The notes beneath the pieces were generated by a model, which was given only the letters and a program-made list of their open reading frames with translations, ran no database searches and was not told the origin of the DNA. The position numbers and the translations under genes were made by a program. Positions 1 through 45,764 of a stretch of 45,764 bases of DNA are shown here, piece after piece. Every line of letters starts with the position of its first letter. Positions within the stretch are counted from its first letter, which is position 1. The DNA is from Vicinamibacteria bacterium (lineage in GTDB: Bacteria > Acidobacteriota > Vicinamibacteria > Marinacidobacterales > SMYC01): assembly GCA_035620555.1 (NCBI GenBank), contig DASPGQ010000221.1:1-45764 (forward strand). Reading direction: 5' to 3'.

Positions 1-26
1 CCGGGGTCGATCCCGAGAATCCTCAA
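1..26 (-). CDS. ruvC: Crossover junction endonuclease RuvC, N-terminal fragment
   Basis: Reading leftward from a TTG start at 26, the window edge encodes (M)RILGIDPG, the invariant opening of RuvC, the Holliday-junction resolvase. The Asp in GIDPG is the first catalytic acidic residue of the RNase-H fold. The rest lies outside the window. The start is one base beyond the yebC stop, and yebC-ruvC is a widely conserved gene order, which supports a call that rests on only eight full codons. The TTG start matches several other genes in this window. Confidence 0.75.
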
Positions 27-27
27 T

Positions 28-780
28 TCAGCTCGACAGGGCGGCTTCGATCTCTGCTTCCTCGATGTCGAAGTTCGCCCAGACTTGGGTCAGGTCGTCG
101 TGCTCCTCGAGCGCGTCCATGAGCTTGAGCATCTGCTGTGCCTGCCGGCCCTCCAGCTTCACGCTCGATTTCGGGACCATGGAGAGCTCCTCGGCAGCTA
201 TGCGAATGTGCTTGCTCTTGAGGGCCTCCCGGACGGCCTCGAAGGAATCGGGAGACGTATAGATCTCCCAGCTCGACCCGTCCTCTTTGACGTCGTCCCC
301 TCCGGCTTCGAGGACTGTTTCCAGAAGGGCTTCCTCATCGATGTCGGTGCGCTCGACGACGAGATAGCCTTTCTTCTCGAAGAGCCAGTTCACCGAGCCG
401 GACTCACCCAGGTTGCCGCCGTATTTGGAGAAGAGGTGGCGAACCTCACCCACGGTGCGATTGCGGTTGTCGGTGGTCGCCTCGATGAGAACGGCGACCC
501 CCCCGGGACCATAGCCTTCGTACTGGACCTCTTCCAGGCTGTAACCCTCGAGCTCCCCCGTGCCTTTCTTGATCGCTCGCTCGATGTTGTCCTTGGGCAT
601 GTTCTCCGCTTTGGCTTTGTCGACGGCGAGCCGGAGCCGAGGATTGAAGCTCGGATCCCCTCCGCCGATGCGTGCGGCAACGGTGATCTCCTTGATGATG
701 GCGGTGAAAGCCTTGCCGCGCTTGGCGTCGGCCGCCGCCTTCTTGTGCTTGATCGAATGCCATTTGGAATGACCCGACAT
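28..780 (-). CDS. yebC: YebC/PmpR-family protein (TACO1-like)
   Basis: A 250-aa protein of full family length. The N-terminus [20 protein letters not shown] is the YebC hallmark, followed by the family segments [22 protein letters not shown] and [17 protein letters not shown] (about residues 37-75) and [14 protein letters not shown] (about 87-100). Members are cytoplasmic; some were described as DNA-binding regulators, and more recent work links the family to relieving ribosome stalling. It is the last complete gene of a leftward run and is followed after one base by ruvC. No Shine-Dalgarno is seen, but a TACGAT hexamer lies 7 bases upstream of the ATG, so the transcript may be leaderless. 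Confidence 0.96.
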
Positions 781-829
781 AAGCGGAATCGTAGCATGGG
801 GTCCGCGTTTACCTCAATGCTGCAACCGC

Positions 830-1657
830 TCAGTCATCGAAGACGAAAGTGGGCTCCTGGTAGTAGCGGACCTTGTGCTCCGTGACCTTGTGCTGAATCT
901 CCTCCGCGAGCCAACGTCTCTTCTCCTCGAGGGGCAGGCTCGATTTGAGAAGCGGCAGGCGCAGGTTGAACCCGAGTACTCTTCGCGGCACGAGGATGCG
1001 CGTGACTCCCGACGGAAGCCGCTCACCGGCCTCGGCGATCGTTCGGATCTCCTCCTTGCGGAAATCGGGGAAGGAAACCAGCGCTCCGAAGTGCGGATGG
1101 TGCGATCGCAGCGTCTCGATGTCGTCGTGGCTGACACGGTCCATGCGCGCGTCGCCTCGGTGATAGACCTCGACGATCGAACGCCAGTAGAAGACTCGCT
1201 CACCGATCCCCTCGCCGCCGTAGAGATGTGTCGAGGCAGTTTCACCGGTCGAGATCGTTGCGAGATAGTCGGGGCCGTCTCGACGGGGCTCCCCGCCCCG
1301 GGCCACGATGCCGGGAATGTCGTGGACCTTTCTCGTGAGCGTGCGGGCCTCGATGTCGCGTACGACGTGATTCCAGTGGCGGACCTCGAGCGCAGGGTCG
1401 TCGAAATCCTCGACTTGAACCAGGAGATGAGGGATCTCGAGGTTCTCGAGCGCGGAGACGCGATTGGCGCCATCGAGCAACAGAAACTTCTGGCTCTGCC
1501 GCAATCTCGCGACGACGGGCGGGTTTCTCAACACCCCGTCGGCCGAAAGGCGATCGAGGAGACGGGCGACGCGCTCTAGATCGACGTCCTCGTGCCGGAG
1601 CAAGTCCTGGATGGAGACGACCCTGAGGTCGGGGAAGCTACCGGTGGGTGCACCCAT
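830..1657 (-). CDS. ParB/Srx-fold protein, SbnI/SerK-like
   Basis: A 275-aa soluble protein. The first 70 residues look like a ParB/sulfiredoxin-type N-terminal domain: PDLRVVSIQDLL, then a hydrophobic FLLLDGANRVSALENL segment with DGANR at 62-66, the nucleotide-binding loop position of this fold. The rest (HWNHVVRDIEARTLTRKVH, and FVFDD at the C-terminus) has no motif I can name. In overall plan it recalls the free-serine kinases SerK and SbnI rather than chromosome-partitioning ParB: there is no HTH and no parA nearby. That functional reading is inference from one motif and the length. A TACAAT hexamer sits 8 bases before the ATG with no Shine-Dalgarno. It lies between an XRE regulator and yebC on the same strand. 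Confidence 0.55.
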   Translation of the reverse strand: MGAPTGSFPDLRVVSIQDLLRHEDVDLERVARLLDRLSADGVLRNPPVVARLRQSQKFLLLDGANRVSALENLEIPHLLVQVEDFDDPALEVRHWNHVVRDIEARTLTRKVHDIPGIVARGGEPRRDGPDYLATISTGETASTHLYGGEGIGERVFYWRSIVEVYHRGDARMDRVSHDDIETLRSHHPHFGALVSFPDFRKEEIRTIAEAGERLPSGVTRILVPRRVLGFNLRLPLLKSSLPLEEKRRWLAEEIQHKVTEHKVRYYQEPTFVFDD

Positions 1658-1706
1658 GGAACGCTATTGTAATGCCGGCGCTCAGCTCCTCATGACTTGA
1701 TGGATC

Positions 1707-2066
1707 TTACGTTCTCCGCGCCCTCCCGGTTCGGCGGTTCTTCTTCAGGGCGCTTTCGACCAGTTTGTCGATGTCCTTCACCGGCAGTCCGTCGATCGCC
1801 CGGAGCAGACGAGCGACCCGGCCAGGTTGACGATGGATGATGCGACGAATGTCGCTGCCGATCCGGCCGGCGAGCGAGAGAAATTCGTCGGGGTCCCGGT
1901 CGAGTGCTCTCGCGATTCGAACGACTTTGGACTCTGCCGGAGGGGGGAAGACGTCTCTCTCGATCGGGGCGAGATAGCTTGGACTGATACCAACCTTCTT
2001 CGCGAACTTCGCGATGCTGATGTTCTTTTCCTCTCGCAGTTTGCGGACCGTTCGGCCAAACTTCAT
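1707..2066 (-). CDS. XRE-family HTH transcriptional regulator
   Basis: A 119-aa protein opening with a Cro/CI-type helix-turn-helix: KFGRTVRKLREEKNISIAKF followed by AKKVGISPSYLAPIERD (about residues 2-38), the recognition helix being SPSYLAPIE. The central part, VVRIARALDRDPDEFLSLAG, is the usual fifth-helix region of this fold. The C-terminal half (about 75-119) is basic, ends KKNRRTGRARRT, and has no recognised effector domain. It is a stand-alone DNA-binding protein with no protease or phage partner nearby. It is co-directional with the ParB-like gene 49 bases downstream. Its targets cannot be told from sequence. Confidence 0.85.
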   Translation of the reverse strand: MKFGRTVRKLREEKNISIAKFAKKVGISPSYLAPIERDVFPPPAESKVVRIARALDRDPDEFLSLAGRIGSDIRRIIHRQPGRVARLLRAIDGLPVKDIDKLVESALKKNRRTGRARRT

Positions 2067-2165
2067 CGCGAGGAGCCCCGGCGAATTCTAATGGGCAGTT
2101 CGGAGGAAGGTCAAGAAATTGAATTGGCGATTCAGTATTCCCAGTCGGAATTCAGTTTTCCTGAT

Positions 2166-3338
2166 TCACGACTCCAGCCAATCCGACAGGGAGACGAGCG
2201 TTCCGCCTTCCGCTTTGCTCAGTTGAACGGTGTTCAAACCCTGGTGGTTCTCCGTATCGAAGCTGATCGGAGTCCCGAGGAAATTGTCGCTCCAGTCGTG
2301 GATGCTCTCGAGGGACTGGATCAATTTGAGACGGGTGAGATCCGGGCCCGCTCGTCGCAATCCCTCGACGAGCACTTCTGCCCGCGAGAGACCCCACATC
2401 GCGTAGGTTCCGAATTGGATGCCCTGCCCGTACTTCTGGATGATTTCCCGGGCCCGCGCCACCCCGGGCTCATTAGAGCCCGGCTCGGGGACGCTGGAGG
2501 CCACGATGGCGCCTTCCCAGCTGGGCCCCGCGAGCTCGAACATCACCGGATCGGAGAGAATCTGACTCGCTACGATTTGGGGTTGATACCCCTCGATCGC
2601 GTCGAGTGCCTTCACGAGCGCCGCGGCTCCTTCGGCAATCGTCCACACGAAGATCAAATCGACCTCGGCGTCCTTGAACTTCTGCGCGACACCCGACAAG
2701 TCCTCGGCGCCGACCTGGTAGGGCTCGGAGACAACGATTTCCTTGTCGGTATTACGAAGTCCGAGGCGGACCCCCTCCTGGCCCTCACGACCGAAGGTGT
2801 CGTCCTGGTACAGCAGACCGAACTTCTTGGCGGTCAGCTCCTCGGCCGCGTACTTGGCGAGAATCCGCCCTTCGGTGACGTAAGCCGGAAACGTGGAGAA
2901 GACGTAAGCGTTCACCGGTGACGTCCAGATGCGCGCTCCCGAGCCGGGATTCACCCAGGGAATGAGCTTGAGGGTGAGATAGTCTTTGACGGCGAGGCAG
3001 TTGGCGGTGCCGTTGCCGCCGAGTATGGCAAAGACTCGATCACCGTCGACGAGCTCCTCGACGACCGATGGCGTTCTTGCTGGATCGTAGCCATCGTCCT
3101 TGATGATCAGGCGGAGGTTACGTTCGTGGATACCACCCTCTTCTTCGTTGATGTAGGTGAAATAGGCATCCATCGCGCGGGCGATAGTCGAGAGGTTGGA
3201 TGCGGGACCGGTCATGGGCGCCCACGTGCCAATCAAAATCTCGTCGCTCGTGACTCCGATATCGGGCCCGCCACAGGAGCTCGAGAAGATCAGGGCACAA
3301 GCGACCAACGACGACAGAGCGACATTTCTTGCTTTCAT
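2166..3338 (-). CDS. ABC-type branched-chain amino-acid-like substrate-binding lipoprotein
   Basis: A 390-aa type 1 periplasmic binding protein of the Leu/Ile/Val (LivJ/LivK) class. The N-terminus is a lipoprotein signal peptide with hydrophobic core LVACALIFSSSC and a predicted lipidated Cys22. The mature protein starts with the family opening DEILIGTWAPMTGPASNL, followed by GGNGTANCLAVKDYL (about 100) and the later hinge segments typical of this fold. It would capture a small ligand in the periplasm for an ABC permease. No permease or ATPase gene is in the window, so it may be an orphan receptor or use a distant transporter; the ligand is unknown. A Shine-Dalgarno (GGAAGAAAG) directly precedes the ATG. 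Confidence 0.88.
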   Translation of the reverse strand: MKARNVALSSLVACALIFSSSCGGPDIGVTSDEILIGTWAPMTGPASNLSTIARAMDAYFTYINEEEGGIHERNLRLIIKDDGYDPARTPSVVEELVDGDRVFAILGGNGTANCLAVKDYLTLKLIPWVNPGSGARIWTSPVNAYVFSTFPAYVTEGRILAKYAAEELTAKKFGLLYQDDTFGREGQEGVRLGLRNTDKEIVVSEPYQVGAEDLSGVAQKFKDAEVDLIFVWTIAEGAAALVKALDAIEGYQPQIVASQILSDPVMFELAGPSWEGAIVASSVPEPGSNEPGVARAREIIQKYGQGIQFGTYAMWGLSRAEVLVEGLRRAGPDLTRLKLIQSLESIHDWSDNFLGTPISFDTENHQGLNTVQLSKAEGGTLVSLSDWLES

Positions 3339-3465
3339 CTTTCTTCCGGATTCTCGGCACCAAGGAGGCGGCTCATCCTATCACACATTCGAAACGCACT
3401 CGTCCGCGGAGGAAGTGCTATAATCACCGACATTTCCATTCGATAGCAACCGAAGGAGCACGACC

Positions 3466-3660
3466 ATGAGCGACGAGCTGGAGGTTGAGGACGACGTCTT
3501 TCTCGAAGGAGGGGTGCTCTACTGCACCTGTGGTCATCCTATCGATGCCGAGGATGCTTCCGGGCTCATCGAACGCTCGGCAGGGCGTGAGTTCGTCGAG
3601 TGTCCCACGTGCGACATGAAGCATTTTGCCGAAGGGGGCCATTTTCGCCTCGATGACTGA
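3466..3660 (+). CDS. Small zinc-ribbon protein of unknown function
   Basis: A 64-aa acidic protein with two metal-binding half-sites: CTCGH at 20-24 and CPTCDMKH at about 47-54. The CxC...CxxC pattern suggests a single zinc ribbon. The start is supported by AAGGAG eight bases upstream of the ATG, and a TATAAT box lies at 3419-3424. I do not recognise the family. It stands alone between divergently and convergently oriented genes. Being so short, it is more likely an accessory or adaptor protein than an enzyme. Confidence 0.7.
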   Translation: MSDELEVEDDVFLEGGVLYCTCGHPIDAEDASGLIERSAGREFVECPTCDMKHFAEGGHFRLDD

Positions 3661-3782
3661 CGTTCCCGATGGATCGGTCGGCCTCGTCGCACGCCGAGGG
3701 AAGCCCGCGAACCCAGACCCCGAACTCGAGAGGGGAACCAGCAAGCGGCCGGTAGACCGAAGTCAGATTTGACCGCCGGAAA

Positions 3783-4253
3783 TCAGAAAGGGTCCACCCC
3801 TCCCGAGTAGGAATCGTCGTCGTCTCCGTCGTTCCCACCTCCTTCGCTATCCTGAAATCCCTCACTCGCGGGCTCGTCGGCGCCCCAGCCCAGGCCAGTC
3901 GACTCCCGTTCCCAAGGGGCCGGACTCTCCACGGCCGGCTGCGCCGTCGGCGACGGAGCGGGCTTGGGCGCTGCCTTGGGGGCCGACGCCGGAGGCTTGC
4001 TCGGCGCAGCCTTCTTCGAGGCCTTCTTGGCAGCCTTCTTCACGGCCTTCTTCTTGGCGGCCTTTGCCTTCTTCTTGGCCTTCTTAGCGGCCTTCTTCTT
4101 GCTCGCTTGCTTCTTGGAGGCCTTCTTTCGGGCTACTTTCCGCTTGGCCTTCTTGGCCTTTTTCTTCGATTTCTTCGAGGCCTTCCGCTTGACAGCCTTT
4201 TTCTTGACAGTCTTTTTCCTCGCCTTGGCTTTCTTCTTCTTTTTCTTCTTCAT
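3783..4253 (-). CDS. Lysine-rich histone H1-like protein
   Basis: A 156-aa protein. Residues 1 to about 85 are almost entirely Lys, Ala and Arg in KKA-type repeats, like the C-terminal tail of eukaryotic H1 and like bacterial Hc1/BpH1/AlgP-type proteins. A Pro/Ala linker (SKPPASAPKAAPKPAPSP) follows, then an acidic Gly/Asp-rich tail ending in DDDDSYSGGVDPF. It probably binds DNA or other polyanions non-specifically and could compact the nucleoid; the acidic tail may counter this. I chose the ATG at 4253 because the lysine-rich sequence starts there and GGAGG lies 13 bases upstream. An in-frame ATG at 4355 would add 34 less characteristic residues. Low complexity makes homology weak evidence of function. 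Confidence 0.75.
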   Translation of the reverse strand: MKKKKKKKAKARKKTVKKKAVKRKASKKSKKKAKKAKRKVARKKASKKQASKKKAAKKAKKKAKAAKKKAVKKAAKKASKKAAPSKPPASAPKAAPKPAPSPTAQPAVESPAPWERESTGLGWGADEPASEGFQDSEGGGNDGDDDDSYSGGVDPF

Positions 4254-4471
4254 GATTGGATGTCCACCTCCATCGGGGATCGATCTCGTTATTTCGACCG
4301 GTGCTGCCGCTTTCGCGACAATTGCCTCCATCTCGAAAACGACCGAGGATAACATCGATTCATTGATTCATTCCACTTTCGAGCAGGAGCCGGGACAACA
4401 ACCGGGGCGCGATTCTATTCGGCATTGCTTCCGGCGTCAAAGGGGTTTTTAGTAGACTTCCGAGGGGCAAC

Positions 4472-5314
4472 ATGGCGTTTGCGAGCGCGCTCAAGTACGG
4501 ACGATTCGTCAAGATCGAGCATACCGTGTTCTCGCTGCCCCTGCTCGTGAGCGGGGCGCTCCTCGCTCGAGACGAGCTGACCCTTCGCGTCCTTCTCCTG
4601 ATTCTTGTGGCCGGCACGGGGGCGAGAACGGCGGCACTGGGCTTCAACCGCTTGCTGGACCGCAAGATCGACCGCGACAACCCCCGCACCCGAGGACGCG
4701 AGCTTCCCTCGGGCATCATGTCCGTCGCCGAGGCTTGGCTGGTAACCGGCCTGGGAGTGGTCGTTTTCCTCCTGGCAGCGCTGGCCATCTCGCCGCTTTG
4801 CCTCTGGCTCTCACCCATTCCACTCGCGTTGTTCATTCTGTACCCACTCCTGAAACGGCTCACCATGTGGGCACACCTCGGAGTGGGCGCGGCGCTCGCG
4901 ATGGGTCCTTTGGGGGCGTGGTTCGCGGTGAAACTCGAGTTTACGGATTTCGAAAATGCGTTGCTCCTCTGCTTCTTCACTTTCTTCTGGGTTTCGGGGT
5001 TCGACATCATCTACGCAACGCTCGACATCGATTTTGATCGCAGCTACGGCTTGCATTCCCTTCCCGCCCGTCTCGGTCGCGAGGCGGCCCTTCGGGTCTC
5101 GCTCGGGTTGCACCTCCTCGCGTTCGGCTTGCTCGTCACCCTCTACGTTCGCGCGCTCGAGGGGGTCGTGTCGCTTCTCCTCCTCGCCCTGGTCGGAGCA
5201 CTCTTGCTCGTCGAGCACCAAAAAGCGGGCGATGTGGACCTCGCCTTCTTCAAAGTGAACGCGATCGTAGGTTTCGTCGTCCTCGGCCTGGTGGTCGCCG
5301 GGACACAGATGTAG
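4472..5314 (+). CDS. mqnP: UbiA-family prenyltransferase of menaquinone synthesis (MqnP-like)
   Basis: A 280-aa polytopic membrane protein with about eight hydrophobic segments. Both aspartate-rich motifs of UbiA enzymes are present: N59-RLL-D63-RKI-D67 followed by NPRTRGRELPSG, and D178-II-Y181-ATL-D185-IDF-D189. These bind the Mg2+-diphosphate of the prenyl donor. It would attach a polyprenyl chain to the aromatic acid made by the futalosine route. That role comes from context: ubiX-like, mqnE, mqnA and mqnC follow on the same strand. UbiA itself (4-hydroxybenzoate as acceptor) is the alternative, but no ubiquinone genes are present. A GAGGGG Shine-Dalgarno precedes the ATG. The downstream ubiX-like gene starts 7 bases after the stop. 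Confidence 0.88.
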   Translation: MAFASALKYGRFVKIEHTVFSLPLLVSGALLARDELTLRVLLLILVAGTGARTAALGFNRLLDRKIDRDNPRTRGRELPSGIMSVAEAWLVTGLGVVVFLLAALAISPLCLWLSPIPLALFILYPLLKRLTMWAHLGVGAALAMGPLGAWFAVKLEFTDFENALLLCFFTFFWVSGFDIIYATLDIDFDRSYGLHSLPARLGREAALRVSLGLHLLAFGLLVTLYVRALEGVVSLLLLALVGALLLVEHQKAGDVDLAFFKVNAIVGFVVLGLVVAGTQM

Positions 5315-5321
5315 GCCTCAG

Positions 5322-5870
5322 ATGCGGATCTTGGTTGGGCTAAGTGGTTCATCCGGAATAATCTATGGTGTCAAGTTCCTCCAGCGCTGTCCCGGTGACA
5401 AATATCTCGTCGTTTCGAAGTGGGGTGCCCAGGTTCTCGAGCACGAGCTCGGCCTCGGTGTCGACGACCTCAGAGCTCACGCAAAGGCGGTTTTCGCCGA
5501 CGACGACCTGTCCGCCCCCTTTGCGTCGGGATCCAATCGCTACGATGCCCTCGTCCTTCTGCCCTGCAGCGTGTCGACTCTCGGGAAAATCGCGAATGGA
5601 ATCGCCGACACGCTGATCACCCGGGCTGCCCAGGTGGCGCTCAAGGAGCGGATCCGACTCGTGGTGGGGATTCGCGAGACCCCGCTGTCGACCCAGATGC
5701 TCGAGAATGCATGGAAGCTTTCGAGAGACGGTGCGATCGTGATGCCGGTCTCCCCGCCCTGGTACCGGAACCCTCGATCGATGGACGAAGTCGTCTCCGG
5801 ATTCGTGGACAAGGTTCTCCCTCTGGTCGGCGTTCCCGTCGAAGGGGGCTGGCGGTCCGACGAGCTATAG
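5322..5870 (+). CDS. ubiX: UbiX-family flavin prenyltransferase
   Basis: A 182-aa flavoprotein-fold enzyme. The N-terminal loop GLSGSSGIIYG (about 7-17) matches the UbiX FMN-binding loop, LPCSVSTLGKIANGIADTLITRA (about 80-102) is the family core, and VVGIRETPLS (about 114-123) corresponds to the LVPRETPL motif. UbiX joins dimethylallyl phosphate to FMN to make prenylated FMN, the cofactor of UbiD-type decarboxylases. In futalosine menaquinone clusters such a pair removes the carboxylate after prenylation. No ubiD-like gene is visible here, so the decarboxylase must be encoded elsewhere. It begins 7 bases after the prenyltransferase gene, suggesting co-transcription. Confidence 0.9.
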   Translation: MRILVGLSGSSGIIYGVKFLQRCPGDKYLVVSKWGAQVLEHELGLGVDDLRAHAKAVFADDDLSAPFASGSNRYDALVLLPCSVSTLGKIANGIADTLITRAAQVALKERIRLVVGIRETPLSTQMLENAWKLSRDGAIVMPVSPPWYRNPRSMDEVVSGFVDKVLPLVGVPVEGGWRSDEL

Positions 5871-5964
5871 CGTCCATCGAGCCGATGTGTAACAATTTCG
5901 GCAATCGTCCGCGTCCATCGGGCTCCTTCGAAGACGTGAGATGTGAGCACGAAGTGCGAATAAA

Positions 5965-7062
5965 ATGACTTTAAGCGCGACCGACATCACCTTCCGCGAC
6001 GAGAAGCTTGTACCCATCTGGGAAAAACTGCTCGGCTCGCGACGCCTCGACAAGCAAGACGGCCTCACGTTGTTACAGACCTGGGATCTGACCGCCCTCG
6101 GAAAGATGGCCGATCACGTGAAGCAATCGAAGACCGGCGAGAACGTCTTCTTCGTAATGAACCGCCAAATCAATCCGACGAACCTCTGCGTTCTGGACTG
6201 TACGTTCTGTGATTTCGCCGCCAAGCCGGGCGACCCCCATGCATACGAGATGAGCATCGACGAGATCCTAAGAAAGCTCGACGAGGAGATTACGGAAGTA
6301 CACATCGTGGGTGGGCTCCACCCCAAATGGCGTTTCGAGGACTACCTGGGAATCCTCGAGGCGATCCATCAGTCCTACCCGAGTCTCCAAATCAAGGCCT
6401 GGACCGCGGTGGAGATCGACTGGTTCGCCCGAATCGGCAGGATGAGCCTCGAAGAGGTGATCGAGAGGATGAAGGAGAAGGGCTTGAGGTCCCTGCCGGG
6501 CGGAGGAGCCGAGGTCTTCTCCGAACGGGTGCGGCGTGAGACTTTCAAGAACAAGATCGGAGCGGACCGCTGGTTCGAGGTCCATCGGATCGCCCACCGG
6601 ATGGGAATTCCTTCGAATGCAACGCTGCTCTACGGTCACATCGAGACGTATGAGGAGCGGATCGATCACATGCTGCGCCTGAGACGAGCCCAGGAGGAAG
6701 AGCCCGGATTTCTGTCCTTCATCCCGCTGGCGCTCCAGCCGGGGAACACCGGGCTCGCCGAGCGACAGGCTTCTGCCATCGAAGACCTACGCACGGTGGC
6801 GACCGCACGGCTCCTCCTCGACAACTTCGATCACATCAAGTCCTACTGGGTCATGCTCGGCGAAGACACGGCTTCGGTGGCGCTCAACTTCGGGGCGAGC
6901 GATCTCGACGGAACCATCGGCGAGGAGCGCATCGCCCATTACGCGCAGGCGAAGAGTGCGGTCGGGTTGGCGCGTGACCGGCTTCTCGGGATGATCCGGG
7001 AGTCCGGCAAGACTCCGGTCGAGCGAGATGCGCTCTATAACGTCATCCGCGTATACCATTGA
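5965..7062 (+). CDS. mqnE: Aminofutalosine synthase MqnE (radical SAM)
   Basis: A 365-aa radical-SAM enzyme. The cluster motif is C75-VLD-C79-TF-C82 followed by DFAAKPGDPHAYEMS. The downstream HIVGGLHPKW and SLPGGGAEVF segments, and the C-terminal half with FIPLALQPGNTGLAERQ, match MqnE rather than MqnC. It joins 3-[(1-carboxyvinyl)oxy]benzoate to a SAM-derived adenosyl unit to make aminofutalosine, an early step of the futalosine pathway. It precedes mqnA, which makes its substrate, and mqnC, which acts later. A 94-base gap separates it from the ubiX-like gene, and no strong Shine-Dalgarno is evident before the ATG. Confidence 0.95.
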   Translation: MTLSATDITFRDEKLVPIWEKLLGSRRLDKQDGLTLLQTWDLTALGKMADHVKQSKTGENVFFVMNRQINPTNLCVLDCTFCDFAAKPGDPHAYEMSIDEILRKLDEEITEVHIVGGLHPKWRFEDYLGILEAIHQSYPSLQIKAWTAVEIDWFARIGRMSLEEVIERMKEKGLRSLPGGGAEVFSERVRRETFKNKIGADRWFEVHRIAHRMGIPSNATLLYGHIETYEERIDHMLRLRRAQEEEPGFLSFIPLALQPGNTGLAERQASAIEDLRTVATARLLLDNFDHIKSYWVMLGEDTASVALNFGASDLDGTIGEERIAHYAQAKSAVGLARDRLLGMIRESGKTPVERDALYNVIRVYH

Positions 7063-7087
7063 CCGCCGGAACGGCGGCTCATCCGGC

Positions 7088-7849
7088 ATGAGACTGCTAG
7101 TCGGGCAGATTTCGTACCTGAACAGCCAGCCGTTCTATCCGCTTCTGGGCGAGCATCGACTGATCCCCACCCCGCCGCGCGAGCTCGGGCTAATGGCAAT
7201 GAAGGGGGAGATCGACGCGGGGATCCTCGCCACCGCGGATTATCTCGTCTGCGAGGAACGCTACGAGCCCATCGCCCAGCTCGGCGTAGCCAACCGCGAA
7301 GAAGTCCACAGCATCGTGCTCGCGAGCAAGAGACCCTTCGAGGCCCTTTCCGGGGCGACGATCGGGATCACCGAAGAGACCTCGACCTCGGTGCGCCTGC
7401 TTCGCCTCCTGCTCGAAGTCCGGCACCGCGCCCGGCCCAAGCAGTACGTTCGCGGGCTGAGGGAGACCGCCGACGCGTTTCTCATCATCGGCAACGAAGC
7501 TTTGGGAGAGAAGGTGCGACCGAGACCTGGCTTTCCTCACCGCTATGATCTGGCATCCGAATGGTGGGCGTGGAAGGGGCTTCCGTTCGTCTTCGCCCTC
7601 TGGGCCATCCGTCGCTCCCTACCCATCGACGTGAAACGGGGCTTCGCCGAGCTTCTCGAGCGGTCGTTCGATGCGGGAATGTCGCAAATCGAGGAGATCG
7701 CGGCTCGATTCGCGCCGGCGCTCGGAAGACCCGAGGACCTCTCCAAGTACCTCCGCAACTTCCATTACCGCCTCGGAGAGGCGGAGATGCAGGGGCTCGC
7801 GGAGTTTCGGCGACTCGTGCTCCAGCATCGCATGCTCGAGCCGATCTGA
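7088..7849 (+). CDS. mqnA: Chorismate dehydratase MqnA
   Basis: A 253-aa protein with the MqnA/MqnD periplasmic-binding-like fold: MRLLVGQISYLNSQPFYPLL at the N-terminus, then GEIDAGILATADYL, and GATIGITEETSTSVRLLRLLLE (about 99-120). It dehydrates chorismate to 3-[(1-carboxyvinyl)oxy]benzoate, the first committed step of the futalosine route. The start at 7088 is chosen because the family begins at M-R-L-L-V-G. An in-frame start at 7028 would overlap the end of mqnE by 35 bases and add 20 unrelated residues. The next gene, mqnC, starts two bases after this stop. Confidence 0.93.
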   Translation: MRLLVGQISYLNSQPFYPLLGEHRLIPTPPRELGLMAMKGEIDAGILATADYLVCEERYEPIAQLGVANREEVHSIVLASKRPFEALSGATIGITEETSTSVRLLRLLLEVRHRARPKQYVRGLRETADAFLIIGNEALGEKVRPRPGFPHRYDLASEWWAWKGLPFVFALWAIRRSLPIDVKRGFAELLERSFDAGMSQIEEIAARFAPALGRPEDLSKYLRNFHYRLGEAEMQGLAEFRRLVLQHRMLEPI

Positions 7850-7851
7850 CC

Positions 7852-8928
7852 GTGAACATCGAGACCATTCGTACGAAAGTTCGCGACGGCGAGCGACTCG
7901 CCCCCGAGGACGGGCTGTTTCTCCTGCGTGAGGCCTCCATTCTCGACCTCGGGCAGCTCTCGATGGAAGTGCGGAACCGCCGCCATCCCGAACCGGTCGT
8001 CACCTACGTCGTGGACACGAACCCGAACTACACCAACGTCTGTAACGTCGATTGCACGTTCTGCGCTTTCTATCGGCCCCCGGAGCACCCCGAGGCGTAC
8101 ACGCACTCGATCGACGAGATGATGGAGCGCATCGCACGCTCGGTCGAGCGTGGCGTCACGACGGTTTTGATGCAGGGGGGCGTGAACTCTGAACTGCCTC
8201 TCGACTATTACATCGACATGGTGCGAACCGTGCGGGCGCGTTTCCCCGACGTGACCCCTCACTTCTGGTCGGCGGTCGAGATCGAGGGAATGGCCGCCGT
8301 GTCCCGGCTCACGGTTCGGGAAGTGCTCCTTCGTCTGAAACAGGCGGGCCAAACCACGATCCCTGGCGGCGGAGCCGAGATCCTGTCGGAGCGCGTCCGG
8401 CGCAAGATCTCGCACAAGAAAGGACTCACCGCCGGCTGGCTCGACGTCCATCGCGAAGCCCATGCGATCGGGTTTCGATCCACCGCGACGATGATGTACG
8501 GACATGTCGAGACCGAAGAGGACATCGTGGAGCACTTCGAGAGCATCCGCCGCCTCCAGGACGAGTTCTCCGGGTTCACCGCCTTCGTTCCCTGGAGCTT
8601 CAAGCCGGGAAATACTCCCCTGGTAAACAAGATACCGCGCCACGCGGGCCCGAACCGATACCTGCGCATCCTCGCGGCGGCAAGGCTCTACCTGGATAAC
8701 TTCGATCACATCCAAGCATCCTGGTTCTCCGAGGGGAAGAAAACCGGCCAAGTGGCTCTTCATTGGGGAGCGGACGATTTCGGCGGCACTCTATTCGAGG
8801 AGAACGTCCACGCTGCCACGGGTTTCGTGAATCAGACGTCGACCGAAGAGGTCAAGACGTTGATTCGGGAGGCCGGTTTTCGACCCGCCCAGCGAACGAC
8901 GCTCTACCAAATCCTTCGCTACGACTGA
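7852..8928 (+). CDS. mqnC: Dehypoxanthine futalosine cyclase MqnC (radical SAM)
   Basis: A 358-aa radical-SAM enzyme. The 4Fe-4S motif is C64-NVD-C68-TF-C71 followed by AFYRPPEHPEAYTHS. TVLMQGGVNSELPLDYY and TTIPGGGAEILSERVR are MqnC signatures. It cyclises dehypoxanthine futalosine to cyclic DHFL. The start is the GTG at 7852, two bases after the mqnA stop, which fits translational coupling; the frame stays open to 7561 but that upstream part only mirrors mqnA in another frame. MqnD, MqnB/MTA nucleosidase and a UbiD-type decarboxylase are needed for a full pathway and are not in the window. Confidence 0.95.
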   Translation: MNIETIRTKVRDGERLAPEDGLFLLREASILDLGQLSMEVRNRRHPEPVVTYVVDTNPNYTNVCNVDCTFCAFYRPPEHPEAYTHSIDEMMERIARSVERGVTTVLMQGGVNSELPLDYYIDMVRTVRARFPDVTPHFWSAVEIEGMAAVSRLTVREVLLRLKQAGQTTIPGGGAEILSERVRRKISHKKGLTAGWLDVHREAHAIGFRSTATMMYGHVETEEDIVEHFESIRRLQDEFSGFTAFVPWSFKPGNTPLVNKIPRHAGPNRYLRILAAARLYLDNFDHIQASWFSEGKKTGQVALHWGADDFGGTLFEENVHAATGFVNQTSTEEVKTLIREAGFRPAQRTTLYQILRYD

Positions 8929-8945
8929 GGGGCGTGCCTCGTCCG

Positions 8946-9938
8946 TCAGGACTCCGCCTTCAGCGGCCGAGCCATGAGCTCTTCGACGACGGCTTTCGGA
9001 CAGGTCTCCCCGCGCAGCAGTCGTTCCATTTGAAAAGCGATGGGCATTTCGACATCGTGTCGCCGAGCCAGGGCAACCGTCGCGTGGGTGGTTCTGACAC
9101 CCTCGGCGACCTGTACCATGCTGGCGGTCACCTCCTGAATCGATTTGCCACGGCCAAGCTCGACGCCCACGTGTCGGTTGCGGGAAAGGTGGCCGGTGCA
9201 GGTCAGCACCAGATCGCCCATCCCTGCCAGTCCCGCCAGGGTGTCGCGACGTCCGCCCATGGCCTCCGTCAGCCGGGCGATCTCGGCGAGACCTCGGGTC
9301 ATGATGGCGGCGATGGGGTTGTGGCCGAGCCCGAGACCACGGGCCACACCCGCAGCGAGCGCGATGACGTTCTTGACCGCCCCTCCGAGCTCCACGCCGA
9401 TGATATCGCCGCTCGTATAGATGCGAAAACTGGCCATCGAGAAGCTGCTCTGGACAAGCTGTGCCGCTTCTTCGCTAGAGCTCGCGGCCACCAGCGCCGT
9501 CGGTTCGTCTCGGGCAACCTCCGACGCGAACGTTGGCCCGGACAGGACGGTGACGTCCGGCGCGAAGGGAAAGACCTCGGTCACGACCTCGCTCATGCGC
9601 CGCAGCGTCGATTCCTCGAGACCTTTGGTCGCGCTTACGAATCTTTGGCCGGGCCGCACGTGGCCGACGAGGCCCTGAAGCACTCCGCGGAGAAACTGAG
9701 ATGGAACCGCGAGCACCAGGGCTTCGGCCAGTGCCGCCGCCCGCCCCAAGTCTCCCGTCACCGCGAGCTCTTGCGGCAGTCGAACCCCGGGTAGGAAGCG
9801 CTCGTTCACCCGCGTCTCGTGAAGCGAGAGCCGAACGTCCTCCTCGCGGCACCACATGGTGACACGGTGCCCCTTGAGGCACAGGAGTCTCGAAAGTGCC
9901 GTCCCCCAGGCCCCAGCCCCGATGACGGCGACGTTCAC
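8946..9938 (-). CDS. gpsA: NAD(P)H-dependent glycerol-3-phosphate dehydrogenase GpsA
   Basis: A 330-aa protein of normal family length. The Rossmann loop is VIGAGAWGTALSRLL at 4-18, and the GpsA signatures VLSGPTFASEVA (about 133-144) and ELGGAVKNVIALAAGVARGL (catalytic Lys, about 181-200) are intact. It reduces dihydroxyacetone phosphate to sn-glycerol-3-phosphate, the backbone of membrane phospholipids. The start is GTG at 9938, one base after the stop of a 35-aa membrane-peptide gene on the same strand, so the two are probably translationally coupled. It converges with mqnC, the stops being 17 bases apart, with no terminator hairpin between them. Confidence 0.96.
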   Translation of the reverse strand: MNVAVIGAGAWGTALSRLLCLKGHRVTMWCREEDVRLSLHETRVNERFLPGVRLPQELAVTGDLGRAAALAEALVLAVPSQFLRGVLQGLVGHVRPGQRFVSATKGLEESTLRRMSEVVTEVFPFAPDVTVLSGPTFASEVARDEPTALVAASSSEEAAQLVQSSFSMASFRIYTSGDIIGVELGGAVKNVIALAAGVARGLGLGHNPIAAIMTRGLAEIARLTEAMGGRRDTLAGLAGMGDLVLTCTGHLSRNRHVGVELGRGKSIQEVTASMVQVAEGVRTTHATVALARRHDVEMPIAFQMERLLRGETCPKAVVEELMARPLKAES

Positions 9939-9939
9939 G

Positions 9940-10047
9940 TCAGGGCTGGTCCCGTTCCCGTTTCACGTTCTGATAGAGGAAGTAGGCGAATCCACCCCAG
10001 ATACCGCCGACGATGACGAACATCGTTACCAGGGCGCTTGTTTCCAC
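9940..10047 (-). CDS. 35-aa single-pass membrane peptide, MetS-like
   Basis: A short gene starting at GTG 10047 with AAGGAG six bases upstream and ending one base before the gpsA start. The product is METSALVTMFVIVGGIWGGF followed by AYFLYQNVKRERDQP: one hydrophobic helix containing IWGG and a short basic/acidic C-terminus. The pattern M-x-T-x-A-x(3)-M and IWGG resembles the small subunit MetS that accompanies some neurotransmitter:sodium symporter-type amino-acid transporters. That resemblance is from memory. No such transporter is in the window, so a link to GpsA or a trans-acting subunit are both possible. Confidence 0.6.
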   Translation of the reverse strand: METSALVTMFVIVGGIWGGFAYFLYQNVKRERDQP

Positions 10048-10070
10048 GAGGACTCCTTACTTTGCGCCGC

Positions 10071-10241
10071 TCAATCCTCTTCGTCGCCGAAGAAGAAGAA
10101 ATCCGCGCACTGTTTCGAGCAAAACGTGCGACCGCCGCGGTCCACCAAACACTCGTCGCAGTAGTACCGGAAGCAAATGACGCATTTTCTCAGGCGACGC
10201 TCTTCCGAGGTCACCTGGCAGCGAACACACTGTTTTTCCAT
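10071..10241 (-). CDS. 56-aa eight-cysteine zinc-finger-like protein
   Basis: A small gene, ATG at 10241. The product has eight cysteines at 5, 8, 20, 23, 28, 31, 41 and 45: MEKQCVRCQVTSEERR, then LRKCVICFRYYCDECLVD, RGGRTFCSKQCADF and a terminal FFFGDEED. Four CxxC/CxxxC pairs imply two zinc sites in a cross-brace or B-box-like arrangement. The regular Cys spacing over the whole length argues that it is a real coding sequence. It lies 23 bases upstream of the 35-aa membrane peptide and then gpsA, so the three may form one operon. It is divergent from tilS. Function unknown; a regulatory or adaptor role is a guess. Confidence 0.65.
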   Translation of the reverse strand: MEKQCVRCQVTSEERRLRKCVICFRYYCDECLVDRGGRTFCSKQCADFFFFGDEED

Positions 10242-10276
10242 GGCGCGCGGTCGACGCGAGAAATCAGCGTCCTTTC

Positions 10277-10305
10277 TTGACAGGATCTCGGAACTCTCGT
10301 ATCAT
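10277..10305 (+). promoter_or_regulatory. Sigma-70-type promoter for the tilS-hpt-ftsH run
   Basis: TTGACA at 10277-10282 and TATCAT at 10300-10305 are separated by exactly 17 bases, giving a perfect -35 and a 5/6 -10. Transcription would start near 10312, about 60 bases before the tilS ATG. This also argues against any tilS start upstream of 10312. It faces away from the divergent small zinc-finger gene. Confidence 0.75.
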
Positions 10306-10372
10306 ATTACAGTTAGGACGATTTCTCCAGTTGTTTAAAAGCCTGCCCCGCTGGAGGCCCAACCCTCGAGCG

Positions 10373-11782
10373 ATGCTGGTTCGAAGGGTCTCGGCCACCA
10401 TCGAGCGATACGAAATGGTCTCCCCCGGGGAGCGCGTCCTCGTGGGCGTATCCGGAGGAGCCGATTCCGTGGCACTCGCCCAGGTGATGGCCGAGCTGGG
10501 CCATCCTCTCGCCGTCGCCCACTTGAACCACGGTTTGCGCTCCGACGCCGACCAAGACGAGATTTTCGCATCCGCCCTCGCCCAAAGGCTCGGTGTCCCC
10601 TTCGTTTCCGACCGGCTCGACTTGTTGCTCGAGGCAAGAAAAAACCGCCGCTCGATCGAGGACGAAGGGCATCAGGCCCGTTATCGTTTCTTCAAACGGT
10701 CCGCCGCCCGGCTCCGGTGCACACGCATTGCCGTCGGCCACACGATGGACGACCAGGCAGAAACATTCCTGCTCCGGTTGCTCAGAGGGTCGGGAACACG
10801 GGGTCTCGCAGCGGCGTACCCTAAGGTAGATGGCTTGATCATTCGGCCGCTCCTCGAAGCGAGACGAAGCGATGTCGAGGAATTTCTGCACGACCGCGGC
10901 CTGACGTACCGACAGGATTCTTCCAACCAGGATCTCCGTTTTGCGCGAAACCGCGTGCGCCACATGTTGTTGCCCGAGCTTCGGCGCCATTTCAACCCAC
11001 GAGTCGTGGAAGCCCTCGCCGGCGCCGCCGCCCTCCTTCAGGATGATGAGGGGTGGATGGAGCGATTGACAGCCGATGCACTCGGGGAGTTGGCCCGAGA
11101 AACGGACGACGGTGCCCTCGTGCTGGACGTGAGCCCGCTTGCCCACCACTCCGACGCGATGAAGCGCCGCATCGTGCGACAGGCCCTCTCTCGGGTCCGA
11201 GGGCACCTCAGGAACGTGGGTCGGGCCCACGTCGATCAGGTACTCTCGCTTCTCGCCGACGGCAAGAGTGGCCGGGAGCTCCACCTGCCCGGAGTGTTGG
11301 TCCGGCGCTCCTTCGATCGGCTGATCATGACCTGCGAACCAGGACGAATCGAGCGCAACCGCTCGAAACATGGCTATAATGGCTTCGAGTACCGCTTGCC
11401 CATCCCTGCCAAGCTTCTCATCCGGGAGAGGGGAGGGACGCTGACGGCGGCATGGAGGAGAAGCGGAGCGACCGAAGAAATCACGGAGCCGAAGGCTTCG
11501 GGAGACTCGGTGGTCCTGGCTCTCGCGGGAGAGTTTCCCGAGTTGATGGTCAGGAGCGCGCGGCGAGGAGACCGTTTTCGGCCCTTGGGCGCGAGCGGTT
11601 CCAAACCTCTCACGCGATATCTAATGGAACGGAAAGTGCCTAGCGAGAAAAGATGGGCCGTCCCGCTGGTCGCCCGCGCCCGGGGCGGGGAGATCCTCTG
11701 GGTAGTCGGCCATGGGGTTTCGGAGTCTTCCCGTTTGCGCTCGGGAGTGAGACAGCTCGAGCTCGGTTGGGTCGGCGGATGA
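10373..11782 (+). CDS. tilS: tRNA(Ile)-lysidine synthase TilS
   Basis: A 469-aa PP-loop ATPase. The P-loop SGGADS is at 27-32, followed by VAHLNHGLRSDADQDE and GHTMDDQAETFLLRLLRGSG; the C-terminal part (about 370 onward) carries the TilS tRNA-recognition domain, with VRSARRGDRFRPLGASGSKPL. It converts cytidine-34 of the AUA-reading tRNA(Ile) to lysidine, an essential decoding step. I chose the ATG at 10373, downstream of the promoter, with GGAGG further upstream. The stop overlaps the next start as ATGA, coupling it to the hpt-like gene. In Firmicutes the same pair precedes ftsH. Confidence 0.94.
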   Translation: MLVRRVSATIERYEMVSPGERVLVGVSGGADSVALAQVMAELGHPLAVAHLNHGLRSDADQDEIFASALAQRLGVPFVSDRLDLLLEARKNRRSIEDEGHQARYRFFKRSAARLRCTRIAVGHTMDDQAETFLLRLLRGSGTRGLAAAYPKVDGLIIRPLLEARRSDVEEFLHDRGLTYRQDSSNQDLRFARNRVRHMLLPELRRHFNPRVVEALAGAAALLQDDEGWMERLTADALGELARETDDGALVLDVSPLAHHSDAMKRRIVRQALSRVRGHLRNVGRAHVDQVLSLLADGKSGRELHLPGVLVRRSFDRLIMTCEPGRIERNRSKHGYNGFEYRLPIPAKLLIRERGGTLTAAWRRSGATEEITEPKASGDSVVLALAGEFPELMVRSARRGDRFRPLGASGSKPLTRYLMERKVPSEKRWAVPLVARARGGEILWVVGHGVSESSRLRSGVRQLELGWVGG

Positions 11783-12303
11783 CGACCGAGGGAGAATTGA
11801 CGGTGCTCTTCGATGAGGGCGCGATTCGCTCCCGCGTCCACGAGCTCGGACGCACGATCACCGAGGATTTCTCCGAGGGCAACATCGCCTGCGTCGGCGT
11901 TCTGCCCAACTCGTTGGTGTTCATGGCGGACCTCATCCGGCACATTCGCCGCTCGCTTACCTGCGATTTCCTGAAGGTGGATACCCAGAGCCCGAGGCGT
12001 GTCGACATCGCTTTCGGCTCGGCGAGCGATTTCGGAGGCCGCGACGTGCTGCTCATCCAGGGCGTGGTGGACACGGGGGTTACGTTGTCTTTCATCAGGG
12101 GCCAAATCGAGGAGACCTGGAGGCCACGGACCCTGAGGGTTGCGGCTCTCATCAATCGTGAGAACCACCGCAAAGTGGACAGTCCGGTGGATTATGTATG
12201 CTTCGAGCTCACCGAGGAAGGCTTCGCCGCCGGCTATGGGCTCGGGTTCAACGAGCATTTTCGGGGGACGCCTTTTCTCGGAATGATGCGGCAATCAAGG
12301 TAG
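11779..12303 (+). CDS. hpt: Hypoxanthine phosphoribosyltransferase-like protein with eroded active site
   Basis: A 174-aa protein with the HPRT fold over its full length: VFMADLIRHI (48-57), VDYVCFELTEEGFAAGYGLG (138-156) and FRGTPFLGMM at the end. Key residues differ from active enzymes. The PPi-loop LKG is LPN at 42-44. The PRPP-loop acidic pair in EDI(V/I)DTG is QG (QGVVDTG, 94-100). The Asp after YGL/YAL is Gly156, and the purine-binding Lys region reads INREN. Only the Asp of DTG survives. The fold is clear but catalysis is doubtful. The gene overlaps tilS by ATGA and is followed by ftsH; in Bacillus subtilis TilS and HprT are reported to act together on ftsH expression, so a retained non-catalytic role is plausible. 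Confidence 0.88.
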   Translation: MTTEGELTVLFDEGAIRSRVHELGRTITEDFSEGNIACVGVLPNSLVFMADLIRHIRRSLTCDFLKVDTQSPRRVDIAFGSASDFGGRDVLLIQGVVDTGVTLSFIRGQIEETWRPRTLRVAALINRENHRKVDSPVDYVCFELTEEGFAAGYGLGFNEHFRGTPFLGMMRQSR

Positions 12304-12324
12304 AATTCCAGATCGGAGGCAACT

Positions 12325-14259
12325 TTGAACTCTCACATGAAGAACTTGATGTTCTGGATGGTTGCTGCCCTCGTCATCTTTCTCTTCTGGAGCGTCTCTT
12401 CCCGAATCCAGAAGAACGAGCGCGAGCTCAGCTTCAGCGACTTCATGGCACAGCTCGAGCGCGGTCACGTCGCCAAGGTCACCATCACCGGCACGGGAGC
12501 GGGCAGCCAGATCGTCGGCGAGTTCAAGAACGGCCAGTCGATTCGGACGTTTGCGCCACCCCAGGTGGACAACCTCGTGAACACGATGCTGGACAAAGGG
12601 GTCGAAGTCAGGGCCAGGGACGCCAACAGCTCCTCTTGGATTGGCCATATCATCAGCTGGACGCCCATCGTCATCATGATCGCTTTTCTCATCTTCTTCA
12701 TGAGACAGATGCAAGGTTCGGGCAACCGCGCCCTGTCGTTTGGAAAGAGCATGGCCAAGCTGAGCAGCAGCCAGCAGAAAAAAGTGACGTTCAAGGACGT
12801 CGCCGGCGTCGATGAAGCGAAGGAGGAGCTCCAGGAGATCATCGACTTTCTCCGAGAGCCCCAGAAGTTCCAGAAGCTCGGGGGGCGGATTCCCAAAGGC
12901 GTCCTGCTCATGGGTCCTCCGGGAACCGGCAAGACGCTGCTCGCGCGCGCCATCTCCGGCGAAGCCAACGTCCCTTTCTTCTCCATCAGCGGCTCTGACT
13001 TCGTGGAGATGTTCGTGGGAGTGGGCGCGAGCCGCGTGCGCGATCTTTTCGAGCAGGGCAAGAAGAACGCTCCTTGCATCATTTTCATCGACGAGATCGA
13101 CGCGGTAGGCCGCCATCGCGGCGCCGGTCTCGGTGGGGGTCACGACGAGCGGGAGCAGACCTTGAATCAGCTGCTCGTGGAGATGGACGGTTTCGAGTCG
13201 AACGAAGGCGTGATTCTCATCGCCGCCACGAACCGGCCCGACGTCCTGGATCCGGCGCTCCTTCGTCCCGGACGGTTCGACCGGCGCGTCGTGGTATCGC
13301 TCCCCGACGTTCTGGGACGCGAGGGTGTCCTGAAGGTCCACACGAGCCGCATCCCGCTCGCGAACGATGTCAACCTCACGATCCTGGCGCGCGGGACGCC
13401 GGGGTTCTCCGGCGCTGATCTGGCAAATCTCGTCAACGAAGCCGCGTTGAACGCGGCGCGGCGGGGGCAAAAAGTCGTCATGATGGACGACTTCGAGGAG
13501 GCCAAGGACAAAGTGCTCATGGGCGCCGAAAGGCGCTCGATGATCATGAGCGACGAGGAGAAGAAAACGACCGCCTATCACGAGGCGGGTCACGCTCTGG
13601 TCGCCGCATTCATCGACAAGGCGGACCCGATCCACAAGGTCACGATCATCCCCAGGGGAATGGCCATGGGCGTGACCATGCTTTTGCCCGAAACCGATCG
13701 CCACAGCCACGACAAGGAGTACGTGGAGGCCATGATCGCCGTCAAGATGGGCGGCCGGATCGCCGAAGAGATGGTGCTCGGACAGATGACCACCGGTGCC
13801 CACGACGATCTGGAGAAGGCGACGGAGCTGGCGCGCAAGATGGTCTGTGAGTGGGGCATGAGCGAGAAGATGGGACCTCTCACGTTCGGCAGACGTGAGG
13901 AGCAGGTTTTCCTCGGACGCGACATCGCTCGTCACCAGGACTACAGCGAGGACACCGCCATCAAGATCGACCAGGAGGTCAAGCGCATCGTGGAGCAGAG
14001 CTACGCCAAGGCGAAGGCTCTCCTCACGGAGAATCGGGCCATATTGGAGCGGGTGTCCGAGGCCCTCCTCGAACGGGAGGTCCTCGACGCCGAGGAAGTG
14101 AAGTTGCTGATCGAGGGGCTGCCGCTCAAGGAAAAGGAGCCGACGGCTCGTGATCTGGTAGCGGAGAAGCCGGAGCCCAAAGGGAAGGAAGAAAAGGAGC
14201 GTAAAGCTCCCCTGACACCTCCTATTCTGCAGAATCCGGGAAGCGTCACGCAGAGCTAG
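12325..14259 (+). CDS. ftsH: ATP-dependent zinc metalloprotease FtsH
   Basis: A 644-aa inner-membrane AAA+ protease. Two transmembrane segments (about 6-24 and 110-126) flank a periplasmic domain. Walker A GPPGTGKT is at about 198-205, [12 protein letters not shown] is Walker [14 protein letters not shown] carries the arginine finger region, and HEAGH at 419-423 is the zinc site. The C-terminus ends in a basic/Pro-rich tail. It degrades misfolded membrane proteins and, in many bacteria, controls LPS synthesis. The start is TTG at 12325, with GGAGG ending five bases upstream; the ATG at 12337 is too far from that site. It follows the hpt-like gene by 21 bases. Confidence 0.97.
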
Positions 14260-14311
14260 AGCCTTCCGGTTTGCCTGGGCTTCGTTTCTTGCGTCCCCCC
14301 AACAACCGCAA

Positions 14312-15178
14312 GTGCGTTGGCTGACGTTTCGCGCAAGGGACAAAGCGCTGATCTTGGGCAAGAGGACTGCGCTCATGGGGGTCGTAAACGTGACCCCGGA
14401 CTCCTTCTACTCCGCGAGCCGCGTCCTCGACGAGTCCGCCGCGGTGGAAAGGGCTCTGATGATGGTGGAGGCGGGCGCGGACATCATCGACATCGGCGGC
14501 GAATCCACGCGCCCGGGGGCCGAAGATCTGTCCGAGAGCCAAGAGCTGGACCGGGTCATCCCCGTCGTCGAGAGGCTCCGCCGGGAGACCGAAGTCATAC
14601 TCTCGGTGGACACGCGCAAAGCGGCCGTGGCGAAGCGCGCTCTCGTGGCCGGCGCCGACGTGATCAACGACGTCTCCGCCCTGAGCGCCGACGAGCGAAT
14701 GGCGTCCGTCGTGGCGGAGTCCGGGGCGGGCGTCGTCCTCATGCACATGAAGGGACGCCCGAAGACCATGCAGGAACAGCCAAGGTATGACGACGTCGTC
14801 GCCGAGGTCCGGGCTCATCTTCGAGACCAGGTTCGACTCGCGGAGCGCGCCGGGATCCGAAGCGAATCCATCCTGGTCGACCCCGGAATCGGATTCGGCA
14901 AGTCTCTCGAGCACAACTTGATGCTGCTGAACCGGCTTCCCGAGCTTCTTAGTCTGGGCAAACCCATTCTCGTGGGAACCTCGCGAAAGAGCTTTCTTGG
15001 TCGCATTCTCTCGCGACCGCCCGAGCAAAGGCTCTTCGCCACCGCCTCGAGCGTTGCCTGCGCGGTGCTCCGCGGCACCCACTTGGTGCGGGTCCACGAC
15101 GTTGCCGAGATGCGTGACGTTCTTCTCGTGGCCGATGCCGTCAGGAACGAGAAGGCGGATTCGGGCGAGAGCCGATGA
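14312..15178 (+). CDS. folP: Dihydropteroate synthase FolP
   Basis: A 288-aa TIM-barrel enzyme. ALMGVVNVTPDSFYS (about 21-35) and DIIDIGGESTRPGAE (about 58-72) are the two DHPS signatures, followed by the pterin-site segments ILVDPGIGFGKSLEHN and PILVGTSRKSFLG. It condenses p-aminobenzoate with hydroxymethyldihydropterin diphosphate in folate synthesis and is the sulfonamide target. The start is GTG at 14312, 52 bases after ftsH. The stop overlaps the cdaA start by four bases (ATGA). The pterin branch may be fed by the PTPS-III-type enzyme encoded at 21560-21937. Confidence 0.96.
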   Translation: MRWLTFRARDKALILGKRTALMGVVNVTPDSFYSASRVLDESAAVERALMMVEAGADIIDIGGESTRPGAEDLSESQELDRVIPVVERLRRETEVILSVDTRKAAVAKRALVAGADVINDVSALSADERMASVVAESGAGVVLMHMKGRPKTMQEQPRYDDVVAEVRAHLRDQVRLAERAGIRSESILVDPGIGFGKSLEHNLMLLNRLPELLSLGKPILVGTSRKSFLGRILSRPPEQRLFATASSVACAVLRGTHLVRVHDVAEMRDVLLVADAVRNEKADSGESR

Positions 15179-16032
15179 GCACCGCCACCGAGTTTCTCTG
15201 GGATCTGGCGCGCGATCTGACGTGGACGGGTGTCGTCGACATTCTCCTGGTCAGCTACCTCTTCTACAAGCTGTTCCAGCTCATCCGCGGCGGGCGCGCC
15301 TTCCAGATGGTCGTGGGCACCCTGGTTCTCGTGCTCTTTTTCTTCGTGTCGCGCTGGGCGCAGCTTTCGACGGTAAACTGGCTGCTCAGAAATTCGCTGG
15401 CTTACGTGGGTTTCGCCGTGATCGTGCTCTACCAGCAGGAGCTTCGCAAGGCGCTGTCTCAACTGGGCCAGGCTCCGCTCTTCCGCTTTCTCAATCCGAC
15501 TTCGAGCAAGGGTACGATCGACGAGGTCGTCTTTTCAGTGATTGCGCTGGCCCAGCGTCGGATTGGGGGCATCGTCGTGCTCGAGCGTGACATCGGTCTG
15601 AGAAGCTATATCGAGGGCGGCGTACTGCTCGATGCGGTCGTCACTTACGATCTGATGCTTTCCATCTTCAATCCCAAGTCCCCGCTTCACGATGGCGCGG
15701 TGATCGTGCAGGGCAACCGGGTCGCGGCCGCTGCCTGTTTTCTCCCGATCTCGATCAACCCCCAGCTGTCGAGAGCCCTTGGAACGCGGCATCGCGCCGC
15801 ACTGGGCATCACGGAAGACACCGACGCCGTTGCGATCGTCGTGTCGGAGGAGACGGGTGTGGTGAGCTTCGTCGAGAACGGTGCCCTCTTTCAGGGTCTC
15901 GATTCCGATGGACTGCGCCAACGTCTTCGAGATGCCCTGGGGCAGTCGGAGAAGGCTTCCGAAAAGGACCTCGAGAAAAGGGGGTCCGACCGGGCCGGTG
16001 AAGAACCGAGCCGCACGGGTACGGTCGGATGA
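15175..16032 (+). CDS. cdaA: Diadenylate cyclase CdaA
   Basis: A 285-aa membrane-bound enzyme with an N-terminal hydrophobic region (about residues 18-80, three helices) and a DisA_N catalytic domain. The catalytic DGA is at 173-175 in SPLHDGAVIV, and the RHR motif is at 205-207 in GTRHRAALG. It joins two ATP molecules into c-di-AMP, a second messenger controlling potassium, osmolytes and the cell wall. It overlaps folP and cdaR by ATGA at both ends, so translation of the three is probably coupled. The last 35 residues are charged and likely disordered. Its presence in a diderm is less common than in Firmicutes. Confidence 0.95.
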   Translation: MSTATEFLWDLARDLTWTGVVDILLVSYLFYKLFQLIRGGRAFQMVVGTLVLVLFFFVSRWAQLSTVNWLLRNSLAYVGFAVIVLYQQELRKALSQLGQAPLFRFLNPTSSKGTIDEVVFSVIALAQRRIGGIVVLERDIGLRSYIEGGVLLDAVVTYDLMLSIFNPKSPLHDGAVIVQGNRVAAAACFLPISINPQLSRALGTRHRAALGITEDTDAVAIVVSEETGVVSFVENGALFQGLDSDGLRQRLRDALGQSEKASEKDLEKRGSDRAGEEPSRTGTVG

Positions 16033-16943
16033 CGGCGCGTTTGACGGGCAACCTCGGTCTGAAGATCCTCGCCCTACTGCTGGGATTCTCGCTTTGGTAC
16101 GCCGTTGCCCGAGAGCAGGGGGCCGAGTTCGCCTTCACCCTTCCGCTCGAGCTACGTGGTGTGCCCGAGGGGCTCGAGGTGGTCGAGGAATCGGCGCAGC
16201 AAGTCGAGGTTCGTCTTCGGGGATCTGCCGAGCTCTTGAGGCGGCTGACCACGTCCGACATCGTCGTCACCGTCGATCTGTCGGATGCAGAACCGGGCGA
16301 GCGCATCGCCTACCTCACTCCCGAGAATGTCAAAGTGCCGTTTGGAGCCCGCGTGATGCGGGTCACCCCGACGAGCATCAAGCTCGAGCTCGACCGCACG
16401 CTCGGGCGGGCCGTGGAGGTGATTCCCCGCGTGCTGGGTTCACCGGCGACCGGATTCGAGTTGCTCGATATCGAGCTCACGCCGCGTCAAATCACCGTGG
16501 TCGGGCCGGCATCGCGTTTGAAAGGCCTCGAGCAGGTGACCACCGAGCCGATCTCCGCCGAAGGACTGCGAGAGCCCTACTCGCGCGCCGTTCGCGTGGA
16601 GCTCGACCCGCTAGTGCGGATCGACCGGGACACAACGGTGGAAATCACCCTCCAGGTGGGCGAGGAGCGGATCCGAAGGGAGATCAGCGGGGTCGTCGTC
16701 GTGGGAGACCCGGAATCGAGCTCGGCGCGGCTCGATCCGAAGACCCTGCGCGTCATCGTCGAGGGACCGAGGAGCCTCGTCGAAGCGCTTTCAACCGAAG
16801 ACCTGGTGGCGACGGTGCCTCTGGGTGGACTGTCCAGCGGGCGCCACAGCTTGGCTCCCATCGTAAGGGCGCGTTCCGCCTACATGACGCAGGTCGAGGT
16901 GATTGGGATCAAGCCCGAGGAGATAACCGTCAGAATCCCGTAA
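16029..16943 (+). CDS. cdaR: CdaR-like YbbR-domain protein
   Basis: A 304-aa protein with one N-terminal membrane helix (LGLKILALLLGFSLWYAVA, about 8-26) and a long extracytoplasmic part built of YbbR-type repeats. Recurring signs are PLELRGVPEGLEVVEESAQQ, LTPENVKVPFGARVM and the repeated VEVIPRVLGSPATGFEL / VTLQVGEE strands. CdaR proteins bind and modulate CdaA from the outer face of the membrane. It overlaps cdaA by ATGA and is followed by glmM, the same partner trio known in Firmicutes. Sequence conservation in this family is weak, so context carries much of the call. Confidence 0.85.
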   Translation: MTARLTGNLGLKILALLLGFSLWYAVAREQGAEFAFTLPLELRGVPEGLEVVEESAQQVEVRLRGSAELLRRLTTSDIVVTVDLSDAEPGERIAYLTPENVKVPFGARVMRVTPTSIKLELDRTLGRAVEVIPRVLGSPATGFELLDIELTPRQITVVGPASRLKGLEQVTTEPISAEGLREPYSRAVRVELDPLVRIDRDTTVEITLQVGEERIRREISGVVVVGDPESSSARLDPKTLRVIVEGPRSLVEALSTEDLVATVPLGGLSSGRHSLAPIVRARSAYMTQVEVIGIKPEEITVRIP

Positions 16944-16982
16944 GCGGAAGACGGGATGTTGCGGGAGAGAGATGGGTCGAGG

Positions 16983-18311
16983 ATGAGCTTGTTCGGCACC
17001 GATGGAATTCGTGGCGTGGCCTACTCACCTCCTCTCGACCGAGAAACGGTGACCCGCGTGGGGATTGCGCTCGCTCGAAACCTGCCGTCCTCGCCCCGGG
17101 TGCTCATCGGGAGGGACACTCGGGCGAGCGGTCCCGACCTCGAGCGCTGGCTCACCGGAGGCCTGGTGGCCGATGGGGCCGTCGTGGAGTCCGCCGGTGT
17201 CCTTACGACCCCCGCGATCGCCTTTCTCACGCAAAGGCTCGGGTTCGACGCCGGCGTGGTCATCTCCGCATCCCATAATCCCTATCGGGACAACGGCATC
17301 AAGATCCTGATGGCGAGTGGGCACAAACTCGACGATGAGATCGAGAAGGCGATCGAAGAGGACGTTCGCCGTGGCCGGCCCGTTCCCCAAGAACCGGGGA
17401 GCCCGCGCCCGCCGGAGCCTCGTTTCGCGTCGCTCTACGTCGATCATCTCATCGGCGCTCTCGGAGGAGTGCAGCCACAATCGCTCCCCCTCGTGCTCGA
17501 TTGCGCCCACGGCGCCGGCTACCGGGTCGGGCCAGAACTTCTCGGTAGGCTCGGACTCGCTCCTCGTATACTGGCGGCCGAGCCCAATGGCCAGAACATC
17601 AACCGAGAGTGCGGCTCGACTCACCTCGAGGGCCTCTGCAGGAAGGTCGTCGAGGAGGGACTCTCCCTCGGAGCGGCGCTCGATGGGGACGGTGACCGGT
17701 TGCTCCTTTGCGACAAGACCGGCCGGCTCGTCGACGGGGATGCCATTCTGCTGGCGTCGGCACGAAGGCTAAAGAAAGAAGGGCGGCTTTTGGGCGATGG
17801 TGTCGTGGCCACGGTGATGAGCAACATGGCTCTCGAGGTTGCTCTGGAGCACGAAGGCATCCGTCTTCACCGCACACAAGTTGGCGACAAGTTCGTCTCC
17901 CGTGAAATGAAAGAAAGAAACATCGTTCTCGGGGGCGAGCAGTCGGGGCATATCATCTATGCCGAGTTCGCTTCGACGGGAGACGGGCTCTTGACCTTAC
18001 TTCAGGTCTTGCGGGTACTGGCGCTCGAGGGGAAGGGGTTGGATGAGGTCGGCCGTCTCGAGCCGTTTCCGCAAGTCCTGACGAGCGTCCGAGTGTCCCA
18101 GCGGCCCGACGTTCGGGACGTCCCGGAGATAGCCGAAGCGATTCTCGGGGCGGAACGAATGCTCGAGGGCCGGGGACGAATCCTCGTCCGGTACTCGGGA
18201 ACGGAACCGCTGTTACGGATCATGGTCGAGGGACCCGAGAGAAACGAGATCGAAGACATCGCCGCGCGCCTCTCCACCGCGGTAGAAGCGTCGATCGGAG
18301 AACCGGCGTGA
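16983..18311 (+). CDS. glmM: Phosphoglucosamine mutase GlmM
   Basis: A 442-aa alpha-D-phosphohexomutase. The family opening LFGTDGIRG is at 3-11; the phosphoserine loop ISASHNPYRDNG places the catalytic Ser at 97; ALDGDGDRLLL holds the Mg2+ aspartates; and the C-terminal VRYSGTEPLLRIMVEG binds phosphate. It converts glucosamine-6-phosphate to glucosamine-1-phosphate for peptidoglycan and LPS precursors. I chose the ATG at 16983 because the family starts right there; an in-frame ATG at 16956 with GGAAG upstream would add nine residues. Next to cdaA-cdaR it may be regulated by direct contact with CdaA, as described in Firmicutes. Confidence 0.96.
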   Translation: MSLFGTDGIRGVAYSPPLDRETVTRVGIALARNLPSSPRVLIGRDTRASGPDLERWLTGGLVADGAVVESAGVLTTPAIAFLTQRLGFDAGVVISASHNPYRDNGIKILMASGHKLDDEIEKAIEEDVRRGRPVPQEPGSPRPPEPRFASLYVDHLIGALGGVQPQSLPLVLDCAHGAGYRVGPELLGRLGLAPRILAAEPNGQNINRECGSTHLEGLCRKVVEEGLSLGAALDGDGDRLLLCDKTGRLVDGDAILLASARRLKKEGRLLGDGVVATVMSNMALEVALEHEGIRLHRTQVGDKFVSREMKERNIVLGGEQSGHIIYAEFASTGDGLLTLLQVLRVLALEGKGLDEVGRLEPFPQVLTSVRVSQRPDVRDVPEIAEAILGAERMLEGRGRILVRYSGTEPLLRIMVEGPERNEIEDIAARLSTAVEASIGEPA

Positions 18312-19054
18312 TCGAGCTCGGAGTAACTCTGGATGAAGTTGCCGTACTCCGGGAGTCTCGAAAATCGCGAACCCCCGACCCGGTGTTTTGCGGATTTCTC
18401 GCCGAACAAGCGGGTGCGACGGCGGTGAACGTGCAGCTCCGAGGCGATCGCCGCTACGTTCAGGAGCGCGACGTTCACCTGCTTCGGGACGCTCTCGGAG
18501 TCGAGCTCAATCTGGTGCTTGCCCCGACCCAAGAAATGATCCATTTCGCCCTGACCGCCAAACCCGATCGGATCACGTTCGTCCCCGAAAGGCTGGAGAC
18601 GGCCGGGGGGGGCGGGCTCGACGTGATTTTGAACGCGCCACAACTTCGCGAACGCGTGCGGGAGATTCGTGAGGGCACGATGTTTCCCGTGATCTTCATC
18701 GACCCTTCGATCGAACAAGTCAAGGCGGCACACCAGGTTGGAGCGCTGGGGGTGGAGCTGTCCGCCACCGCGTTTACCGCAGCGAGCGATTCGATGGGGC
18801 TCGCGCGCGATCGCGAAGCCGTCGAGCACGAGCTGCAAAAGCTTCGTGACTCCGCCCGGCTCGCCGCGAAGCTCGAGCTTCACGTATCCATCCGCCACGG
18901 AATCACGCTCCGGAACGTCCGGCACCTCCTGGACGTCCCTGGGCTCGGTCGCATCAACGTGGGTCACGATTTGGTGGCGCGCGCCGTCACCGTGGGATTC
19001 GAGTCCGCGGTTCGCACCTGGGCCGAGGTACTATGGAAAGCGCCCGAGAATTGA
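18308..19054 (+). CDS. pdxJ: Pyridoxine 5'-phosphate synthase PdxJ
   Basis: A 248-aa TIM-barrel protein. The first strand IELGVTLDEVAVLRESR, then DRRYVQERDVHLLRD, EMIHFALTAKPDRITFVPER and the C-terminal INVGHDLVARAVTVGFESAV all match PdxJ. It condenses deoxyxylulose phosphate with 3-amino-2-oxopropyl phosphate to give pyridoxine phosphate, the precursor of PLP. The start is GTG at 18308, overlapping the glmM stop by four bases, which makes it the last member of the coupled folP-cdaA-cdaR-glmM-pdxJ series. A PLP-handling protein (YggS) and a PLP enzyme (GlyA) lie downstream on the other strand. Confidence 0.95.
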   Translation: MIELGVTLDEVAVLRESRKSRTPDPVFCGFLAEQAGATAVNVQLRGDRRYVQERDVHLLRDALGVELNLVLAPTQEMIHFALTAKPDRITFVPERLETAGGGGLDVILNAPQLRERVREIREGTMFPVIFIDPSIEQVKAAHQVGALGVELSATAFTAASDSMGLARDREAVEHELQKLRDSARLAAKLELHVSIRHGITLRNVRHLLDVPGLGRINVGHDLVARAVTVGFESAVRTWAEVLWKAPEN

Positions 19055-19079
19055 CGACACGGTGGTTCTTTGCTAGGTT
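19051..19079 (+). promoter_or_regulatory. Possible promoter for lepB
   Basis: TTGACG (19051-19056, overlapping the pdxJ stop) and TAGGTT (19074-19079) are 17 bases apart. The -35 is a 5/6 match, the -10 only 3/6. It sits 33 bases before the lepB GTG start, in the only gap of the region large enough for a promoter. Confidence 0.4.
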
Positions 19080-19112
19080 CAATGGTTTAGGGAGATCTTA
19101 GCCGGGCAAAAC

Positions 19113-19838
19113 GTGGTGGGGAGGAACAAGAGGGACGACGCCAAGAAAAGCGAGAAGTCTACTCTCCGCGAGTATTTCGAGTCGATCTGTGTCGCCGTAA
19201 TCCTAGCGCTCTTCATCCGAACTTTCGTTTTTCAAGCCTTCAAGATTCCGACGGGATCGATGGAAGAGAATCTCCTCATCGGAGATCACTTGATCGTGAA
19301 CAAAATGCTCTACGCACCCACCGCCACGGCGCTGGAGACGGTGATGGCACCGGTGCGCGAGGTCAAGCGGCAGGACGTGGTGGTGTTCAAGTTCCCTGCC
19401 GAGCCGGAGCGCGATTTCATCAAGAGGGTGATCGCGCTGCCGGGAGAGCGCATCGCGATCAAGAACAAACAGGTCTTCATCGACGGCGTGCCGCTGGACG
19501 AGCCTTATGTATTCTTCAATGAGCCGCCGGGAAATCCCGAGCTGGGCTCCTTCGCCGACTCGAGACGGGACAGCATGCCGGAAATGCTGGTTCCCCAGGG
19601 CCACTATTTCGTCATGGGGGACAATCGCGACAACAGTCACGACAGCCGCTTCTGGGGAACCCTGCCGGCCGAGCTGCTGAAGGGTCGCGCCCTGATGATC
19701 TACTGGTCCTATGATGCTCCCGACGGCCGCGACGCCTATTTCAAAGAAGGCTTGGACCGCATCATCGAGGTCCTTTCCGTGATTCCGTACTTCGTGACCC
19801 ACACACGCTGGGATCGATTCTTTCACCTGGTGCATTGA
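19113..19838 (+). CDS. lepB: Signal peptidase I LepB
   Basis: A 241-aa membrane protease with one N-terminal transmembrane helix (about 25-42). The catalytic dyad is visible: Ser49 in IPTGSMEENLLIGD and Lys104 in RDFIKRVIALPGE. The later box GHYFVMGDNRDNSHDSRFWG is intact. It cleaves signal peptides from exported proteins on the outer face of the inner membrane. The start is GTG at 19113; a basic, charged stretch (GRNKRDDAKKSEKS) precedes the helix, placing the N-terminus inside. It is followed by a small membrane protein gene whose Shine-Dalgarno lies just after this stop. Confidence 0.96.
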   Translation: MVGRNKRDDAKKSEKSTLREYFESICVAVILALFIRTFVFQAFKIPTGSMEENLLIGDHLIVNKMLYAPTATALETVMAPVREVKRQDVVVFKFPAEPERDFIKRVIALPGERIAIKNKQVFIDGVPLDEPYVFFNEPPGNPELGSFADSRRDSMPEMLVPQGHYFVMGDNRDNSHDSRFWGTLPAELLKGRALMIYWSYDAPDGRDAYFKEGLDRIIEVLSVIPYFVTHTRWDRFFHLVH

Positions 19839-19861
19839 GCTTCTCACAAGGAGACATGCCT

Positions 19862-20227
19862 ATGAGAAAGGTCCGGAATGATCGCGGGGGGTCGAATCTG
19901 AGCTTGCTCTTCACGATTCTCATCGCCGTCTTCCTGGTGTACGAGGCGAAGCAGTTCGGTCCGCTGCTCCTCGCGCAGTTCGAGTTTCACGATGCGGTGG
20001 TGGAAGCGGCGAAGTTCTCGAGGGACAAGGACCCTTCGACGGTACAGAACGAGGTCCTGGCGAGAGCGAGCGCGCTCTCGCTTCCCATCTCCCGAGAAAT
20101 GATCAAGGTTACTCGACAGCCTTGGAACACGCGAATTCAGGTCTCCTACCAGCTGTCGGCGGAGTGGGCCCCGGGAAGGCTCTACTCCTGGACCGTCGTG
20201 GTGGACGAGGAGAGCGTTCTGTTCTAG
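19862..20227 (+). CDS. Small single-pass membrane protein of unknown function
   Basis: A 121-aa protein with a basic N-terminus (MRKVRNDRGGSN), one transmembrane helix (LSLLFTILIAVFLVYEA, about 13-29) and an extracytoplasmic domain of about 90 residues ending YSWTVVVDEESVLF. The start at 19862 is set by AAGGAG eight bases upstream; the ATG at 19856 would sit too close to it. It follows lepB by 23 bases, the position that DUF4845-type proteins hold in Proteobacteria, and the single-helix plan is similar, but I cannot confirm that family from sequence alone. The N-terminal RGGSNLSLLF also recalls pilin-like leaders. It meets divIVA tail to tail with no intergenic base. Confidence 0.65.
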   Translation: MRKVRNDRGGSNLSLLFTILIAVFLVYEAKQFGPLLLAQFEFHDAVVEAAKFSRDKDPSTVQNEVLARASALSLPISREMIKVTRQPWNTRIQVSYQLSAEWAPGRLYSWTVVVDEESVLF

Positions 20228-20734
20228 TTATTCGGCGCTGTCGGCGCGTCGTTTGAGGAACGACAGCTTCTCTCGATCGGCCTCGCTCTCGCTCATGAGT
20301 TGAATGAGATTTCTGAGGTTCGCGATCGCGCCGAGGATCGAGTTCAGCACCTGCCGCTTCTGCACTTTGAGCTCGAGTATGTCCTTCTCGATGTCGTGAG
20401 CCCGAGACTGTGCGGCCTCGACGAGCCGATCGGCGGCTAGCTCCGCCTCTCGAAGCAGCATCTGCGATTGCTTTTTCGCGGTCTCCTTGAGCTCCTCGGA
20501 TGTTCGCTGTGCGGCGACGAGAGTATTCTTCAGGATCTCCTCGCGCTGGTGGTGCTCGCCGAGAAGGACGTTCAAACGTCGAACTTCTTCGCCGAGCTTT
20601 TCGTTGTCGGAGCGAAGACGCCCCATCTCCTCGGAAACGCCGTTGAGGAAGGCACGCACTTCGTCGGCGTCGAGGCCGCGAAAGGTTCGCCGCTGGAACT
20701 CGTGTCTTTGGATGTCGAGGGGGGTAAGCTTCAT
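20228..20734 (-). CDS. divIVA: DivIVA-domain protein
   Basis: A 168-aa protein starting MKLTPLDIQRHEFQRRTFRG then LDADEVRAFL, the DivIVA membrane-binding N-terminal motif. A long coiled coil follows (about 30-150: EEMGRLRSDNEKLGEEVRRL, and LREAELAADRLVEAAQSRAH). Such proteins sense curved membrane at poles or septa and recruit division or polarity factors. The start at 20734 is fixed by AAAGGAG nine to ten bases upstream; the open frame upstream is the tail of yggS in another frame. It is the second gene after yggS, a pairing also seen in Firmicutes division clusters. Confidence 0.92.
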   Translation of the reverse strand: MKLTPLDIQRHEFQRRTFRGLDADEVRAFLNGVSEEMGRLRSDNEKLGEEVRRLNVLLGEHHQREEILKNTLVAAQRTSEELKETAKKQSQMLLREAELAADRLVEAAQSRAHDIEKDILELKVQKRQVLNSILGAIANLRNLIQLMSESEADREKLSFLKRRADSAE

Positions 20735-20762
20735 CCAGATCGCTCCTTTGGTTGTTCTTTTA

Positions 20763-21467
20763 TCAAACGAGGGCGGAAGTGGTTTCTCGCGATCGCCTTT
20801 CACCGAATAGCGCGGTGCCGATTCGGATGTACGTGGAGCCCTCTTCGATGGCGACCTCGAAATCGTGGCTCATCCCCATCGAGAGCTCGAGCGAGGGGAT
20901 CAAGTCGTCTCTTTGCGCTCGTTCCCCGAGAACCCGGAGGCGCCGAAAGTAGGGCCGCGCGTCTTGCGGATCCTCGTGGAACGGAGGGAGGACCATGAGC
21001 CCTTCCACCTTGAGATGGGAGAACTCCTTGAAGCTCTCCAGGGCGCCAATGACCTCGCTCTCCGCCAATCCGTACTTCGTGGTCTCACCCGCGAGATCGA
21101 CTTGCAGGAGTACGCGTTGGATCCTCGCCATCTCGGACGCGAGCCGGTCGACTCGCCTCGCCAGATCGACACTGTCCACCGAATGAATCAACTCGAAGAG
21201 CTCGATCGCTTTCTTCACCTTGTTCTTTTGAAGGTGTCCGACCAGGTGCCACTCGAGATTCTCGAGCTCAGGTTGCTTCCGCTCTGCCTCCTGGACGCGA
21301 TTCTCGCCAATGATGCGGACACCCGCTTCGACGGCGAGGCGAATCTCGTCAGGGGTGCGGGTCTTGGCAACGGCGACGAGCCTGACCGAGTCGATTTCGC
21401 GGCCGACACGCCGGCAGGCTCCGGCCATGCGCTCGCGAATCATCTCTAGACGAGCCGAAATCTCCAT
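20763..21467 (-). CDS. yggS: YggS-family PLP-binding homeostasis protein (PLPBP)
   Basis: A 234-aa protein with the alanine-racemase-like barrel of YggS/YlmE. RLVAVAKTRTPDEI places the PLP Lys at 35; IGENRVQEAERK, WHLVGHLQKNK and IHSVDSVDLA are the family signatures; LSMGMSHDFEVAIEEGSTYIRIGTALFG closes the phosphate site. It has no known catalytic activity and buffers free PLP in the cytoplasm. It is transcribed from a clear promoter at 21519-21547 and followed 28 bases later by divIVA, whose Shine-Dalgarno lies in the gap. Confidence 0.95.
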   Translation of the reverse strand: MEISARLEMIRERMAGACRRVGREIDSVRLVAVAKTRTPDEIRLAVEAGVRIIGENRVQEAERKQPELENLEWHLVGHLQKNKVKKAIELFELIHSVDSVDLARRVDRLASEMARIQRVLLQVDLAGETTKYGLAESEVIGALESFKEFSHLKVEGLMVLPPFHEDPQDARPYFRRLRVLGERAQRDDLIPSLELSMGMSHDFEVAIEEGSTYIRIGTALFGERRSRETTSALV

Positions 21468-21518
21468 CGTTCGGTCCTGAGCACGAATGCCGATCTTCGA
21501 TGAGCTTTGAGAACCGCT

Positions 21519-21547
21519 ATTCTAACGGCGGGGAAACTCGCTGTAAA
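21519..21547 (-). promoter_or_regulatory. Sigma-70-type promoter for yggS-divIVA
   Basis: On the minus strand TTTACA (21547-21542) and TAGAAT (21524-21519) are 17 bases apart, each a 5/6 match to consensus. Transcription would begin near 21512, about 45 bases before the yggS ATG. Confidence 0.7.
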
Positions 21548-21559
21548 CCATAAGGCAGC

Positions 21560-21937
21560 TCAGAGCTCCCCGTAGGTCGCGCTATAGGTAGGCGCCTCCC
21601 AGACTCGTACCCGATGGAGCACCACACCGCGAGGAAGGCTCTTCGCGAGCGTCTCATAGAAGAACCGCGCGATGTTTTCCGTCGTTGGGTTCTCCTCATC
21701 GAATGGGGCGATGTCGTTGAGATGACGGTGATCGTAGGGTGCCACGACTTCTCTGAGCTTGGCCTCGAGCTCGAGGAAATCGATGATCAACCCGGAGTCG
21801 TCGAGTGACTCGGCCCCGACGAAGACTTCGACTCGGAAATTGTGCCCATGAAGCGGCTCCAAATCTGCCTTGTATCCCCGCAGCTGATGAGAAGCCGCGA
21901 AGGTGGTCTGCACCGAGACTTCGTAGCGCTGGCTCAT
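21560..21937 (-). CDS. PTPS-III-type 6-pyruvoyltetrahydropterin synthase paralog (predicted FolB bypass)
   Basis: A 125-aa QueD/PTPS-fold protein with zinc histidines at H17 (FAASHQL) and H30/H32 (LHGHNF), the Asp/His pair in YDHRHLND, and the pterin-binding Glu114 in VWEAPTYSA. The catalytic Cys that normally lies four residues before the HGH motif is absent: this stretch reads ADLEPLHGH, with Glu27 three residues before H30. Paralogs in which Glu replaces or accompanies that Cys (PTPS-III) were shown to substitute for FolB in folate synthesis, and Acidobacteria were among the lineages named. I therefore predict dihydroneopterin triphosphate to hydroxymethyldihydropterin, not the queuosine step. 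The start overlaps the helicase stop (ATGA). Confidence 0.82.
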   Translation of the reverse strand: MSQRYEVSVQTTFAASHQLRGYKADLEPLHGHNFRVEVFVGAESLDDSGLIIDFLELEAKLREVVAPYDHRHLNDIAPFDEENPTTENIARFFYETLAKSLPRGVVLHRVRVWEAPTYSATYGEL

Positions 21938-23901
21938 ACGACCTCTCGGGCGAAGAAGCGCTCCACGTCCCGAAAATCCTGGGTCAGCTGGTACGGGGGA
22001 AGGCTCTTCAGAAACCGGCGACCGTAGGCCATCGTGGCGAGACGACTGTCGAGTACCGCGACGACGCCGCGGTCGGACGTCGAGCGAATCAGCCGGCCCA
22101 AACCCTGCTTCAGCGACAGGATCGCCATCGGCACCTGATAATCGTGAAACCCGCTTCCTCCCTTCGACTCGATCCACTCGATGCGAGCGGCCACCAGAGG
22201 ATCATCGGGGACCGCGAACGGGAGCTTGTCGACCACGACGCAGGATAGCTGCTCGCCAGCGACATCGACACCTTCCCAAAAGCTGGAGGTGGCGAGGAGA
22301 ACCGCGCCAGGAGTCCGTCGAAACTTCTCGAGAATCTCGCTCCTCGGTGCGTCACCCTGCACCAGGAGGGGGAACGCCAGATCGTGTTCCAGCGCCCGGC
22401 GAACGGTATGGAGGTTGTGAAAGCTGGTAAACAGCACGAAAGCCCGCCCGTTGCTCGCGTCCAGGATCGCGCGTATCTCCTTAATCGCCTCGGGCAGGAA
22501 TCGCTCGTCCCGCGGCGGCGGAAGGTGTCGGGCGATATACAACAGGGCCTGCGTCCCGAAATCGAAGGGTGACTCCAATAACCGGCTGCTGCGGGAGGAG
22601 ACCCCCAGGCGCTCGCTTATGTAGTCGAACGAGCTCTCGATCGCCAGGGTCGCCGAGGTAAGGACCACGGCCCGCTTTCTCTCGATCAGCGTCCGCCGGA
22701 GCGTGGAAGCGACCTGGATCGGGGCCGACCGCAAGGCAATGGAGCGCTCCCTCGTTTCACACCACGATACGGTCTCGGGGTCCGCGGAGTCGAGAATCGT
22801 CTCGAGGTCCACGATCAGCTCCGACGCACGGCGGACGAGAGCGATGCTGATCTCGTCGGGCTTGGGAATCGTCTCCAAATCGGAGCGAACCCGCTGGAGC
22901 TGCGAGTTGAACGCCTGCCAGGCGCTCTTTTGCCTTCGCGTAGCGGCACCGGGCGCGAGTCGATAGCGCTCCCGCTCGGTCCGGAAGGACTCGAAAAGAA
23001 TGGAGGCAGCATCTCTCATGCGCTCGAGCTCTCTGAGCGCCGCTCTCGCCCGTGATTTGGCATCCCGCTCGGCCCAGGCCGCCTCGACGTCCCGGGCGAG
23101 CTCCTGGACCCTGGCCGTGCTGACGGTGAGACCGAAATAGGTCGTTGCCACGTCCTCGATCTGATGGGCCTCGTCGATGACGAGATGGTCGTATTCGGGA
23201 ATCACCTCGCCGTAGGAGCCTTCACGGATCAGCAGATCGGCGAACAAGAGATGGTGATTGACCACGATGACGTCGCACTCCGAAGCTCGCCTTCGAAGCT
23301 GGGTCACGTAGCAGCGGTCATAGTCGGAGCAGTCCGTGCCGATGCAATTCTCGCTGCGCGCCGAAATGCCTTTCCAGAAGTCGAGCCGGTCGGGAAGACC
23401 CGCGACCTCGGATCGGTCGCCCGTCTTGGTCAGTGATGCCCAACGCGCGAGGGTGTCGAAGTGCGTCTGCTCCTCGAAGAAGCGGAACGTGGGCTGCAGC
23501 TGGAAGGCTGCGTAGCGCTTCAGGCAGAGGTAATTCCCCCGGCCTTTCATCAGACAAGCGGTAAAAGGAATCCCTAGCGCCCGGCGAACGATGGGGATGT
23601 CCTTGTCGAAGAGCTGTTCCTGCAGATTCTTGGTGCCGGTGGATACGACGACTCTTTGGCCGGAAACGACGGCGGGGATGAGATAGGCGAGGGTTTTCCC
23701 CGTTCCCGTCCCCGCTTCGACGAGGAGCTCTCCGCCGCCGCGGAATGCATTGGCTACGGCGACCGCCATTTCCTGCTGGGGGCCGCGGCACTCGAAGCCG
23801 GATAGAGTCGCGGCAAGGGGGCCGGAAGGCCCCAGCAGCTCCCGGACGCGGCCGCCGTCGAGCTCCTCCAGGCCTCGGGCGGTGGTTACGGCGGCTCCCA
23901 T
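21934..23901 (-). CDS. dinG: DinG/XPD-type ATP-dependent DNA helicase
   Basis: A 655-aa superfamily-2 helicase. Walker A EAGTGTGKTLAYL is at about 62-74, the DEAH box is in LVIDEAHQIEDVA, and the C-terminal HELICc2 domain has FWEGVDVAGEQLSCVVVDKLPF and the Q-x-x-G-R-x-x-R box as KQGLGRLIRS. Four cysteines between motifs I and II (CLMKGRGNYLC and CIGTDCSDYDRC) fit the 4Fe-4S domain of XPD/DinG. It unwinds DNA 5' to 3' during repair or removal of R-loops. An exonuclease domain, present in some Firmicutes DinG, is absent. It overlaps the PTPS-III gene by four bases. Confidence 0.92.
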   Translation of the reverse strand: MGAAVTTARGLEELDGGRVRELLGPSGPLAATLSGFECRGPQQEMAVAVANAFRGGGELLVEAGTGTGKTLAYLIPAVVSGQRVVVSTGTKNLQEQLFDKDIPIVRRALGIPFTACLMKGRGNYLCLKRYAAFQLQPTFRFFEEQTHFDTLARWASLTKTGDRSEVAGLPDRLDFWKGISARSENCIGTDCSDYDRCYVTQLRRRASECDVIVVNHHLLFADLLIREGSYGEVIPEYDHLVIDEAHQIEDVATTYFGLTVSTARVQELARDVEAAWAERDAKSRARAALRELERMRDAASILFESFRTERERYRLAPGAATRRQKSAWQAFNSQLQRVRSDLETIPKPDEISIALVRRASELIVDLETILDSADPETVSWCETRERSIALRSAPIQVASTLRRTLIERKRAVVLTSATLAIESSFDYISERLGVSSRSSRLLESPFDFGTQALLYIARHLPPPRDERFLPEAIKEIRAILDASNGRAFVLFTSFHNLHTVRRALEHDLAFPLLVQGDAPRSEILEKFRRTPGAVLLATSSFWEGVDVAGEQLSCVVVDKLPFAVPDDPLVAARIEWIESKGGSGFHDYQVPMAILSLKQGLGRLIRSTSDRGVVAVLDSRLATMAYGRRFLKSLPPYQLTQDFRDVERFFAREVV

Positions 23902-23929
23902 CGTCCCTTCATGACGGAATCGCCATGAC

Positions 23930-25204
23930 TCAACCTCCCGCCTTCTCGAGAAGCTTCCGGTAGAGCGGGAAAGATGCGGTCATCTCGAGCACCTGCCCGG
24001 CGATCGCTTTGAGCTCGGCGTCGTTCTCTCTCGAGCGAAGAGCCCTCGCGATCATCCGCCCGATGGCTCTCATCTCTTCTTCCCGCATACCCCGTGTCGT
24101 CAGCGCCGGCGTCCCCAGCCGGATGCCGCTCGCGACGAGAGGTGGCCGAGTATCGAAAGGAATGGCGTTCTTGTTGACGGTGATACCCGCTTTCTCGAGC
24201 GCCTCTTCGGCTTCCACGCCGGTGAGACCGCTCGCTCCCACGTCGACGAGAATCAAATGATTGTCGGTACCGCCGGAGACGAGACGAAGCCCCTCGTCCT
24301 CGAGGACCTCGGCGAGCGTCCTGGCGTTGGCGACGATCTGGCGGGCGTAGGCTTTGAAGGATTCCGCCATCGCGAGCCCGAAGCAGACCGCCTTCGCCGC
24401 GATTACGTGGACCAGGGGTCCGCCCTGGATGCCGGGGAAGGTGACCCGGTTGATGTCCTTCGCATAGTCCGATCGCGAAAGGATCATCCCACCTCGAGGA
24501 CCGCGAAGGGTCTTGTGGGTCGTGGACGTGACGATGTCGGAATAGGGGACGGGATTCGGGTGAACGCCACCAGCGACGAGGCCCGCGATATGAGCCATGT
24601 CGGTCACGACCTTGGCCCCGACTTCGTCGGCGATTGCGCGAATGCGGGCAAAATCTATGAGCCGCGGATAGGCGCTCGCTCCCACCATGACGAGCTTGGG
24701 ACGCCTCTGCTTCGCCAGTTCGGCCATCGAATCGTAGTCGATTTGCTCGTCGTCACGTCGGACACCGTAGGGAACGACTCGATAGAAGCGACCCGAGAAG
24801 TTCAGGGGATGACCGTGGGTGAGATGACCCCCGTGCGAGAGATCCATCCCCATGAAGACGTCTCCGGGCTCGAGCAGCGTCAAGTAGACGGCGATGTTGG
24901 CCTGAGTTCCGCTGTGTGGCTGGACGTTCGCATGCTCGGCCCCGAATAGCTGACGAGCGCGATCGATGGCGAGCCGCTCCACCACATCGACGAACTGGCA
25001 CCCTCCGTAGTACCTCCGTCCGGGGTAACCCTCGGCGTATTTGTTGGTGAAGACCGAGCCCATCGCCTCGAGGACGGCCTCACTGGTGAAGTTCTCGGAC
25101 GCAATGAGCTCGAGAACGTCGGACTGCCTCCTCAGCTCCGCCTGAACCGCCGCCGCGACCTCGGGAGCCGCCTCACGGAGCGTGTAAACCATTTCTTCGT
25201 TCAC
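23930..25204 (-). CDS. glyA: Serine hydroxymethyltransferase GlyA
   Basis: A 424-aa PLP enzyme of normal length. [20 protein letters not shown] (about 32-51), [16 protein letters not shown] (about 54-69), [13 protein letters not shown] and the PLP-lysine box [15 protein letters not shown] are all intact. It interconverts serine and glycine, loading tetrahydrofolate with a one-carbon unit, which ties it to folP and the PTPS-III gene. The start is GTG at 25204; an in-frame ATG at 25192 is the alternative. No clear Shine-Dalgarno is seen. The helicase gene follows after 28 bases. Confidence 0.97.
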
Positions 25205-25411
25205 ATCGGCGGTTATCTTAACCCCGATTCGAGCGAAAGTCCCCCCGCCGGGAGCGAGCGCCCGAGGCCGGCGTCCGGCTACAAGATCTCGGGAATTTTC
25301 GTTACACTAATCAAGATCGATAATCACGTTCAGTCATCGAATCCCGAACCACAATTGGGGGCAAAAAAGTTGGAGAATCAGAGGGACGACTTCCAGGACG
25401 AGGAGCCCCGG

Positions 25412-26164
25412 ATGAGGGATACGTCTGCCCCCGAAGCGGAGGATTCGAACGAGATTTTCGAGATCGTGGACCATTACGAGCCGCCGGCTCCCCAATCGGG
25501 CCAGGCGGATTACCCCGCCGAAGCGCTCCAGGAGATCCAGAGCCTGCGCGAGCAGCTCAAGCGAAGGGACGCGCAGATCGAGCAGGTCATGGAGGCCTAT
25601 CGCAGCAAGAAGGACGAGACCGAGAAGCTCAGAAGGCGCATCGAAAAAACCGAGCGTAAACGTTTCGAACAGTCGAAAGGCGATTTCATCGCGCGCTTCG
25701 TGGAGGTTCTCGACAACCTCGACCGGGCCATCGATTCGATCGAGAACGCATTCGATCCGGATTCGGTGCTGCAGGGGATCATGCTCGTCCGCTCGAGGCT
25801 CGTCCAGCTCCTCAAGGAGGAGGGGCTCGAAAAGATCTTCGTGCGGGGACAGGGATTCGACCCGTCGCACAGCGAGGCGGCGGAGATGCAACCCGTCGAC
25901 GAGGAGACCCAGGACGGTATCGTCTTGAGAGAGCTCCAGCCGGGATACATGCTGAAGGGATCGCTGCTTCGAGTCGCCCGGGTGGTCGTCGGTCGGTTCG
26001 GCCCGGATCGACCGGAGCAGGACAAGCCTCCATCCACGGACCCAGGGCAAGGAGCCCACACGGCGCCGGACCCCTCGTGGGAAGCGGGCGAGACCGGACA
26101 CGAGCTCGAGTTCGGCGAGGAAGGTCTGGATTTCTCCTCCGACGAGGACCCCACGTCAGCCTGA
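25412..26164 (+). CDS. grpE: Nucleotide exchange factor GrpE
   Basis: A 250-aa GrpE-like protein. A disordered acidic N-terminus is followed by a long coiled coil (LQEIQSLREQLKRRDAQIEQ onward, about 55-100) and the beta domain with FVEVLDNLDRAIDS, LVQLLKEEGLEKIF, FDPSHSEAAEMQPVDE and GYMLKGSLLRVARVVVG, the GrpE signature. It releases ADP from DnaK. A further 45 residues, charged and probably disordered, extend past the usual end. The ATG at 25412 has GAGGAG six bases upstream; an in-frame TTG at 25355 is possible. No dnaK or dnaJ is nearby. The upstream gap (25205-25411) holds a weak TACACT box at 25303. Confidence 0.9.
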   Translation: MRDTSAPEAEDSNEIFEIVDHYEPPAPQSGQADYPAEALQEIQSLREQLKRRDAQIEQVMEAYRSKKDETEKLRRRIEKTERKRFEQSKGDFIARFVEVLDNLDRAIDSIENAFDPDSVLQGIMLVRSRLVQLLKEEGLEKIFVRGQGFDPSHSEAAEMQPVDEETQDGIVLRELQPGYMLKGSLLRVARVVVGRFGPDRPEQDKPPSTDPGQGAHTAPDPSWEAGETGHELEFGEEGLDFSSDEDPTSA

Positions 26165-26249
26165 TTCGTCACCCACGCCTTGGTGAACCCGTACTTTTTC
26201 GGGATGAGGCGTGCTAGAATCCCGTTCCTGCTCAAAAAGGGAGACCACC

Positions 26250-27878
26250 ATGAATTTGCCGAAGCTTCGGTTGATTCTCGTCCTGACCGCTTCGCTCGCA
26301 AGCGCCGCTTTCGGCCAGCACGAGCACGCGCGCGAGGGCATGCCGCCCGAGCGGCTCGGTAAGGTCCATTTCGCAACCTCCTGCAGCCCTGGGGTCGAGA
26401 AGGATTTCGATCGGGCGGTGGCCTTGTTGCATTCGTTCTGGTTCTCGGCGGCCATCGAGGCCTTTCAAAATGTCCACGCGAAAGACCCCGAGTGCGCCAT
26501 GGCGCACTGGGGAATCGCGATGAGCTGGTGGGGGAACCCTTTCGGAGGATTCAGGCCAGGAAAGGCGATCGCGGAAGGAACGACCGCCGTCGAGAAAGGC
26601 AAAGCGGCGAAGGCCAGCACGGAGAGGGAGAGGGGCTACATCGCCGCCGTGGAGCTCTTGTACAAAGATGCCGCCACCGTCGACCAGAGGACGCGGACTC
26701 TCGCCTACGAGAAGGCAATGGAGCGCTTGTCGGCGAGCTACCCGGAGGATCCGGAAGCCCGGATTTTCTACGCGCTCTCACTCGACCAGACCTCGCTTCC
26801 GACCGACAAGACTTATGCGAACCTGTTGAAGGCTGCCGAGATTCTGGAAAGGGAGTTCCAGACCCAGCCCGATCACCCAGGAATCGCTCACTACATCATC
26901 CACAGCTATGACGTGCCGCCTCTCGCTCCCAAGGCCCTCGATGCCGCCCAGCGCTACGCCAAGATCGCTCCCGACGCGCCCCACGCGCTCCACATGCCAT
27001 CCCATACGTTCACTCGGGTTGGTTACTGGCAGGAGTCGATCGAGACCAATATCGCCTCGGCGGAAGCGGCCCGAAAAGACAAGGCTCCCTCCGAGGAGCT
27101 CCATGCGCTCGACTATCAGACCTATGCGTACCTCCAGACGGCGCAGGACGAGGCAGCGAAGAAAGTCCTCGAGCAAATTCCTGCGATCGGAGCGCAGATC
27201 CAGGCCAATGCTCCGGGCGCCGCGGCACCGGCCCCCGCCGGCTGGTTCGCGCTCGCTGCCATCCCTGCGCGCTACGCCCTCGAGCGGAACGCCTGGGCCG
27301 AGGCCGCCGCGCTCGTCCCGCAGAAGACGGGCTTTGCCTGGATCGACGCCGTCACCTACTTCGCCCGGGCGCTCGGCGCCGCGCGAAGCGGGAATCCCGC
27401 TGCTGCGGTCCAAGACGTCGAGAAGCTCAACGCTCTCGCCGCAGCTCTGAGAGAAGCGAAGGATGCGTACTGGACCAGTCAGGTCGAGATCCAGGCCGCG
27501 ACGGGATCTGCCTGGATCGCGTTCGCCGAAGGAAAGACGGAGGAAGCGCTCGCGCGGATGCGCGAGGCGGCTGAGATGGAAGATCGTACGGAGAAGAGCG
27601 CAATTTCGCCGGGACCGTTGAAGCCTGCCCGCGAACTGCTCGGCGAAATGCTGCTCGAGGCGGGAAAGCCCGCCGAGGCCCTCGCGGAGTTCGAGGCAAC
27701 GATGAAGAAAGAACCGAACCGCTTCCGTGGCCTCTACGGTGCCGCCGTCGCAGCGGAGCGGTCTTCTTCGCAGGAGAAAGCAAGGCGGTATTACGAACAG
27801 CTCGTCACGATCTGCGAGAGAGGAGACGCCGCCGGCCGGCCCGAGCTCGAGTCCGCGAGGCGAGCCGTCAAGAGCTGA
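26250..27878 (+). CDS. Secreted TPR-repeat protein
   Basis: A 542-aa protein with a signal peptide (MNLPKLRLILVLTASLASAA, then FGQ). The body is helical-hairpin repeats: FDRAVALLHSFWFSAAIEAF, ECAMAHWGIAMSWWGNPF, PEARIFYALSLDQT, HALHMPSHTFTRVGYWQESI, and at the C-terminus AGKPAEALAEFEATMKKEP. This family of large periplasmic TPR proteins is frequent in environmental bacteria and has no fixed function that I know of. An extended -10 (TGCTAGAAT, 26212-26220) and an AAAGGGAG Shine-Dalgarno precede the ATG. It is not clearly linked to its neighbours. Confidence 0.85.
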   Translation: MNLPKLRLILVLTASLASAAFGQHEHAREGMPPERLGKVHFATSCSPGVEKDFDRAVALLHSFWFSAAIEAFQNVHAKDPECAMAHWGIAMSWWGNPFGGFRPGKAIAEGTTAVEKGKAAKASTERERGYIAAVELLYKDAATVDQRTRTLAYEKAMERLSASYPEDPEARIFYALSLDQTSLPTDKTYANLLKAAEILEREFQTQPDHPGIAHYIIHSYDVPPLAPKALDAAQRYAKIAPDAPHALHMPSHTFTRVGYWQESIETNIASAEAARKDKAPSEELHALDYQTYAYLQTAQDEAAKKVLEQIPAIGAQIQANAPGAAAPAPAGWFALAAIPARYALERNAWAEAAALVPQKTGFAWIDAVTYFARALGAARSGNPAAAVQDVEKLNALAAALREAKDAYWTSQVEIQAATGSAWIAFAEGKTEEALARMREAAEMEDRTEKSAISPGPLKPARELLGEMLLEAGKPAEALAEFEATMKKEPNRFRGLYGAAVAAERSSSQEKARRYYEQLVTICERGDAAGRPELESARRAVKS

Positions 27879-28226
27879 ACCCGCCCGGCCCGATCGGAAT
27901 GGATTGGGCCACACAATCCTCGGCAAGACGACCCGAGTCTTGCATTCAGAGCTCTGCATGCAGTATGCGAGTTGTTCGTTTCGTCAATTTGGAGCCTCGC
28001 TCCGAAGAGTTGGATCCCGGTCCATTTGCCGCTTCGACGCTTCTTAATCTTCCTCCGCTAATCAGTGAGATCGGGAACCAACTTCTCGTTCCGGGCTGGT
28101 ACGAAGCATGCATCTTCAATACCCGTCGTTCGAAGCTCCTTCATCGGCGTAGACAAAAATTTGGATCGATGACACCTCGTGACTCCGCAGATGGACTTCG
28201 ATACCTCAAAGTCTAGGAGGGAAAGA
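27879..28226. other. Intergenic region between the TPR gene and TonB receptor 1
   Basis: This 348-base stretch has no convincing gene on either strand. It opens with a hairpin-forming sequence (27887-27910) and ends with the AGGAGGG ribosome-binding site (28215-28221) of the receptor gene. No tRNA-like fold or repeat was found. Confidence 0.6.
27887..27910 (+). terminator. Hairpin after the TPR gene
   Basis: GGCCCGATC (27887-27895) pairs with GATTGGGCC (27902-27910) over nine positions, one of them G.U, with a six-base loop. No T-tract follows, so it may only attenuate or protect the 3' end. It starts nine bases after the TPR stop codon. Confidence 0.45.
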
Positions 28227-31200
28227 ATGCGGAAACTGTCTCTAACAGTCATCGTCGTGACGATGCTGCTCGCTTCGGTCACGGCCTTCGCCCAGTCGGG
28301 AGACGGAAGTCTCCGCGGCTACGTCCGCGATGAGTCGGGAGCGGTGCTTCCCGGCGTAACGGTGATGGCGGAGAGCGCCGTTCTGATGGCGCCGAGGTCC
28401 TCGGTGACCGACGGAACCGGTCTCTATCGCATCACGAACCTGCCGCCGGGCGAGTACAGCCTCACCTTCGAACTGTCTGGATTCGCAACGGTGCGCCAGG
28501 AAGCCATCGTCCTCCGTGCGGGAGCGAATTTCAACGTGGACGCGGCACTCGGGATCAGCGCCGTGGAAGAGACGGTCACGGTGACGGCGGAAACGCCGAT
28601 GCTCGAGATCGCGCGGCCCTCGAACGTTCTCAACATCGAAGGAGAATTCCAGAGGGAAATGCCCATGCAGGCCCGCAACAACTGGAGCGATTTCCTCGAG
28701 CTCACCCCCGGAGTGAACGCCCGTCCTTTCGACGACGGGAGCGGCCGCATGGTCTATTTCGGCCACGCCACCGAGCATTTCGCTCACGTGATCCAGCTCG
28801 AGGGGATGACAGCCTCGTCCTACAACGACTCCCAGGTCACCTATATCGGTATGGACACGGAGATGATCCAGGACGTGCAGGTGAAGACCGGTGGGGTCGA
28901 CGCCGCATCGCCGCTCGGAACCGGGCTCGTCATCAACGTCGTCACGAAGAGCGGCGGAAACAATTTGAGCGGGTCCGCGGGGTTCTCCTATCAGCCGGAG
29001 TCCTGGAACGGAGACAACGCCCCGACGTCGGGAACGGGTCTCGCGGGCACACCTTCGGTGAACATCGTCAAGCAGCTCGATGCCTCGGTGGGAGGCCCCA
29101 TTGTGCCGGACAAGCTCTGGTTCTTCGGATCTTTCCGGGTGTCGCGCATCGAGAGCGGCATCAGCCGGACCGATCGCGAGGTGAACAACCTGAACACCCT
29201 CTCGGGTCTTCGGCTCTTCGACCTGAGCGGCAGAGAGTATCTGACCGTCCCACAGTTCCAGCAGTTCAACCAGCAGGTGGAGAACTTCCAGCCCTACATG
29301 AAGGTGACGGGGCAGCTCAGCCCGAACCACGAAGCGAGCGCCTACTACCAGAGGGACAAGCAGACCAACGGCTCGAACCGTGAGTTCCTCTGGGAGCCGA
29401 TCTGGTTCGTGGAGACGGGAGGAGATCTCTTCGGCGGCAAGGTGACATCGGTCTGGGGAACGGACACCACCAGCCAGTTCACCTTCAACTACAACAACAA
29501 GACGGCTCAGACCGATTATGCCAAGACGCCGACGGATACCTTCTACACCGAGGTTCACGAGGGGTACGTGGAATCCTCAGGAGTCCTCAATGGAACTGGC
29601 CGCATCATCGCCGGAAACGCCGACGACATCACCAGCACCGCTCCCGCTCGGGTGCTCCTGTTCCGGTTCGATCTGACCCGGTTCGCCGAGGGAATGGGAG
29701 GCTCGCACGAGTTCCAGACGGGTCTGTTCCTCGCACCCAGCAACCACCGCGACGATTTCACTGCGTACTCCAACGCCAGCGGGGACGGGTTCTACACCTA
29801 TTACTTCCGACTTCTCTCCGGCGACGAGAACGACCCGTCTCAAGGTGCGGTCCCGTTCTACCGGGAGCGCAGGGACGTGACCGAGACCCAGACCGTCGGC
29901 GCTCGCGACCGCGACATCGGGCTGTACTTCCAGGACAACTGGAAACCCAACCCGCGCTTGACCCTGAACCTCGGTGCTCGCATCGATTTCGTGCGGCGCT
30001 TCGATCAGCTCCGCGATTTCGCAAGGATGAACACGACGGTGTTTGGCCCCCGAGTGGGCTTCTCGTACCTCGTGACTGAAGATGCGCGCAACGTCCTTCG
30101 CGGCTTTGCCGGCCGGGTTCACGAGCAGGTGATGGGCCGCGATCAGGTCACGAGCTTTTCCGGCTCGGAAGGCGGATCCGGCGGTCTTTCCACGCGCATC
30201 CGCGAGTATGACCGTGAAGGCGACGGCATCTTCGAGTCGGTCGTGGTCAGCCCCCGCTCCGCGGGCTCCGTGGATCCCTCGGTGGAGTTCAACGAGAACC
30301 TCACCCAGCCCTACGTCGACGAGTACATCCTGGGCTTCCGCAAGCAGTTCCCCAAGCAGTTCTCTCTCGACGTGGCGGGGATTCACCGCCGGTACACCAA
30401 GAACTACGCGCTCCTGGAAGTGAACGGGATCTATCCGAGCGGTCCGGGACAGCCGTTCATCGGCTTCGGAGCCGTCGATCCCAACCGGGGCACGATCTTC
30501 CAGCAGACGAACAACGACTGGAGCAAGCTGGTCTATACCGCGCTCGAGATCACCGGAACCCAGCGGCTCGGCCGGAGCCTCCAGGGGATGTTCGGCTTCA
30601 ACTACCAGTGGCAGCACTTCGCCGGCGATTGGAACCCGACGGATCCGGCCGCGTTCGTCGAGCCGGACAAGTTCGACTCCAACCGCGCGCTCTACATGCC
30701 GCGGGGGAACAACGAGCACAACTCGCTCCAGATCGACAACACCAATCTGTCCTACAACCCAACCTGGCGCCGTTACTCAGTCCGGATCGGTCTCAACTAC
30801 AGGACTGCGTACGGCATCAACATCGCGGGCAGCTACACCGGGAACGCTGGACCTTGGTCAGGAGCGATTCTCGACGATCCCGGCCGCGACCCGATCTACG
30901 GCCCCGCTCGGGTTCCGCTAGCGAACGGCACCACGTTCCCCAACCCGCTGGCCACGGCCTATCGCTTCGTGGGTGAGAACCGCGGGACGGGGTGCGAGCA
31001 AACCACGCTTCCGGACAACGGGGTTTCCTGCGACGGACAGGCCAGGGCGCCGACGATCCATACGCTGAGCGTCAAGGTAGGCAAGATCTTCAACCTCGGC
31101 AATACCCGGGAGTTCGAGATCGGTGGGAACATCTTCAACGTCTTTAATGCCGGGCATCACCACCAGTTCACCTACAGCGGCGCGAACCGCTCTTTCAGCG

Positions 31201-31271
31201 CGAACTACGCCGAGCTCCGGAGTTTGCAAGCGCCGATTGGCTTTCAGCTGAACCTGAATTTCCGGTTCTAG
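28227..31271 (+). CDS. Oar-like TonB-dependent receptor 1
   Basis: A 1014-aa outer-membrane protein. A signal peptide ending AFAQ is followed by a carboxypeptidase-regulatory-like domain (about 24-110: GSLRGYVRDESGAVLPGVTV, ITNLPPGEYSLTFELSGF), a plug region (VQVKTGGVDAASPLGTGLVI, NVVTKSGGNNLSGS) and a long beta-barrel ending in NLNFRF, with the terminal Phe typical of BAM substrates. Such receptors import large or rare ligands, often glycans or peptides, using TonB energy. No SusD partner is adjacent, so it fits the stand-alone Oar type common in Acidobacteriota. AGGAGGG lies five bases before the ATG. The ligand is unknown. Confidence 0.9.
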   Translation: MRKLSLTVIVVTMLLASVTAFAQSGDGSLRGYVRDESGAVLPGVTVMAESAVLMAPRSSVTDGTGLYRITNLPPGEYSLTFELSGFATVRQEAIVLRAGANFNVDAALGISAVEETVTVTAETPMLEIARPSNVLNIEGEFQREMPMQARNNWSDFLELTPGVNARPFDDGSGRMVYFGHATEHFAHVIQLEGMTASSYNDSQVTYIGMDTEMIQDVQVKTGGVDAASPLGTGLVINVVTKSGGNNLSGSAGFSYQPESWNGDNAPTSGTGLAGTPSVNIVKQLDASVGGPIVPDKLWFFGSFRVSRIESGISRTDREVNNLNTLSGLRLFDLSGREYLTVPQFQQFNQQVENFQPYMKVTGQLSPNHEASAYYQRDKQTNGSNREFLWEPIWFVETGGDLFGGKVTSVWGTDTTSQFTFNYNNKTAQTDYAKTPTDTFYTEVHEGYVESSGVLNGTGRIIAGNADDITSTAPARVLLFRFDLTRFAEGMGGSHEFQTGLFLAPSNHRDDFTAYSNASGDGFYTYYFRLLSGDENDPSQGAVPFYRERRDVTETQTVGARDRDIGLYFQDNWKPNPRLTLNLGARIDFVRRFDQLRDFARMNTTVFGPRVGFSYLVTEDARNVLRGFAGRVHEQVMGRDQVTSFSGSEGGSGGLSTRIREYDREGDGIFESVVVSPRSAGSVDPSVEFNENLTQPYVDEYILGFRKQFPKQFSLDVAGIHRRYTKNYALLEVNGIYPSGPGQPFIGFGAVDPNRGTIFQQTNNDWSKLVYTALEITGTQRLGRSLQGMFGFNYQWQHFAGDWNPTDPAAFVEPDKFDSNRALYMPRGNNEHNSLQIDNTNLSYNPTWRRYSVRIGLNYRTAYGINIAGSYTGNAGPWSGAILDDPGRDPIYGPARVPLANGTTFPNPLATAYRFVGENRGTGCEQTTLPDNGVSCDGQARAPTIHTLSVKVGKIFNLGNTREFEIGGNIFNVFNAGHHHQFTYSGANRSFSANYAELRSLQAPIGFQLNLNFRF

Positions 31272-31296
31272 CTGGAGACAGGGAAAAGCTCGAAAA

Positions 31297-31324
31297 GAGG
31301 GCCGCCGCGTCCGCGGCGGCCCTC
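31297..31324. terminator. Bidirectional terminator hairpin between convergent genes
   Basis: A 12-bp perfect GC-rich stem, 31297-31308 with 31313-31324, has a four-base loop. It stands between the stops of the receptor gene and rmd. On the minus strand the stem is followed by CTTTTCG, a short T-run; on the plus strand no T-run follows. It most likely ends the rmlD-gmd-rmd transcript and blocks read-through from the receptor. Confidence 0.75.
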
Positions 31325-31341
31325 AGAGCCGTTTCGAGGGC

Positions 31342-32277
31342 TTACAATCTGCGACGCCAGTCGTCGAGCAGATCCCGCAGGGTCTTCGCGAGCGCGTAGC
31401 GCGGCGTCCAGCCGGTCTCCGACCGGAGCCGTCGGTTGCTCCCGACGATGAGGGGGGCATCGATCGTGTGATAAAGCTCGGGGTCGATGCTCACTCGAAC
31501 CCGAGCGTGCGCCAGCGCGACCAGCTGATCGACCACGTCGCGGATCGCCACCGCCTCGCCGCTGCAAACGTTGTACACGCGTCCGGGACGGCCGTGGTCG
31601 ATAATCGCCTCATAGGCGCGAACGACGTCGCGCACGTCGGAAAAGTCCCGGCGCGCCTCCAGGTTGCCAGCCCGAAGAACGGGCTCGCGGAGCCCTTTTT
31701 CACTTTCCGCGACTTGCTTCGCAAAGCTGGAACAAACGTAAACGTCCGACTGCCCCGGACCCGTGTGGTTGAAGGAGCGCGTGAGATAGACGGGCAGCTC
31801 TTCCGCCAGGACGTATTGCTGTCCCAAGAGCTCCTGGGAAACCTTGCTGACGGCGTACGGCGTCTGGGGCCGGAGCACCTGCTCTTCGGAGATCGGCTGG
31901 CTCTCCCGGTCCACGAGACCGTACTGCTGGGCCGACCCCACGAGAAGTACTCGGGGCCTACGCCCGGTGCTCGCCGCGGCCGAGAGTAGATTGTTGGCTC
32001 CGATGACGTTGGTCTCGAGCGTCTTCCGTGCGCTTCCGAAAGAGCGTTCGGGATTCGAGAAGGCTGCGAGGTGATAGATGGTATCGGGAACGAAGGTGCT
32101 CACCGCGTCCGCAAGCGCGTCGTCGTCCAGCAGGTCCACGCCGCGGGTCTCGAATGGCTCGGTGGGGCCGACGTCTTTCGGGAGCACCAGGCCCAGGACC
32201 TCGTGGCCACCTTCGTGAAGGTACGCCGTCAGGTGGCGGCCCACGAAGCCCGCGGCTCCGGTAACGAGCACGCGCAA
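31342..32277 (-). CDS. rmd: GDP-6-deoxy-D-lyxo-4-hexulose reductase (Rmd-like)
   Basis: A 311-aa extended short-chain dehydrogenase. The NAD(P) loop TGAAGFVGRHL is at 6-16; the catalytic set is a Ser in VGSAQQYG plus Tyr-x3-Lys in TPYAVSK; RSFNHTGPGQSD and VYNVCSGEAVAIRDVV match bacterial GDP-4-keto-6-deoxymannose reductases. It would reduce the product of Gmd to GDP-D-rhamnose. The start is TTG at 32277, one base after the gmd stop, so the two steps of the pathway are coded back to back. A related epimerase role (for example GDP-6-deoxytalose) cannot be excluded. Confidence 0.82.
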   Translation of the reverse strand: MRVLVTGAAGFVGRHLTAYLHEGGHEVLGLVLPKDVGPTEPFETRGVDLLDDDALADAVSTFVPDTIYHLAAFSNPERSFGSARKTLETNVIGANNLLSAAASTGRRPRVLLVGSAQQYGLVDRESQPISEEQVLRPQTPYAVSKVSQELLGQQYVLAEELPVYLTRSFNHTGPGQSDVYVCSSFAKQVAESEKGLREPVLRAGNLEARRDFSDVRDVVRAYEAIIDHGRPGRVYNVCSGEAVAIRDVVDQLVALAHARVRVSIDPELYHTIDAPLIVGSNRRLRSETGWTPRYALAKTLRDLLDDWRRRL

Positions 32278-32278
32278 C

Positions 32279-33241
32279 TCAATCGGTCTCCTCTCTCCAG
32301 TAGTCGAGCATGTCGGATAGGGTTTGTTCGTAGGGGATACGAGGGGCCCAGCCCGTCGCCTCGCGAAACTTCGTGCAATCGCCCACGAGAACCGGCACGT
32401 CCGAGGGCCGAAGCCGCTCGGGGTCCTCTTTCACCTCAACGCTGGCGCCGGAGATCTCGAGAAGCATATCGAGCACCGTCCGGATCGAAAAACCCGCGCC
32501 CGAGCAGATGTTATAGGCCTCACCCGGCTCACACCTGCCATCGACCGAAAGCCAGTATCCTCGCACCATGTCGCGGACGTCGGTGAAGTCGCGCTGAGCG
32601 TCGAGATTCCCCACGTGGATGACCGGCGGCTTCCTTCCCTTCTCGATGGCGGCGATCTGTTTGGCGAAATTCGAGGAAACGAAAACGTCTCCGCGCCGAG
32701 GCCCGTCGTGATTGAATCCGCGCGTCCGGACGACTTTCGTGCCGAAGCTCTTGAAATACTGATAGCCGAGATAGTCCTGGCCCACCTTGCTGACGGCGTA
32801 GGGAGAGAGCGGTCTCAAAGGGTTCGTCTCCCGAATCGGGAGCTCGTCCTCCTGCACCAGCCCGTACTCCTCGCTCGAGCAGGCGATCTGAATCCAGGGG
32901 TCGATCCCCACGGAGCGCACCGCCTCGAAGACGTGCAGCTGGCCAATGATGTTCGTTTGCAGCGACTCGGCCGGAGCGTTCCACGACGAGGGAACGAAGC
33001 TCTGGGCAGCCAGGTGGAAGATCCGATCGGGACGAACCCGTTCCATGAGTACTTTGACCGAGCTCTGATCTCTCAGATCGCATTCCAGAAGCGTGATGCT
33101 CCCCTCGATGCTGCGAATATTCTCGGTACGGCTCCGCCAGCGCATCGTTCCGTAGACTTCGACCTCTGGATGCTCGGCCAGAACGAACTCGGCGAGGTGG
33201 CTGCCGGCGAAGCCGGTGATCCCGGTGATCAATATGCGCAA
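32279..33241 (-). CDS. gmd: GDP-mannose 4,6-dehydratase
   Basis: A 320-aa extended short-chain dehydrogenase. The Rossmann loop TGITGFAGSHL is at 6-16; FHLAAQSFVPSSW, the active-site ACSSEEYG, Tyr-x3-Lys in SPYAVSK, and TRGFNHDGPRRGD identify a nucleotide-sugar 4,6-dehydratase of the Gmd group. It converts GDP-mannose to GDP-4-keto-6-deoxymannose, the substrate of the next gene. The start is TTG at 33241 with AGGAGG seven bases upstream. It lies downstream of rmlD, separated by two REP-like palindromes. The product feeds surface polysaccharide. Confidence 0.85.
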   Translation of the reverse strand: MRILITGITGFAGSHLAEFVLAEHPEVEVYGTMRWRSRTENIRSIEGSITLLECDLRDQSSVKVLMERVRPDRIFHLAAQSFVPSSWNAPAESLQTNIIGQLHVFEAVRSVGIDPWIQIACSSEEYGLVQEDELPIRETNPLRPLSPYAVSKVGQDYLGYQYFKSFGTKVVRTRGFNHDGPRRGDVFVSSNFAKQIAAIEKGRKPPVIHVGNLDAQRDFTDVRDMVRGYWLSVDGRCEPGEAYNICSGAGFSIRTVLDMLLEISGASVEVKEDPERLRPSDVPVLVGDCTKFREATGWAPRIPYEQTLSDMLDYWREETD

Positions 33242-33264
33242 GGGATGTCCTCCTTCTTTATGTT

Positions 33265-33307
33265 AATGCCGTGGCGGAACCCGCGACTTACCGGCCGCCA
33301 CGGCTCG
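33265..33307. repeat. REP-like palindromic repeat, copy 1
   Basis: A 43-base element whose arms GCCGTGGCGG and CCGCCACGGC are perfect inverted repeats around a 17-base centre containing CCCGCGACTTACC. It differs from copy 2 at two positions. The following 30-35 bases (GCGGCGCTTTCGCGCC...) also resemble the flank of copy 2, so the full unit may be about 75 bases. Confidence 0.75.
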
Positions 33308-33388
33308 GTCTTTGCGGCGCTTTCGCGCCGGGCTCGCTCCGCTCGCGCAGGGTGGGCTGAAGTTCTTTCATCACCCTGCTCGTGCTCC

Positions 33389-33431
33389 AATGCCGTGGCG
33401 GGACCCGCGACTTACCCGCCGCCACGGCTCG
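33389..33431. repeat. REP-like palindromic repeat, copy 2
   Basis: This is the second 43-base element, in the same orientation, 124 bases after the first. The same 10-base arms are present and the centre reads GACCCGCGACTTACC. Near-identity with copy 1 outside coding sequence suggests a dispersed or tandemly spread element rather than chance. Confidence 0.75.
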
Positions 33432-33557
33432 ACCTCTCCCGGCGCTGCGCGCCGATCTCGCCCGCCTACGCCCTTTGGGCTTCGGCGCGGTTCCGACGTA
33501 GCCTTGGCGAAGTCGAACAGCAGATGCAACGGCTGCGTGTTGTTCTTCGCCATCCCC

Positions 33558-34400
33558 TTAGCTCGAGGCGAGATAGCGCCGAAGCGCATCCAGCCAGCTT
33601 CGCGATGGCTCACCCGTCGTCCGTTCGAAGCGCTCCACGGAAAGGACCGAGTAGCTCGGCCGGCGCGCCAGGCGGCTCAGCTCGCTCGCCTGGACCGGCC
33701 GGATCCTGGGGTTTTCTACTCCAAGCTCCTGTGCCAGCGTCCTTCCGAAGTCGAGCCAGCTCGTTCTCCCTGGGTTTACGTAGTGAAACAGGCCGAGGTG
33801 TCCTCCTTCGACGAGCCGCAACAGGGCTCTCGCGAGCTCACCAGCGCTGGTAGGGGATCCCATCTGGTCCTCGATCAATCGCAGCTCATCTCCCCTCTCC
33901 AGGCGTCCTCGCGCCCAGTCGACGAATCCTTTCCCCGGCCCGTAGAGCCACGCCGTTCGCACGATCACGTGACCCTTAGGGTGGGCCGAGGCAACGCGGC
34001 GTTCCCCTTCGAGCTTCGATCTTCCGTAGCTCGAAAGAGGAGCGGTCACGTCATCCTCCCGGTAGGGCCGGTGTGCCTTTCCATCGAAAACGTAATCGGT
34101 GCTGATGTGGACGACCCCCGCATCCAGCTCCCGGGCCGCCTCGGCCACGTGGGCGGCGCCACCGGCATTCACCTGAAGGGCCCGCTCCGGTTCCCGCTCG
34201 GCGCCGTCGACGTCCGTGTAAGCGGCGCAGTTTATCACGACGGAGGGCGAGAACTCACGAATCGCTCGCCTCACACCGGCCCGATCGGTGATGTCGAGCT
34301 CGGTTCGCGCCAGGCCCGAAACGTCGTGGAACCGCCTGGCCGCCGTCTCCATCACGAGTCTGCCAAGTAGGCCAGAGGCCCCGGTGACGAGGATTCGCAA
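33558..34400 (-). CDS. rmlD: dTDP-4-dehydrorhamnose reductase RmlD
   Basis: A 280-aa reductase. The NAD(P) loop TGASGLLGRLV lies near the N-terminus; VVINCAAYTDVDGAE, ISTDYVFDG, the Tyr-x3-Lys SYGRSKLEGE and RTAWLYGPG are all RmlD signatures. It makes dTDP-L-rhamnose in the last step of the rml pathway; rmlA, B and C are not in the window. The start is the TTG at 34400, four bases after the lptD stop, because LRILVTG matches the family start; the frame is open further upstream but that part runs inside lptD. It is the second gene of the lptD-rmlD-gmd-rmd run. Confidence 0.92.
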   Translation of the reverse strand: MRILVTGASGLLGRLVMETAARRFHDVSGLARTELDITDRAGVRRAIREFSPSVVINCAAYTDVDGAEREPERALQVNAGGAAHVAEAARELDAGVVHISTDYVFDGKAHRPYREDDVTAPLSSYGRSKLEGERRVASAHPKGHVIVRTAWLYGPGKGFVDWARGRLERGDELRLIEDQMGSPTSAGELARALLRLVEGGHLGLFHYVNPGRTSWLDFGRTLAQELGVENPRIRPVQASELSRLARRPSYSVLSVERFERTTGEPSRSWLDALRRYLASS

Positions 34401-34404
34401 GGTT

Positions 34405-36534
34405 TCAGTACACTCTCGACTCTCCCCCGCCGAGCGAAGTACCGAAGCTTCCCACGTTTGCGAGAGTGATGCCGAAGCGGAAGGTGTTCTCGTCTCGTAG
34501 GGAACCAAAATTGAATCGGTTGTACTCGACGAGAAAGCCGCAGCACTGGACGTTGTAGACCGCGCCCGCACGCAGATGCTGGAGCGTTCGGTTCGAGTAG
34601 TCGTAGGCGGAGCCAAAGCTCACCGCAAGCCCCGGCGCGAGATTCACCGAGGTGCCGAGGCGGAAATTGCTGCGGATGACCTCCCGGTCGGGGATGTTGC
34701 GGCGGGTCCAGTTGCCCGAGAGCGAGCCCCAGCGGCCGGAAACGGTCCCGGCAAAGCTGGAGGAACGGACCGCATGGAAATTGAAATCGTAGTCCACGTT
34801 CCAGCTGGCGGTGAGAGCGCGGGACGGCCGGAAGTTCACTCGAGACGTGATGGGCGAGTAGTTGCTCGGGGTGCCGTCCTCGGTGAAGTAAGGCGTCGAG
34901 AACTGACGGTCGTAGAGGGAGGCGTTCGCATCGACGAAGTATCTCTGCGACAACACCCAGGTCAGCATCTCGGTGGGCGTCGATTGCTCCTTCCCGTTCA
35001 CCATCCGCTTGGCAAGAAATCGGTTCACCAGCGAGAAGGCGATCTGGTTCGTTCCCGGGATGTAGTCCTGGCCGTCGAACCGGGGAACCTGGTCGAAGGT
35101 GTCGACGCGCGATCGGTAGCTCCAGAGCATCTGCGGCTCGATCACGTGCTTGAATCGGCTGGCATAACCGTTGCCGGGAGTGTTGAATATCTTGGCAAAT
35201 GTCGGTCCCCGCATGTCGAAGGACGTCTCGTAATACCGACGTTCGATTCCTTCTTCGGGAAGGAATGCGCCCGACGGCGAAAGAGAAGACGTGTAGTAGG
35301 TGTATCGCCCCGTCAGGCTGGTCCGAAACGTCAGAAAACTCAACCCGGTGAACGGGTAGGAGACGACCGGCTGGACGTCGAACCGTTCGTATTCTTGAAG
35401 CTGGTTCCTGTTGGTGCGACCGAGCGAGGATGCCTCCCCGTCGAACGAGAACAGGATGGGCGTTCCCGCGAGCCGGCTCGGTCGGGCCCCGATGGTCACT
35501 CGAGGAAGGATCTCGCGCACGGCAACGTTCTCCCCGAACGACGTGTCGTTTCGATCGAAGAGCACGCGCAGCGTGTACGGGCCCATCGATTTGGATATCG
35601 TCCCCGAGGCCCGCTTGGAGCGCTGCGTGGCTCGGTTGTAGTCCTCTTGGAAACGCTGTTGAAAGTCGAAGCTCGAAAAGTAGTCCACTCTGGCGATCGC
35701 GCGGAAGTCCCCGGGAAGGTTCTGGTTGGCGGCCGCTCTCACCGTGTACTCTTTCTGGTCGTTCGTCGTATCGTCGAGGTAGAAGGTGTCGATCTGGCCG
35801 CGCGAGGCTTCACTCGCCACGTAACGATATTCGGCCGAGCCGCCGTTTCCAATTTGAGAGAAGCGCTCGTAGCTGAACGTCGCGTCCATCGAGCGATTGA
35901 TTGCCCAGAAGAAGCCCTGGGTGAAGAGAAAGCCTTTGATCGACGAGTTCCCAATCTGCGGAAACAAGAAGCCGGTCGATCGGTCTCGCTCGTTGATGGG
36001 GTAGTAGAGAACCGGAGTGTAGAAAACGGGAAGCGATTTCACCTTCAGAAACGCGTTGTGGAGGGCGACGTGGTGGTCGCGTTTGATCGTGGCTTTGCCG
36101 GCGGTGAAATTCCATCGCGGGACGGGTTGGGCGCAGGAGGTGAAGGCTCCGCCTTCGACCACGTAGGTGTCGTCCGACACCTTTTCGATGATGTCTCCAT
36201 AAAAATACAGATCGGCGCCCGCCATTCCGTGGGCGTTGAAGAAGCGGCCGGTCTTGGTCCGGAGATCGGCCTCGAGGCGAGTGGCGATGATCTTCTGATC
36301 TCCCTGCTCGTAGACCACGTTCCCCTCGGCGACAACGCGCATCTCGTCTTCCCAGAACTCGACGCGATCGGCGGTGAGCTGAACATCCTCCGTGCGGATA
36401 TCGACGTAGCCTTCGGCCCGAACGTGGCCCTTGCCGAGCTGCTCCTGAGAGAAGGCTTTGATCGTCGCCTCCTGTTGCCGAGCCTGGAGGCTCGTGGCGA
36501 GCAGAACCAGGAGCGCTGCTCTCCCGATTGGCAT
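34405..36534 (-). CDS. lptD: LPS-assembly protein LptD
   Basis: A 709-aa outer-membrane protein. The signal peptide is MPIGRAALLVLLATSLQA. An OstA/LptA-like beta-jellyroll follows (about 25-135: DVQLTADRVEFWEDEMRVVA, TRLEADLRTKTGRFF), then the LptD barrel (PVFYTPVLYYPINERDRSTG, with many aromatic strand ends). It receives LPS from the periplasmic bridge and inserts it into the outer leaflet with LptE. Its presence shows that the cell is a true LPS-bearing diderm. A TATAAT box (36549-36544) is only nine bases before the ATG and no Shine-Dalgarno is visible. The promoter and first codons are duplicated at 37309-37371. Confidence 0.93.
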   Translation of the reverse strand: MPIGRAALLVLLATSLQARQQEATIKAFSQEQLGKGHVRAEGYVDIRTEDVQLTADRVEFWEDEMRVVAEGNVVYEQGDQKIIATRLEADLRTKTGRFFNAHGMAGADLYFYGDIIEKVSDDTYVVEGGAFTSCAQPVPRWNFTAGKATIKRDHHVALHNAFLKVKSLPVFYTPVLYYPINERDRSTGFLFPQIGNSSIKGFLFTQGFFWAINRSMDATFSYERFSQIGNGGSAEYRYVASEASRGQIDTFYLDDTTNDQKEYTVRAAANQNLPGDFRAIARVDYFSSFDFQQRFQEDYNRATQRSKRASGTISKSMGPYTLRVLFDRNDTSFGENVAVREILPRVTIGARPSRLAGTPILFSFDGEASSLGRTNRNQLQEYERFDVQPVVSYPFTGLSFLTFRTSLTGRYTYYTSSLSPSGAFLPEEGIERRYYETSFDMRGPTFAKIFNTPGNGYASRFKHVIEPQMLWSYRSRVDTFDQVPRFDGQDYIPGTNQIAFSLVNRFLAKRMVNGKEQSTPTEMLTWVLSQRYFVDANASLYDRQFSTPYFTEDGTPSNYSPITSRVNFRPSRALTASWNVDYDFNFHAVRSSSFAGTVSGRWGSLSGNWTRRNIPDREVIRSNFRLGTSVNLAPGLAVSFGSAYDYSNRTLQHLRAGAVYNVQCCGFLVEYNRFNFGSLRDENTFRFGITLANVGSFGTSLGGGESRVY

Positions 36535-36549
36535 CGAGGCCTAATTATA
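36487..36549. repeat. lptD promoter/leader direct repeat, native copy
   Basis: A 63-base segment covering the lptD -10 box and its first codons. It matches 37309-37371 at 59 of 63 positions in the same orientation (first 51 bases: one mismatch). The two copies bracket the HEPN/MNT genes, with an offset of 822 bases. Confidence 0.9.
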
Positions 36550-36591
36550 TACTGGTTGGTCGAAGCGGATTTGTCGGTCCGTGGGCCAGCC

Positions 36592-36951
36592 TCAAGGGTA
36601 GACCCACTTCACCTCTTGCGCCAGACGACGTGCAAAGAGATTCTTTTGAGCTTGCATCCTATCCCACTCGGCCTCGGTGTAGATGAGAAGATCGGCGGGA
36701 ACCGGAAGCTCTTCCAGATTCCAGGTGAGAGCGCGGCGCTCGAAGGGCTCGGTCGAACGGCTGACGATCGCCACCAGGTCCAGATCGCTTCCCACACCCC
36801 AGTCACCGCGGGCGTAGGAGCCAAAGTAGCCGAGACGGCGGAGCTCCGGGTGTGCTATCGCTTCCCGGGCAACCCAGTCCCGCAAGGCTCTTTCCACCAG
36901 GTCGCGGTTAGGCCATACGATTACGCACGAATTCAAGGATCTCACCGGCAT
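36592..36951 (-). CDS. MNT-type nucleotidyltransferase
   Basis: A 119-aa minimal nucleotidyltransferase. The catalytic motif GSYARGDWGVGSDLDLVAIV (about residues 46-65) has the GSxARG and SDxDL signatures with both metal-binding Asp. In HEPN/MNT modules this protein is the antitoxin and silences HEPN, in some cases by adenylylating it. The ATG at 36951 overlaps the HEPN stop by 44 bases; a GTG at 36897 is an alternative that would give about 101 residues. It is followed by lptD. The pair is bracketed by a direct repeat of the lptD leader. Confidence 0.88.
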   Translation of the reverse strand: MPVRSLNSCVIVWPNRDLVERALRDWVAREAIAHPELRRLGYFGSYARGDWGVGSDLDLVAIVSRSTEPFERRALTWNLEELPVPADLLIYTEAEWDRMQAQKNLFARRLAQEVKWVYP

Positions 36952-37306
36952 AGCGGATCGCCTCGCCGCTCTGAATGGGGCCGTAATGCTCGAACGGGGC
37001 TCCCTCGGGATGTCCATTCGGGTAACGACTCGGAACGTAGAAGTTGTCGAGGACTCGCGCTTTCTCCACCAAGTCCTGCGGGACTTCGATGGGGAGCTCT
37101 CGCAGCAGCCGGGCGACAACCTGTCCCCAGGCTTCCTGACCGAGGTGGAGATGGAGCGCTTTGGCCGCTTTCTCGGCGGATTGCTGGGCCGCGAAGCAAG
37201 CCCACTCATGACGTCCGCCGGATTGAGACGCTCTCGAATGCTCAAGGTCCCGTTCGGCTTGAGCGTACCAATCTGGCGCCCGGTTTGTCACGATATTCAC
37301 TCCCAT
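36908..37306 (-). CDS. HEPN-domain protein
   Basis: A 132-aa all-helical protein. APDWYAQAERDLEHSRASQS and HEWACFAAQQSAEKAAKALH (about 10-52) are the HEPN core, followed by LGQEAWGQVVARLLRELP. Many HEPN proteins are RNases and form toxin-antitoxin pairs with MNT partners; the canonical R-x(4-6)-H RNase motif is not obvious here, so toxicity is uncertain. The ATG at 37306 lies inside the end of a truncated copy of the lptD leader peptide. A GTG at 37291 (starting MTNRAPDWYAQ) looks like the family start and is a strong alternative. It overlaps the MNT gene. Confidence 0.87.
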   Translation of the reverse strand: MGVNIVTNRAPDWYAQAERDLEHSRASQSGGRHEWACFAAQQSAEKAAKALHLHLGQEAWGQVVARLLRELPIEVPQDLVEKARVLDNFYVPSRYPNGHPEGAPFEHYGPIQSGEAIRYAGEILEFVRNRMA

Positions 37307-37356
37307 TCGAGGCTCGTGGCGAGCAGAACCAGGAGCGCTGCTCTCCCGATGGGCAT
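37297..37356 (-). pseudogene. Truncated duplicate of the lptD 5' end (19 codons)
   Basis: From an ATG at 37356 the frame reads MPIGRAALLVLLATSLEWE and then TGA. The first 16 residues equal the LptD signal peptide. A TATAAT box (37371-37366) sits nine bases before the ATG, exactly as at lptD. The stop overlaps candidate HEPN starts, so it now acts at most as a leader peptide upstream of HEPN/MNT. Confidence 0.8.
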
Positions 37357-37371
37357 CGATGACAAATTATA
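37309..37371. repeat. lptD promoter/leader direct repeat, second copy
   Basis: This copy of 36487-36549 carries the -10 box and 16 lptD codons. Homology breaks off just past the -10 on one side and at codon 17 on the other. It supplies the HEPN/MNT pair with an lptD-like promoter. Confidence 0.9.
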
Positions 37372-37508
37372 CAACCGGGTCCCCACGTCGGGTGCGAGAG
37401 CGTGCAGCTCTCGCGTGTTACGTGCTCGGGTGTCGTCGAACCTCTGCTCAGGCCCAATCAGCCGCCACGAGGCCATCCGTCGTCTACGACGACACGAATG
37501 GATATTCA

Positions 37509-37537
37509 TTTACTCTGATCATATGTGTATATATAAT
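37509..37537 (+). promoter_or_regulatory. vapBC promoter
   Basis: TTTACT (37509-37514) and a perfect TATAAT (37532-37537) are 17 bases apart. The -10 ends eight bases before the vapB ATG, so the transcript would be nearly leaderless. No Shine-Dalgarno is seen. Confidence 0.75.
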
Positions 37538-37549
37538 AGAGACATATGA
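37519..37549 (+). promoter_or_regulatory. Palindromic operator at vapBC
   Basis: Perfect 8-base inverted arms TCATATGT (37519-37526) and ACATATGA (37542-37549) flank 15 bases that contain the -10 box; the second arm includes the vapB start codon. This is the layout expected for autorepression by a ribbon-helix-helix antitoxin-toxin complex. Confidence 0.65.
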
Positions 37550-37791
37550 AACGCACCACAATCTTCGCCGACGAAGAGGTCTTGAGGGAGCTCAAGGTGA
37601 TCGCGAAGAAGGAGAAATCGAACCTCTCCGTCACCATTAGAAAGGCTCTCGAAGACTACGTGAGCAGGCATCGGCGCGGACGCCCCCTTCCTTCCTTTGT
37701 CGGGGTGGGGCGAAGTGGAAGGAAGGACGTAGCGGAGAGGGCCGAGGAGCTGCTGTGGGAGCGGGATGGCTCCCGACGCGAACGCCGTTGA
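37546..37791 (+). CDS. vapB: Ribbon-helix-helix antitoxin (VapB-like)
   Basis: An 81-aa protein starting MKRTTIFADEEVLRELKVIA, with a beta-strand (RTTIFA) and two helices (EEVLRELKVIAKKE and LSVTIRKALEDYVSRH), the CopG/ribbon-helix-helix DNA-binding fold. The C-terminal part (GRSGRKDVAERAEELLWERD) would wrap the PIN toxin. It probably binds the 37519-37549 palindrome as a dimer and represses its own operon. The stop overlaps the toxin start (TTGA), so the two proteins are translated together. Confidence 0.88.
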   Translation: MKRTTIFADEEVLRELKVIAKKEKSNLSVTIRKALEDYVSRHRRGRPLPSFVGVGRSGRKDVAERAEELLWERDGSRRERR

Positions 37792-38204
37792 ACAACATCC
37801 TGGCCGACACCGGACCGCTCTATGCTCTCGCGGATGAGAGCGACGAATGGCATGTCCGGGTTCGGACGTTTCTCGAAGAGTTCTCACCGAGGCTCGTCGT
37901 CCCCGTTACCGTACTTCCGGAAGTGACTTACCTTCTGAGCAAGTTCCTCGGAAGCTCGGCCGAGATCCAATTCGTCGAGTCCGTCCATCGCGGAGAGCTG
38001 CTCCTGGAAGCTGTGACCCGGGCCGACCTGGCACGCTCGATCGAGGTGATGCGCCGCTATGTGGATGCAGAGCTCGGGTTCGTCGACGCGTCCGTTGTCG
38101 CCGTGGCCGAGCGTCTTCGTCTCACGAACGTCCTGACCGTGGATCGCAAGCACTTCGGGATGGTGCGCCCAAGGCATTGTCGGGCCTTCTCACTCTATCC
38201 CTGA
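37788..38204 (+). CDS. vapC: PIN-domain ribonuclease toxin (VapC-like)
   Basis: A 138-aa PIN-domain protein from a TTG start overlapping the vapB stop. The four acidic residues of the Mg2+ site are visible: D7 in ILADTGPLYAL, E45 in VLPEVTYLL, D100 in LGFVDASVVA and D119 in TVDRKHF. VapC toxins cleave tRNA or rRNA when the antitoxin is degraded. The frame is open upstream to 37755 but those residues overlap vapB. The gene is followed after 45 bases by the radical-SAM gene with its own -10 box. Confidence 0.88.
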   Translation: MNNILADTGPLYALADESDEWHVRVRTFLEEFSPRLVVPVTVLPEVTYLLSKFLGSSAEIQFVESVHRGELLLEAVTRADLARSIEVMRRYVDAELGFVDASVVAVAERLRLTNVLTVDRKHFGMVRPRHCRAFSLYP

Positions 38205-38249
38205 GAGTCCAGGTCTGGAGTGGAGCTCGTCGACTTGTATACTGGGGCC

Positions 38250-39638
38250 ATGCGATCGACTCCGAGGAGCGTCCTGCTCCTGTCGTGCTACGAGCTGGGC
38301 CGGAAACCTCTCGGGCTAGCAGTGCCTCTGGCCTTCTTGAGGCGCAGCGGATTTTCCGCACGTGGCATCGACCTTTCGGTCGACCCCCTGGACGAGGCGG
38401 CGGTCGGAAGGGCCGATTTCGTCGGGATCTCGGTTCCGATGCATACCGCCCTGCGTATCGCGCTTCGGCTTTTGCCTCGGATTCGGGCGCTCAATCCGTC
38501 CTGCCATATCTGCTTCTATGGACTGTACGCGACGCTGAACGCCGAGCTGCTTCTCGCGAAAGGCGCCGACTCGGTCCTGAGCGGGGAGTGCGAGGAGGCT
38601 CTGGTCGAGCGGGTCGCCTCCTCAAGAGATCTGGAGAGTCGACCGCGGCCTTTTCGCGTTCGACTCGACTTTCCCGTGCCGGAGATTGCCCAGCTTCCGC
38701 GCCTCGAGCACTACGTGCACTTGGACCGGGGCGACGGCCACCACGTCCCCGTCGGTGCCATCGAGACCACTCGCGGTTGCCTCCATCTCTGCCGCCATTG
38801 CCCCATCCCGCCGATCTACGAGGGGCGCTTCTTCGTCGTGCCCAGGGAAACGGTCCTTGCCGACATCCGGCAGGCGGTCGGGGAAGGCGCGCGCCACATC
38901 GATTTCGTCGATCCCGATTTCCTGAACGGACCCGGTCATGCCCTCGCCATCGTGCGGGCGATGCATCGGGAGTTTCCCGATCTGACGTTCGATTTCACCG
39001 CGAAGGTCGAGCACCTCGTACGGCACCGTGGCATCCTGAAGGAATTCGGCGATTCCGGATGCCTGTTCATCGTCACTGCGGTCGAATCGCTCAGCGACCA
39101 CGTGCTCGAGGTGCTCGACAAAGGCCACTCACGAGCCGACGTGCTCGAAGTGCTCCATGCCACGCGAAGTGCGGGCATCGGCCTGCGACCGACGTTCGTG
39201 CCTTTCACCCCTTGGACGACCCTCGGCGATCATCGTGAGCTACTGCAATGGATTGCGGAAGAGCGGCTCGTCGACGACGTGGAACCGGTGCAACTGGCTC
39301 TGCGGCTGCTCGTTCCCCCGGGCTCGCTCCTCCTCGGAAGGCCGGCCCTGAGCCCGCATCTCGGAAGCCTCGATCCCGAGGCACTGACTTACCGATGGGA
39401 GCACCCCGACCCGGAGATGGATCGGCTCCAACGAGCGAGCCAGAAGCTCGTGGAGAACGCTCTGGTCGAGGGGTGGCCCCATCGCCAGACTCTGGGCAGT
39501 CTCGCCGAGCTCACGGGCGCCTCGCTTCCTGAGCTCGGAGCACCGCGGGCGACTCCGAGACTGACCGAAGCCTGGTTCTGCTGAGCCGAGCCCACCCGGG
39601 ACCAGTTGGGTCCCATCGAACGTCGGCAGCAGCTATAA
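38250..39638 (+). CDS. Radical-SAM protein with predicted Cys-Sec-Ala-Glu-Pro tail (selenoprotein)
   Basis: A predicted 462-aa protein read through TGA at 39582-39584 as selenocysteine (residue 445) to TAA at 39636-39638. Residues 1-125 resemble a B12-binding-like Rossmann domain (VLLLSCYELGRKPLGLAVPL, DFVGISVPMHTAL, GADSVLSGECEEAL) without the DxHxxG cobalamin motif. The radical-SAM cluster is C177-LHL-C181-RH-C184, then PIPPIYEGRF. Just before and after the TGA the codons read Trp-Phe-Cys-TGA-Ala-Glu-Pro. From memory, databases carry a radical-SAM family named for a CUAEP or CCAEP tail, of unknown function, which fits exactly. Without recoding the protein ends at 39584 (444 aa). A TATACT box lies six bases before the ATG. 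The nfu-like gene starts eight bases after the TAA. Confidence 0.85.
39582..39627 (+). promoter_or_regulatory. SECIS-like hairpin downstream of the recoded TGA
   Basis: The stem GGGACC (39598-39603) pairs perfectly with GGTCCC (39609-39614) around the five-base loop AGTTG, with G at loop position 2. A lower helix GCCGA (39585-39589) / TCGGC (39623-39627) brings the TGA to the base of the structure. The TGA-to-loop distance is 19 bases. These values fall in the published range for bacterial SECIS elements as I recall it. Confidence 0.65.
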
Positions 39639-39645
39639 TCGAGGC

Positions 39646-40236
39646 ATGAATACGATCCGTATCACTGCCGAACCCAAGGACGCCAATCACTGCCGCTTCG
39701 TCGTGGACCGTCCCGTCTACCCGGACGGCTCGGTTTTCTTCGGCACGGCCGAGACCGCATCGGGCTCACCTCTGGCCGAGAAGCTCTTCACTATCGACGG
39801 CGTCCAGTCCGTCCTCATTCAGGACGATATCGTGACCGTGGCGGCCGCCACCGGCGGAAACTGGGCACCGATCGCGAAGCAGATCGGCGCCACGATCCGG
39901 GAGGTGCTGACGAGCGGGATAAACCCCGTTTCCGACGACGTCCTCGATTCGATTCCCGATCCCGAGACGATCAAAAAGAAAGTCCAGAACATTCTGGACC
40001 GGGAGATCAACCCGGCAGTGGCAGCTCACGGAGGTTGGATCGAGCTCATCGACGTTCAGAAGAACGAAGTCTTCATCCGCATGGGTGGTGGCTGCGTCGG
40101 CTGCGGCATGGCGGACGTCACCCTCAAGCAGGGCGTCGAGCGCACGATCCGCGAGGCGATCCCGCAGGTGGGCGCCATCATGGACACGACCGATCACGCC
40201 TCGGGACGAAACCCCTACTACAGCCCGGCCAAGTAA
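39646..40236 (+). CDS. Nfu-type Fe-S cluster scaffold/carrier protein
   Basis: A 196-aa protein with an Nfu N-terminal domain (about 1-95: PVYPDGSVFFGTAETASGSP, LFTIDGVQSVLIQDDIVTV) and a C-terminal NifU domain (about 105-185: INPAVAAHGGWIELIDV, then MGGGCVGCGMADVTLKQGVE), with cluster-binding C150 and C153. It carries an Fe-S cluster to target enzymes. It starts only eight bases after the TAA of the radical-SAM gene, so it may supply clusters to that enzyme. A TATAAT box six bases before the ATG could also give a separate leaderless transcript. It converges with the ATP-grasp gene eight bases away. Confidence 0.92.
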   Translation: MNTIRITAEPKDANHCRFVVDRPVYPDGSVFFGTAETASGSPLAEKLFTIDGVQSVLIQDDIVTVAAATGGNWAPIAKQIGATIREVLTSGINPVSDDVLDSIPDPETIKKKVQNILDREINPAVAAHGGWIELIDVQKNEVFIRMGGGCVGCGMADVTLKQGVERTIREAIPQVGAIMDTTDHASGRNPYYSPAK

Positions 40237-40244
40237 GCGGATTC

Positions 40245-41480
40245 TTACTCGATTCTGAAGTCGAGCCGGCGGTGGGCGTCCCGCAGAGCACGCTCCGCCT
40301 CTCCGGGCATATCGGCCCGGGCAAAGATGAACCCGAGATAGCTCGATCCCTCGGGAAGCGGAATCAACCTTTGTCCCCGATGGGCGGTGATGACCACCTC
40401 GGACACTCCTTCGACGGCGCCCGCCGCGGCGAGGCCAGTCACTTCCTCGAGAACCCCTCTTTTCGGTATCGGGATCATCATGACGCCCGCCGCTCGCGAC
40501 TCGCGGCTGATTCCTTTCACGTCTTCTCCGATCGCATGCTTCAGTATCAGCTCTTCGAGAGAAAGCCCCAGACCGAATCGAAGGACCCTGGAGCACAAAC
40601 CGCCAATCGAGCGTCCGGCGATCTCGATGACCGTCGGGCGGCCGCCCTCGGGCAATCGAAGCTCGGCGTGAATTGGACCGTGCCGCAGTCCCAGAGCTTC
40701 GGCGGCGCGGGTCGTCACTTCGAGAATGTCTTCCTGGACAGACTGGTCCAGCCTCGAGGGCGTCACGTAGATGGTCTCCTCGAAGTACGGGCCGTCGAGC
40801 GGATCCGGCTTGTCGAAGAGCGCCAGCGGCTGCAAGCGACCTTCGGTCAGAAGCGCTTCGACGGCAACCTCGACACCGGGAACGAAGTCTTCGATCAAAA
40901 CGAGCTCGGCCTGCTCGCCGCCTCGCCTCCTGAGCTCGGGTGAGGACAGCAACTCGCAAAGCCACTGGAATCCTTCGGAGAAGCTCTGGACATCGTCGGC
41001 GCGAACCACCCCGCGACTTCCCGACAGGAACACCGGCTTGAGGACGACCGGGTACCGCAACGTCGCCCCGAGAGGAACCGGGCTCTCCGCCGTGGACGCC
41101 ACGCGAAATCGTGGAGATGGAACTGCGGCGGAGGCGAGCGCCTCTCGCATGCGATGCTTCGAGCGGGCCCGTTCAGCCGCGAGAGATCCATGATGGGGAA
41201 GTCCGAGACGCGAAGAGATGGAAGCGGCGACGACAGCGGATTCCTCGTCCACGGGCACGATTGCGCTCAGCGGATGAAGCGCGTGAAACCGCGAGACTCG
41301 CTCGGCCGCTCCCGCGGGGTCTAGGAGATCAATCGTCAGAAGTCGGGTTTGCTGAAGCGGCTCGAAAGTGCTCGCCTCCTCCGATGCGACCACGACCTCG
41401 ATTCCGAGTCGATCGGCCGCATACAAGAAGTCTCGCGAACGGTAGGTCGAGGTGGGAAGCAACAGCAAGACCCGATGCAT
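40245..41480 (-). CDS. ATP-grasp domain ligase of unknown substrate
   Basis: A 411-aa ATP-grasp enzyme. An N-terminal pre-ATP-grasp domain (MHRVLLLLPTSTYRSRDFLY) is followed by the ATP-binding core: YPVVLKPVFLSGSRGVVRAD (about 146-165) with its Lys and flexible loop, LVLIEDFVPGVEVAVEALL, and HAELRLPEGGRPTVIEIAGR with the Mg2+-binding acidic/Asn-like cluster (VIEIAGRSIGG). The C-terminal 100 residues resemble the second C-terminal domain of L-amino-acid-ligase-type proteins. It should form an amide or similar bond via an acyl phosphate. The substrate is unknown. It lies tail to tail with the nfu gene; a TAACTT hexamer is five bases before the ATG. Confidence 0.85.
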   Translation of the reverse strand: MHRVLLLLPTSTYRSRDFLYAADRLGIEVVVASEEASTFEPLQQTRLLTIDLLDPAGAAERVSRFHALHPLSAIVPVDEESAVVAASISSRLGLPHHGSLAAERARSKHRMREALASAAVPSPRFRVASTAESPVPLGATLRYPVVLKPVFLSGSRGVVRADDVQSFSEGFQWLCELLSSPELRRRGGEQAELVLIEDFVPGVEVAVEALLTEGRLQPLALFDKPDPLDGPYFEETIYVTPSRLDQSVQEDILEVTTRAAEALGLRHGPIHAELRLPEGGRPTVIEIAGRSIGGLCSRVLRFGLGLSLEELILKHAIGEDVKGISRESRAAGVMMIPIPKRGVLEEVTGLAAAGAVEGVSEVVITAHRGQRLIPLPEGSSYLGFIFARADMPGEAERALRDAHRRLDFRIE

Positions 41481-41830
41481 GAGTCAAGTTAGCACGAGCC
41501 CACTCTATTCAGGACAGTGGCTGTTACTATTCAAAATACTGAAGCACGATTCAACGTTCCAAAATCACTAGAGACCGCGTCCAAGATCACGTAGCCGAAT
41601 CCGAAGTCTCGGATTCTTTCCTCGGGTATCCGCTCACCCATCAGCTGGCCAACTCGCTGGTTCACCAACGTTTGTTCGAAGCGGTCGCGTTGCCGACTCG
41701 TGGCACAAGCGTTGCACAACTCGTCTCGAGACATACGTCGTCGACGGTGTCCGTCGGCGCGCGCGATTTCAATTTTTGGAATTGCCCGGCTCCGTCGATT
41801 TTCGACAAACGAGAAAGGAGAGCAGTTTCC
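41481..41830. other. Intergenic region upstream of TonB receptor 2
   Basis: This 350-base region lies between the divergent ATP-grasp and receptor genes. It contains an AAAGGAG ribosome-binding site (41814-41820) for the receptor and a 67-codon minus-strand open frame (41531-41734) that I do not accept as a gene. No tRNA, repeat or clear -35/-10 pair was found. Confidence 0.55.
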
Positions 41831-44713
41831 ATGAAGAGAAAACTAATCGCCCTGCTCCCGTCCCTGCTCCTGATTTTCGGTTCTTTCGCCGCGGCTCAGA
41901 CCGCGGGTGAGATCCAGGGAACGGTCGCGGACGCGCAGGGCCTCGCGATGCCCGGCGTCACGGTGACGATGACCGGCGCCGCCGTGCTGGGCGAACAGGT
42001 CGCGGTGACCCTCGCAGACGGTACGTTTCGTTTTCGTGGTTTGAGGCGTGGATCCTACGATCTTCGCTTCGACCTTCAGGGCTTTCAGACGCTCAACCGC
42101 GAAGGGATCCTCGTAGAGGGGAATCGGACGGTGACGATCAACGTGACGCTCGAGGTGGCGACCATCGCCGAGACGGTCACCGTGACGGGAGAATCACCGG
42201 TGGTCGATGTGCGAAACACGGCGCTCAGCAACGACTTTGGCCGCGAGGAGCTCCAGGATGTTCCCAGCGCCACCGACGTCTGGGCGGTGCTCGGACAGAC
42301 CCCGGGGGTACGCATGCGCGGTTACGACGTCGGCGGAAGCCACAAGAGCCAGCAGATCGGCTACGAGAGCTTCGGGGTTCGGCGCCAGAACCGCGTGATC
42401 TCCGATGGCGTCGATTCGACCGAGGGCACGAGCGGCACCGGCTTCTACTACGATTACTATTCCATCGACGAGTTCACGACTTCGGCGGCCGGCGCCGACG
42501 TGGAAATGACCTCACCGGGATCGCTGGTCGTCATGACTCTCAAGAGCGGCGGTAACGAGTTCTCCGGGCTCTTCCACGGAGACTACGAGGACGACAGCTT
42601 CGTCTCCGACAATATCGACGACGCGACGAGGGCGAGAGGGTTCACCGGCAATCCCAACCTTCTCTTCTGGGAAACGCATTTCGACGTGGGCGGCCCGATC
42701 GTGACCGACAAGGCGTGGTTCTACGGCTTCTACAACCACTTCAAGATCGACAAGCAGATCTCCGGTGTGGACCCGAGCGTTGCCACCGACATCGGAGATT
42801 TCGATCAGTTCGGCGGCAAGGTGACCTTCCAGATCACCGACAAGGATCAGTTCATCGGCTACAGCCAGTACCAGCTCAAGGAGAAGCCCGTACGGGGGCT
42901 CTCGGCGGTCATCCCACCGGAGTCCATCCTCGCGCAAGCGAGCTGGTCCTGGGTCCACAAGGCGGAGTGGCAGCGGGTCTGGAACGATCAGGCCTTCAGC
43001 AACGTCCAGGTGAAGCACTTCGGCTTCGGCTGGCCGATGGTCCCGGCGGTCGATCCCGTTTCCAACCCACCGCGGATCGACCAGGCGACCAATATCCGAG
43101 CGGGCGCGGGCTGGAACAATACCAATCCGCCCTTCACCCTCGATCGATGGAAGCCGCAGGTCACCGCGACCCTCAACTACTACATCCCCAACAAGGCGGG
43201 CAGCCACGACTGGAAGTTCGGCTTCGACTGGCAGATCGATAGCTCCCAGTATGGCTCCAACTCGAACTCGGGTCCCCTGCGCTACTTCGACAACAGCCAG
43301 CTCGGACGCCCGAACAACGTGGACGAGATCGCGCTGTTCAGCGTCCCCGACAACGGCGCCGTCAGCGCCGACAACCGGAATACGACGACGGCGTTCTTCG
43401 TTCAGGATACCTGGAGCCCGACCGACCGGCTCACGCTGAACCTCGGGTTCCGCTTCGGCCGGCAGCGTGCCTACTACCTCGACTCCGAGCTGACGCCCTT
43501 CTTCTCGAGCTTCTTCCCCACCGGGACCATTCAAGGGCAGACGCTCACCACCTGGAACAACGTCGCTCCTCGTCTCGGCGTTACGTACGATCTGAGCGGC
43601 AGCGGCCGGACGGTGGTGAAGGCGCACTACGGGCGCTACTACAACAACATCGCCGATACGCTATCCCCCGGTAACCCGGCGAACGTGGCGTTCATTCGAT
43701 TCAAGTTCCTGGACCAGAACCAGAACGGGCTCTTCGACGGCGCTCAGGAGCTCGGAGACATCGTCACTCAGTCGGGAACGGTGGGGTCGAGCCTCGAGGG
43801 CGCTTCGGGAACCGCCGTCAATCCCGATCTGAAGCCCGCCTACGCTGACGAGTTCAGCGGCTCGGTCGAGCACGAGATCGTCACCGACACGTCGATCCGG
43901 TTCTCGTACGTCCGCAAACAGCAGCGAAACGATTACGGCCAGTGGAACCGGGCACAGCAGCTGCCACTCTTGAACGGTCAGGGTATCTCTTGTGGTGACG
44001 CGGTATTCCCCTGCCCGACCGATCCGTTTACCGGGCAACCCTTGAGGGTGCAGCGGGTTCCGGATTCGGCGGCGAATGCTCAGGACCAGGTCATCGACAC
44101 CTTCCCCGGGAGCGACGGCAACTACGACACGATCCAGGTGGCGTTCGACCGGCGGTTTACCGGCAGCTTCTTCCTCCAGGGCAGCTTCGACTACCAGTGG
44201 CGCGACGAGCTCCGACGCGGCACCGGGGAAAGCACCAGCCCGCTCGATGCCGATCCGCTCGATGTCGGTTGTGACCTCGGAGGGGCGTCGAACTGCTGGC
44301 AGAATCACAGCCTCGATGTGCCGTTCCGCCAGGACAACACGAACTGGGGCGCCCGGCTGCTCGCGCGCTACGTGTTCCCCGTGGAGGTCGCGCTTTCCGG
44401 CAACTTCCGCTACCAGAGCGGCTGGCCCTGGGCACCCATCCATACGGTCAACATTCCCGGGTCCGGGAGCAGTCAGGTCTTTCTCAGCAACGTCGACCAG
44501 AACCGCTCCGAGGACGTGGTCATTACCGACGTGCGCGTGGAGAAAGGGTTCGCCGTCGGCCGTGGCCGGATCTCGGCGATGCTGGACATCTACAACCTGT
44601 TCAACAGCAACTCCGAGGTGAACTTCAGCCTGCGTACGGGTGGCAATTTCAACAACATCATCGCCACCCTGGATCCGAGGACGTTCAAGATCGGCGTTCG
44701 CTACCAGTTCTAG
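41831..44713 (+). CDS. Oar-like TonB-dependent receptor 2
   Basis: A 960-aa outer-membrane protein with signal peptide MKRKLIALLPSLLLIFGSFA then AAQ. The carboxypeptidase-regulatory-like domain spans about 25-115 (GEIQGTVADAQGLAMPGVTV, FRFRGLRRGSYDLRFDLQGF), followed by VTVTGESPVVDVRNTALSND, the plug (NRVISDGVDSTEGTSGTGF, VVMTLKSGGNEFSGLFHGDY) and the barrel ending in FKIGVRYQF. The domain plan equals that of receptor 1 at 28227, but the two proteins differ throughout, so they probably import different ligands. AAAGGAG precedes the ATG by ten bases. A strong hairpin follows the stop. Confidence 0.9.
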   Translation: MKRKLIALLPSLLLIFGSFAAAQTAGEIQGTVADAQGLAMPGVTVTMTGAAVLGEQVAVTLADGTFRFRGLRRGSYDLRFDLQGFQTLNREGILVEGNRTVTINVTLEVATIAETVTVTGESPVVDVRNTALSNDFGREELQDVPSATDVWAVLGQTPGVRMRGYDVGGSHKSQQIGYESFGVRRQNRVISDGVDSTEGTSGTGFYYDYYSIDEFTTSAAGADVEMTSPGSLVVMTLKSGGNEFSGLFHGDYEDDSFVSDNIDDATRARGFTGNPNLLFWETHFDVGGPIVTDKAWFYGFYNHFKIDKQISGVDPSVATDIGDFDQFGGKVTFQITDKDQFIGYSQYQLKEKPVRGLSAVIPPESILAQASWSWVHKAEWQRVWNDQAFSNVQVKHFGFGWPMVPAVDPVSNPPRIDQATNIRAGAGWNNTNPPFTLDRWKPQVTATLNYYIPNKAGSHDWKFGFDWQIDSSQYGSNSNSGPLRYFDNSQLGRPNNVDEIALFSVPDNGAVSADNRNTTTAFFVQDTWSPTDRLTLNLGFRFGRQRAYYLDSELTPFFSSFFPTGTIQGQTLTTWNNVAPRLGVTYDLSGSGRTVVKAHYGRYYNNIADTLSPGNPANVAFIRFKFLDQNQNGLFDGAQELGDIVTQSGTVGSSLEGASGTAVNPDLKPAYADEFSGSVEHEIVTDTSIRFSYVRKQQRNDYGQWNRAQQLPLLNGQGISCGDAVFPCPTDPFTGQPLRVQRVPDSAANAQDQVIDTFPGSDGNYDTIQVAFDRRFTGSFFLQGSFDYQWRDELRRGTGESTSPLDADPLDVGCDLGGASNCWQNHSLDVPFRQDNTNWGARLLARYVFPVEVALSGNFRYQSGWPWAPIHTVNIPGSGSSQVFLSNVDQNRSEDVVITDVRVEKGFAVGRGRISAMLDIYNLFNSNSEVNFSLRTGGNFNNIIATLDPRTFKIGVRYQF

Positions 44714-44730
44714 CTGCGCTTACGTTTAAG

Positions 44731-44764
44731 ACGGCGGGTGGGGCCTTCGAGCCTCACCCGCCGT
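44731..44764 (+). terminator. Hairpin after TonB receptor 2
   Basis: A 14-bp stem with one G.U pair, ACGGCGGGTGGGGC (44731-44744) with GCCTCACCCGCCGT (44751-44764), has a six-base loop. It starts 17 bases after the receptor stop. Only a short TTCCT-like run is near its end, so termination may be partly factor-dependent. Confidence 0.7.
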
Positions 44765-44799
44765 TCCTGTCCCGAGCCGGGCTACGCTAGACTCTAAGC

Positions 44800-45764
44800 A
44801 TGGCTCTCGTTTCCCGCCGCGACCTCCTCGCGCTCGGTTCGGTCTGTGTCTTCGCGCGACGGAGCAGCGCTTTCGAGGAGCCGAAGCCGGCAGACCCGAT
44901 CGAGGTCGTTCGGCCAGAGTTTCGCCGGACTCTCGAAAGCGCGCTGATTACTCTGCCCGCGGGCACGATGGACTACGCGGCTCACGACGGGCTCGGCCGC
45001 GCCGCCCTGTCCCGGTTCTTGGAGGCCGTCTTCCAGGACGTGCTCGCGGCGTTCCCCAGCTATACGAAAATTCACGTGGCGACTCGCGTCGACCGCCGGG
45101 ACTTCGGACAAAGGGCCGTGAAGCTCGCGGGCGAGCGGGCCACTCAGCTGCATGTCGTCACCGATCCCGAAGTCGAGATCGAGGTCTGGGCCCAGGATCT
45201 CGGCGAGCCCATATTCCAGGATGGGCAACTGCGGTTCGTCGTCGGCATGCGGATGGATGCATCGATGGGACCTCAGAGCCAGATGTCCATTGATCGCAAG
45301 CGCGTGGCCGAGATCGCCTTTGGGCGGGATGCGGTCATGGAAGCTCCGTTCGCCTTCGAGGGGGGCAACCTGGCTTTCGATTCGCGGGGAGAGCGCACGA
45401 GGGTCTTCGTCGGGTACAACGTGGTGACGCGCACCATCGCTGCCTACGCTGCTCGAAATCGCAACGTGACGCGAAAGGAGGTCTTGGCCGATATCGCACG
45501 GACGTTCGGAGATGCCGAAATCGTGGTCATCGGTGATGAAAAGCAGAGCCCTCTCCTTCAGCACATCGATCAGTCCTTCCTCCTCCTCGACGACCAAGTG
45601 GTCGTCGCCACCCGATTGGCGGACGAAAGTCTACCTACCGAAGCTCGGCAGCTGAGGCGTCACACCGATCAGCTGCGTGAGCTCGGCTACGACGTCGTCT
45701 TCCTTGACCACGAATCCACCGACGTCGAGCAAGGTCGCTTCTCGATCAACGCCGTTCCCTACGT
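44800..45764 (+). CDS. Deiminase-like (GME superfamily) protein with Tat signal, 3' end cut by window
   Basis: The open frame runs from the ATG at 44800 to the window edge (321 codons so far). The N-terminus SRRDLLALGSVCVFARR carries a twin-arginine motif (SRRxLL), suggesting folded export. The body recalls agmatine/peptidylarginine deiminases: WAQDLGEP (Asp133, compare WxRD), FEGGNLAFD (EGGN at 187-190) and LLQHIDQSF with a likely catalytic His255. The nucleophilic Cys expected near the C-terminus lies outside the window. It could therefore hydrolyse a guanidino group in the periplasm, but the family match rests on these short boxes. A TAGACT hexamer is six bases before the ATG. The opposite-strand frame here is not a gene. 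Confidence 0.7.
   Translation, partial: MALVSRRDLLALGSVCVFARRSSAFEEPKPADPIEVVRPEFRRTLESALITLPAGTMDYAAHDGLGRAALSRFLEAVFQDVLAAFPSYTKIHVATRVDRRDFGQRAVKLAGERATQLHVVTDPEVEIEVWAQDLGEPIFQDGQLRFVVGMRMDASMGPQSQMSIDRKRVAEIAFGRDAVMEAPFAFEGGNLAFDSRGERTRVFVGYNVVTRTIAAYAARNRNVTRKEVLADIARTFGDAEIVVIGDEKQSPLLQHIDQSFLLLDDQVVVATRLADESLPTEARQLRRHTDQLRELGYDVVFLDHESTDVEQGRFSINAVPY

Follow-up and report, generated by a model that had tools for sequence, protein, structure and literature searches.

The locus analyzed here raises the question of why a gene for a hypoxanthine phosphoribosyltransferase (HPRT) homologue with much of its active site lost should persist between tilS and ftsH, and what its product (P0001) would do there. 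The gene lies in a 45,764-nucleotide stretch of Acidobacteriota DNA, which we refer to as the window. The original prediction was that it encodes an Hpt lacking several catalytic signatures but aligning with HPRT over its whole length, and the latter was borne out by a homologue search of the PDB, in which residues 9–171 of the 174-residue product, read without an internal stop, aligned to solved HPRTs (1r3u, E = 6.8e-27). P0001 scored 113 bits against TIGR01203 (HGPRTase), below the curated cut-off of 150 bits, as did the corresponding products of all four members of the window's family (105.0–116.9 bits), while it passed the general PRTase model PF00156 (32.1 bits; gathering cut-off 26.3). 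An AF2 model computed on alignment A3 (44 rows) reached a pLDDT of 91.4 and a pTM of 0.88, its top Foldseek match was 5knv_B (TM 0.88), and all 50 PDB matches listed for it were HPRTs, predicting that P0001 has kept the HPRT fold.

We then evaluated the active site residue by residue (Table 1). P0001 lacked 7 of 13 HPRT active-site features, and the alignment contained every change named in the original prediction (LPN for LKG, QG for ED, Gly after YGL, and the missing purine Lys), together with one absent from its list, the loss of approximately five residues and of Ser-Tyr from loop II. The late Asp of HPRT, which is replaced by Gly, has a role in Mg binding. Asp98, T99-G100-x-T102, Phe149 and R162 were retained. 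According to PMC6783271, ppGpp bound to B. anthracis Hpt-1 is held by the side chains of Glu99, Asp100, Lys131 and Arg165, and also by an Ile101/Phe152/Leu158 cleft and the backbone amides of Asp103–Thr107. The counterparts in P0001, as aligned, are Gln94 and Gly95 (for Glu99 and Asp100), Arg127, Arg162, Phe149, Leu155 and an intact D98-T-G-V-T102, so that P0001 lacks the acidic pair and the purine Lys but keeps the phosphate loop, the stacking Phe and the Arg.

Table 1. Features of the tilS–hpt–ftsH locus, in window coordinates
Feature	Codons	Position	Strand	Basis and remarks
Promoter-like site TTGACA-17-TATCAT		10277..10305	+	Upstream of tilS; consensus scan, 11/12 matches, consensus only
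tilS, tRNA(Ile) lysidine synthetase, N- and C-terminal domains		10373..11782	+	TIGR02432, TIGR02433
pseudo-hpt (P0001)		11779..12303	+	Predicted HPRT fold with degraded active site
LPN replacing PPi-loop LKG/LRG	42-44	11902..11910	+	Alignment; L42-P43-N44
Flexible loop II, shortened, without Ser-Tyr	66-76	11974..12006	+	Alignment, 13-feature check
Gln-Gly (Q94-G95) replacing PRPP-binding Glu-Asp	94-95	12058..12063	+	Alignment
DTGVT, retained phosphate-binding loop and Asp98	98-102	12070..12084	+	Alignment
R127 replacing purine-contact Lys	127	12157..12159	+	Alignment
G156 replacing Asp of GYGLD	156	12244..12246	+	Alignment
ftsH		12325..14259	+	TIGR01241, 874 bits; TTG start, GGAGG Shine-Dalgarno

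The same gene was present between tilS and ftsH in the other three genomes of the window's family (f1), each from another genus, with 69, 69 and 60% identity to P0001. Residues 43, 44, 94, 95, 127 and 156 were P, N, Q, G, R and G in all four genomes, with codons varying synonymously; 96 of the 174 columns of the family alignment are invariant, which gives a chance p of ~0.026 for all six positions. Pairwise dN/dS for pseudo-hpt was 0.11–0.19 (6 pairs), compared with 0.04–0.14 for canonical copy A (3 pairs), 0.13–0.26 for canonical copy B (6 pairs) and 0.20–0.29 for tilS (6 pairs), all rough values because synonymous sites are near saturation. Judged from these comparisons, pseudo-hpt is under purifying selection.

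Canonical HPRTs unlinked to the tilS/ftsH locus were found in each of the four family genomes, with 2, 2, 2 and 1 above the TIGR01203 cut-off elsewhere in G000–G003, respectively (G003 is 75% complete). The two in the window's genome, on C715 (224 bits) and C89 (203 bits), have complete motifs, so purine salvage can be done by those copies, and we rejected the notion that the genome lacks it. The original prediction had raised two questions here, and both were answered in the affirmative: the changes are shared by all four family members, and the genome holds a second intact hpt and indeed a third. Beside the C715 copy (L001:1474-3295), in convergent orientation, lie apparent cytidine deaminase and purine nucleoside phosphorylase genes, a putative salvage neighbourhood. 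Together, the shared changes, the purifying selection and the intact HPRTs elsewhere support a non-catalytic Hpt retained with its fold. On the evidence of the sequences, P0001 is very probably a pseudoenzyme; its retention for a non-catalytic function is probable, and we consider it likely that both statements hold at once.

Next, we profiled the distribution of this arrangement. In a first draw of 60 genomes of the class, 59 of which had some Hpt match, hpt adjoined tilS and/or ftsH in three families, f1 (4/4 genomes), f3 (11 genomes, with hpt next to ftsH alone at a contig end in one of the 11 loci) and f7 (3 genomes). The linked copies of f3 and f7 were intermediate, having lost Ser-Tyr, with KS or KN in the PPi loop in most, a mostly Asp-Asp acidic pair, and Lys (f3) or Arg (f7) at the purine-contact position. 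We also inspected the region upstream of ftsH in 20 pieces from other families of the class (ftsH start visible in 19); tilS was recognized in all 20 and hpt, at E 1e-3, in none. Five of these pieces came from the sister family f2, which shows hpt to be dispensable there and not essential in general. In f2 (L092–L096), the TilS match broke off at query residue 343–355, some 200 nt short of ftsH, giving the appearance of an absent or highly diverged C-terminal domain; for most of the remaining 15 pieces it ran on to residue 470–501.

At the level of the phylum, we sampled 39 pieces upstream of ftsH, generally one or two for each family, out of 68 genomes in which ftsH was matched; a fortieth piece came from an hpt contig. 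hpt was present in 15 of the 39 and not seen in 24, comprising 16 with tilS but no hpt and 8 in which neither was recognized (one of only 365 nt). Absence from this many relatives shows that the eroded linked Hpt is not always needed. The tilS match lay 1–2 kb away from hpt in L251 and L277. One f3-like linked hpt with ftsH at a contig end (L222:5-541, G216:C1) came from a genome in a different class of Acidobacteriota and would reflect either bin contamination or horizontal transfer.

We assembled a set of 50 linked copies from 23 families, which includes loci recruited by similarity to the class copies and is to that extent a biased source. The linked Acidobacteriota copies had lost on average 2.98 of the 13 features (range 0 to 10), compared with 0.05 for unlinked copies of the class (n = 62) and 0 for those of the phylum draw (n = 19). 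The mean loss among 79 loci of other organisms was 0.10, and 0.11 among the 18 of them linked to tilS/ftsH, although these loci were found with motif patterns, which favours intact copies and makes the claim that erosion is special to Acidobacteriota provisional. Loss of more than one feature was seen in 0/81 unlinked Acidobacteriota copies and 0/79 loci of other organisms, and loss of the acidic pair or the catalytic Asp in 18/50 linked versus 0/81 unlinked Acidobacteriota copies. None of the 80 loci returned by a motif-pattern contig scan, whose motifs were all complete or almost so, came from the window's family.

Erosion was uneven across the site. The phosphate-loop Thr was kept in all 50 linked copies and the Gly in 49, the catalytic Asp in 46, the second acidic residue in 40, the late Asp in 37, the first acidic residue in 33, and Ser-Tyr in only 4, one of these by regex accident. 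The most eroded families were f33 (10 features lost) and f41, f48 and f53 (8 each), in which the catalytic Asp itself is gone; the window's family had lost 7. Copies L261, L268, L277 and L282, from four other Acidobacteriota families, have lost the catalytic Asp (KDV..S/R motif) and are more degraded than P0001. Long branches occur among the four lineages without this residue, which may be undergoing no more than decay. The linked copies of family f24 (L241, L251) read LNSS and VG[TS]VIDTG. In several Acidobacteriota families, annotating the tilS-linked gene as "hypoxanthine phosphoribosyltransferase" would probably be an error.

To relate erosion to the presence of a second enzyme, we divided the 50 genomes with a linked copy into those in which another full HPRT was found (25) and those in which none was found (25). 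The core, meaning the acidic pair and the catalytic Asp, was lost in 13/25 of the former versus 5/25 of the latter (p = 0.038, a weak test, with related genomes not independent). Counted by family, a second HPRT accompanied 7/8 core-lost versus 2/13 core-intact families (p = 0.0022, two ties dropped), and the median TIGR01203 score of the linked copy was 144 bits with a second HPRT versus 171 bits without. These patterns suggest that a linked copy can erode freely where the chemistry is provided by another HPRT. The exceptions, in which the core is changed and a second HPRT was not found (f36 with three genomes, G203 and G213), imply that a changed copy may in some cases remain the sole enzyme; in G203, hypoxanthine salvage may be lacking or be done by the linked protein. 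That the eroded linked Hpts are retained for long, most lineages keeping the phosphate loop, points to an additional function.

Phylogenetic analysis placed the 18 linked copies of the class in one group (support 100/97), and likewise the 37 linked copies of the phylum tree (98/96), in which Bacillota and other linked copies sat among the canonical ones. With the motif columns removed, the linked state required two changes in a quick tree, and the linked group was supported at 85/42 in a 71-row tree, appearing in 80% of 200 bootstraps. A single origin of the linked Acidobacteriota Hpts is likely from these alignments, if less well supported once the motif columns are dropped. In the 71-row tree, the state in which the acidic pair and the catalytic Asp are intact changed at least six times, and three rows (L261, L277 and L278) formed long branches.

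The organization of the locus bears on what the protein may do. TilS was identified by both of its domains (TIGR02432, 168 bits, cut-off 93.6; TIGR02433, 34.3 bits, cut-off 20.2; searched as 10376-11779), with the start codon being our choice within a frame that opens at 10277. Its stop codon overlaps the pseudo-hpt start as ATGA in 4/4 family genomes, all of which also share the TTG start and GGAGG of ftsH. Downstream, ORFs at 14312-18311 read as folP, cdaA, a ybbR-like gene and glmM. The original prediction had likened the locus to a Firmicutes cluster, correctly as regards the order tilS-hpt-ftsH but not the host, which is an acidobacterium. The promoter-like site upstream of tilS was the only one on the + strand in a consensus scan of 9900-12500 and is a possible promoter of a tilS-hpt-ftsH transcript.

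From these features we propose that P0001 is one Acidobacteriota family's member of an Hpt lineage seated between tilS and ftsH, and that it would no longer make IMP or GMP. Retention of the DTGxT loop, the stacking Phe and the conserved Arg suggests that it may bind a purine nucleotide without turnover. tilS, pseudo-hpt and ftsH would form one transcript, and P0001 would probably be co-produced with TilS through translational coupling and may bind it. Its role would most plausibly be that of a TilS partner or a nucleotide-binding regulator, that is, a TilS-associated subunit or a nucleotide-responsive regulator of the operon acting on lysidine synthesis and/or FtsH supply. TilS is the first candidate partner because TilS and HprT of B. 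subtilis are reported, in PMC8152036 citing Lin 2014, as a complex that activates ftsH; for P0001, gene order and overlap are what point to TilS, and we advance the pairing tentatively, as conceivable but short of an even chance. In a broader scenario, a phylum-wide Hpt lineage fixed at tilS-ftsH would have shed catalysis repeatedly, in each case where salvage passed to a second HPRT, since its ancestor already had a non-enzymatic job, as a TilS subunit and a purine-nucleotide or (p)ppGpp sensor through which purine status would be coupled to tRNA modification and FtsH supply. Taken whole, this scenario is speculative and rather unlikely; if true, the degraded linked copies would reveal the moonlighting function freed from the enzyme.

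The alternative closest to the original prediction is that the dead Hpt, in complex with TilS, activates ftsH transcription as in B. subtilis. The shared gene order and that reported precedent speak for it, and such a role would tolerate the loss of catalysis. However, the hpt-ftsH gap is 21 nt long and contains the Shine-Dalgarno sequence; no inverted repeat of at least 8 nt lay wholly inside it, and no promoter-like site was found on the + strand between 10306 and 12500 by the consensus scan, which covers one type of promoter. In addition, each of the 18 linked loci sampled from other organisms, most of them Bacillota, retains either 12 or 13 of the 13 features, and the B. subtilis role accordingly does not seem tied to a dead enzyme. 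We consider this activator model unlikely.

A second alternative is that P0001 still carries out phosphoribosyl transfer, but with another metal or mode of substrate use. In its favour, both Asp98 and the phosphate loop are retained, and the linked copies of f21, f35, f46 and f59 keep the acidic pair without Ser-Tyr while being the sole HPRT found in their genomes. Activity is therefore compatible with a missing loop II motif by itself, and we rejected that loss as a mark of a dead enzyme. The window's family, however, has lost both PRPP-loop acids, the late Asp and the PPi-loop Lys-Gly together, and the acidic pair is among the residues that hold ligand in HPRT, according to PMC6783271. Altered transfer appears distinctly unlikely on this basis.

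It is also conceivable that the product itself is functionless, its frame being kept to couple translation from tilS to ftsH. The ATGA overlap and short gap in 4/4 family genomes would fit, as would the relatives in which tilS adjoins ftsH without hpt. Against this stand the high-confidence predicted fold and, more directly, the dN/dS values of 0.11–0.19 and the invariant altered residues, which indicate selection on the protein and not just on an open frame, and we regard the idea as very improbable. Finally, although the window's genome is a draft of 835 contigs, recent decay or assembly or sequencing error was rejected as having almost no chance of being correct, since substitutions unique to this sequence, which would have told against the original prediction, are excluded by the same changes in open frames in 4/4 genomes of four genera at 60–69% identity to P0001.

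Compared with known systems, P0001 under the favoured reading of a retained pseudoenzyme shares with HPRTs of the TIGR01203 type its whole-length homology, fold, phosphate loop, Asp98, Phe149 and Arg162; it differs in falling under the cut-off (113 versus 150 bits) and in having lost the PPi loop, Ser-Tyr, the acidic pair, the purine Lys and the late Asp. The vertebrate HPRT homologue PRTFDC1, whose structure (2jbh) was among the PDB matches of P0001, is an HPRT paralogue of low activity that has lost a catalytic residue and is maintained alongside an intact HPRT, but it has no operon context and other residues are changed. PyrR, a PRTase fold serving as an RNA-binding regulator, provides a precedent for this fold in regulation, although the best PyrR model gave P0001 a score of just 18.5 bits. 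A pseudo-HPRT as such is thus a known kind of protein; for the tilS-ftsH-linked Acidobacteriota form we found no published description, nor one of any degenerate or Acidobacteria Hpt, in the literature searched, which comprised search listings with most subscription papers outside their scope. The TilS-HprT system of B. subtilis shares the tilS-hpt-ftsH order and the tilS/hpt overlap. It differs in that HprT there is a described salvage enzyme, whereas the active site of P0001 is degraded and its host is an acidobacterium, and in that the consensus scan of the window showed no ftsH promoter between hpt and ftsH and any complex of P0001 with TilS is putative. In B. subtilis, the reported second job of HprT is difficult to isolate, as the same protein works as a metabolic enzyme; a dead Hpt retained at this locus in genomes with intact HPRTs would be a natural separation of function, making the question directly testable.

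Follow-up and report, generated by a model that had tools for sequence, protein, structure and literature searches.

A predicted selenocysteine-containing CUAEP-tail radical SAM protein, co-inherited with a ligase-type ATP-grasp enzyme, points to an undescribed small-molecule pathway

A radical SAM gene of a Vicinamibacteria bacterium contains, near its 3' end, a UGA codon (39582-39584) whose decoding as selenocysteine (Sec) by SelA, SelB, SelD and tRNA-Sec through a downstream hairpin is well supported by comparison of related sequences. The near-constant co-inheritance of this gene with one predicted to encode an L-amino-acid-ligase-type ATP-grasp enzyme points to an undescribed small-molecule pathway. 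The stretch of DNA analysed, referred to here as the window, corresponds to 45,764 nt of the forward strand of contig DASPGQ010000221.1 (GCA_035620555.1). The features of the window considered in what follows are these:

38250-39638, plus strand: gene encoding the CUAEP-tail radical SAM selenoprotein (462 residues, Sec at 445; NF040546, 615 bits)
38304-38609, plus strand: N-terminal B12-binding-like (Rossmann) domain, residues 19-120 (PF02310, 41.7 bits)
38760-39182, plus strand: radical SAM core, residues 171-311 (PF04055, 49 bits)
39579-39593, plus strand: Cys-Sec-Ala-Glu-Pro tail motif, residues 444-448 (UGA at 39582-39584; invariant in the alignment, with C or U at 445)
39597-39615, plus strand: predicted bacterial SECIS hairpin (stem 39598-39603/39609-39614, loop 39604-39608)
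39646-40236, plus strand: gene encoding a NifU/NfuA-like Fe-S carrier (Nfu_N and NifU domains), starting 7 nt past the selenoprotein gene
40245-41480, minus strand: gene encoding an L-amino-acid-ligase-type ATP-grasp enzyme of 411 residues (ATP-grasp_4, LAL_C2), convergent with the CUAEP gene

The radical SAM frame begins with an ATG at 38250 and, as a table-11 ORF, stops at 39584. When the frame is continued through the TGA, TGC at 39579-39581 corresponds to C444, TGA at 39582-39584 to U445 and GCC GAG CCC at 39585-39593 to A446-P448, followed by 14 further residues (TRDQLGPIERRQQL) and a TAA at 39636-39638. In each of these respects, namely coordinates, codon reading and the placement of U at residue 445, the original prediction agreed exactly with the sequence and its translation. 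That prediction had also named a family of radical SAM proteins defined by a CUAEP or CCAEP tail. Such a family indeed exists, and the assignment was correct, since the protein passes the cut-off of NCBIfam NF040546 (rSAM_CUAEP; 615.4 bits, cut-off 500), matching model positions 1-467 of 468. On the strength of this match, the protein is assigned to the catalogued CUAEP/CCAEP family, from which no tested feature distinguishes it, given that the match is full length, the tail motif is present and Sec or Cys is found at the equivalent position. As a member of a catalogued family, the protein was, in the form first noted, already on file; the NF040546 entry, entitled 'CUAEP/CCAEP-tail radical SAM (seleno)protein', nonetheless offers a name without a function. 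The second-best family match was to ArsL (NF040542, 279 bits).

Examination of the domains revealed a CX3CX2C motif formed by C177, C181 and C184 (38778-38801), all three of which are invariant in an alignment of 57 relatives, in which C271 is nearly invariant. By contrast, the cobalamin motif DxHxxG was not seen in the sequence of the N-terminal domain, such that cobalamin binding by this protein is doubtful. The predicted structure was modelled with a mean pLDDT of 93.9, with residues 441-450 of the tail being modelled less confidently (block mean pLDDT 75), and the solved folds nearest to the model were those of AprD4 (PDB 6fd2), OxsB, MgmA and TsrM (TM about 0.6-0.7).

The tail itself was considered in the same 57 aligned relatives, drawn from many phyla, where E440, W442, C444, C/U445, A446, E447 and P448 are invariant. 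At column 445, 28 members present UGA and 66 Cys, and the frame 3' of this codon is conserved in relatives with TGA as well as in those with TGY. The AEP extension is therefore not a matter of chance, as the tail residues are invariant and the downstream frame is kept with either codon. In this manner, the tail alignment of homologs proposed with the original prediction revealed AEP to be present, preceded by U or C.

The source genome (7.0 Mb, 98% complete) encodes SelB (350 bits), SelA (547 bits) and SelD (286 bits), each scoring over its cut-off, as well as a tRNA-Sec (74 bits) with the anticodon TCA (UCA), so that the selA, selB, selD and tRNA-Sec genes that the original prediction suggested be sought were all found. 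Across the phylum, 396 genomes were surveyed, with 61 containing a protein over the NF040546 cut-off. SelA was present in all 46 genomes with a UGA tail and in 5 of the 10 genomes with a readable Cys tail (Fisher p 6.6e-5).

Because a search of the tail region against Rfam returned neither a SECIS nor any other credible family, the predicted hairpin was addressed by comparative analysis. The hairpin lies 12-13 nt after the UGA, in a fixed register common to UGA-type genes. When pairing was scored in this register in 28 UGA genes, 154 of 168 pairs were formed, a value reached in none of 5000 shuffles (mean 131.8, maximum 144). At least five of the six pairs were formed in 23 of the 28 UGA genes as compared with 7 of the 66 Cys genes, and pairing was lost when the register was slid. 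Compensatory changes were observed in the stem, where one pair occurs as CG, TA or GC and others as GC or AT, while the loop reads CAGUU in nearly all UGA-type genes. Single-sequence folding z-scores barely separated the two groups (UGA mean -0.75, Cys mean -0.04). For the predicted hairpin, it is thus only the fixed-register pairing test that can be taken as decisive, the folding z-scores being weak. With the tail excluded from tree building, parsimony counts up to nine interchanges between Sec and Cys, at least six of which are forced by supported branches. In some Cys-tail genes, for example that of Nitrospirota locus L060, five of the six hairpin pairs form in the register seen in UGA genes and enclose a loop similar to CAGUU, and these hairpins could be relics of a SECIS left after a change from Sec to Cys.

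The Sec insertion predicted at the outset thus draws support from the decoding machinery, the co-occurrence of SelA, the covarying hairpin and the interchange of U and C. The redox or metal-binding swinging tail that this prediction also suggested is an inference. Were the TGA instead a true stop, the protein would end at Cys444 and the AEP-like extension would be due to chance or be a relic. Such a reading would fit the table-11 ORF ending at the TGA and the annotation of a Thermomicrobium roseum homolog as ending at this very point, yet it is highly improbable in the face of an AEP sequence that is invariant after codon 445 in UGA and Cys members alike, the covariation of the SECIS, the Sec machinery encoded in the genome and the presence of SelA in every UGA-tail genome sampled.

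Next to the selenoprotein and NifU-like genes, and transcribed toward them, lies the gene at 40245-41480, whose product contains PF13535 (ATP-grasp_4) and PF18603 (LAL_C2) domains, both scoring over cut-off, and whose best solved relative is the L-amino acid ligase BL00235 (PDB 3vot, E 2e-40). When a profile of ligase orthologs was searched across the 396 genomes of the phylum, 68 were found to contain the ligase. With CUAEP fragments included, 63 genomes contain both genes, 2 the CUAEP gene only, 5 the ligase gene only and 326 neither. The ligase is accordingly found in 63 of 65 CUAEP genomes and in 5 of 331 others, with a p of about 1e-64 that ignores kinship among the genomes and so overstates their independence. 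Since the two genes are not adjacent in 17 genomes, being found on different contigs or far apart (some of these assemblies are fragmented), their co-inheritance reflects more than linkage. The match between ligase and CUAEP gene across scattered families would otherwise be hard to explain, and the assignment of the ligase as a functional partner of the CUAEP enzyme is well supported by this distribution. In one genome without a CUAEP gene over cut-off (G278:C26:6645-8439), the ligase gene adjoins an Nfu_N gene.

The comparison of neighbourhoods took in about 100 related loci, which came from Acidobacteriota, Actinomycetota, Chloroflexota, Nitrospirota and Rokubacteria, among other groups; several clusters of neighbours formed by antisense shadow ORFs of GC-rich genes were discarded. 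The NifU/NfuA-like gene and the ATP-grasp gene emerged as the recurring neighbours of the CUAEP gene. In 42 loci from several phyla with at least 2.5 kb on each side, the ligase gene was found within 3 kb in 35, a NifU-like gene in 35 and both in 33. Gene order and orientation varied, with the ligase gene being upstream or downstream and on either strand. The product of 39646-40236 is the only Nfu_N protein found in the source genome. In the phylum survey, however, Nfu_N proteins were not enriched in CUAEP genomes, although shorter neighbours comprising only a NifU domain escape this search, and many Acidobacteriota loci, several in the class of the source organism among them, lack a NifU-like neighbour. 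An obligate trio that includes the Nfu gene was hence dropped, the gene being a frequent neighbour for which Nfu_N enrichment is absent.

Other sequences were noted in the vicinity of these genes. Directly 3' of the CCAEP gene in 16 mainly actinobacterial loci (L073:6672-7493 and 15 others) is a gene of a conserved family of approximately 270 residues with a WWCTE motif near the C-terminus and no Pfam match, while in Nitrospirota and at certain other loci (L064, L125, L067 and L028, among others) DUF169 (COG2043) genes recur near the CUAEP/CCAEP gene. In the window, a PIN-domain protein, likely a toxin of a toxin-antitoxin pair with no relation to the CUAEP cassette, is encoded directly 5' of the CUAEP gene (37755-38204), and three sugar-nucleotide enzymes are encoded on the minus strand at 31342-34616, one being an RmlD-type reductase and the other two of the GDP-mannose dehydratase/epimerase type. 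On Thermomicrobium roseum plasmid NC_011961.1 (L127:6944-8431), the annotated protein WP_012643191.1 ends ...ESWFC, with the codons that follow reading U-A-E-P, such that the record was probably cut at the Sec codon; the annotated neighbours of this protein include neither ligase nor NifU-like genes.

Taken jointly, these findings can be read as indicating that the Sec-containing CUAEP enzyme and the ligase are the central components of a biosynthetic pathway that has two steps and relies on ArsL-like chemistry, a reading that is preferred here while being given slightly less than an even chance. In such a pathway, a [4Fe-4S] cluster held by C177, C181 and C184 would cleave SAM, and the C-terminal Cys-Sec pair would fold back so as to hold or activate a soft substrate with an affinity for thiols or selenols. 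Onto this substrate a fragment of SAM would then be transferred, most likely 3-amino-3-carboxypropyl if the analogy with ArsL applies. This would give an unusual amino acid, to be coupled by the ligase to a second one, with the NifU-like protein probably supplying or repairing the Fe-S cluster. It may tentatively be proposed, at a lower level of confidence, that an undescribed pathway of this type extends over about ten phyla, with the Cys-Sec tail presenting a soft nucleophile or an unusual element to a SAM-derived radical to yield a new element-containing amino acid and, by action of the ligase, a dipeptide or cofactor. The pathway would then be related to arsinothricin biosynthesis but free of arsenic, and retained as part of ordinary metabolism.

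Three other chemistries deserve consideration. The order of the two steps could be reversed, with the ligase first generating a dipeptide or conjugate that the radical SAM enzyme would then modify by 5'-deoxyadenosyl chemistry, the Cys-Sec pair serving as quencher or reductant. The equal co-inheritance of ligase and CUAEP enzyme is uninformative as to order, and AprD4, OxsB, MgmA and TsrM, the nearest folds, act in other ways on small molecules or proteins; still, ArsL, the closest sequence relative of known function, uses a different chemistry (PMC8552651), and reversal is deemed somewhat unlikely. It is also conceivable, albeit unlikely, that the Cys-Sec tail acts as a metal ligand or redox relay, binding an auxiliary Fe-S cluster or reducing the active site, with the NifU-like neighbour rebuilding the cluster. 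While the presence of that neighbour at many loci and a nearly invariant C271 that could provide a further ligand would be in line with such a role, the only invariant positions are C177, C181, C184, C444 and C/U445, meaning that a second cubane would need outside ligands; moreover, a NifU-like neighbour is missing from many Acidobacteriota loci, and CUAEP genomes show no enrichment of Nfu_N.

With As(III) as the substrate, the pathway would lead to an amino acid resembling arsinothricin and to the corresponding peptide. Kinship with ArsL, the vicinal Cys tail and the ATP-grasp genes found within ArsL clusters all speak in favour of this possibility. The radical SAM family TIGR04167 is presumably the arsenosugar family ArsS. 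That TIGR04167 is classed as a selenoprotein family (PMC13188914) points in the same direction. Nonetheless, arsenic genes were seen neither in the cassette of the window nor among the genes that recur beside CUAEP, and ArsM is not enriched, being present in 43 of 65 CUAEP genomes as compared with 186 of 331 others (p 0.17). Arsenic itself is thus not favoured as the substrate of the CUAEP pathway, and its use is improbable. As a separate matter, several ArsM-like matches in the phylum (e.g., G224, G109, G263, G327) contain one in-frame TGA, with others containing TAA or TAG; some of those with TGA may be selenoprotein arsenite methyltransferases or may merely reflect C-terminal over-extension.

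The CUAEP family is absent from a 2026 review of the prokaryotic selenoproteome (PMC13188914), and no mention of CUAEP, CCAEP or the NCBIfam accessions, nor any paper treating arsinothricin together with ATP-grasp, was found in the literature searched. Within that literature, the SECIS comparison, the correlation with SelA and, above all, the co-inherited ligase appear to be new. Together, the marks of Sec decoding and a near-constant partner provide an orphan family with a two-gene pathway that can be tested, given how the gene pair can be co-expressed and how a natural Cys-only version is available for use in E. coli, allowing the product to be searched for by mass spectrometry.

Comparison with known systems begins with the ligase, which shares its ATP-grasp plus LAL_C2 architecture with BL00235 (PDB 3vot) and BacD but falls far short of the cut-offs when scored against BacD, DdaF and other equivalogs. 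The CUAEP protein, in turn, shares a fold comprising a B12-type domain and a radical SAM barrel with AprD4 (PDB 6fd2), OxsB, TsrM and MgmA, although these are only 14-19% identical to it, perform other chemistry and lack a Cys-Sec tail. Judged by sequence, the closest characterised relative of the CUAEP enzyme is ArsL (NF040542), which acts in arsinothricin biosynthesis and generates an As-containing amino acid in cells (PMC8552651); formation of the C-As bond through radical SAM transfer of a 3-amino-3-carboxypropyl group is summarised in PMC12159101. Homology to ArsL spans residues 8-404 (279 bits) and includes the core motifs DxDF[FL]N and DxTx[KR][VI][ED]H, and in a search of plasmids the ArsL and RCCLKC-tail proteins retrieved were about 32% identical to the CUAEP protein. 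At the same time, the score of 279 bits falls under the ArsL cut-off of 450, such that the chemistry of the CUAEP enzyme may differ from that of ArsL, and the arsQ, arsM, arsR and arsN cluster in which ArsL is set is matched neither by the window nor by the recurring CUAEP neighbours.

In RCCLKC clusters on Priestia, Alicyclobacillus and Pantoea plasmids, an uncharacterised ATP-grasp gene (L129:1738-2961, L130:1448-2680 and L131:6458-7774) is found together with arsenic genes, suggesting that these clusters may join their arsenical amino acid to a further one; no ATP-grasp gene is seen in the Pseudomonas arsL cluster as shown. The window ligase scores higher against 3vot, a ligase of an unrelated pathway, than against the ATP-grasp proteins encoded in ArsL clusters. 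With the latter it shares only about 25% identity, so that the resemblance concerns pathway logic rather than orthology. The likeness extends to the C-terminus, where the vicinal Cys pair of the ArsL sequence RCCLKC parallels the CUAEP tail, which, lying after about 30 more residues than in ArsL, reads FCUAEP, with AEP in place of LKC and Sec in place of Cys. If the analogy with ArsL holds, the formation of element-carbon bonds by radical SAM enzymes would reach beyond arsenic antibiotics.

Follow-up and report, generated by a model that had tools for sequence, protein, structure and literature searches.

A covarying hairpin behind the in-frame TGA of a CUAEP-tail radical SAM gene is very probably a bacterial SECIS element

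The window analyzed here, the whole 45,764-nucleotide stretch of contig DASPGQ010000221.1 (assembly GCA_035620555.1) from a Vicinamibacteria bacterium, contains a gene for a B12-binding radical SAM protein whose reading frame runs through a TGA codon, with a hairpin directly behind that codon and two conserved neighbors farther downstream. The features are listed below.

38220 to 39638, forward strand: predicted CUAEP-tail B12-binding/radical SAM selenoprotein gene, with the frame continuing through the TGA to TAA 39636-39638 (NF040546, Pfam, translation with TGA as U).
39582 to 39584, forward strand: TGA codon, very probably read as selenocysteine, U455 of protein P0001 and second residue of C-U-A-E-P (TGA and Cys codons in homologs).
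39598 to 39614, forward strand: upper hairpin of the putative SECIS element, GGGACC-AGTTG-GGTCCC, with G at loop position 2 (sequence, RNAfold, homolog covariation).
39585 to 39627, forward strand: lower helix GCCGA/TCGGC, 39585-39589 with 39623-39627, found in the window sequence only and unconserved (RNAfold).
39646 to 40236, forward strand: Nfu/NifU-like protein, conserved neighbor (Pfam Nfu_N, NifU).
40245 to 41480, reverse strand: ATP-grasp ligase with an L-amino-acid-ligase C-terminal domain, conserved neighbor (Pfam ATP-grasp_4, LAL_C2).

The start of the radical SAM gene is uncertain and lies at GTG 38220 or, likelier, at ATG 38250. Reading the TGA as selenocysteine (Sec) lengthens the 454-residue frame by 18 residues, giving the ending ...WFCUAEPTRDQLGPIERRQQL. 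The product carries B12-binding and Radical_SAM domains according to Pfam, and it matched NF040546 ('CUAEP/CCAEP-tail radical SAM (seleno)protein') with 615.3 bits (cut-off 500) over profile positions 1-467 of 468, tail included, which makes it a full-length member of a family that NCBI has already named a selenoprotein. In the AlphaFold model the body is confident (mean pLDDT 91), and confidence is lower from residue 451 onward. Upstream of the gene, positions 37546-38204 of the forward strand encode a ribbon-helix-helix protein and then an overlapping PIN-domain protein, likely a toxin-antitoxin pair, and no relatives of the PIN protein were found near other family members; a HEPN-domain protein and an overlapping nucleotidyltransferase-domain protein at 36592-37306 on the reverse strand are likely a HEPN/MNT-type pair.

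The original prediction, made from the window sequence, described a perfect 6-bp stem with an AGTTG loop carrying G at its second position and starting 19 bases after the TGA, and its coordinates proved exact. Read directly from the sequence, the TGA occupies 39582-39584, the two stem strands 39598-39603 (GGGACC) and 39609-39614 (GGTCCC), and the loop 39604-39608, for a TGA-to-loop distance of 19 nt and an upper-hairpin energy of -10.2 kcal/mol. RNAfold reproduced this upper stem along with the lower helix 39585-39589/39623-39627, and added a further helix, 39578-39582/39628-39632, that includes the T of the TGA. The lower 5-bp helix, which had been proposed to hold the TGA at its base, thus folds in the window but is not conserved: among 21 homologs with long tails it pairs fully in the window alone, with mean pairing equal to that of slid registers, and neither of the two same-family genomes examined has it, so we rejected it as part of the element. 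Many homologs have their real stop directly after the stem, 36 nt from the start of the Sec codon, and the conserved element is therefore the upper hairpin alone.

Folding energy of the single sequence was too weak to serve as proof of a SECIS element. The region 39560-39640 was modestly unusual against shuffled sequences (z of -1.66), and in this GC-rich window, whose two strands together contain 1124 TGA triplets, 4.5% of these triplets were followed by a stem at least as strong that also conformed to the SECIS model, and 1.6% by one as stable as -10.2 kcal/mol. The significance of the hairpin comes instead from its presence in homologs, since the fold of one sequence says little by itself.

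Sampling of 396 genomes from the phylum found the NF040546 family in 65, and it also occurred in contigs named as Rokubacteria, Nitrospinota, Nitrospirota, Verrucomicrobiota (Akkermansiaceae) and Poribacteria. In the 67 genes with a readable tail, window included, the codon at the position of interest was TGA in 53, TGC in 13 and TGT in one, and Cys454, position 455, Glu457 and Pro458 were invariant over 62 aligned proteins when Sec was counted as Cys. Both the TGA and the hairpin occur in two further genomes of the window's own family; the TGA is therefore no sequencing error. One family gene (locus L076, genome G001) apparently has no C-X-A-E-P tail, its frame continuing past TIPYPSQ, perhaps because of a frameshift or an altered gene end.

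Comparison of these genes bore out the two expectations that TGA homologs would share a stable fold at the same place with compensatory changes and that Cys homologs would lack it. Nearly all of the 53 TGA homologs have the hairpin at a fixed position, with a loop of the form AG(T/G)T- at 19-20 nt from the TGA. When seven columns (16-22 against 28-34, numbered from the codon, gap-free) were scored for pairing, TGA genes formed on average 6.04 of 7 pairs (n=53) and Cys genes 3.14 (n=14; Mann-Whitney p 1.5e-7), and slid registers gave 2.6-3.8 pairs in the TGA genes. Alignment of 49 TGA rows, which omits four loci whose tails are arranged differently (L062, L069, L070 and L072, all counted in the 53-gene test), showed 89.5% of stem cells paired and 80 cells changed on both sides, values of which neither was reached in any of 500 shuffles; slid registers in these rows paired 36-55% of cells. 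The 11 Cys rows, aligned without three rows that have very short tails and were counted in the 14-gene test, were 46.8% paired, which is the shuffle level, and contained no equal hairpin. RNAalifold recovered the stem unaided from the TGA rows and found no structure in the Cys rows. A tree of the enzyme body, with the tail excluded, gave at least about 31 switches from one Watson-Crick pair to another (5, 9, 4, 11 and 2 across the five pairs that vary). Finally, a covariance model built without the window scored the window hairpin at 51.7 bits, the sole strong match in the genome; the other matches (L098, L099 and L100, at most 24 bits) had TGA frames unconvincing as genes and were set aside as chance. 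The stem is weaker or differently placed in some TGA rows (L062, L069, L070, L072 and L078), and a search of Rfam returned no matching family.

Because these bases also encode the tail, and homologs conserve the Q codon at the loop, such a stem might also be a by-product of protein conservation, with the codons of the tail (x-G/D-Q-L/F-D/G-P) self-complementary by chance. When we recoded the same peptides with synonymous codons drawn from each gene's own usage, however, the stems became clearly weaker: the effect was significant in 39 of 53 TGA genes (p<0.05, combined p 2.8e-39) versus 0 of 14 Cys genes (combined p 0.98). This recoding served as the test of co-conservation of RNA and tail, which the original prediction had said would be telling. 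The residues flanking the loop also swap jointly in complementary sets (G..D, D..G, G..G and E..A; for example, GGT..GAC versus GAC..GGT) that follow RNA pairing, a pattern that protein constraint would not explain, and Cys homologs retain CAEP yet lose the stem. We therefore regard a protein by-product as very improbable. The family tree requires six Sec/Cys changes and holds only three independent pairs on well-supported branches, which run in the expected direction in most random pairings, so that loss of the hairpin together with the change to Cys rests on few independent events.

If the TGA were instead an ordinary stop, the hairpin could be a terminator or a regulatory structure for the downstream gene, as the start of the Nfu gene about 60 nt after the TGA might suggest. 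Against this, there is no T run after the stem in the window sequence, the post-TGA peptide AEP is conserved and matched in the homologs with a Cys codon, and the hairpin is kept whatever lies downstream, be it the ATP-grasp gene on either strand, other genes, or an arrangement with Nfu upstream. An ordinary stop is thus exceedingly improbable. Stems downstream of stop codons can promote readthrough in other systems, and the hairpin could accordingly be a general stimulator of UGA readthrough by a near-cognate tRNA and not a SelB site. This we consider barely credible, given that the codon alternates with Cys only, that the small G-containing loop and its spacing match the bacterial SECIS model, and that genes for tRNA-Sec, SelA, SelB and SelD are present, with the Cys type linked to loss of SelA. 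Specifically, the window's genome encodes a tRNA-Sec (74.4 bits, anticodon TCA), SelA (547 bits), SelB (350 bits, model positions 1-578 of 581, C-terminal part included) and SelD (286 bits). SelA was missing from 5 of 10 Cys-type versus 1 of 48 TGA-type genomes (Fisher p 3e-4, a value made optimistic by related genomes), the single TGA-type genome without it being 75% complete, and tRNA-Sec followed the same trend (missing from 5 of 10 versus 5 of 48).

The remaining reading, that the hairpin is a bacterial SECIS element and UGA 39582 is decoded as selenocysteine, is on these comparisons of sequences very probably correct. Under the published numeric limits (PMC13188914), the apical loop has 3-9 nt with G in one of its first two positions, mostly followed by G/U, the upper stem has 4-16 bp, the energy is -7.5 kcal/mol or lower, and the UGA-to-loop distance is 16-37 nt. 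With its 5-nt loop, 6-bp stem, 19-nt spacing and -10.2 kcal/mol, the window hairpin lies within every one of them, which makes SelB-dependent Sec insertion the best explanation. Among the TGA homologs, the upper stem is mostly 6-8 bp, the loop carries G at column 24 in 50 of 53 and T or G at column 25 in 53 of 53; the energy limit was passed by 42 of 53 TGA versus 1 of 14 Cys homologs. Covariation of the stem and its dispensability with a Cys codon, both found here, are likewise as expected of a SECIS element. We infer from the sequences that SelB binds the hairpin and that Sec is inserted in the cell. The hairpin would form in the mRNA directly 3′ of UGA 39582, SelB with GTP and selenocysteinyl-tRNA would dock on the small G-containing loop, and the UGA would be read as selenocysteine, with 17 more codons translated up to TAA 39636; the resulting C-terminal end would be ...WFC-Sec-AEPTRDQLGPIERRQQL. 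In the enzyme, a radical SAM protein of the B12 type, the Cys-Sec pair at its end probably takes part in redox or ligand chemistry.

The ends of some homologous genes are arranged differently. Many (for example, L032, L049, L053 and L067) have a second TGA as their true stop, located directly behind the stem and 36 nt from the Sec TGA, so that two TGAs of opposite meaning fall within 13 codons. In L070 and L072 (genomes G327 and G263), a TAG stop follows only 15 nt after the start of the Sec TGA, and the stem GGCCG-GTT-CGGCC, with its loop 22 nt after the TGA, lies wholly past the TAG and over the end of a convergent ATP-grasp gene; these two close genomes, the only ones of this kind, possibly carry an untranslated bacterial SECIS element.

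As a kind, the element is ordinary: it is a standard bacterial SECIS that leaves knowledge of such elements unchanged. We found no earlier description of this hairpin among the papers searched, none of which contains the name CUAEP, and the main text of a review on prokaryotic selenoproteins from 2026 is silent on both CUAEP and NF040546. The results provide strong comparative evidence, with the Cys homologs as a control, that this little-studied family uses its TGA as a selenocysteine codon, and they show how a SECIS element is accommodated where the Sec codon is C-terminal and the stop follows within 36-60 nt. The conserved partners, the ATP-grasp ligase and Nfu, offer a handle on the enzyme's product. 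A relative of the ATP-grasp ligase was seen at 44 of 67 loci and one of the Nfu-like protein near 25 of 67, counts that are lower bounds, since the flanks at many loci spanned just 1.5 kb; order and orientation of these neighbors vary among loci. This association suggests that the CUAEP radical SAM, ATP-grasp ligase and Nfu-like genes belong to one pathway. More speculatively, and on balance doubtfully, the enzyme might be an ArsL relative of the B12 radical SAM type that works through its Cys-Sec tail and forms, with the ligase and the Nfu-like protein, a hitherto undescribed pathway of biosynthesis found across several bacterial phyla; selenocysteine would there handle a metalloid or other soft ligand in the making of an amino-acid-derived compound.

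Among known systems, the window gene and NF040546 have in common the C-Sec-A-E-P tail and the alternation of Cys and Sec, and we found no difference between them. The nearest other NCBIfam model is that of ArsL, the arsinothricin biosynthesis radical SAM protein (NF040542), which is predicted to attach a 3-amino-3-carboxypropyl group to arsenite (PMC8552651). We rejected membership in this family, as the match of 279.1 bits over residues 18-414 is under the cut-off of 450, and the alignment ends ahead of the C-Sec-A-E-P tail. The closest solved folds, AprD4, MgmA, OxsB and TsrM (TM 0.54-0.70 on the query), are structures of radical SAM proteins, of which several depend on B12, with 16-19% identity to the window protein. 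With the consensus model of bacterial SECIS elements (PMC13188914, Fig. 2A; bSECISearch), the present element shares the 5-nt loop with G at position 2 followed by U/G, the upper stem of 6-8 bp and the 19-nt spacing; unlike that model, it lies very near the C terminus and is without a conserved lower helix.
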